Virus record (IMG/VR): IMGVR_UViG_3300007234_004238
Coordinates: 1-29,660 of that record
Length of the DNA stretch: 29,660 bases
Source: a virus
Direction: 5' to 3' (one strand)
Notes under the pieces: generated by a model
Told to the model about the DNA's origin: nothing
Database searches by the model: none
What the model saw: the letters and a program-made list of their open reading frames with translations, nothing else
Part shown: positions 1-29,660 of the stretch, in pieces
Position numbering within the stretch: position 1 is the first letter of the stretch
Layout of the letters: each line of letters starts with the position of its first letter
Program-made: the position numbers and the translations under genes

Positions 1-143
1 TTGAAGGTAAAGTAGGTGAAGAGTTATTAAACAAAATCACTGAAACTTCAAATGTAAGAGGTATGGCATTCACTTATTCAGGTGGTTTTAGAAACGTAGT
101 TTCTAACAAAGCGGCTAAATCTTTAAAAGATTTAAACAAGTAA
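1..143 (+). CDS. TRAP-type DctP-like solute-binding protein, N-terminal-lobe part (5' end outside window)
   Basis: The frame is open from base 3 and ends with TAA at 141-143, giving the last 46 residues of a protein that begins upstream. The visible part reads like the middle of a TRAP transporter solute-binding protein: a GKVGEELLNKI helix, then AFTYSGGFRNV, then KSLKDLNK directly before the stop. In DctP proteins this region is followed without a break by a GLKIR-type strand. Here the stop falls exactly at that point, and the missing C-terminal part begins in a separate frame at 223. The intact paralogue at 11606-12850 has the matching segment YTYSGGYR followed by LNDLSDKKF. The gene therefore appears split, not randomly truncated. 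Whether the upstream part carries a signal peptide cannot be seen. Confidence 0.75.
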   Translation, partial: EGKVGEELLNKITETSNVRGMAFTYSGGFRNVVSNKAAKSLKDLNK

Positions 144-160
144 TCACTATTAAGCGATTA

Positions 161-191
161 AAAAGGGTGGCTTCCGGTCACCCTTTTTTTT
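161..191 (+). terminator. Rho-independent terminator between the two DctP halves
   Basis: AAAAGGGTG (161-169) and CACCCTTTT (179-187) form a perfect 9-bp stem around a 9-base loop, followed by a T run to 191. It lies 17 bases after the stop codon of the first DctP half and should separate its transcript from the second half. Confidence 0.85.
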
Positions 192-208
192 GACTCATTT
201 ATCATATA

Positions 209-216
209 CATAAATA
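209..216 (+). promoter_or_regulatory. T4-late-like promoter box CATAAATA for the second DctP half
   Basis: CATAAATA differs from the T4 late consensus TATAAATA at one base and ends six bases before the ATG at 223. Late transcription normally starts about six bases after the octamer, so the transcript would begin at or next to the start codon. There is no Shine-Dalgarno sequence. In AT-rich DNA a single such match is weak evidence, but the same arrangement recurs in the window. Confidence 0.45.
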
Positions 217-222
217 TCTTGT

Positions 223-720
223 ATGGCAAAAATTAGAACCAACCGAAATCCAGTAGCCAAAGCAACATTCGAAGCATTAGGGTTTGACGAAGAACATAGA
301 CACGTTTGTGAAATTGAAGAACTCAAAGGAGCAATTGAAGAAGGACACTGCGATGCAGGCGAAACAGTTTACAGCAGAATTTATCCATTAGATCAAAACG
401 AAGTAGCTAAATCTGTTTTAGATACACAACATAGTTTATTTTTAACAGCAATGATTATGAGAAATGATTTTTGGGAAAAACTTTCTCCAGAAGTTCAAGC
501 AGTTCTTAAAGACGCGGCAATTAAAGCTGGGCGGAAAGAAAGAGAAACAACTATACTAGATGGTGAAGAAGCCAGAAAAAGATTAATCGCTGAAGGTGTT
601 GATGTTGTTGAGCCGTCTGAAGAAGAAAAAGCCGAAATGAGAGAAAAAACTAAAGTGGTTTATGATAAATTTAAAGATGTCTTCTCTCCAGGATTAATTG
701 ATAAAATCAAAAACGCTTAA
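223..720 (+). CDS. TRAP-type DctP-like solute-binding protein, C-terminal-lobe part (separate ORF)
   Basis: This 165-residue protein has no signal peptide and corresponds to the C-terminal half of a DctP-family binding protein. It begins MAKIRTNRNPVAKA, which matches the strand where DctP proteins carry the conserved carboxylate-binding arginine (GLKIR-type); here that would be Arg5. Later parts also fit the family: TQHSLFLTAMIMRNDFW, the helix SPEVQAVLKDAAIKAGR, and a basic C-terminal helix. With the upstream frame (stop at 143) it makes a contiguous family member with no residues obviously missing at the join. The two parts may be separate subunits, or this half may act alone. Its 3' end overlaps the convergent aminotransferase gene by four bases. 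Confidence 0.75.
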   Translation: MAKIRTNRNPVAKATFEALGFDEEHRHVCEIEELKGAIEEGHCDAGETVYSRIYPLDQNEVAKSVLDTQHSLFLTAMIMRNDFWEKLSPEVQAVLKDAAIKAGRKERETTILDGEEARKRLIAEGVDVVEPSEEEKAEMREKTKVVYDKFKDVFSPGLIDKIKNA

Positions 721-2030
721 TCAATATTTTTTAACACCAATCTAAAACTAGATATAATTTTATCAATTTCAAATTTATTAATAATAAGAGGCGGAGACAT
801 TGTTAATATATTGCCCCCAGTTATTCTAACATAACAATTTTGTTTATAAAACATTTTTTGAAACGTTTCTATTGCACGACTAACAGGATTGTTTTCTTTG
901 CATTCTAATTCAATTGCTCCTAATAGTCCAATGTTTCTTATATCAATAATATGTTTTTCTCCCTTTAAAGAATGCAATCCTTCTTCCCAATACCTTATTA
1001 ATTCTTGATCGGTGTTTAAAAGATTTTCTTTTTGATATACATCTAAAGTAGCCAGTGCCGCGGCACAAGCCAACGGATGTCCAGAGTAAGTATATCCATG
1101 CCACAACTCAATTCCTTCTAAGTCCATGAAAGAATTATAAATATTTTTATTAATCATTGTTGCACCCATTGGAACAGTTCCGCTAGTTAATCCTTTTGCT
1201 AAACACATCATGTCTGGCTCAACTCCAAAATAGTTAACAGCGAACGGCTTTCCTAATCGTCCAAATCCAGTGATTACTTCATCAAATATTAAAAGTATAT
1301 CATTCTCTGTACAAATTTTTCTTATTTTTTCAAGATATCCAACAGGTGGAATCAGTACACCCCCAGTGCCAGAAATGGGTTCTAAAATTACAGCGGCAAT
1401 ATTTTCTGCTCCGTGTACATTAATAAATTTTAATAACTCATCAGCTAACTCTATTCCATGAACTGGTTGTCCTTTTGAAAAAGAGTTTTTTTCTAAATTG
1501 TGTGTATGTGATAGATGTAATACTTCTGGTAAAAAGTTATTAAATTGTTGTTTTGTTGTTGTTAAATTACCTACAGACATACCACCAAATCCTGTGCCAT
1601 GAAATGCTCGATCTCTTCCTATTATAATTTTCTTATTTTTTTGTCCTTGCAATCTCCAATATGCTAATGCAATTTTTAACGAAGTTTCGACAGCTTCTGA
1701 ACCAGAATTAGTAAAAAAAACATATTGTAAATCATTTGAAAGCATTGAAACTAATTTTTCTGCTAATAAAAATGTACCAGGGTGACTCATTTGATATGAA
1801 GGAACAAAATCTAATTTAGATGCTTGTTGTTGTATTGCTTCTACAATTTCTTTTCTATTATGACCTGCATTGCAACACCATAACCCGCCGTGTGCATCTA
1901 ATATTTTATCCCCATGGATAGTATAGTAATACATTCCGTCTGCACGATCGATAATCTTAGCTTTTGGTAATGTTTTAAAGAGTTTATTAGGGGTAAAAGG
2001 CAACCAAAACGATTCTAAATTTAATTCCAT
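717..2030 (-). CDS. Omega-amino acid:pyruvate aminotransferase (class III, PLP-dependent)
   Basis: The 437-residue protein matches class III aminotransferases over full length, closest to the beta-alanine or omega-amino-acid:pyruvate group. Landmarks are the N-terminal SFWLPFTPNK, GGLWCCNAGH (about 48-57), FFTNSGSEAVETSLKIA (about 105-121), LIFDEVITGFGRLG with the PLP-interacting Asp250, and LAKGLTSGTVPMGA with the PLP lysine at about 279. These enzymes move an amino group between an omega-amino compound (beta-alanine, GABA, taurine-like amines) and pyruvate in the cytoplasm. The exact substrate cannot be read from sequence. The gene is divergent from clpP and convergent with the DctP C-half. 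Such an enzyme is not a usual phage gene and is probably host-derived. Confidence 0.9.
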   Translation of the reverse strand: MELNLESFWLPFTPNKLFKTLPKAKIIDRADGMYYYTIHGDKILDAHGGLWCCNAGHNRKEIVEAIQQQASKLDFVPSYQMSHPGTFLLAEKLVSMLSNDLQYVFFTNSGSEAVETSLKIALAYWRLQGQKNKKIIIGRDRAFHGTGFGGMSVGNLTTTKQQFNNFLPEVLHLSHTHNLEKNSFSKGQPVHGIELADELLKFINVHGAENIAAVILEPISGTGGVLIPPVGYLEKIRKICTENDILLIFDEVITGFGRLGKPFAVNYFGVEPDMMCLAKGLTSGTVPMGATMINKNIYNSFMDLEGIELWHGYTYSGHPLACAAALATLDVYQKENLLNTDQELIRYWEEGLHSLKGEKHIIDIRNIGLLGAIELECKENNPVSRAIETFQKMFYKQNCYVRITGGNILTMSPPLIINKFEIDKIISSFRLVLKNID

Positions 2031-2037
2031 ATAACTC

Positions 2038-2045
2038 TATTTAAA
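2038..2045 (-). promoter_or_regulatory. Late-like promoter box TTTAAATA upstream of the aminotransferase
   Basis: On the minus strand TTTAAATA (one mismatch to the T4 late octamer) ends seven bases before the aminotransferase ATG, with no Shine-Dalgarno sequence between. The geometry matches the boxes before 223, 7874 and 10632. Confidence 0.3.
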
Positions 2046-2074
2046 TGAATAATATTTTACCAAAATTTTTTAGT

Positions 2075-2102
2075 TTGACTTTCTAGAAGATTATGCTATA
2101 AT
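2075..2102 (+). promoter_or_regulatory. Sigma70-type promoter with extended -10 for clpP
   Basis: TTGACT (2075-2080), a 16-base spacer and TATAAT (2097-2102), with TG one base before the -10 (extended -10). Transcription should start near 2108-2109, only four or five bases before the clpP ATG, so the mRNA would be nearly leaderless. The box closely resembles the promoter at 24771-24798. Confidence 0.75.
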
Positions 2103-2112
2103 TGTTTTTATT

Positions 2113-2715
2113 ATGCCACTTACACCAATAGTAATAGAACAAACATCCAAAGGCGAAAGAAGTTATGATATCTTTTCAAGACTGTTAAAAGATAGAATTG
2201 TAATGCTTGACGATGTAGTAGATGAACGATTAGCATCTGTATTAACAGCACAATTTCTTTTTTTAGAAAGTCAAGCACCAGAGAAAGATATTACATTGTA
2301 TATTAATTCACCAGGTGGATCAGTCACTGCTGGTATGGCTATCTACGACACAATGCAGTATGTTAAATGTGATATACGAACTGTGGTGTTAGGTCAGGCT
2401 TGTTCGATGGGAAGTTTATTAGCCCAAGCAGGAACAGCAGGTAAACGATTGATATTGCCACACGCAAGACATATGATACATCAACCCCTAGGAGGTGCAA
2501 GAGGACAAGTTACAGATTTACAGATACACGTAAATGAAATTTCAAGAATGAAAAAATATCTCACAGAAATTTACGTTAAACACAATACCAAAGGCAAAAC
2601 ATATGAGATGCTTGCCGCAGACATGGAACGAGATAATTTTATGACTCCAGAACAGTCTGTTGAATATGGTCTTGCCGATAAAGTTGTCACTAGTAGAACT
2701 GAGGACAATAAATAG
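2113..2715 (+). CDS. clpP: ATP-dependent Clp protease proteolytic subunit ClpP
   Basis: This 200-residue serine protease subunit has normal ClpP length and motifs: YINSPGGSV (about 63-71), the nucleophile Ser98 in GQACSMGS, His123 in MIHQPLGG, and an aspartate near 170 in AADMERD as third triad member. The C-terminal EYGLADKV is also typical. ClpP forms a barrel of two rings that degrades proteins delivered by ClpA or ClpX. No partner ATPase is in the window, so it would rely on host chaperones or one encoded elsewhere. The start lies ten bases after a strong -10 box and lacks a Shine-Dalgarno sequence. The radical SAM gene follows after 11 bases, probably in the same transcript. Confidence 0.95.
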   Translation: MPLTPIVIEQTSKGERSYDIFSRLLKDRIVMLDDVVDERLASVLTAQFLFLESQAPEKDITLYINSPGGSVTAGMAIYDTMQYVKCDIRTVVLGQACSMGSLLAQAGTAGKRLILPHARHMIHQPLGGARGQVTDLQIHVNEISRMKKYLTEIYVKHNTKGKTYEMLAADMERDNFMTPEQSVEYGLADKVVTSRTEDNK

Positions 2716-2726
2716 GCGTTAAGCCA

Positions 2727-4025
2727 ATGTCACACCCTAATTCAAAAACTTTTTGTTCAAGTCCATGGTTTCATATGCGTATTTTGCCATCTGGACAATT
2801 ACGTTATTGTCGTTGGATGGAAGATAAAAAAAATCCTTTATCTAGTAATTTAAATCAAACAGATTTTTTAACTTTCTTTCAAAAAGAGATGTCAGATATT
2901 CGTTTAAAAATGTTGCAAGGAGAAACAGTATCTGCTTGTGACCAGTGTTTTCGAATGGAAGAACACGGTAAAATTAGTGGCAGAGAAAAACAATTATTAA
3001 AAGTTGGAATTAAATTAAACAATTTTACAAAAACATTTAGATCTAGTACATTTTACAATGAGTTTGAAAAATCTTCTAATAATCAAGGAGATACAGATCT
3101 ATGGCCTCAAGATTGGCAAATCGATTTAGGAAATTATTGTAATAGTGGTTGTATATTTTGTGGACCTGTTTACAGCTCTAAACTTGCTGTAGAATTTAAA
3201 AAATTGGGATTAATAGACCAACTGCCTCCTAAAAATTGGACTGACAACGAATCGGCTGTTGATAGATTTATTGAAATATTATCGCAATCTAAAAAAATAA
3301 CGTATTTGCATTTTTTAGGAGGTGAAACAATTATAACACCTGCCTTTAAAAAAATTCTTATTAAACTAATAGATCAAAAACTAAACAAAAATATATCAAT
3401 AGGTTTCACAACCAATCTAACTGTGTGGGATGAAGAAATTATTGAACTATTAAAACAGTATAAAGAAGTTAACCTAGGAATGAGTGTGGAATGTTTTCAT
3501 CCAGTCAATGATTATCTAAGATGGCCTAGTAAGATAGATGATGTATTTGAAATTATGCAACGTTGGATTGATGTGGGACAAAAACAAAAATGGTTAATAC
3601 AGTTTCGTATCACTCCTACAGTTTTTAGTATAGCACATCTACACACTATCTACGAATATGCTTATACACATAACATAGGTGTAGAAAGTTGTAATTTTTT
3701 ACACAATCCATCTTTTATGAGAATGACTATATTACCAAAAGATGTGAGACAAAAGATCGCTCAGGATTTAGAAGATTGGATACTAACCAAAGACACAACT
3801 ATAAAAAATAAAAAAATTATTAACACCAGAGATCCCAATGTGTCAAAAATTTACATTTTACAAGACGCCTATAGTTATGTAGAGTATTTGAGAAATGGTC
3901 CAGACGAAACACACAGTTGGCCAGCACTTGTAAACTATCTTAAAAAATTAGAAACTTCGAGAGGAAATTCGATATTGGATTATGCACCAGAGTATGAATC
4001 ATTTTTACGATCAGCAGAATATTAA
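2727..4025 (+). CDS. Radical SAM protein with N-terminal twitch/SPASM-like cysteine region (copy 1)
   Basis: The 432-residue protein carries the radical SAM signature CNSGCIFC (Cys138, Cys142, Cys145), which binds the [4Fe-4S] cluster that cleaves S-adenosylmethionine. LHFLGGETIITP near 197 fits the GGE motif of the TIM-barrel core. Before the core is a cysteine-bearing region: CSSPWFHMRILPSG with Cys10, then Cys28, and CDQC (Cys71, Cys74). This resembles an auxiliary-cluster twitch/SPASM module placed at the N terminus instead of the usual C terminus. The substrate is unknown. It follows clpP and overlaps the small gene at 3982. Two further proteins with the same arrangement are at 8615-9640 and 16286-17470. 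Confidence 0.85.
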   Translation: MSHPNSKTFCSSPWFHMRILPSGQLRYCRWMEDKKNPLSSNLNQTDFLTFFQKEMSDIRLKMLQGETVSACDQCFRMEEHGKISGREKQLLKVGIKLNNFTKTFRSSTFYNEFEKSSNNQGDTDLWPQDWQIDLGNYCNSGCIFCGPVYSSKLAVEFKKLGLIDQLPPKNWTDNESAVDRFIEILSQSKKITYLHFLGGETIITPAFKKILIKLIDQKLNKNISIGFTTNLTVWDEEIIELLKQYKEVNLGMSVECFHPVNDYLRWPSKIDDVFEIMQRWIDVGQKQKWLIQFRITPTVFSIAHLHTIYEYAYTHNIGVESCNFLHNPSFMRMTILPKDVRQKIAQDLEDWILTKDTTIKNKKIINTRDPNVSKIYILQDAYSYVEYLRNGPDETHSWPALVNYLKKLETSRGNSILDYAPEYESFLRSAEY

Positions 4026-4419
4026 TATTTCTATAAAAGTTAAACCATGCGAAAACGCCGAGTCGCCAGACGCAGTTATTATTGTGAACGACAAAGTTTT
4101 ATTTGACAACAATTTAAACTCTATACAAAATATAGATCACAATATCGAATTACTTTCAAATTTATCAATCTCTATTGAACTTAAAAATAAAAATTACAAG
4201 GAATCTCCGATCAGCGGAATAATTATCGAATCTTTAAAGATTGAAGATTTTGATATAATACCTAATTGGACACATCTTGCCAATTATAATAATGACCATA
4301 ATAACCAAAATCCAACCAATCATTTAGGTTACAACGGAGTTTGGTCATTAAATATCAATGAACCGTTTTATAGATGGGTTCACAAAATAACCGGCCAAGG
4401 TTGGTTATTAACATCATAA
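3982..4419 (+). CDS. Small beta-rich protein of unknown function overlapping the radical SAM gene
   Basis: The 145-residue frame starts inside the end of the radical SAM gene (overlap 44 bases, or 32 if the ATG at 3994 is used). Alternating hydrophobic residues such as ISIKVKP, AVIIVNDKVLF and ISIELKNK suggest a beta-sandwich. The end, NHLGYNGVWSLNINEPFYRW, looks like a conserved signature, and I have an impression of similar proteins in marine T4-like phages, though I cannot name a family. There is no signal peptide or membrane segment. Translational coupling with the radical SAM gene is likely because of the overlap. A carbohydrate-binding or structural role is possible but unproven. Confidence 0.65.
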   Translation: MHQSMNHFYDQQNINISIKVKPCENAESPDAVIIVNDKVLFDNNLNSIQNIDHNIELLSNLSISIELKNKNYKESPISGIIIESLKIEDFDIIPNWTHLANYNNDHNNQNPTNHLGYNGVWSLNINEPFYRWVHKITGQGWLLTS

Positions 4420-4425
4420 TTAATT

Positions 4426-4608
4426 ATGAAAAATAAAAATAAAAAAAAGAATTTCTCAAAATCTTTAACAACGTTTGATCCAAAGATACATCATCGTAGT
4501 CCAAAGGGTTCGGGATATGGGTTAAAAAAAAACTACGTGCCAGCCCCGGGTGAAGCGAGCGGTAAACAACTAGCACACCTGTTTGACAAAACAGAGAAAA
4601 ACAAATAA
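4426..4608 (+). CDS. Small lysine-rich hypothetical protein
   Basis: A 60-residue, strongly basic protein begins six bases after the preceding stop. It has a lysine-rich N terminus (MKNKNKKKNF), a glycine-containing middle (SPKGSGYGLKKNY) and no membrane segment. I do not recognise a family; a nucleic-acid-binding role would fit the charge but is a guess. An antisense frame covers the same stretch, but the plus-strand frame fits the operon direction and spacing. Confidence 0.45.
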   Translation: MKNKNKKKNFSKSLTTFDPKIHHRSPKGSGYGLKKNYVPAPGEASGKQLAHLFDKTEKNK

Positions 4609-4614
4609 CAGTTC

Positions 4615-4643
4615 TTGACAAGACAATAGCTGTGTTGTATATA
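4615..4643 (+). promoter_or_regulatory. Sigma70-type promoter for the small lipoprotein gene
   Basis: TTGACA (4615-4620), a perfect -35, is followed 17 bases later by TATATA (4638-4643), which continues into an overlapping TATAAT (4642-4647). Transcription would start near 4650, giving a leader of about 25 bases. Confidence 0.75.
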
Positions 4644-4659
4644 TAATATCAACAACACA
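4631..4659. promoter_or_regulatory. Inverted repeat around the -10 of the lipoprotein promoter (possible operator)
   Basis: TGTGTTGT (4631-4638) and ACAACACA (4652-4659) are perfect 8-base complements separated by 13 bases that contain the -10 box. The position fits a repressor site covering the promoter. A short RNA hairpin is less likely because only the right arm would be transcribed. Confidence 0.4.
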
Positions 4660-4675
4660 AAAAAAGGCATCTAAC

Positions 4676-4873
4676 ATGAAAACGTTTATACTGTTTGTAG
4701 GATTATTAGCATTAACTGCCTGTGCAGTTGTGCCTAATCCTAAAGTTGCTTTCGGCAAAAAATGCGTAGCAACTGGAGATCGAGTCACATATTCTTATGT
4801 ATGGGTATATGATTCTAAAGCAGGACTACCAGCCAACACTGCTGATTGCGATCTAATAGAAAAGAAAAAATAG
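4676..4873 (+). CDS. Small lipoprotein
   Basis: This 65-residue protein starts with a short hydrophobic segment and a lipobox, LLALTAC, with the lipidated cysteine at 16. The mature part is about 50 residues with two more cysteines (FGKKCVATG and TADCDL) and a YSYVWVYD strand. It should be exported and anchored in the inner or outer membrane; the residue after Cys is Ala, so the usual Asp+2 inner-membrane retention signal is absent. It has its own promoter and ends directly against the convergent lipoprotein gene, with no base between the stop codons. Function is unknown; similar small lipoproteins may occur in marine bacteria. Confidence 0.7.
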   Translation: MKTFILFVGLLALTACAVVPNPKVAFGKKCVATGDRVTYSYVWVYDSKAGLPANTADCDLIEKKK

Positions 4874-5149
4874 TTACTTTGAAGTGGGCTGAGCGTTGTC
4901 TTGGTCCACTTTATTAAACTCTTTTGTGATTTCGTCTTGCTCTTTTTTGATCTGCTCCGGAGTTTTTGGACAGGTATTTGGAGCCATCACACATCCTAGA
5001 GCTTTGCCGAGTGTTTTAGCATCAGCAATGGGATCTATACCTTTGGCCGGTTTGGGTTCAGAAGCACAGGCTGTTAAGATTGATAATAAAAATATTGCCA
5101 TCACAACGACGCCTATTGTTTTTGCAATTGTGTTATTATTGATTTTCAT
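4874..5149 (-). CDS. Small lipoprotein with charged C-terminal helix
   Basis: The 91-residue protein has a basic start (MKINNNTIAK), a hydrophobic stretch and the lipobox SILTAC with Cys28. The mature part contains two cysteines about ten residues apart (GCVMAPNTC), then a charged helix rich in Lys and Glu (PEQIKKEQDEITKEF). It lies downstream of the porin on the same strand, separated by a 13-bp hairpin, and no clear Shine-Dalgarno sequence precedes its ATG. A small outer-membrane lipoprotein role is likely; an o-spanin is possible but nothing specific supports it. The DNA here looks more GC-rich than the radical SAM genes nearby, as does the porin gene. Confidence 0.7.
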   Translation of the reverse strand: MKINNNTIAKTIGVVVMAIFLLSILTACASEPKPAKGIDPIADAKTLGKALGCVMAPNTCPKTPEQIKKEQDEITKEFNKVDQDNAQPTSK

Positions 5150-5160
5150 ATGGTGTATTT

Positions 5161-5206
5161 AACACAAAGAGTGATAGAAATAATCATTACCACTCTTTGT
5201 GTTTTT
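5161..5206 (+). terminator. Long perfect hairpin between porin and lipoprotein (terminator or RNA-stability element)
   Basis: AACACAAAGAGTG (5161-5173) and CACTCTTTGTGTT (5191-5203) form a perfect 13-bp stem with a 17-base loop. A T5 run follows on the plus strand; on the minus strand the following bases are TTAAATAC-like and make a poorer terminator. It could stop plus-strand readthrough and also attenuate the porin transcript before the lipoprotein gene. Confidence 0.55.
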
Positions 5207-5219
5207 GGAAATGTATCGA

Positions 5220-6287
5220 CTAGAATTTATAGTTGATACCTGCTGTGAAGCCCGACGCATCTTTTCCTGCTGACACTGTGCCTAAGCCGCCCATTGTCAT
5301 AGAAGAGTTTGCATCGTTGTCCACTGTTGTGTAAGCACCGTACAGTGTTGCACCAGCGAACAGTTCTTTCTGCACAACCACACCGTAACCAGTTCCCTCG
5401 TTCAGTGAAGATTGTGAGTCATCTTTGGATGTTCCGTAGATACCTGTGATTGATGATGTATCGCTCAACGGTAATTTTGCAGAAATCAAAGTTGATGTTG
5501 ATTTAATACCATCAGCAGTTGTGGAGTTATCACCATATAGGTATACTGCACCCACTGTCAATGATCCCAAATTAGCAGAAGCACCGATAGCGGTTGCATC
5601 TTTTTCTGCCACTTTGGTTGCTCCGTCTTGATAGATCCTTCCGGCACCCACTTTAAAGTTTTCAGCAGTGTATACCACTGAAGCACCTTTCAGCTTGTCT
5701 GAAGCATCTGACGTTGCATCGTTAGCATTGAATGATCCACCTAGCTCAACTGAAAATCCGCTGATGTTTGGTGAAATGTATTTGAACACATTGGATGTGT
5801 CTGAACCCAATTCAATTGCTGAACCGTTAACTGGAATGTTAGTGAAGTTGCCAGCAGTTCCCATGATAGTGTCTATACCTTCAACTGCTACCACATCAGT
5901 TTTACCTGCTTTAACTGTACCTGATTTTCCTGTTAATGCTAGTGAAGCTTCTCTGTTAAAAGTTCCACCAGTGGATGACGTTGAACCAAACTCACCTTCT
6001 GTAGTAGTAAGTTTGCCTTCCAACGTACCGATAATTTTCATACCTTCAAACTCGGGTGAAGTTGCCTGCACTCCTAGTCTGCTGGTACTCAATTGACCGT
6101 CTGTCGTTCTTCTCACTGTGTCTGTGCCTGTGTCGACAGATTGAATGCCCACGTCCACGTTACCGTAGAGTTTAACATTCGCCTCATTAGCTTTGGCTTT
6201 CGGTGCTGGGAAAAACAGTGCTACTGCAACTGCTATCGCCACAACAAGAACCAAACCAATAAGGGTTTTCGTTTTGTTTATTTTCAT
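5220..6287 (-). CDS. Gram-negative outer-membrane porin (OmpC-like general porin family)
   Basis: The 355-residue protein has a signal peptide (MKINKTKT start, hydrophobic residues about 9-27, likely cleavage after AKA at 33). The mature part begins with the porin-like first strand VKLYGNVDVGIQ. The segment TSRLGVQATSPEFEGMKII matches the general-porin pattern SRLGfkg...G, and alternating strands continue to the end. The last residues are INYKF, with the terminal phenylalanine recognised by the BAM assembly machinery. It is therefore complete and should form an outer-membrane pore. It lies inside a phage-like gene set with its own sigma70-type promoter, an upstream late promoter and a structured leader. 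An AGGAG Shine-Dalgarno precedes the ATG. Base composition looks more GC-rich than most neighbours, which suggests later acquisition. Confidence 0.9.
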   Translation of the reverse strand: MKINKTKTLIGLVLVVAIAVAVALFFPAPKAKANEANVKLYGNVDVGIQSVDTGTDTVRRTTDGQLSTSRLGVQATSPEFEGMKIIGTLEGKLTTTEGEFGSTSSTGGTFNREASLALTGKSGTVKAGKTDVVAVEGIDTIMGTAGNFTNIPVNGSAIELGSDTSNVFKYISPNISGFSVELGGSFNANDATSDASDKLKGASVVYTAENFKVGAGRIYQDGATKVAEKDATAIGASANLGSLTVGAVYLYGDNSTTADGIKSTSTLISAKLPLSDTSSITGIYGTSKDDSQSSLNEGTGYGVVVQKELFAGATLYGAYTTVDNDANSSMTMGGLGTVSAGKDASGFTAGINYKF

Positions 6288-6307
6288 TTGTGTCTCCTGT
6301 TAGTTCT

Positions 6308-6335
6308 CTTTGCGAAAGTTATTACCAACGCAAAG
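6308..6335 (-). promoter_or_regulatory. Stem-loop in the porin mRNA leader
   Basis: On the minus strand CTTTGCG and CGCAAAG form a perfect 7-bp stem with a 14-base loop, about ten bases upstream of the AGGAG ribosome-binding site. It may stabilise the mRNA or regulate translation. Confidence 0.45.
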
Positions 6336-6341
6336 TCCGTT

Positions 6342-6372
6342 ATTATACTACAAGTTGTACTAAAAATACAAC
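6342..6372 (-). promoter_or_regulatory. Porin -10 box with overlapping operator-like inverted repeat
   Basis: On the minus strand TATAAT (6342-6347) is preceded after 18 bases by TTGTAT, a poor -35. GTTGTA and TACAAC (6354-6359 and 6367-6372) form a 6-base inverted repeat around a 7-base centre, covering the -35 and spacer. A weak -35 inside a palindrome fits a promoter controlled by a DNA-binding protein. Confidence 0.5.
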
Positions 6373-6434
6373 CTAAAATATGTCAATTATTTTGGATTTT
6401 CTAATGAGTTTGGCTTGATGTCATAATAACCCAA

Positions 6435-6442
6435 TATTTATA
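6435..6442 (-). promoter_or_regulatory. Exact T4 late-promoter octamer TATAAATA upstream of the porin
   Basis: The minus strand reads TATAAATA at 6442-6435, identical to the T4 late promoter core. Transcription would start near 6429 and run through about 140 bases of leader into the porin gene. Confidence 0.55.
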
Positions 6443-6473
6443 CTGCACTGCCGCAAGGAATTACAGAAGTGAG

Positions 6474-6496
6474 CAGTGGGGAATTGCTCCCCACTG
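6474..6496 (-). terminator. Hairpin after the small basic gene
   Basis: CAGTGGGGA (6474-6482) and TCCCCACTG (6488-6496) form a perfect 9-bp GC-rich stem with a 5-base loop, eight bases beyond the stop codon of the gene at 6505-6699. There is no T run, so it is a weak terminator or a 3'-end stabiliser. Confidence 0.45.
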
Positions 6497-6504
6497 ATAT
6501 TGAA

Positions 6505-6699
6505 TTAGATAGTTTTTGGTTCTACTTTGATGTGTTTTAACACTTTGCCTGCGTTGACACCTTGTTTAACAACATATCCAGACGTGCCGTTTCCGTTGAT
6601 TTCTACTTCGTGTCTTGCTCTGAACAGAGCTTTTGCTTTCTGTTCTTTTGCTTTAGCATTGCTGTATTGTGCAACAATGTCGCTCATTCTTTCTCTCAT
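6505..6699 (-). CDS. Small basic hypothetical protein
   Basis: The 64-residue protein starts MRERMSDIVAQYSNAKAKEQKAKALFRARHE, a strongly predicted charged helix, and ends in a short beta-rich part (TSGYVVKQGVNAGKVLKHIKVE). It has a good ribosome-binding site, AAGGAG, seven bases before the ATG, which makes this strand far more convincing than the overlapping plus-strand frames. An exact late-promoter octamer lies about 77 bases upstream and a hairpin follows the stop. I do not recognise a family; a small late-expressed nucleic-acid-binding or virion-associated protein is possible. Confidence 0.65.
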   Translation of the reverse strand: MRERMSDIVAQYSNAKAKEQKAKALFRARHEVEINGNGTSGYVVKQGVNAGKVLKHIKVEPKTI

Positions 6700-6775
6700 A
6701 GGTTACTCCTTCTTAAAAGTTTCCTACTTTTAACTCATGTAGATGAGCCACTTTATTACCATGTGGATGGTATAT

Positions 6776-6783
6776 TATTTATA
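6776..6783 (-). promoter_or_regulatory. Exact T4 late-promoter octamer TATAAATA for the small basic gene
   Basis: The minus strand reads TATAAATA. It lies 76 bases before the ATG at 6699, which is preceded by a strong AAGGAG, so a late transcript with a leader of about 70 bases is expected. Confidence 0.6.
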
Positions 6784-6865
6784 TGCGAATTCTGCATACC
6801 TGGTATGTTTAGATTGCAACATTATATTACACTATTACGTTAGAAAGTCAATCAGAAGATGTTCT

Positions 6866-6951
6866 ACGCAAATTTACGCTACCGCTTTCTAAAAAAAATT
6901 TACGCTAACGCTTTAAAAAAACTGACGCTACGCTTTACCAAAATATACGCA
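6866..6951 (+). repeat. Degenerate direct repeats built on TTTACGCTAxCGCTTT
   Basis: Two close copies, TTTACGCTACCGCTTT (6873-6888) and TTTACGCTAACGCTTT (6899-6914), are followed by a weaker copy TGACGCTACGCTTT (6923-6936) and a remnant TATACGCAT (6944-6952). The ACGC cores are 22-26 bases apart, separated by A-rich stretches. The set ends directly before the -35 box of the iron-permease promoter. It could bind a regulator or replication protein in iteron fashion. Confidence 0.6.
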
Positions 6952-6959
6952 TATTCAGA

Positions 6960-6988
6960 TTGACGTACTCTGACAGATAATATACAAT
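6960..6988 (+). promoter_or_regulatory. Sigma70-type promoter for the iron permease and tRNA genes
   Basis: TTGACG (6960-6965), a 17-base spacer and TACAAT (6983-6988). The start would be near 6995, just before an 18-bp palindrome. The three tRNAs follow the permease on the same strand and may be processed from this transcript. Confidence 0.65.
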
Positions 6989-6996
6989 AACTAGTT

Positions 6997-7014
6997 GTTG
7001 CGAATGTTCGCAAC
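6997..7014. promoter_or_regulatory. 18-bp palindrome at the permease transcription start (operator or leader hairpin)
   Basis: GTTGCGAA and TTCGCAAC are perfect 8-base arms around TG. It lies right after the predicted transcription start and before the AAGGA ribosome-binding site. It may be an operator for a dimeric repressor. It does not match the Fur box pattern that an iron gene might lead one to expect. Confidence 0.5.
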
Positions 7015-7030
7015 TAACTAAAGGAACAGT

Positions 7031-7630
7031 GTGGAAACATTTTTATCGAGTGCATTTGTAATTTTTAGAGAAGGTTTTGAAGCTTGGTTAATTGCTGTAT
7101 TAGGTCTAGCATCCACAACCAATAAACATAATATTAGAATTATATGGATAGCGATTATAGCGTCTATTTTAGCCACTCTAGCATTGGGCAGTATAACTGC
7201 TCAGTTTTTAGGTAGCCACCAAAATATAGAGCGATTTGACGGGGTTATAGGGGTGATTACAGGGGTTTTATTAGCTTATGTTGCTTGGGTTTGCCACGGT
7301 GCTAGTCAACACATTAAAGAGCTACCCTATCACAATACACTGCTGTTAGGTATAGTGTTTTTTGGTGTAATGTTTAGAGAAGGAGTAGAAGTTATAGTTT
7401 TCCTCACAGGCATAATCTCACAGAGTCAATCCTACTATTTGGTTGGTTTGGGCTGTTTGGTTGGTTTGGTAATTTTGGTAGCCTTTGGTTTGGTATCCCA
7501 TACTCAAATTAAAAAAATTCCTGTAAAAAATATCTTTAAAGTAAGCCGTTGGATTTTTTCTGTTCTGGCTGTATACTTTCTTTATAATGGTGTTCACGAA
7601 ATAATGGAACACGGGTTATTGCCCCTTTAG
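7031..7630 (+). CDS. FTR1-family iron permease (short)
   Basis: This 199-residue membrane protein carries both iron-binding motifs of the FTR1/EfeU family: REGFE (13-17) and REGVE (116-120), each inside a predicted transmembrane helix. About six or seven hydrophobic segments follow one another. It is shorter than EfeU-type permeases (about 270-280 residues), with a reduced C-terminal part. It should move ferric iron across the inner membrane, normally after oxidation by a partner protein; no partner is seen here. The start is GTG at 7031, five bases after AAGGA. The last codons and the TAG stop (7628-7630) lie inside the tRNA-Thr gene. An 18-base in-frame duplication occurs near the end (7438-7469). 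Confidence 0.85.
   Translation: METFLSSAFVIFREGFEAWLIAVLGLASTTNKHNIRIIWIAIIASILATLALGSITAQFLGSHQNIERFDGVIGVITGVLLAYVAWVCHGASQHIKELPYHNTLLLGIVFFGVMFREGVEVIVFLTGIISQSQSYYLVGLGCLVGLVILVAFGLVSHTQIKKIPVKNIFKVSRWIFSVLAVYFLYNGVHEIMEHGLLPL
7438..7469 (+). repeat. 18-base-period in-frame repeat, rich in GG tracts
   Basis: The 14-base word TTTGGTTGGTTTGG occurs at 7438-7451 and again at 7456-7469, shifted by exactly 18 bases, so the protein repeats LVGL in LVGLGCLVGL. The many short GG tracts could form a two-tier G-quadruplex in the coding strand. Confidence 0.6.
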
Positions 7631-7696
7631 CTCATTAGGTAGAGCAACTGATTTGTAATCAGTAGGTGGCCTGTTCGAATCGGGCAAGGGGCACCA
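7621..7696 (+). tRNA. tRNA-Thr (anticodon TGT)
   Basis: A full cloverleaf can be drawn. Acceptor GCCCCTT (7621-7627) pairs with AAGGGGC (7686-7692). The D arm is GCTC/GAGC, the anticodon stem ACTGA/TCAGT holds loop TTTGTAA, and the T stem is GCCTG/CGGGC with TTCGAAT. The discriminator is A and CCA is encoded (7694-7696). It decodes ACA, a favoured codon in AT-rich DNA. The first ten bases overlap the end of the iron-permease reading frame. Confidence 0.95.
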
Positions 7697-7699
7697 TGG

Positions 7700-7775
7700 G
7701 GGCGTGTAGCTCAGTTGGGAGAGCACCTGATTTGCATTCAGGGGGTCGCAGGTTCAACTCCTGTCACGTCCACCA
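7700..7775 (+). tRNA. tRNA-Ala (anticodon TGC)
   Basis: Acceptor GGGCGTG (7700-7706) pairs with CACGTCC (7765-7771), including one G-T pair. The D arm is GCTC/GAGC, the anticodon stem CCTGA/TCAGG has loop TTTGCAT, and the T stem is GCAGG/CCTGT. The discriminator is A and CCA is encoded. It decodes GCA. Only three bases separate it from the tRNA on each side, so processing from one precursor is likely. Confidence 0.95.
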
Positions 7776-7778
7776 AAA

Positions 7779-7853
7779 GGTCCCTTCGTCTATCGGTTAG
7801 GACACGTGGTTTTCATCCACAAAAGAGGGGTTCGATTCCCCTAAGGACCGCCA
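7779..7853 (+). tRNA. tRNA-Glu (anticodon TTC)
   Basis: Acceptor GGTCCCT pairs with AAGGACC except for a C-A mismatch at pair 6-67. The anticodon stem CGTGG/CCACA holds loop TTTTCAT and has a second C-A mismatch at 27-43. The T stem AGGGG/CCCCT is perfect. The discriminator is G, as usual for Glu, and CCA is encoded. It decodes GAA. The two mismatches may mean mild decay or tolerance. Confidence 0.93.
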
Positions 7854-7860
7854 ACAAAAA

Positions 7861-7868
7861 TTTAAATA
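7861..7868 (+). promoter_or_regulatory. Late-like box TTTAAATA before the SGNH-like gene
   Basis: TTTAAATA (one mismatch to the T4 late octamer) ends five bases before the ATG at 7874 and begins eight bases after the tRNA-Glu gene. No Shine-Dalgarno sequence is present. Confidence 0.3.
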
Positions 7869-7873
7869 CAGAT

Positions 7874-8623
7874 ATGAAATACGGTTATTATTCAGACAAT
7901 GAGATACCAGAAAGTATAGCAAATTCTGAAAATTATAAAAAGTTATATAAACTTAATTCTAAAGGATATCGATGCCAGGAATTTTCACCATTGCCTAACG
8001 GTGGAAAAAATGTTGTAGTATTAGGATGTTCTCATACATTTGGGGAAGGACTGAATGAAAACGAAGTATGGGTATCTCAGTTAGAAAAAATAAAAAATAA
8101 TAATATATATCAAAGTTCGACGAAATTAAGATTTTGGAACTTAGCTCACCCAGGAGCATCTCCAGATTTATGTGTAAGAATATTATACGGAACAGAAAAA
8201 GTTTTGTTTCCTAAAATTATAATTGTATGTTGGCCAGTTTGGAGTCGTAGAGAAAGGTTAGACAAGTACCCGCAAAGTTTAACAAGTGATGATATACTAC
8301 TTAAGAATGAAAATGAACAAACAGACTGTAATAACTTTTTAAAATGTGTATTTCAAATAGAAAAATTTGCAGAACATACTCATGCAAAAGTTTTTCATTG
8401 TTTTTCACAAGATATTTACGATATTCCTAATACTACAAATGTTTTTAAAGAAACATCTATTAAATCTTGTTGGCCAGAGTGGGATCGTCGAAAACATTTT
8501 CAAAATTTAATAAAAATTACAACTGAACCTAATTTAGCAAGAGATGGTATACATTATGGTACAAAACATCATGCATCATTTGCTAAAAAATTTTATAATA
8601 AATTTGGAACAAAATTAAAGTAG
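7874..8623 (+). CDS. SGNH/GDSL-hydrolase-like protein
   Basis: A start at ATG 7874 gives 249 residues; a longer frame open from 7715 would run through two tRNA genes and is rejected. VVVLGCSHTFGEG (Ser53) resembles the block I serine motif of SGNH hydrolases, NLAHPGASPD (about 89-98) lies where an oxyanion-hole motif is expected, and ARDGIHYG (Asp224, His227) gives the DxxH catalytic pair. There is no signal peptide, so it would act in the cytoplasm or as part of the particle. SGNH proteins act as esterases or acyltransferases, often on glycans; the substrate here is unknown. The gene converges on the radical SAM gene at 8615 with a 9-base overlap. Confidence 0.75.
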   Translation: MKYGYYSDNEIPESIANSENYKKLYKLNSKGYRCQEFSPLPNGGKNVVVLGCSHTFGEGLNENEVWVSQLEKIKNNNIYQSSTKLRFWNLAHPGASPDLCVRILYGTEKVLFPKIIIVCWPVWSRRERLDKYPQSLTSDDILLKNENEQTDCNNFLKCVFQIEKFAEHTHAKVFHCFSQDIYDIPNTTNVFKETSIKSCWPEWDRRKHFQNLIKITTEPNLARDGIHYGTKHHASFAKKFYNKFGTKLK

Positions 8624-9640
8624 TGTTCGATATTCAACAAACTCGTTAATACTATAATTGATTTTAGAAATTTTTTCTAAAATTTTATTTAGGTGAATAT
8701 TTTCAGGATGTGTTTTATTTGATACTGCATGGGTTTCAAAGTCTTTAAGAGTATTCCAATCAGTTATTTGATTCAAATATATTTTGTCAACATTGTACTT
8801 AATTCCTAATTCTATTAGAGATTCTATTTCATGATAATTACTTTTTTGAACTACAAAATGTAAATGTATTTTAAAGTTTTTAATTGATTTTAAAAATTCT
8901 AAATTTTCTAATAATAACTCATAAACCCCGCCTACTCTTAATTTTTCATATGTTTCTTTTGTTGCTCCATCCACACTAATACCTATATGATCAAGATTGT
9001 CTGTAATATGTTTAAATTTATGAAAATTTTTCTTCAGTAATAATCCGTTGGTTTGAATACTGTATCGTAAATGGGTTAATTCTTTAGTTTTCATCATGAA
9101 TTGTCTATAAATTAAACTAGCAAAAGGATCACCATCTGAGCCAATATGTACTTGTATTAAGTGTGTTTGTTCTTTTAAAAAATCTAAAACTTTATTAATT
9201 AACGATAGTCTAATATCAAACTGTTTTCCATTTTTAAGAAATATTTTTTCTTTCCTACAACTAGGACAACTAAGGTTACAACTATCATCGATTGCTAATC
9301 GTATGTGTTTAATTTGTTTATCAATATTGTTTTGTTCCCACGGATTAGTTCCTTTGTAATCCAACAAATAAGAACATTGCTTATTATTACAATATCTATA
9401 AGATCCGTCTATTATAGATTCTTGTAACAACGAGGCAGTATTACTGTTTAATATTTCTTGTAAAGATTTTGTATTAAGATTACCTACACTTTGTGGCAAC
9501 CATGCAGTACACTCACACAAATAGCAAGAGCCTTGTTTGTCAATTAAAACAGTATCAAATGGTCTCGGACACTTTTTTTGTATCTTTAAATTTTTACTTG
9601 TGTCGATCCCGTACCAATCAAACAATCTAGTGTTAATCAC
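8615..9640 (-). CDS. Radical SAM protein with N-terminal SPASM-like region (copy 2)
   Basis: In this 341-residue protein the cluster motif CNLSCPSC (Cys121, Cys125, Cys128) follows a long cysteine-rich N-terminal part. That part reads like a SPASM segment: CPRPFDTVLIDKQGSCYLC, then GNLNTKSLQEILNS, with Cys24, Cys39, Cys42, Cys44, Cys84 and Cys89. SPASM domains bind auxiliary iron-sulfur clusters and are normally placed after the radical SAM core. The core includes a GSDGDPF segment and GISVDGATKETYEKLR, typical of this superfamily. No peptide substrate gene is obvious nearby. It overlaps the upstream small gene by eight bases and is probably translated with it. Confidence 0.85.
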   Translation of the reverse strand: MINTRLFDWYGIDTSKNLKIQKKCPRPFDTVLIDKQGSCYLCECTAWLPQSVGNLNTKSLQEILNSNTASLLQESIIDGSYRYCNNKQCSYLLDYKGTNPWEQNNIDKQIKHIRLAIDDSCNLSCPSCRKEKIFLKNGKQFDIRLSLINKVLDFLKEQTHLIQVHIGSDGDPFASLIYRQFMMKTKELTHLRYSIQTNGLLLKKNFHKFKHITDNLDHIGISVDGATKETYEKLRVGGVYELLLENLEFLKSIKNFKIHLHFVVQKSNYHEIESLIELGIKYNVDKIYLNQITDWNTLKDFETHAVSNKTHPENIHLNKILEKISKINYSINEFVEYRTLL

Positions 9641-9839
9641 TGTTTTTTTCCGGATTAGTTAATATATCTAATGTTAAAACCTCGTCTTCAGGAACAACAT
9701 ATACATCTGCTTTTTGAATTTGTTTTTTCTGTTTAAGAGCTTTTCTTTGCTCACTTCGCCGACGCAGTTCTTCTTGTTTTTGTTTCTTTTGCAGGTCCCG
9801 TTCCCCACTTTGTGATTTGTATGTATAGTGTATTCCCAT
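9633..9839 (-). CDS. Small charged coiled-coil-like protein
   Basis: The 68-residue protein has a highly charged helical middle (QKKQKQEELRRRSEQRKALK) and a short acidic tail. The ATG is preceded by a good GCAGGAGA ribosome-binding site with nine bases spacing. It overlaps the radical SAM gene downstream by eight bases, so the two are likely co-translated. It could be an accessory factor or conceivably the radical SAM substrate, but it has no repeated or cysteine-containing core. I do not recognise a family. Confidence 0.65.
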   Translation of the reverse strand: MGIHYTYKSQSGERDLQKKQKQEELRRRSEQRKALKQKKQIQKADVYVVPEDEVLTLDILTNPEKNSD

Positions 9840-9900
9840 GGTATTTCTCCTGCATAGTTATTATTAATTATCTATAATTGAAGGTAGTAAAAATTTTAAT

Positions 9901-10632
9901 TTATAATAAATTATTAAATTTTAAATTATTAAGCCATTCTACGATAAGATCTTTAGAAACCTTAGCACAATCAATATGATTACTTTCTACTAATTTATAA
10001 CCATTATATGGGTGTTCTGGTAATCTAAAAAAAATATAATCCGGACCGGTTCTAACAGAATCGTTTACACCTTCTATATATAGAACTGGAATATTTTTCT
10101 TTATTCTTAAAACAGATTTAGGCATATTACCTAATCCTTGAGGATGATAATAACTATAAAAAATATCAGTCATTGTTTCAACTAATTTTTTAGAACCACA
10201 ATTAACATCTATAAATTTTATTAAGGTATTTTTTAATTTTTTTTTAATAATATTTTCAGCAATTTGAAGCCATTGTTGATATTTTTTATTATTCGAAAGA
10301 GCTTCTGGAGTATGTCCAGGAGTAATAGCTACAATAGCATCAGCATTATTATATTCTGCTTGGTAAGCAAATGAAGCATTAGCCCCTAAACTATGACCTA
10401 TTAAAACTATTTTTTGAAATCCTTGTTGCCTGTATTGTTTAATTTTATTTGATAAATCACTAAGTGCATCTGGATAACTTTGATCATAGTTTCTATTTGT
10501 ACTCCAAGGCATATCGAGTTTTTTTACATGGTAATTTTCAGATATTAATTTTTTTTCTAATGCTGTAAAAATGTACGTATCGGGTCTAGACCATTTACCA
10601 TGGATAAAAATTATTAAAGGATTCCTGCTCAT
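9901..10632 (-). CDS. Alpha/beta-hydrolase-fold protein
   Basis: The 243-residue protein begins with LIIFIHGKWSRPDTY (oxyanion-type HG motif) and has the nucleophile elbow VLIGHSLGANASF with Ser81. An aspartate in EGVNDSVRTG (about 194) and a late histidine in VESNHIDCAK (about 220) are suitable for the rest of the triad. There is no signal peptide. It resembles small serine hydrolases (esterase, lipase or thioesterase types); the substrate is unknown. It is divergent from the TauD-like gene, and a late-like AATAAATA box lies six bases before its ATG. Confidence 0.8.
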   Translation of the reverse strand: MSRNPLIIFIHGKWSRPDTYIFTALEKKLISENYHVKKLDMPWSTNRNYDQSYPDALSDLSNKIKQYRQQGFQKIVLIGHSLGANASFAYQAEYNNADAIVAITPGHTPEALSNNKKYQQWLQIAENIIKKKLKNTLIKFIDVNCGSKKLVETMTDIFYSYYHPQGLGNMPKSVLRIKKNIPVLYIEGVNDSVRTGPDYIFFRLPEHPYNGYKLVESNHIDCAKVSKDLIVEWLNNLKFNNLL

Positions 10633-10638
10633 TAAAAA

Positions 10639-10646
10639 TATTTATT
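10639..10646 (-). promoter_or_regulatory. Late-like box AATAAATA before the hydrolase gene
   Basis: On the minus strand AATAAATA (one mismatch to the T4 late octamer) ends six bases before the hydrolase ATG at 10632, and no Shine-Dalgarno sequence is present. Confidence 0.35.
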
Positions 10647-10687
10647 TTTAAAGATTTTATAAAAAAATAACAGTGCTGATTGAGTAG

Positions 10688-10693
10688 TATAAT
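10688..10693 (+). promoter_or_regulatory. TATAAT box eight bases before the TauD-like start
   Basis: A perfect -10 hexamer ends eight bases before the ATG at 10702. No convincing -35 is seen. Transcription would start at about the start codon, so this would again be leaderless. Confidence 0.4.
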
Positions 10694-10701
10694 TAGTGTA
10701 T

Positions 10702-11523
10702 ATGGATATTGAATCACTTAACCCGTACGGTGCAAAGATACGTGGAATAACCGCAGAAGAAATTATTACCAATCCAAGTATAATCATCGAACAGATGATG
10801 AAATATAAAATTCTTATCTTTAAAAATTTTGAAGCCACCCCAGATCAATTAGTTACAATTAATCGAGCATTTGGAACACCAATACGTCATGCTAAATGGA
10901 AAATTAATGCTTTAAAAACACATCCTGAAATATATGTATTACATAACGATAAAACCAAAGGACAATTATCTCCAGAAATATGGCATATCGATCAATCATT
11001 TATGCAGGTTCCACCTACATTTAGTTTTTTATATTCTATTACAGTAGCCAAAACAGGAGGAACTACAGTGTTTGCAGATCAATCTGCTGTATATCGAGAT
11101 CTACCATTATCTATTAAAAAGAAAATTACGGGCAAAGTTGCTGTGCATCAACACGCAGTAGATTATAGGATGGCCGCAGTTCCTACTGAAGAAGAATTAA
11201 AAGGATTAGGAGTTGAAGGACTAGTGTACCATCCTTTAGTAATGCCACATTGGATATCTGGTGAAAATTGTTTATATTCTGTTTATGGGCATATACAACA
11301 AATATTAGGATTATCACAAGAAGAAAGTAATCAATTATTAGACGAGTTGCGTAGCTATGCTACTAATGAAAAATATGTTTACGAACATCACTGGGAAGAA
11401 AAAGATTTTCTTATTTGGGATAATATTTCTATGTTACATTCTGCCCGCGGAACTATCGATAGTTTAGAAGATCAATACTCTCGAGAATTGTGGCGTATGA
11501 ATTGTCGCCATGGCGATGTCTAA
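10702..11523 (+). CDS. TauD/TfdA-family Fe(II)/2-oxoglutarate dioxygenase
   Basis: With the ATG at 10702 the protein has 273 residues (a GTG at 10696 would add two). The iron-binding facial triad is clear: WHIDQSF (His95, Asp97) and the distal His246 in SMLHSARG. Arg261 or Arg265 in RELWRM would bind 2-oxoglutarate. TGGTTVFADQSAVY is another typical TauD segment. These enzymes hydroxylate small substrates, such as taurine, using oxygen and 2-oxoglutarate; the substrate here is not known. It is a stand-alone gene with its own -10 box and a bidirectional terminator after it. Confidence 0.9.
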   Translation: MDIESLNPYGAKIRGITAEEIITNPSIIIEQMMKYKILIFKNFEATPDQLVTINRAFGTPIRHAKWKINALKTHPEIYVLHNDKTKGQLSPEIWHIDQSFMQVPPTFSFLYSITVAKTGGTTVFADQSAVYRDLPLSIKKKITGKVAVHQHAVDYRMAAVPTEEELKGLGVEGLVYHPLVMPHWISGENCLYSVYGHIQQILGLSQEESNQLLDELRSYATNEKYVYEHHWEEKDFLIWDNISMLHSARGTIDSLEDQYSRELWRMNCRHGDV

Positions 11524-11544
11524 TATAGTGAATGTTTAAAGAAT

Positions 11545-11571
11545 AAAAAACCGTCTTAACGACGGTTTTTT
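11545..11571. terminator. Bidirectional Rho-independent terminator
   Basis: AAAAAACCGTC (11545-11555) and GACGGTTTTTT (11561-11571) form a perfect 11-bp hairpin with loop TTAAC. A/T tracts on both sides suit the convergent TauD-like and DctP-like genes. Confidence 0.9.
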
Positions 11572-11605
11572 ACTTTAATAGTTAATTGAAATTATTATAT
11601 TACTT

Positions 11606-12850
11606 TTATTTTTTGTTGTAATACTTTTTACCTAATTTTATAATGTCTTCTACTAGTGTTGGATCGACATCGATACCTTCAAGTATTTGTTCATCATAAA
11701 CTTTTTTAGCCGCTTGTCTTAATCGAGAATCGTCTGCTTCAGAAATGTTATGAATTGTAACTCCTCTTCCTTTTGCATCAGCCTCCCATTTAGCCGCATC
11801 TTGTAACGACCAAACACGCTCAAGTCTAGCAACAGTCATTGCCGCTTCTTTAAATGCTAATTGTTCGTCAATTGATAAAGAATCAATGAAACTTTGATTT
11901 CCTAAAATAGCAGTCATGAACATACTGTGGTTAGTTTTTAAAACGTGCTTACCAAAGAATCTTAAGTAAGTTGTTTCGATAGCGCCGCCATTTTCAGCCA
12001 TATCTCCTACATCTTCTGCTGTTGACAAGTAACGAGGTATATGATTTACTTTAGCGAATTCAAAGAATTTACTACTTGGTTTAGTAAAAGAAATAAACTT
12101 TTTATCACTTAAATCATTTAAACAAGTAATTTCATCTGTAGAACCAATAATACGATATCCACCTGAGTATGTATAACCTAACGCATTGATTCCGGTTAAT
12201 TCTCTCGCACTATCACTAACTCTTTGACCAATTGGTCCGTCTAATGTTTCTGTTACGTGATCATGATTTTCAAACAGATAAGGTAAATCGATTGCATGAA
12301 AATCTGGATGTAAATGACTTCCGCAAATATTGATTTGTGTTTGACTTAATTCAAAATGACCATTTTTCATATGGTTGAAAAAGTTTTCCCACCAACTTAA
12401 TAGTTGTGTAAACTCTTTAACAGTTTCTGCTTTTTCTGGTTGAATACTTCCAAGATTTGCTAATGTGTTATATGGATTTTCTAATCCTGGAATAGAAACA
12501 GATGTTTTTTTCCACAAATCTAATGTATCTGGTAAAACCTTATCTCCATACAACTGAAGATAAGAACCGATAGTATGAACTTCAATAGCAAATTTTCCAG
12601 GGCAAGATTTTTCTAATTCTTCAGCAAATGCTCTTGCTGTTCTAATGAATAAATCTAATGGAAAATGTGCAATAATCCAACGAACTTTTGTTCTTCCCGG
12701 TTCAACGTTCATTGGTTTTCTATCAACGCATGATAGATGGTATGATGGTCCTTCAATAGATCCACCACCTATTTTGTCTAATATATTTTTTTCTCTAGCT
12801 TCTTGCACTTTTTGTGCAATATATTTTTTTGCATTCTCGTTTAATGACAT
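11606..12850 (-). CDS. Intact DctP-like TRAP solute-binding protein without signal peptide
   Basis: The 414-residue protein matches the TRAP periplasmic-binding fold: a first strand RWIIAHFP, IEVHTIGSYLQLYGDK, YTYSGGYRIIGS, and NHSMFMTAILGNQSFIDSL followed by C-terminal helices. It is longer than usual (about 320-340) because of an extra N-terminal 50-60 residues, which are charged and contain no hydrophobic signal peptide (MSLNENAKKYIAQKVQEARE). It is therefore predicted to stay in the cytoplasm. At the position of the conserved ligand-binding arginine it reads KKFISF instead of GLKIR, so classic carboxylate binding may be lost. AAAGGA before the ATG and a promoter at 12893-12922 indicate independent expression. 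No TRAP membrane subunits are in the window. Confidence 0.85.
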   Translation of the reverse strand: MSLNENAKKYIAQKVQEAREKNILDKIGGGSIEGPSYHLSCVDRKPMNVEPGRTKVRWIIAHFPLDLFIRTARAFAEELEKSCPGKFAIEVHTIGSYLQLYGDKVLPDTLDLWKKTSVSIPGLENPYNTLANLGSIQPEKAETVKEFTQLLSWWENFFNHMKNGHFELSQTQINICGSHLHPDFHAIDLPYLFENHDHVTETLDGPIGQRVSDSARELTGINALGYTYSGGYRIIGSTDEITCLNDLSDKKFISFTKPSSKFFEFAKVNHIPRYLSTAEDVGDMAENGGAIETTYLRFFGKHVLKTNHSMFMTAILGNQSFIDSLSIDEQLAFKEAAMTVARLERVWSLQDAAKWEADAKGRGVTIHNISEADDSRLRQAAKKVYDEQILEGIDVDPTLVEDIIKLGKKYYNKK

Positions 12851-12892
12851 ACAAATAGTCCTTTCAATTAACTATAATAATGAATCTAATCA

Positions 12893-12922
12893 ATTATAGT
12901 GTATTTAGTTGTATACTGTTAA
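12893..12922 (-). promoter_or_regulatory. Sigma70-type promoter for the intact DctP-like gene
   Basis: On the minus strand TTAACA (12917-12922), an 18-base spacer and TATAAT (12893-12898). The leader would be about 35-40 bases, ending with an AAAGGA ribosome-binding site. Confidence 0.6.
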
Positions 12923-12939
12923 AGGATTACCAAATTTGG

Positions 12940-13422
12940 CTAATTAGAGACCAAAATAAACGCTATAATGCAGGATTCTGAGCCTCTATTGCTCCAAGCG
13001 TGTACAGTACCCTGTTGCACCAACAAATCTCCCTTGCGTAAAGTTACTATTTCGTCTTCATCTAACAACAATCGTACTTCTCCCTGTAAAACAATGCCAT
13101 AATCCACAGTGTGTGTTTTGTGCATAAAAGGATGTCGATCTGTTTTGACCCAGTTGTCCTCAGCACCTACAGACGCAAATGCTCGACGACCATCTAGAGT
13201 TGATAATACTTTGGGATCCTCTGGATCAAACTGTGCTATTAAGAAAGAAGTACCACCCTTTGAGGGTTTCATAGATCCGCCTTCTGGCCATACATATGTG
13301 TGAGCCACACCCGGTCTAATAGCACCAAACTCTTTGACAGATTCTAAAATGTTGTCTGATACAACCACTGCTTTATTATCAACATTGCCTGTAACAACTC
13401 TCCTAAATTTTTTAATATCCAT
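12940..13422 (-). CDS. Cupin-domain protein
   Basis: The 160-residue protein has a single cupin barrel. Motif 1 is HKTHTVDYGIVLQGE (His101, His104, Glu115) and motif 2 is GDLLVQQGTVHAWSNRG (His141). These residues form the usual metal site. The N-terminal third has a second beta-rich segment with weaker similarity. Small single-domain cupins can be dioxygenases, isomerases or sensors, and the sequence does not choose among them. It begins six bases after the dehydrogenase stop and is the last gene of the 18479-12940 minus-strand run. Confidence 0.85.
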   Translation of the reverse strand: MDIKKFRRVVTGNVDNKAVVVSDNILESVKEFGAIRPGVAHTYVWPEGGSMKPSKGGTSFLIAQFDPEDPKVLSTLDGRRAFASVGAEDNWVKTDRHPFMHKTHTVDYGIVLQGEVRLLLDEDEIVTLRKGDLLVQQGTVHAWSNRGSESCIIAFILVSN

Positions 13423-13428
13423 AGATGT

Positions 13429-14223
13429 TTATTTCTTTCTTAATCGATTGTTAATGTCTATAGAAGTTTCCAACTGTGTAAAAGGAGTGCCCAGTATTTC
13501 TCTTGCATAGTAGGCCAATGCCGCAGTGTCTTTGGGGAAACAACTGCCACCGTATCCACGCTCACCATTATTGCCCGGCACTCGTGTGTGTGATGCTCCT
13601 ACTCTTTTGTCTGTGGAAATTATCTTAATTAATTCTTCGTAGTTCGCCCCTCCTTGTGCTTGATATACATCATATAGCTCATTGAAGAATGTAACTTTGG
13701 TTGCTAGAAAAGAATTTATAGCGTATTTTACAAGACTGGCTGTTTTTAAATCTGTGTGATACACTGGACATTTTTTACAGCGAGAATGTTCACGATACAA
13801 CTGATGCACAGTTTTTGTATCATCGGTGTTGCCGCCAAACACGTGCATTGTGGGATTTATAAAGTCTTGTATGTAATTTTTTTCTGTGAGGAACTCTGGA
13901 TTGTACACAATTCTTAAATCACTGCATTGTGTTTGAATTTGTTCCAACACATAACCCGGTACTGTGCTTTTAATAATGACCAGATGGTCTTTGTATTCGT
14001 TCAGTTGCTCACACACATCAAACAGAATATCTGTGTTGGCTTCTCCCGAATCTTGTTGAGGTGTAGGCACACATACGAAAGTTGCAGATGGTTGAAAAGC
14101 AATCAGTTGGGCAATAGTATTTCGGTTTTTTTTTGGATCCACAATGAATTTGGCACAATCGCGAGTGAATCCTTGATCCACTGCGGAACCCACAAATCCA
14201 TGTCCAATAATACCTAATTTCAT
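13429..14223 (-). CDS. UDP-glucose/GDP-mannose dehydrogenase family protein, short form
   Basis: The start at 14223 (MKLGIIGHGFVGSA) overlaps the thyX stop as ATGA and gives 264 residues. The N-terminal Rossmann fold (GIIGHGFVG), TFVCVPTPQQDSG, IKSTVPG, YNPEFLTEKN and the catalytic-cysteine motif GGSCFPKD with Cys228 are all present. These enzymes oxidise a UDP-sugar to its uronic acid with NAD. Full-length members have about 390-450 residues and a C-terminal nucleotide-sugar-binding domain; this protein stops after the central domain. It may be active as a short phage form or need a partner. It could supply UDP-uronic acid to the glycan cluster at 25-29.6 kb. Confidence 0.88.
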   Translation of the reverse strand: MKLGIIGHGFVGSAVDQGFTRDCAKFIVDPKKNRNTIAQLIAFQPSATFVCVPTPQQDSGEANTDILFDVCEQLNEYKDHLVIIKSTVPGYVLEQIQTQCSDLRIVYNPEFLTEKNYIQDFINPTMHVFGGNTDDTKTVHQLYREHSRCKKCPVYHTDLKTASLVKYAINSFLATKVTFFNELYDVYQAQGGANYEELIKIISTDKRVGASHTRVPGNNGERGYGGSCFPKDTAALAYYAREILGTPFTQLETSIDINNRLRKK

Positions 14224-14846
14224 TTTCTCAAATACCTCCAACTGATAGGAAACCGTTCAGCACATATAGAGTTTATTTGATTGGCCACTTGCTGTGTTTC
14301 CAATTGGGTGTCTTTGGCACATCTTAAATTACACACTCGAGCAAATGCGTACAGTGTGCCTGACCATATCCATTCGGTCATCATTGACTGTGGCAACACT
14401 GACCTTGCCTGTTCGGGTGCTATGCCTTTTTCTATCATTGTGTTGTAGATGATTAAACACTGTTCCATTGCTGTGTCCAACATATGTTGATCTGTGGGAT
14501 CTAGTGTTACTGTGCCTGCTGATCCTTGTTTAGAATTTTCTGGCCGACCCCTCCACTCTTTAATTTTATACAACTCTGGCTTATACGAAACATACCTGCG
14601 TGACACTTCATTCCACACAAGACCCACTTGATGTTTTACCAGTTGTCGTGCCACGAACACAGGTGCTTGAATTCTAAACTGTAATGATGCGTGAGCAAAT
14701 GGCGACCAGTGATTATGGTCTGCTAGAAACTTTATAAGTTTTTCATCTCGATCTTCAAACTGGTCTTTAAATTTAGCATAACTGACCCTTGCGGCATTAA
14801 CTACTGAAAGATCTGAACCCATATGATCCACAAGTTCAACACGCAT
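14220..14846 (-). CDS. thyX: Flavin-dependent thymidylate synthase ThyX
   Basis: The 208-residue protein has the ThyX layout: a first part with AKFKDQFEDRDEKLIKFLADHNHWSPF, the signature region RQLVKHQVGLVWNEVSRRYVSY, then ARSVLPQSMMTEW and a C-terminal NLRCAKDTQLETQ segment. ThyX methylates dUMP to dTMP using FAD and methylenetetrahydrofolate. The canonical signature RHRxxSxNExSxRY is changed at its beginning to KHQ. The gene starts within the stop of the helicase gene (TAATG) and ends in an ATGA overlap with the dehydrogenase, so translation is coupled. It supplies nucleotide precursors for replication of AT-rich DNA. Confidence 0.93.
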   Translation of the reverse strand: MRVELVDHMGSDLSVVNAARVSYAKFKDQFEDRDEKLIKFLADHNHWSPFAHASLQFRIQAPVFVARQLVKHQVGLVWNEVSRRYVSYKPELYKIKEWRGRPENSKQGSAGTVTLDPTDQHMLDTAMEQCLIIYNTMIEKGIAPEQARSVLPQSMMTEWIWSGTLYAFARVCNLRCAKDTQLETQQVANQINSICAERFPISWRYLRK

Positions 14847-16276
14847 TATTGCTCCTCATCTGAGTGTAGATCATTTAGCAGTTGTCTCAGTTTACTGCCT
14901 TCTACTGTGGCTTTGACTTTGCCTAACTCTTCTCCTTTGGTAGGATCTATTTCTTTTCTAGCATCTTTCACTGTATCGTTGCTGATTTTACTTTTCTGTT
15001 TAAGATTCTCAGCAATGTTCGAAGAATGACTTTTATAACTTTGACTTTCGTCTTCGTTAAGATCTGTAATTCTCAGAGTATCTACATTAAATTCTAAATC
15101 CACTTTCTGTCCAACACCGCTAGAACTTCTTGTTTTCATAAACTGTATTTGATATCTACCTCGTTCTTTCATTGCTCGTGATGTAAAGATACCAATAACA
15201 TTGTCTGCTGTTTGTACTTTGGATAAACCACCTGCTATGTGTGAGTGATCAAACTCAATTTCTTCCACTGCCGCTCTGTTTAATTGTGATGCTGTGGCCA
15301 TTACAATATTGTTTTCTGCGGCCATATTTCTTAATTCTTCTGACACATATTTGTCTTTAATAAACAGATCTGCTGGCGATACTCGTTTGCTCTTTGGCAT
15401 CATAAGATCTAGATAATCTATCAATATACAATCTATTTTCTTTTTACTCTTAAGTTCTAATTCTTTTATATAAGTTTTGATATCTAACACTGTTCCACCA
15501 GATGGAAGATATTTGATCTGTAATCCTCCGGATTTCTTACCAACCATCTTAACTTTCATTTCTACATTGTCTATTTCTGGAAAAATCTTTCTTGTAGGAA
15601 TATTAGTAACCATAGAATCTAATCTCATAGAAATTAAATTTTCACTCAACTCAAAACTAATATAACAACAATTCAAACCAGCACTGGCCCAATTTACTGC
15701 GAGGTTTTGTAAGAACAAAGACTTACCTGCACCTGATCCGCCTGCAAAAATGTTCAACTCGCCTCGATTAAATCCACCAAACAGTTTTTTATCAATGTTC
15801 GGCCAGCCAGTGCTAACTTGACCATTAGAGTTTTTAAGTTTCTCTAATCTACCTCGAGGATCATCGAAATAGTCGGTTCCTATATCACGTGTCAGTCCAA
15901 TATTTGTAGCTTCTTTGATTTTGTCTTCAATTGGACCATATTCTTTCTTTTCTATTAGATCAGCTGATTCTAATATGGCACGTTCTAATGCTTTATGTCT
16001 GGAAAATGTTTCAAACTCATCTAACAACCAGTTAAAATGCGACGGATCTAAATCTTTAGCAGATTTAAATTTAATTTCTGATTGTGCATTTACTTGATCT
16101 ACTTCCGGCATCACTTTATATTCTTCAACATATTCTTTAATAAATTTTGCAATAGGTTGTAGTTTTCTATCAAAGTTAATGCTGTCAAATATATTTTGTG
16201 CTCTAGCAAACGATTCAGCATCTGCTAAAAACATTTCTATATATAATTTTTGTACATCAAAAGTATAATCTTGCAT
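14846..16276 (-). CDS. T4 gp41-like replicative DNA helicase (DnaB/RecA fold)
   Basis: The 476-residue protein has a helical N-terminal domain (about 1-140) and a DnaB-type RecA domain. Walker A is GGSGAGKS (179-186), Walker B lies in CILIDYLDLM, and TASQLNRAA and QFMKTRSSSG are the later conserved helicase segments. The last 70 residues are charged and lysine-rich. In T4 the equivalent hexamer unwinds DNA ahead of the polymerase on the lagging strand and pairs with the gp61 primase, whose relative is encoded two genes upstream. An extended -10 box overlaps the end of the preceding radical SAM gene and could start a separate leaderless mRNA. Confidence 0.92.
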   Translation of the reverse strand: MQDYTFDVQKLYIEMFLADAESFARAQNIFDSINFDRKLQPIAKFIKEYVEEYKVMPEVDQVNAQSEIKFKSAKDLDPSHFNWLLDEFETFSRHKALERAILESADLIEKKEYGPIEDKIKEATNIGLTRDIGTDYFDDPRGRLEKLKNSNGQVSTGWPNIDKKLFGGFNRGELNIFAGGSGAGKSLFLQNLAVNWASAGLNCCYISFELSENLISMRLDSMVTNIPTRKIFPEIDNVEMKVKMVGKKSGGLQIKYLPSGGTVLDIKTYIKELELKSKKKIDCILIDYLDLMMPKSKRVSPADLFIKDKYVSEELRNMAAENNIVMATASQLNRAAVEEIEFDHSHIAGGLSKVQTADNVIGIFTSRAMKERGRYQIQFMKTRSSSGVGQKVDLEFNVDTLRITDLNEDESQSYKSHSSNIAENLKQKSKISNDTVKDARKEIDPTKGEELGKVKATVEGSKLRQLLNDLHSDEEQ

Positions 16277-16284
16277 AGTTTTAT

Positions 16285-16290
16285 ATTATA
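16285..16290 (-). promoter_or_regulatory. Extended -10 box (TGTTATAAT) for the gp41-like gene
   Basis: On the minus strand TG, one base, then TATAAT, eight bases before the helicase ATG. It overlaps the stop codon of the radical SAM gene. No clear -35 is present, which is compatible with an extended -10 promoter. Confidence 0.45.
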
Positions 16291-17470
16291 ACATCTTTTC
16301 TAATTGAAGCCACTCTAAAAATGACTTTGGAAATATATTCAATTTTAAATTCCTTCTTTTGGTAAATTCTAATAAAAATTCTCTTATGTTGAGTCTTTCT
16401 ACCTCTTTTGGTAGATTTTGTATTGATAGTAAAATAGGACTACTGACTTCTTTTGGTAATTCTTTAAACGAATTTATTAATTGTTTTTTACTCTCTTCGT
16501 CTAATACATAAGGAGACATCATAGATGGTTGATAAGCAAACGTTACAGCTATTTTATCGTTTTTGAAATAGTTATAGAAATCTTTAAATCCAAACAATGA
16601 TAGATTAGATAGTGTGCAGTGAAATTGGAAATTAATTTTAAATTCTCTTAACAAATTTATTTTCTTTTGGAATTCTCCCCAAACAATACCAAATCGATTA
16701 AATTCTAAATACTCTTTAATATTTTCAGCACTAATTTTAATTAAAAGATTTTTAATATTTTTTAATTTTTCTAACATATTCTTGAATCGAGACTCGCTTA
16801 CTCCTAATCCTGTATACAATTCTACTACGGCATTAGATTTTAAATTAAGTGTTTCTAATACTGATATTAATTGATTATCTAATAACGGCTCTCCTCCAGT
16901 TATTATAAGTTTTTTTAATTTAGATGATGAGAATTCTATTTCTTTTAATAAAATTTGATAGTGCTCGGTTGTTTTTAAATCTGGTTGACTAATAGCTAGT
17001 AATACTTTGTCTTTAATAGATGCATTATACCTTGGGTCTTTATATTCTGTTAATTGATAATTTCCTTTGTTTACAATATCTCTTCGCCAAGCATTACTAT
17101 ATTCTTTACAACAATATGAGCAAGTTAAATTACAGTCAATGCCAATAGTTAAATCAATAATCTCTGGTTCTGTCACAACATCGATATGTGTTTTTTCTAT
17201 TCCTTGTTGATGAATTCTAGGACTAATAGCTCCTACATCTTCTGCCCTCCAACAATTTTGTTCACAACTTTTATTACGCTCATTACGAAGCATCTGTTCA
17301 CGTTCATAAACATTAACTGGAGTATTAAATAAATTTCCTGGATTTTTTTTAAGCCATTCAAAATCGATTGGGTGTGGTACAGCGGCATGACAGTTATAAA
17401 AAGTTTTAGATGCTAAATCTATCTTAAGAAATTTAAATTTCATTGAACAATAATAATTTCTATCGGTCAT
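16286..17470 (-). CDS. Radical SAM protein with N-terminal cysteine region (copy 3)
   Basis: The 394-residue protein carries CNLTCSYC (Cys113, Cys117, Cys120), followed by KLIITGGEPLLDNQ (GGE motif). The N-terminal part has Cys8, Cys27, Cys69 and Cys73 (SCEQNC), similar in layout to the other two radical SAM proteins here. It sits between primase and replicative helicase, overlapping the primase by 11 bases, so it is expressed with replication genes. ATG at 17443 is a possible alternative start. The substrate is unknown. Candidates such as modification of a protein, nucleotide or glycan cannot be separated by sequence alone. Confidence 0.85.
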   Translation of the reverse strand: MTDRNYYCSMKFKFLKIDLASKTFYNCHAAVPHPIDFEWLKKNPGNLFNTPVNVYEREQMLRNERNKSCEQNCWRAEDVGAISPRIHQQGIEKTHIDVVTEPEIIDLTIGIDCNLTCSYCCKEYSNAWRRDIVNKGNYQLTEYKDPRYNASIKDKVLLAISQPDLKTTEHYQILLKEIEFSSSKLKKLIITGGEPLLDNQLISVLETLNLKSNAVVELYTGLGVSESRFKNMLEKLKNIKNLLIKISAENIKEYLEFNRFGIVWGEFQKKINLLREFKINFQFHCTLSNLSLFGFKDFYNYFKNDKIAVTFAYQPSMMSPYVLDEESKKQLINSFKELPKEVSSPILLSIQNLPKEVERLNIREFLLEFTKRRNLKLNIFPKSFLEWLQLEKML

Positions 17471-18479
17471 ATGTTTTTCTTTTTAAATCAATTTTTAAAC
17501 TAGTGGTCTCTGTGGATTTTAATATAGATTGCAAAGTAAACAATCTTCCATATTTAGATACTGCTTCTGCAACATCTGTAATATCATTCCCCCATTCTGG
17601 GAAAGATACACTCCAGCCAAATTCTTTTGCTTGGTCTATTAATTTCTGTCCTGCTAAATCTCTATCTGGCACAACTATTACTTGTCTATTTAAGTTTTTT
17701 ATTATCTCTCGTTGAACGTTATTGATTTCAGACCCTAATATAGCCACACCGCTTAATGCAATAGCATCAAAAGGTCCTTCTGTGACTAACACAAATTTTC
17801 GACTCCAATCTTGTGAATCGATATTAAACACATAACCAGGTTGTGTTTCGGTCCAATATTTTACTTCTTTATTTCTAGTATCAAATAATCTTCCTGTATG
17901 TCCTACAATATCCCCCTTCCAATAAAACGGCACAATAACTCTTCTATGAAAATCAGCAGTTTGATCCGGAGAATAGTAAAAATCAAACCAATTAGGTTCT
18001 ATGCCTCTTTTCTTAAGATAATTTAACAACTGATCTATTTTTTCATATTGTGGCCCAGTTAGGTCTTGTCCTACATATTTTTCTAACCAAATTTCTAACT
18101 TGTGAGAGTTTTTAGGTAATGATTTTTTTTGAAAATTAATGACTTGTTTCTTTTCGTATTGTGAATCTTGTTCTTCATAACGCATGGCCTCTATGGCAAG
18201 TTTACGAATGGTTTCTTCTGATATACCTATCCAACTCATAAACTGTCTCATTTTAAAATTTAATTTTCTTCCAATGGTATAGTTGGCTTTAAAGCCACAA
18301 TTGAAACAGTGATAAGATAGAGTGCCGTCTGCTGTGGTCATAATGCCACCTCGTTTTCTTTTATCAGCACTAGTGCCATTGTACACACAACAAGGAGCAT
18401 TAAACGAGGTCCAACCAGAAGGGGTTTTCTTACGGCCAGCAGGCAGTGATGTTAGAATAGTAGATTGGATCAGGTTCAT
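17460..18479 (-). CDS. T4 gp61-like DNA primase (zinc-binding and Toprim domains)
   Basis: The 339-residue protein begins with a zinc-binding domain (Cys30/Cys31 and CFNC at 58-61). It continues with a linker and a Toprim domain: LVTEGPFDAIALSG with Glu234, and VVPDRDLAG with Asp272 and Asp274. This is the order of DnaG/gp61 primases, which make RNA primers for Okazaki fragments together with the gp41 helicase. RRVIVPFYWKGDIVGHTGR (about 179-197) is the typical segment before Toprim. AGAAGG lies next to the ATG, and a TTGACA-TAAAAT promoter overlaps the end of the upstream gene. It is the first gene of the 18479-12940 run. Confidence 0.92.
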   Translation of the reverse strand: MNLIQSTILTSLPAGRKKTPSGWTSFNAPCCVYNGTSADKRKRGGIMTTADGTLSYHCFNCGFKANYTIGRKLNFKMRQFMSWIGISEETIRKLAIEAMRYEEQDSQYEKKQVINFQKKSLPKNSHKLEIWLEKYVGQDLTGPQYEKIDQLLNYLKKRGIEPNWFDFYYSPDQTADFHRRVIVPFYWKGDIVGHTGRLFDTRNKEVKYWTETQPGYVFNIDSQDWSRKFVLVTEGPFDAIALSGVAILGSEINNVQREIIKNLNRQVIVVPDRDLAGQKLIDQAKEFGWSVSFPEWGNDITDVAEAVSKYGRLFTLQSILKSTETTSLKIDLKRKTYDR

Positions 18480-18485
18480 CCTTCT

Positions 18486-18514
18486 ATTTTAACTTCTATA
18501 TAGGATTTTGTCAA
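18486..18514 (-). promoter_or_regulatory. Sigma70-type promoter for the primase operon
   Basis: On the minus strand TTGACA (18509-18514), 17 bases, then TAAAAT (18486-18491). The -35 lies in the last codons of the upstream gene and the -10 covers its TAA. Transcription would begin almost at the primase ATG (18479). Confidence 0.7.
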
Positions 18515-19280
18515 TTACTCCGGTATTACCGGCATCGTTAGTCCAAACAAATCTTACTCCTTGCAAGATTCCGTTGAAGTTGTAGTATTTGATTGTGTCT
18601 GCTGTGGTAATGGTATTTGTACTAACAGTAAAGTATTGATTTTGGGGATCGGTTGATACTTCTGAAGCAGTAGACATCGTGCCTTGTATGGTTAATGTAC
18701 CTGCAAAGTTTTTTGCGTATACTGCAACTGTGTGTAGAGCTGTATTATTATTAATACCTGGTTTAGCACTTTCATAGGATGAAGTGTATGTTGAACCAGA
18801 TTTGGTAAAAGTATCAATTACTGTACTCGGAACAAATTGGGGATATGCTCCAGCCAATACTTCCACAGTGCCAGCTGAGTTATAAGCAGTATCTGCAAAT
18901 GTCACTGTGCGTGTACCATTTGAGGCAATCTCTCTGATGCTATAATTGTAATATTTGGCGTCTAATTGTAATAAATCCCCCTCTGTAACAGTCACACTTG
19001 CCTGTCCTTTAGTCGACGTAGTTGATCCGTCATCTAACACAGTTAAAGAACGAGTTAATACAGACTTATTAGTTTCTGTATCTATAAGATTAAATTCAAA
19101 CTCCTTAGAATCGATGAATTGAGCTTTCTGGTCCTCGTTTTTGAACGTAAAAGTAAGTGGATTAGACACTCCTTTGTACAGTTTTATTTGTCTATCGTAC
19201 ACTTTTGAGTTCCTTCCATGATAACCACTTTGGTAAACATTTACCACGTTGTTGATTAAATACCTTGATACAGTTTGCAT
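18489..19280 (-). CDS. Probable virion structural protein
   Basis: The 263-residue protein is rich in Thr, Ser, Asn and Val with alternating beta patterns (RTVTFADTAYNSAGTVEV, GTLTIQGTMSTASEV), typical of phage fibre or decoration proteins. The N-terminal part (SRYLINNVVNVYQSGYHGRNSKVYDR) looks more globular. There is no signal peptide or enzyme motif. A CATAAATA box 16 bases before the ATG matches late expression, in contrast to the sigma70-like promoter of the downstream primase operon. I have an impression that similar proteins occur in marine T4-like virions, but I cannot name the family. Confidence 0.6.
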   Translation of the reverse strand: MQTVSRYLINNVVNVYQSGYHGRNSKVYDRQIKLYKGVSNPLTFTFKNEDQKAQFIDSKEFEFNLIDTETNKSVLTRSLTVLDDGSTTSTKGQASVTVTEGDLLQLDAKYYNYSIREIASNGTRTVTFADTAYNSAGTVEVLAGAYPQFVPSTVIDTFTKSGSTYTSSYESAKPGINNNTALHTVAVYAKNFAGTLTIQGTMSTASEVSTDPQNQYFTVSTNTITTADTIKYYNFNGILQGVRFVWTNDAGNTGVIDKILYRS

Positions 19281-19296
19281 AGTACATATTTAACTG

Positions 19297-19304
19297 TATT
19301 TATG
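19297..19304 (-). promoter_or_regulatory. Late-like promoter box CATAAATA for the structural-protein gene
   Basis: The minus strand reads CATAAATA, one mismatch to the T4 late octamer, 16 bases upstream of the ATG at 19280. It is the same octamer variant as at 209-216. Confidence 0.5.
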
Positions 19305-19312
19305 AATAAAGT

Positions 19313-19687
19313 ATGAACGAAATTTTTGAAACATTAAAGACCAAATTCCCATTTTTATCCCTAATACGCAAGGGCGATTTGGAATTTGTGGGTATTATAC
19401 AAAACCAAGACAACCAAGTGACCAGTTTCTACGATTATGGTAGAATAATGCAACCACAAGATAAGATGAAGTTTTTAAAAATGGGAGAAACTTGGTGGTG
19501 GGAATCTAACAGAAAAATACCAATTAATATTTTCTTAAAAGGCGACTTTGCATATTTTAAACCTACATTAGTTACTCTATCTACCAAAGATATTCAAATA
19601 GTTCATGGTCCTTGTGTACGTTTAGATGAGATTTCTAAAAAGAGAGTTAAACGTAGAACTATTCAATTAATGAGAAGACCTATATAG
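19313..19687 (+). CDS. Conserved-looking phage protein of unknown function
   Basis: A 124-residue basic protein with EFVGIIQNQDNQVTSFYDYG, ETWWWESNRKIPINIFL and a basic tail (KKRVKRRTIQLMRR). The clustered tryptophans look like a conserved signature. I associate this pattern with a small protein found in marine T4-like phages, but no function is known to me. It is the only plus-strand gene between 12 and 24.8 kb, divergent from the structural gene and converging on the DnaE-like gene with a 21-base overlap of the 3' ends. Confidence 0.65.
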   Translation: MNEIFETLKTKFPFLSLIRKGDLEFVGIIQNQDNQVTSFYDYGRIMQPQDKMKFLKMGETWWWESNRKIPINIFLKGDFAYFKPTLVTLSTKDIQIVHGPCVRLDEISKKRVKRRTIQLMRRPI

Positions 19688-20242
19688 GTTTTTTAACAGA
19701 TTCATTTGCACCACAATAGCCTGAGCATAAGCCACAGCGTGTGATTTTTTAAAATAGTAACTTTCGTCAGCAGGTTTAACCCAAACTTCACGCAGTATAG
19801 TTTGCCAGTCTTTGTACATCAATCCTCTCTTAGCAGGCCTTATAATTGCTAATACTGCCGCAAGTTGTTCTATATTTTTTGGTTCTAATTTTGAAACAAT
19901 ATCATAATGTCCATTGATATGAAATAATTGATCTACAATATTTTTGTCTTTTAACATATCCCAATCTGGCTCGGTTAACATTAATTCTACTAACTCTTGT
20001 TCTGATTTGATACCTTCATATAGATTTACATTTAATAAATCTATTTTAAAGTATCCTCGCTCTTCTGCTCTTTTATAATCAAAACTACAAGACTCAGCAA
20101 TTGGATCAATGGGTGTTTCATGAAAGTAAACTCCGGTTTTGTGTTTTTCAATTTCTCCATCTTTGATTATCGATGCAGGTGTGTGACGAAATAATTTCAA
20201 AGCCTGCTGTCTATCTGCAAAATCTATATCTACATCTGGCAT
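19667..20242 (-). CDS. Miniature DnaE-like protein (DNA polymerase III alpha palm remnant)
   Basis: The 191-residue protein begins directly with MPDVDIDFADR, the first catalytic motif of bacterial DnaE (PDxDxDF; Asp3 and Asp5 here). KTGVYFHETPIDPIAE corresponds to the GGVVI-type segment, and FKIDLLNVNLYEG supplies the third catalytic aspartate (Asp68). LEPKNIEQLAAVLAIIRPA matches the LxPxxFEDMIALVALFRPG segment, and FKKSHAVAYAQAIV matches FNKSHSAAYALVSY. Full-length DnaE has over 1100 residues; the PHP, most of the fingers, beta-binding and OB parts are absent, and long inserts between motifs are deleted. It overlaps the zinc-finger gene by one base (TAATG). Polymerase activity seems unlikely; a structural or regulatory role in replication is possible. 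Confidence 0.75.
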   Translation of the reverse strand: MPDVDIDFADRQQALKLFRHTPASIIKDGEIEKHKTGVYFHETPIDPIAESCSFDYKRAEERGYFKIDLLNVNLYEGIKSEQELVELMLTEPDWDMLKDKNIVDQLFHINGHYDIVSKLEPKNIEQLAAVLAIIRPAKRGLMYKDWQTILREVWVKPADESYYFKKSHAVAYAQAIVVQMNLLKNLYRSSH

Positions 20243-20928
20243 TATTCTATCCTTGCTTCTCGTGCTGTTTCTTGTACAAATATTACATCTGCAGGAAACG
20301 ATTTAAATTTGTTAGACCAATATTCTGGATTGATAAATCTATGTACCATTTGCAATTGTTCGTCTGTGAATGATTTTAACATTTTTTTACCTGCTGGACA
20401 GCCCAACACTAGCCAAGGAGAAATTTTTCCTGTTTGAATGTGTTGTACTGCTCTCGGGGTATTCACCAAACGAAAATAGTCTGCCCACTGTACACTTTGT
20501 TCTTCTGCCCAATCCATCATGGTTTGTATAGATCTTTGTAGAGCCGCTTCAACTGGTTCTGTTTTTAGAGTATCAATAAGATATGTTTCATACAAATCAT
20601 CTCTGGCCCAATGATCTAATTTGATTCTAGATTTTACAACATAGTCGATATATTTTTCTGGATAGAGAGGAGTGATATACATAAGGTATCTGCCAAATTT
20701 TACAAATGCATTATAGTAAGAACTCTTGCAAAAATCTTCATAGGTTTTAGGTTTTGAATTATTTTGATGTATTTGATAAAATCTTTGGAAAACTAAGAAA
20801 CCATTTTGAACCCATTTTTCATTTTTTTGCAGATGTCTTCTTTTAGGCTCACATATGTGTACTTGCAGAGTTCTTTCTTTAGAAAAACTTTTATTGCAAT
20901 AGGTACAAGTGTTAAGATTGCTGTCCAT
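20242..20928 (-). CDS. Zinc-finger protein of the replication operon
   Basis: The 228-residue protein has an N-terminal C2H2-like finger: CTYCNKSFSKERTLQVHIC, with Cys8, Cys11, His24 and Cys26 or His32 as ligands, followed by basic residues (KRRH). The rest is helical with many aromatic residues (FGRYLMYITPLYPEKYIDY, MMDWAEEQSVQWADYF), and no enzyme motif is recognised. It lies between the gp62-like and DnaE-like genes, overlapping the first by 17 bases and the second by one. This tight coupling suggests a role with the replication machinery, perhaps DNA binding. Confidence 0.7.
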   Translation of the reverse strand: MDSNLNTCTYCNKSFSKERTLQVHICEPKRRHLQKNEKWVQNGFLVFQRFYQIHQNNSKPKTYEDFCKSSYYNAFVKFGRYLMYITPLYPEKYIDYVVKSRIKLDHWARDDLYETYLIDTLKTEPVEAALQRSIQTMMDWAEEQSVQWADYFRLVNTPRAVQHIQTGKISPWLVLGCPAGKKMLKSFTDEQLQMVHRFINPEYWSNKFKSFPADVIFVQETAREARIE

Positions 20929-21364
20929 GGTCCTCTATTAATTGTTCTAATTCTGCATCAGTTATAATCTTATCTAGTGTTTCTAGATCTGACATTTTTA
21001 AATTAGGATAGATGTCCATTAATTTTTGTAATGACTTATTTGCTACTTTCTTCATAGGCTTAATCCATGGATGAAATTGTTGTTTGAGTGATCCACACAT
21101 AGCAGTTAGAATCCAACATAATTTTTTATGTTTACTACTCAGTTCCCATAGATGTTTATTAACACATTCATTGATCATTTCAACATAATGCTCTTGATAG
21201 AACCTATCTCCAGATACTGCTGATGCATATCTCATAATCATATAAGGTGAATACAAAGATTGTTCTTTTTCATCTATACGATCGTAGTAATCTTTATTAC
21301 GAAAATCAATGGCTTTCATGCCATTTCTAAGTTCAAAAAATTTTCTATTTTGTTCTGTCGCCAT
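20912..21364 (-). CDS. Probable clamp-loader small subunit (T4 gp62-like)
   Basis: The 150-residue helical protein contains SPYMIMRYASAVSGD, a long helix with VEMINECVNKHLWEL, and HKKLCWILTAMCG. This arrangement, with size and position among replication genes, resembles gp62, the small subunit that joins gp44 to load the sliding clamp. The match is by impression, since gp62 proteins diverge strongly. The expected neighbour gp44 is not in this window. The gene overlaps its upstream neighbour by 20 bases and the zinc-finger gene by 17. The alternative is an unrelated small phage protein. Confidence 0.5.
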   Translation of the reverse strand: MATEQNRKFFELRNGMKAIDFRNKDYYDRIDEKEQSLYSPYMIMRYASAVSGDRFYQEHYVEMINECVNKHLWELSSKHKKLCWILTAMCGSLKQQFHPWIKPMKKVANKSLQKLMDIYPNLKMSDLETLDKIITDAELEQLIEDHGQQS

Positions 21365-21578
21365 ATTTTAATCTAAACATTGTTGCTATTTTAGCATTCT
21401 TAAATTCTACAAGTAAATGTTTTTCAGAATCATATATTTCTTTAATTGGTAACTCTAAAGATATTTCGTCTAAATGTTGTTTAATATGAGTGTACCAATG
21501 TCGGTCCATAAGAATCTGTGTTCCGTCAATGTCCATTACTGGTTTTTTAATCTTAACTATATTTTTTTCTTTTACCAT
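21345..21578 (-). CDS. Small hypothetical protein of the replication operon
   Basis: A 77-residue protein with a basic start (MVKEKNIVKIKKPVMDIDG) and mixed alpha/beta character; no motif is recognised. It overlaps the gene on each side (7 and 20 bases), so it is almost certainly translated as part of the operon. Confidence 0.6.
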   Translation of the reverse strand: MVKEKNIVKIKKPVMDIDGTQILMDRHWYTHIKQHLDEISLELPIKEIYDSEKHLLVEFKNAKIATMFRLKYGDRTK

Positions 21579-22075
21579 ACTGATCCGTAGTCTAGTGTTT
21601 CTGATTGCCTTGAAATATCTTTAACAAAATATGCACACAAAGGATTTTCTCCATTGGTAAGAGGCACAGCTAACAGTTGTCCTGATTTTACTTTTGGGAA
21701 ATACCATTTAACTTCTTGATAGATATCCACAATGTCTATTTCTGCAAAATCTGGTTTAGATCCTGTGAGTGGATTGTAAAGGAATGCAGAGAATCCTCGG
21801 TCATTAAGACTGGTTATTGACATAACAAACAGTTCTCCTTCTTCTGGATCACCTATAACTACTTTCCAATCTAATGGCATAGTGACTTTGTATGGTCCTA
21901 TTTGTAGCACAGCCGCTGGTGCTGAAAATGATTCTAAAAATATTAAAGGAACAAAGAAATAATCTGGATCTTGTGGATTAGAGTTGTCTAATACTGCAAA
22001 ACGTAAACTGTCATCCACAAACTCTGGAATCTTTTCTAAGGTGTATGTTTTATTTTCTAACGTAAGGATTTTCAT
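21572..22075 (-). CDS. Hypothetical protein downstream of the UvsW-like helicase
   Basis: The 167-residue acidic protein is mostly beta (YKVTMPLDWKVVIGDPEEGE, LFVMSITSLNDRGF) and ends with LDYGSVW. There is no enzyme motif, signal peptide or membrane segment. It overlaps the helicase gene by 26 bases. I have an impression that similar proteins are conserved in marine T4-like phages, but no function is known to me. Confidence 0.6.
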   Translation of the reverse strand: MKILTLENKTYTLEKIPEFVDDSLRFAVLDNSNPQDPDYFFVPLIFLESFSAPAAVLQIGPYKVTMPLDWKVVIGDPEEGELFVMSITSLNDRGFSAFLYNPLTGSKPDFAEIDIVDIYQEVKWYFPKVKSGQLLAVPLTNGENPLCAYFVKDISRQSETLDYGSVW

Positions 22076-23519
22076 AATCTATTTTATCTATATTATACGG
22101 ATAATTGGCCTCTTTGTAAAACTTTTTTCTCTCAGTTAAATGCCTTTTTGCAAACTTACAAGAACTGGTAATATCCCAAATTTGTACCGATTCTTTATCT
22201 TCGGCTTTACGTATACCTCGTCCAATACTTTGTATCACTCTCACAAATGACTTGCCTGGTTCTATTAGGACAAGATTAAAAATACGAGGAATATTAATGC
22301 CCACAGCGGCAACTCCATATGTGGCAATAATAATCTTATTTGTTGCAGTAGATACTTCATCATAGTGCTCCTTTCGATCTGGATTTTTGGTTGAACCTGA
22401 AATAAATGTTGATCCTTTTAGTTTCTTTTCAAGAATTTCTCCTGCTGATATTCTATCCACAAGTATCAGTGTGTTACCTGATGAAGCTATGTATTCTATA
22501 GTACTAGCAATCCATTCCATTCGAGTTTCGTCTGTGGTTAACCATTTTAATTCTTCTTGATAATTTTTAAATATTGGATGATCTTGTGTTTGTAACACAT
22601 TTACATTGCACTGTGCTAACACGCCTTTGTCTTGTAATTCCTTAGCAGGTATTTTATGAGTCACATCGCCAATAGAACATTTTAAACCATAGAATTCAAA
22701 ATCTGCTTTAGGCACTGTGCCTGTGAGCCCCCAACGTATACCACATTTTGCAAATGGTCCTGTTAATAATCTTTTAAGTACATCTGCTTTGGCCATATGT
22801 ACTTCATCAATGATTACTGTATTAATATTCTGTATGGCTTCTAAAAAGTCTGTGGTTTCTTCGTCTTTGCTTTTCTTTTCGAGTATGTTTAATGATTGCC
22901 AAGTTGCAATTGTGTTCTGTCTTCCTAGTTCTTTTCGGTCACCGTAGTACACCCCCACATCAAGATTACAAGCAATAAAATCATCTTCTGTTTGTGTAAC
23001 TAAACTTTTGTTTGGCACAATAGTTAATGTTCGGCCATAGTTCTCAACCAGTTTACAGAGAGCCGCAGTGATAATAGTTTTACCTGCACCTGTGGCAATT
23101 TCTTGAATGCTTTGAGGATGTTCTAAAAATTTATTAATAACTTCCACTTGATAGTCTCGTAGCACGATCGGTTGTCCAGCACACGGATGATTTTTTGGCC
23201 ATTGAATATCTGATAAAATATTTTTATCGATTAGTTTAAATTCAAAATTATGATTGGTTCGTTGATCTTCTACTTCAACATATACTCCAGCGTCTTCTAA
23301 TATAGGTAAAATTTGATCAACTAATGACAGATAAGTGTTACCACCTAATCCAAAGAAACTAACTTTGCCATCCCATCTTCCTAACTTTACTGCTGGAAGA
23401 TGTCTCGCATACGGTATTTCGAATTTAAATTTATTGCTTAGTTTTTTTCTGTGTTCAAGCGATAGATCTTCAAACTTAACGTTAACTTCATCTTTTATTA
23501 CCAGTTTGCATGAACTCAT
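22050..23519 (-). CDS. uvsW: UvsW-like superfamily 2 DNA helicase
   Basis: The 489-residue protein shows the SF2 helicase set: LRDYQVEVI (Q-like motif, about 120), Walker A ATGAGKT (142-148), IIDEVH (Asp238, Glu239), GLTGT, IIATYGVAAVGINIP and QSIGRGIRK. The first 110 residues, with LPAVKLGRWDGKVSFF, match the DNA-binding front domain of T4 UvsW. UvsW unwinds branched DNA, remodels stalled forks and helps move from origin- to recombination-dependent replication. The gene overlaps the upstream HARP-motif gene by 32 bases and the downstream one by 26. Confidence 0.92.
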   Translation of the reverse strand: MSSCKLVIKDEVNVKFEDLSLEHRKKLSNKFKFEIPYARHLPAVKLGRWDGKVSFFGLGGNTYLSLVDQILPILEDAGVYVEVEDQRTNHNFEFKLIDKNILSDIQWPKNHPCAGQPIVLRDYQVEVINKFLEHPQSIQEIATGAGKTIITAALCKLVENYGRTLTIVPNKSLVTQTEDDFIACNLDVGVYYGDRKELGRQNTIATWQSLNILEKKSKDEETTDFLEAIQNINTVIIDEVHMAKADVLKRLLTGPFAKCGIRWGLTGTVPKADFEFYGLKCSIGDVTHKIPAKELQDKGVLAQCNVNVLQTQDHPIFKNYQEELKWLTTDETRMEWIASTIEYIASSGNTLILVDRISAGEILEKKLKGSTFISGSTKNPDRKEHYDEVSTATNKIIIATYGVAAVGINIPRIFNLVLIEPGKSFVRVIQSIGRGIRKAEDKESVQIWDITSSCKFAKRHLTERKKFYKEANYPYNIDKIDYENPYVRK

Positions 23520-24756
23520 TTGTTATTTCTTCACCTTTAAAGTTTTGCGGACATTCACTCATATAGTACAGTCTTTTTGGCAGATTATCAACTAGAATAT
23601 TCAAAGAGGTAGAACCACCTGACCAATAAGCACCATCCTGCATCATAAATGCAGAACGCACTTGAGCATTTGCTTTTATTAACGATCTTGGTATCCTATT
23701 TCTCACAAATATTATTTTGGTATTTTTGTCACATTGCCGATTGTTGCTATTCAATCTAATTAAATCATCACTATCTTCTCTATAATTCCATACTTTTACA
23801 TCTTTTTCAAAACCAAAACATAATTCTTGTTCTGTAATGCCCACTTGTTTGATTGCTTCTAACCATTCTCTAAATTCTTTTAAATCCTCATCAGTTTCTA
23901 CATTACCGTAAATCATACAAATAGCAGGAAACGTGTTTAGTTCTTGCATTGCTTGTAAAAAATCACTCTTAGTAAACTGTCCTCGAGGTATAAACAGATC
24001 ACGTTTAGAAGCAAAAGCCATAGACTCACTCAACGATGTAACAGGTTTTCTATTAAAAGGAATTTCAAAGTTTTTTAATTGATCCACTTGTTGTATGTAG
24101 GGCAGTGGTGCAACGTGTTCACGCCAATAATCTTGTAATGATTCTGCGGCATTGATTAATCTTACAGAGCCGTCCTCTATTTCTGCTTTACACAATTTAT
24201 GTGTCTGTTTTTCTCGTCTTATTTCTTCAAAGTCTTTAATAATTTCAGAGCAATAAATTTTAAAATCGTATCTCACAGCAATTAGTGTTATGTAGTAGAT
24301 CACAATATCAACATAAGGCATGGTCCATATTCTAGTTTCTCCATCATATCGCATATTAAGAATGCCTTGTGTTTTTTTATTTTTTAGACATCGTATCAAT
24401 TGTATTAGTTTTTCATTGTATGGAAATTGTATTTGAATCCATTCGTTTTGATTATTATCAAATATTTTTTCTATAGATTTCTCAGAACTAATAACTCTAA
24501 ATGGTTCTTCATACACAGGGTTGGATAACAGCTCATCAATCTCCAATCCTAATTTTTTTATAATTCCTCGATACTTGGTTGCTATTCTAAGAGCCAGTCC
24601 TCCCTGTTTTTCGGTCCAAGCATAGGCACTCTCGGCAAGAGATACGCACACTTTGGTGTCTTTCTCATCGCCTAATATTAGATGTGAATTATATGCTAAT
24701 AAACGCACTATATCGTTAATAGTTTCGAGTTTTTTGCTAGTATTTTGAAACGTCAT
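23488..24756 (-). CDS. Protein with a HARP-like motif encoded directly before UvsW
   Basis: The start at 24756 (MTFQNTSKK) gives 422 residues. A longer frame from 24798 would begin inside the -35 box and is rejected. Around residues 135-146 it reads MRYDGETRIWTMP. That pattern recalls the HARP motif of SMARCAL1-type annealing helicases and the front segment of related SF2 helicases (RxYDxxTRxW). No Walker motif is visible, so it has no ATPase of its own. The C-terminal part (TKIIFVRNRIPRSLIKANAQ, SMLN-poor and beta-rich) is not recognised. Overlap with uvsW and a shared promoter suggest a partner in annealing or fork remodelling. Confidence 0.6.
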   Translation of the reverse strand: MTFQNTSKKLETINDIVRLLAYNSHLILGDEKDTKVCVSLAESAYAWTEKQGGLALRIATKYRGIIKKLGLEIDELLSNPVYEEPFRVISSEKSIEKIFDNNQNEWIQIQFPYNEKLIQLIRCLKNKKTQGILNMRYDGETRIWTMPYVDIVIYYITLIAVRYDFKIYCSEIIKDFEEIRREKQTHKLCKAEIEDGSVRLINAAESLQDYWREHVAPLPYIQQVDQLKNFEIPFNRKPVTSLSESMAFASKRDLFIPRGQFTKSDFLQAMQELNTFPAICMIYGNVETDEDLKEFREWLEAIKQVGITEQELCFGFEKDVKVWNYREDSDDLIRLNSNNRQCDKNTKIIFVRNRIPRSLIKANAQVRSAFMMQDGAYWSGGSTSLNILVDNLPKRLYYMSECPQNFKGEEITNEFMQTGNKR

Positions 24757-24770
24757 TTTTGGATAATTAC

Positions 24771-24798
24771 AGTATAGCATAATTGGTAATAAAGTCAA
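24771..24798 (-). promoter_or_regulatory. Sigma70-type promoter with extended -10 for the UvsW operon
   Basis: On the minus strand TTGACT (24793-24798), 16 bases, then TATACT (24771-24776) preceded by TG. Transcription would start about seven bases before the ATG at 24756. TTGACTTT, spacer length and ATTATGCTATA are the same as in the clpP promoter. Confidence 0.75.
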
Positions 24799-24820
24799 CC
24801 CCCAATTATATGCGTACTTT

Positions 24821-25306
24821 ATGAAACTTGTAAAGAAGAAACAGTTATCAGTAAAAGCAGTGAAGAAAGTTCGCTATCAGGTCAAACAGGCCTTGGTAAA
24901 ACGTGCAGGTATTAAAAATTTTAAACCCACAGTGGCACAAGCACAGAGCTGGTTTAATATTCTTAATCGAGGACTGTTTAACAGTCGATTAACTCTACCA
25001 GAAATAAAATTACGTAGATTAACAGATTGTTATGGGCAGTGTATTTGTATATGGGACGCACGAAAAGTAAAATCAGTTAACGAACGAGCTATACCTGTAG
25101 ATAAAATACCTCATCCAGAAATAGAATTTAGAATCGAGTTGCTAAAAAAATATGATACTTGGAAAGAGTTTATTGAAACACTAGCACACGAAATGGTTCA
25201 TTTGTATCAAATGACTATAGATAAAGATGTTTATTCTAATCACAATGCCAACTTCTACCGTTGGAGAAACAAGTTTAAACGTCTTGGTTTAAAACTTTCG
25301 TTTTAA
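24821..25306 (+). CDS. SprT-like zinc metalloprotein
   Basis: The 161-residue basic protein has the zinc-protease motif HEMVHLYQ (His123, Glu124, His127) with a further histidine at about 141 in NHNANFYRW. The preceding ARKVKSVNER, IEFRIELLKKY and TWKEFIETLA segments match the SprT-like domain. A lysine-rich start (MKLVKKKQLSVKAVKK) could bind DNA. SprT/Spartan-type proteins cut proteins crosslinked to DNA, but many phage members are uncharacterised. It is divergent from the UvsW operon, and its 3' end overlaps the convergent gene at 25275 by 32 bases. Confidence 0.85.
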   Translation: MKLVKKKQLSVKAVKKVRYQVKQALVKRAGIKNFKPTVAQAQSWFNILNRGLFNSRLTLPEIKLRRLTDCYGQCICIWDARKVKSVNERAIPVDKIPHPEIEFRIELLKKYDTWKEFIETLAHEMVHLYQMTIDKDVYSNHNANFYRWRNKFKRLGLKLSF

Positions 25307-26027
25307 ATTCATTATAATTCATCAAAGACGTATTACCCAAATCAATACCTGTCTGCAAGTGATTTAAAAACTCTGGTGGATTGTCATGAACCACAGTAAA
25401 ATGACAGTATGGTCTTTGTTTAATACAGATACGAAATTGTCTCAACCAACCTTCGTATGTTCCTGAATTATCTCGAGGACCGTAAAATTCTGTGCCTTGA
25501 TAGATATTATTTAAATGTCCTTTTCCATACTCTTGAAAATCAAATCCTAATAGATATAAATTTTTATGACCATGAATACACGCAGTCCAAAAAGCCGCAG
25601 AACCACTGATCCAATGAGGATTATGGGGTATTAAATGTAATTTCCCTTTCGATCGTGTATACTCTATAGACGGAGCGTAACAAGTTGCTTTTTCATAAAC
25701 AGCATCTCTCACAATACCTTCTGACATAAAACGATCTACACTGAATAGATAATCAGGAATAAAATCTCTATAGAGAGCATTACAACCATAGGTTTGTCCA
25801 GTTGACTTTAAAGAGTGTAAATTAAAACCTTTTCTAGAAGGACCATTTCCTATAATGTAAGCATTGCCTTTTGGTGTTGCCTTAACTCGATCTTCAACAA
25901 ATTCGGTTTCTAAAATTTTCTTTCCACCTCTAATAACAGTACGCACAGTGATTGTTTCTCCCGCATATGGTGTCCATTCGATTGCTTGGGTTTCATATCT
26001 TCTACCTAAATTTTGTATTTCTTTCAT
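25275..26027 (-). CDS. Putative glycosyltransferase-like protein (GNGPS motif)
   Basis: The 250-residue protein carries AYIIGNGPSRKGFNLHSLK at about 76-94, then YGCNALYRDFIPDYLFSVD, and later NLYLLGFDF. A GNGPS loop followed by a CN-type segment is seen in bacterial sialyltransferase-like (GT42) and DUF115-type proteins, where it binds a nucleotide sugar. The assignment is tentative. It starts in an ATGA overlap with the preceding glycosyltransferase-like gene and is the last gene of the minus-strand glycan cluster. Confidence 0.55.
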   Translation of the reverse strand: MKEIQNLGRRYETQAIEWTPYAGETITVRTVIRGGKKILETEFVEDRVKATPKGNAYIIGNGPSRKGFNLHSLKSTGQTYGCNALYRDFIPDYLFSVDRFMSEGIVRDAVYEKATCYAPSIEYTRSKGKLHLIPHNPHWISGSAAFWTACIHGHKNLYLLGFDFQEYGKGHLNNIYQGTEFYGPRDNSGTYEGWLRQFRICIKQRPYCHFTVVHDNPPEFLNHLQTGIDLGNTSLMNYNEFKTKVLNQDV

Positions 26028-26899
26028 GTGATGTATTTTTCTAATAATCTTTCTCTAATTCTTGCCCATGGTAGACCTTGTCGAATTTCGTCTACGGTCC
26101 ATTCAGTATATGCTAATTTATTAGCCCAATTCTGTCTTGCTGGCATTGCTGGGTTTGTGATAGTGGTTAATGATTCGTTTCCAACTTCATAGCACAAACT
26201 AGATTCAGAAACAAATACGGGGACACCATTAAACACTGCTTCCATCGCTGGATTACTTGAATGATTCACAACAGCCCAAGTTGACTTTAATACTTTTTTA
26301 AAATCAGTATCATCATATGTGTTGTAATCTCTGCTAGGTAATTTAATTTTTACGTTTGTGAATTGTTTTTCATTAAGATCAAATTTATTTCTTGGATGTG
26401 GTCTTACTAATATTGGCTTTTCAGAAAATTTTCTTATAAGATGTATTTGTTGTTCAATCCAGACTGACATTCGAGGCTTATTGACCCATTGTTCACTGCT
26501 GTCGTGTTGTCCACAGATCACAATTATATTTCCTGTTTGTTTCCACGGCTTCAATTCTATATTGAATAGAGGCCATCTTTTATCGTCGTGCGTTTGATTA
26601 GCAAAATCAGCGTCACGATTTATACCATTAATGCCCATTTTCCAAGTAGTATTTCTTTTTATACCACCCACTTCTAATACCACAACAGGTTTGTTTTGTT
26701 TCTTAAAAAAATCCCAAACTTTTTTATTTTGTTCCATTCGTCCTCGCCAAAGCACAGACCAAATCACAGCCACATCGCAAGACTCATCACATCGGTCTAT
26801 CATGATGTCTTCATTTTTTTCTTTTAGATGATCAATCAGTGCACCAAACACTGGCTTGGAGTTTAAACTACCGTGAGATGGAAATAGTGCTATCTTCAT
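26024..26899 (-). CDS. Putative GT-B type glycosyltransferase or glycan synthesis protein
   Basis: The start at 26899 (MKIALFPSHGSLNSKP) overlaps the previous stop as ATGA and gives 291 residues. ILVRPHPRNK (about 175), WAVVNHSSNPAMEAVFNGVPVFV and the following glycine/proline segments resemble the donor-binding half of GT-B enzymes such as capsule or teichoic-acid synthesis proteins. The N-terminal half (CDVAVIWSVLWRGRM, KPVVVLEVGG) would be the acceptor domain. The sugar and acceptor are unknown. It lies between two other transferase-like genes with stop-start overlaps. Confidence 0.65.
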   Translation of the reverse strand: MKIALFPSHGSLNSKPVFGALIDHLKEKNEDIMIDRCDESCDVAVIWSVLWRGRMEQNKKVWDFFKKQNKPVVVLEVGGIKRNTTWKMGINGINRDADFANQTHDDKRWPLFNIELKPWKQTGNIIVICGQHDSSEQWVNKPRMSVWIEQQIHLIRKFSEKPILVRPHPRNKFDLNEKQFTNVKIKLPSRDYNTYDDTDFKKVLKSTWAVVNHSSNPAMEAVFNGVPVFVSESSLCYEVGNESLTTITNPAMPARQNWANKLAYTEWTVDEIRQGLPWARIRERLLEKYIT

Positions 26900-27804
26900 T
26901 TTAGTGTAGGTGGTATCTGTTTCCAATAATCTAACTGTGTTAGGTTTTGTGTTTCTGAATTTTTTTGTGGACGGAAATCATTTTTAGCACTGCTACCTAG
27001 TTTTTTTCTCTTGCCTTTAAGATGATCTATGTATAATCCTAATTCAGAATTAACAAACACATGGTGACCTTTTACACCTTTCCAATAGCCTATGTCATTA
27101 ACAGCAACATTTTTTTCTGTTCTGTAGATTTTAGACAAGTGCCAAAACACATAAGAATCATGCCACTCTAACAGTTTGAATACACTGTCCGACGTGTATA
27201 ATTCTTCCCAGTCACGAGCAAAATTTTGTATCTCTGGATGTCGTAAATTGTAACACACAAACCCGCATTCTGGATACTTGCCTCCATCATTCAGTTGTGG
27301 ATTTTCTCTGCCTAGATAAGTCAGCATTGAGTTGTTTGGGCATAAATTTTCTAAAAAATCTCTAGGTATTGGTCGAAACGTATAGGTATCAGCATCTAAC
27401 CATATCACATAATCATAATCTTTTTCTACGGAAGTTTTGATTGCGTGTGTCACACAGAACACTTTGTTAGCAAATCTTACAGAGTCCCAAAGGAAAGAAC
27501 CCTTGCCTCTATCCATACCACCTGCTTCTGGCAAGCGCCTTACTCCTCCTGGTATTTCTTGTAATTCTCCGTTGGCTACTGGATCGTTTTTGTGTCTTTC
27601 TTTAAACGTTACTAGATTGGGCTGTACCTTATGTAAATCAATATACTTCTTTCTAGGATGCCAATGATTGTCTGGTTCTTGACCTTCATAATAGACATCT
27701 ACAGCAATGCCGTCTGGCCAATGTTCCAGCACACTTCTAACAGATTTGTCGGCATATTGCTCCCAAGTGCCTGGTTTGTATGATGTAATAACTTTGATTT
27801 TCAT
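26896..27804 (-). CDS. GT-A fold glycosyltransferase-like protein
   Basis: The 302-residue protein begins MKIKVITSYKPGTWEQYADKSV and has YDYVIWLDADTYTFRP with a DxD-type metal site (Asp137, Asp139), the hallmark of GT-A transferases that use nucleotide sugars. GGKYPECGFVCYNLRH and WHDSYVFWHL are compatible with acceptor-site segments. Asparagine synthase lies nine bases upstream and another transferase-like gene overlaps its end. The target could be a phage virion protein, DNA or a host glycan. Confidence 0.75.
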   Translation of the reverse strand: MKIKVITSYKPGTWEQYADKSVRSVLEHWPDGIAVDVYYEGQEPDNHWHPRKKYIDLHKVQPNLVTFKERHKNDPVANGELQEIPGGVRRLPEAGGMDRGKGSFLWDSVRFANKVFCVTHAIKTSVEKDYDYVIWLDADTYTFRPIPRDFLENLCPNNSMLTYLGRENPQLNDGGKYPECGFVCYNLRHPEIQNFARDWEELYTSDSVFKLLEWHDSYVFWHLSKIYRTEKNVAVNDIGYWKGVKGHHVFVNSELGLYIDHLKGKRKKLGSSAKNDFRPQKNSETQNLTQLDYWKQIPPTLK

Positions 27805-27813
27805 TTTTTATAT

Positions 27814-29514
27814 TTACTTTTGTAATTCCATAGAATAATTCTTTATCCATGACTCTAATATTAATGCTGGTATTCTTCCTTTGTCCTGTTGTTTTACTGG
27901 GGAAATTTTGTTTAAAAAATGATTTAGATCTGCGTCTTTATACTGCCATTCAGATATTGGGCAAGTCCAACCAGTCTTAGATTTTTGTATGATACAGTCA
28001 TGCAATCTATTTTTATAGGCAAGTTTAGTTGGTAACTTAGTTTCATTCTTACCATTGCCTATTTTATATTTTGAATGAAATCCCAAACAGTATTTCATAA
28101 ATCTTTTTGTGGCTAGAGGGAATCTTCCCTCCATAGAGAATGCCATGCCATATTTGTCATTCCTATTAAAAAACTCTTCTGGCACCTGTGTGACACAATC
28201 CAATGCCATGTATGAATTGACAATATCATCGGCATTGAACAAGGAATCTGGATACAATGTCATGAGTTCGTTGTGTATATCTTCAGCTGTAATTTTATTA
28301 TTGTATAACTGTATGGGCCGCTTGATCCTTTTCATCCATACGCCGATGAGATCAGAATGTGATTTAATATCGCCCCATTTGCCATTACGCAAACTCCAGT
28401 ATTTGGTGTATCCTCCTAACAATTCATCTCCCATATCTCCAGCCATTGTGATCACAATACCGTTGTGAGAAAGAATCTTATTGGTATAATAGTACATAGA
28501 CAGAGAAGCATTGTACATGGGTTGTTCGATATATTTGATAGAATCTTGCCAGTGTTCCATTACAATGCTGGGAGTACAAATAACTTCTCTATGATTGTAT
28601 CCTTCGTGTGAAGCTAGGATTGAAGCACAACGAGCATCATCATTAAAATCTTCTTCCACTGTTGCTATGTGTGGTTCTATTCTGTTTGTAAACGTGTTTG
28701 CTTCTCCTGTAATTTTTTTAAGCTCGTGTGCTACTAGACTAGAATCTAATCCGCCTGATAGAAATACTCCTATCTTTCTCATACCCAATGTGGACATTTT
28801 TACAGTTTGATTTGCTTCAAAACGAAACTCTTCTTCAGAGAATATGTTTGAAGAAGTAGGAGTAATGATGTTTCTTTTTTTGTGTTTGATTCTTTTGTTG
28901 TTTAAATCATACACAATGGTTTCTCCAGACAGCAATTTTTTTATATTAGTAAAGAAAGTGTTGCGAGTAGCATTAATTCCTGTAAGACTCATACAAGCCA
29001 TCGCCATTGGATCAACTTTCCTACTGTTAGGCACAATGTCTAACATACCTTTAATTTCAGAACCAAACACCAACCCACACTCTATTTCTGCGTAGTACAC
29101 AGGCTTAATTCCTGCGTGATCTCTAGAAACAATCAATTCATTTTTACTAATATTGTAATAAGCAAAGCCGTGCATTGAATCAATATCATCAATAAAATCC
29201 ATACCATATGTGTCCAATCCCCACGCTAACAATTCTGTATCACAAAGAGTTTTAGGTTGGAACGTTGTATGTTTTTTAATAAGTTCTGCATAATTAAATA
29301 CCTCGCCATTGTATATTAGGATATTACCTTGAGGAGTGATCCATGGCTGTTTAGAATTTGCTGGTTGGTCGGTGATTGACAGCAGATTGTGCCCCAGTGT
29401 GATTTTGTCATTGGACCATATGCCCTGTCCATCTGGACCTCTATGAGAACACCTATCGATATAGTTTTGTATAAACTGCTCGTTTTTTTGAGTTATGCCG
29501 TATATGCCACACAT
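27814..29514 (-). CDS. Glutamine-hydrolysing asparagine-synthetase-like amidotransferase (AsnB family)
   Basis: The 566-residue protein has both AsnB domains. The N-terminal glutaminase starts MCGIYGIT with the exposed nucleophile Cys2, SHRGPDGQG and LIYNGEVFNY. The synthetase domain has the ATP-pyrophosphatase loop SGGLDSS (253-259) and MAGDMGDELLGGY. AsnB makes asparagine from aspartate, glutamine and ATP, but close relatives in polysaccharide loci amidate uronic-acid sugars. The setting next to glycosyltransferases, with a UDP-sugar dehydrogenase elsewhere in the window, makes sugar amidation a fair alternative. It overlaps the upstream partial gene by one base (TAATG). Confidence 0.92.
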   Translation of the reverse strand: MCGIYGITQKNEQFIQNYIDRCSHRGPDGQGIWSNDKITLGHNLLSITDQPANSKQPWITPQGNILIYNGEVFNYAELIKKHTTFQPKTLCDTELLAWGLDTYGMDFIDDIDSMHGFAYYNISKNELIVSRDHAGIKPVYYAEIECGLVFGSEIKGMLDIVPNSRKVDPMAMACMSLTGINATRNTFFTNIKKLLSGETIVYDLNNKRIKHKKRNIITPTSSNIFSEEEFRFEANQTVKMSTLGMRKIGVFLSGGLDSSLVAHELKKITGEANTFTNRIEPHIATVEEDFNDDARCASILASHEGYNHREVICTPSIVMEHWQDSIKYIEQPMYNASLSMYYYTNKILSHNGIVITMAGDMGDELLGGYTKYWSLRNGKWGDIKSHSDLIGVWMKRIKRPIQLYNNKITAEDIHNELMTLYPDSLFNADDIVNSYMALDCVTQVPEEFFNRNDKYGMAFSMEGRFPLATKRFMKYCLGFHSKYKIGNGKNETKLPTKLAYKNRLHDCIIQKSKTGWTCPISEWQYKDADLNHFLNKISPVKQQDKGRIPALILESWIKNYSMELQK

Positions 29515-29660
29515 TATAATCCTAACTTTGTTTTAAATCTACGAAACACTGTGCCGTTTTTGATTTCTTCTGTAGTCCACATTTTATATCCTAAATCGCA
29601 GAGCCATTGTGTTCTATCTGGCATTTCTGGATTTTCAATACGAGTTAAATCTTTATTACA
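29514..29660 (-). CDS. Partial protein, C-terminal 48 residues only
   Basis: An open minus-strand frame enters from the right edge and ends with TAA overlapping the AsnB start by one base. The visible end contains MPDRTQWLCDLGYKMWTTEE and GTVFRRFKTKLGL. Too little is present to assign a family. The stop-start overlap places it in the same operon as AsnB and the glycosyltransferases. Confidence 0.6.
   Translation of the reverse strand, partial: CNKDLTRIENPEMPDRTQWLCDLGYKMWTTEEIKNGTVFRRFKTKLGL

Follow-up and report, generated by a model that had tools for sequence, protein, structure and literature searches.

A TRAP-type solute-binding protein encoded as two adjacent open reading frames in a clade of large phages

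Split genes in T4-type phages mostly encode replication enzymes and are linked to homing endonucleases. Several are known to give two working polypeptides, namely nrdA of phage Aeh1, gene 43 of phages 25 and 44RR and the T4 topoisomerase gene (PMC2988022). The two polypeptides from Aeh1 nrdA and from T4 39/60 form one functional enzyme in each case (PMC2988022), and these splits are tied to the homing endonucleases mobE/mobA. In Aeromonas phage 44RR an untranslated intercistronic sequence lies between 43A and 43B, and the two parts of gene 43 from phage 25 co-purify and are active (PMC2988022). The locus described here is likewise a T4-type gene cut, in some phages, by a short untranslated stretch, and 44RR is the closest case; however, gene 43 encodes a DNA polymerase, whereas the phage gene studied here encodes a binding protein, has no endonuclease at its junction (nor any counterpart of mobE/mobA) and was likely split by a small indel. 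As with the other T4-type split genes, relatives carry one intact gene (318 aa). The encoded protein has the fold and the two domains of the TRAP binding proteins (PF03480; IseP 8t9t, 4p47, 4xfe, SiaP), together with their two carboxylate-binding arginines and the histidine of the hinge strand, but it consists of two chains, lacks a signal peptide, has no DctQ or DctM alongside it in the phage, and replaces the third ligand Asn by Gly, Thr or Ser. Thus a binding protein is cut within one domain, between its ligand arginines and without an endonuclease, and this form persists throughout a clade of large phages.

The window, that is, the whole stretch of DNA that was analyzed, is a linear virus record of 29,660 bases. 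Its helicase is nearest to those of large phages such as PA5oct (49%), and by this match the window represents part of the genome of a large T4-type phage. The 3′ end of the gene for the N-terminal (N) chain occupies positions 1 to 143 of the plus strand in frame 3; because the contig end cuts this frame, its start lies off the contig and only the last 46 residues are visible, reading EGKVGEELLNKITETSNVRGMAFTYSGGFRNVVSNKAAKSLKDLNK directly before a TAA stop at 141-143. The gene for the C-terminal (C) chain follows at 223 to 720 on the plus strand and encodes 165 residues beginning MAKIRTNRNP. The N-chain remnant matches PF03480 positions 92-135 (E 7.9e-5, narrowly missing the curated cut-off) and the C chain matches positions 138-283 (E 8.4e-26), so the two frames are consecutive parts of one DctP; this agrees with the sequence-only reading, which had described a continuous DctP with no obvious residue lost. 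The N chains of relatives match PF03480 9-134, so that together with the two window ORFs the full length of the family is covered. The remnant, which shares 75% identity with the N chain of the related locus L003, holds the first carboxylate-binding arginine (GGFR); the C chain comprises most of domain II and the return into domain I, and holds the second (KIR). An intact DctP paralogue, outside the split pair, lies at 11606 to 12850 on the minus strand (414 aa; PF03480 E 1.3e-22); its place in the tree is among intact phage DctPs and distant from the split clade. This paralogue has an N-terminal extension and belongs to a distant phage group, part of which is without the second ligand arginine.

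Relatives of the pair were recovered indirectly. The C ORF as a single-protein query gave no match, and a tblastn search against isolated phages gave no match to the C chain and one weak match for the N chain. The neighboring aminotransferase used as a query led to a first relative, and alignments of the N and C chains then yielded the remaining loci. A 75-kb relative has the same gene order, in which an N ORF is followed, after 81 nt, by two C ORFs in tandem. A 348-aa open frame across N and C that was reported for the L003 contig was discarded, as a TAA is present in the sequence. Two BFVD entries, A0A6J7WI33 (159 aa) and A0A6J7WKL0 (162 aa), are N and C chains of the same family, 88% and 75% identical to the pair that we modeled; they are automatic entries named 'TRAP transporter solute receptor DctP/TeaA' from an uncultured Caudovirales phage. 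A limited literature search found no description of this split, of a phage DctP or of a split binding protein, and we know of no other natural two-chain solute-binding protein.

The split pair is present in 26 viral contigs, the window included, from many metagenomes. DctP-like proteins as such are not rare in phages (144 loci in IMG/VR); the sequence-only reading had called a stand-alone C-terminal lobe of a TRAP binding protein in a phage unusual. Complete N chains in relatives have 156-160 residues, and the C chain begins at MK[ILV]R[TA]N[RK]NP in every split locus; at other loci the gene is intact and encodes 312-350 aa, and a scan of genome contigs found relatives that were all intact, in MAGs. 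In the tree of N sequences all split rows form one clade (support 97/95) nested among intact genes, and the tree of C sequences also shows one split clade, with moderate support (84/71). Uninterrupted frames are thus found in the outgroup, the nearest members of which are the 318-aa genes. Median dN/dS is 0.106 for N and 0.085 for C, indicating strong purifying selection on both halves. A stop within DctP resembles decay at first sight, and the N chain of the window is cut by a contig end, yet the number of contigs, the single clade and dN/dS ratios of about 0.1 exclude an assembly error and make decay very unlikely; moreover, a homologous junction of 79-82 nt occurs in two other assemblies. 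A pseudogene or an assembly artefact is therefore extremely improbable, and the proposal of a settled gene fission rather than a sequencing error is upheld. Comparison of the sequences supports one fission in the ancestor of the phage clade, with both ORFs since kept under selection. In one phage an intact DctP follows two split N-C pairs arranged in tandem (L050:6001-9129).

The N and C genes are adjacent in every split locus and mostly overlap or lie 3 nt apart, with junctions ranging from -23 to +82 nt. We distinguished a 4-nt ATGA overlap (7 loci), overlaps of 17, 20 or 23 nt (9 loci), an overlap with a GTG start (L064 and L071), the arrangement TAA TAA ATG, i.e. TAATAAATG (4 loci), a gap of 18-19 nt (2 loci) and a gap of 79-82 nt with a terminator (the window, L087 and L044). 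No homing endonuclease ORF or remnant was found between the halves in any contig. We considered whether recoding at the junction by frameshift, read-through or bypass, as in T4 gene 60, could give one full-length chain. Two features would suit such an event: in L040-L043 the ORFs are in frame and parted only by TAA TAA, and a -2 shift at GGT GAA in loci of the overlap class would bring back the ancestral G-E-K. However, the C ORF is found in relative frames 0, 1 and 2 across the clade, so no common frameshift, bypass or read-through can rejoin the halves. Each C ORF also has its own start (ATG throughout, GTG in two), the gap in the window contains a terminator, and the junction sequences differ, with no common slippery or take-off/landing sequence seen. 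We regard recoding as very unlikely.

The sequences around the break suggest how a fission into two separately translated ORFs could have arisen. The nearest intact genes read GAT TTA ACT GGT GAA AAA CTA CGT at this point, and the split genes read ACT GGT/GAT GAA GAT. In L064 and L071 the N frame is CTA ACT GGT GAA GAT CAG AAC TAA, and the other frame is GTG AAG ATC AGA ACT AAT. Hence a small indel is the likely origin of the split: a net deletion of 2 nt flanking the A run would divide an intact, signal-less phage DctP gene by opening the new frame with GTG or ATG right at the break and placing a stop just behind it; a GGT to GAT change would then turn a GTG start into ATG. After the split, the junction drifted while selection kept both ORFs, and in the subclade of the window a terminator and a late-type promoter sequence, both present in the DNA and presumably active, arose between them. 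From overlap through coupling to full transcriptional separation, the junctions offer a natural series on the fixation and separate regulation of a split protein.

To relate the break to the protein fold, the N and C ORFs of L040 were joined by reading TAA TAA as two glycines and modeled with 50 relatives. The joined model (pLDDT 95.5, pTM 0.90) has a two-domain Venus-flytrap fold with a long hinge helix; it matches solved TRAP binding proteins with Foldseek TM scores of 0.83-0.86, and superposes on them with Z 33 and an rmsd of 2.2-2.7 over about 300 residues. Modeled as one chain, the two halves are thus compatible with a single binding protein. The C chain of the window alone gave a pLDDT of 61.5, with residues 48-80 under 50; this model is only suggestive that the C chain does not fold confidently by itself, since its alignment was shallower (22 close rows, against 50 for the joined model). 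In IseP, domain I comprises residues 1-153 and 243-281 and domain II residues 154-242 and 282-336; the residues that hold the anion are Arg156 and Arg177 (PMC11668362). Arg156 aligns with the GGFR of the N chain and Arg177 with the K[ILV]R at the start of the C chain. These limits and alignments therefore place the break about 20 residues past the hinge, inside domain II and between the two ligand arginines, and give the C chain parts of both domains. The suggestion that the gene is split at its hinge, with the second ORF encoding a stand-alone C-terminal lobe, is thus not borne out. Neither arginine varies within the split clade or among the intact genes closest to it, while part of the distant paralogues has lost the second. 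The third-ligand column (Asn217 of IseP) holds the substituted residue noted above in the split chains, and binding could differ accordingly; the solved glycerol-phosphate-binding members are also without this Asn (PMC11668362).

Given a break between the two arginines and a C chain with parts of both domains, the N-C pair should be obligate, as far as alignment and model indicate. The two chains would join non-covalently and build the pocket together, each contributing one ligand arginine. Alternatively, the chains could have ceased to cooperate after fission, the C chain taking on a function of its own. Consistent with such a parting, tandem C copies occur in L087, L044 and L052 (L087:6559-7536, L044:6560-7539, L052:6467-7439), C chains are more diverged than N chains, and in one subclade the C chain has its own promoter and terminator sequences. 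Weighing against it, the genes are always adjacent and usually overlapping or nearly so, both arginines are kept, one per chain, and no independent fold is predicted for the C chain. We consider such a separation unlikely. In L044 the tandem C copies have near-identical C-terminal ends and differ in their first 60 residues.

We next describe the 79 bases between the two ORFs of the window, which had been said to hold a strong terminator and a late-like box; both are found within 144-222. An intrinsic terminator lies at 160-190 on the plus strand (stem 160-172/176-188, then T's), and bases 144-222 fold with -18.4 kcal/mol (z -3.6), a value reached by 1 of 200 shuffled sequences. L087 and L044 have a homologous terminator with compensatory changes at two stem pairs, from U-A to C-G at one and from G-C to A-U at the other; these were read by eye from the sequences, as the loop is out of register by one base in the three-row alignment. 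The exact terminator sequence as a query gave no match. A search of Rfam with positions 1-1000 returned only sub-threshold matches, to DapZ (E 0.005) and PhrS (E 0.04), which are well below the gathering scores and were judged chance matches to terminator-like sequence. The terminator is limited to the subclade of the window, and most relatives have overlapping or adjacent ORFs.

A T4-late-type promoter box, CATAAATA, lies at 209-216 on the plus strand, its core TAAATA beginning 12 nt before the ATG at 223. In the 75-kb relative this core stands 10-14 nt before the ATG at 15 of 88 ORF starts, compared with 2 of 1442 other plus-strand ATGs, and in the window it stands 11-13 nt before 7 of 37 starts. 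Of the 18 genes of the 75-kb relative that have the box within 18 nt of the start, 16 are without a Shine-Dalgarno-like sequence. Genes that bear the box include those for the large terminase (TerL), the tail-tube protein and virion proteins. The exact sequence TATAAATA was rejected as a late box since it is not enriched, whereas the shorter core at a fixed distance is. By analogy to T4 late promoters, transcription would begin at the AUG or immediately ahead of it; the box preceding position 223 is thus very likely a late promoter, and the C-chain mRNA very likely near-leaderless. In L087 and L044 a Shine-Dalgarno-like sequence precedes the N chain and a CATAAATA box lies some 65 nt upstream of it, so that both chains are probably late. 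The claim of separate control is thus plausible for the subclade of the window, where a conserved terminator and a box from a statistically significant late-promoter class speak for it, but does not extend to the split in general, to which the terminator does not belong. The starts with a TAAATA core in the window are 223, 717 (-), 4874 (-), 7874, 9901 (-), 18489 (-) and 26896 (-), and others are found in L120-L123 (75-kb relative); together these genes resemble a whole class of leaderless or near-leaderless late mRNAs in large T4-type phages.

No signal peptide was found on the chains, as judged from the N chains of relatives. The N-chain model begins at strand 1, at several loci stop codons lie from directly to a few codons upstream of the N-chain Met, and the hydropathy of the N terminus is low compared with that of the neighboring Bug protein. 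Searches for DctM/DctQ gave no match in six phage records of up to 357 kb, two of them from the split clade (357 and 220 kb); these records may be incomplete, and the search covered phage sequence rather than partners in the host. With neither a signal peptide nor DctM/DctQ, we rejected a phage-borne TRAP transporter. Because it has no signal peptide, the two-chain protein, probably made late, would stay inside the cell or go into the particle, and it would bind a small anion. The explanation as a whole, a single ancestral fission in which both ORFs were kept to make a late, non-secreted, two-chain anion-binding protein, is in our judgment probable. Such a protein may act as a sensor, as a ligand sponge or as part of the particle. 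Why large phages keep the binding protein of a transporter without its signal peptide or the transporter is a question raised by these loci.

As for a place in the phage particle, whether for adsorption or packed for the next host, the C chain has a late-type box ahead of it in the window and in both L087 and L044, genes for terminase, tail tube and virion proteins carry boxes of this class, and some distant relatives adjoin tail sheath and tail-fibre genes. The neighbors of most split loci, by contrast, are not structural genes but metabolic ones and a binding protein of the Bug/TctC type, and we hold a particle component to be possible but doubtful. A broader and rather unlikely scheme is a modular two-chain protein in which one N chain serves alternative C chains, the tandem copies of L087, L044 and L052, expressed from late near-leaderless mRNAs as a transporter-free sensor, ligand sponge or particle component. 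If this were true, a phage could change ligand or dosage by duplicating or swapping the C chain alone.

Several features of the surrounding genes were also recorded. A TctC/Bug-type binding protein with a signal-peptide-like start adjoins DctP in L056 (L056:4959-5873) and about 40 related loci, often with QueC-like ATPase-type genes and, by eye, AhpC/AhpD-like genes upstream, and the whole forms a recurring module. The window itself encodes a Gram-negative porin at 5220-6287 (-) (PF13609, E 2.7e-32) and an FTR1-type iron permease at 7031-7630 (+) (PF03239, E 1.5e-9); FTR1-like genes are also near the split DctP in L031, L040 and L044. Candidate radical-SAM/SPASM ORFs, with CxxxCxxC-like motifs seen by eye, are located in the window at 2727-4025, 8615-9640 (-) and 16286-17470 (-).
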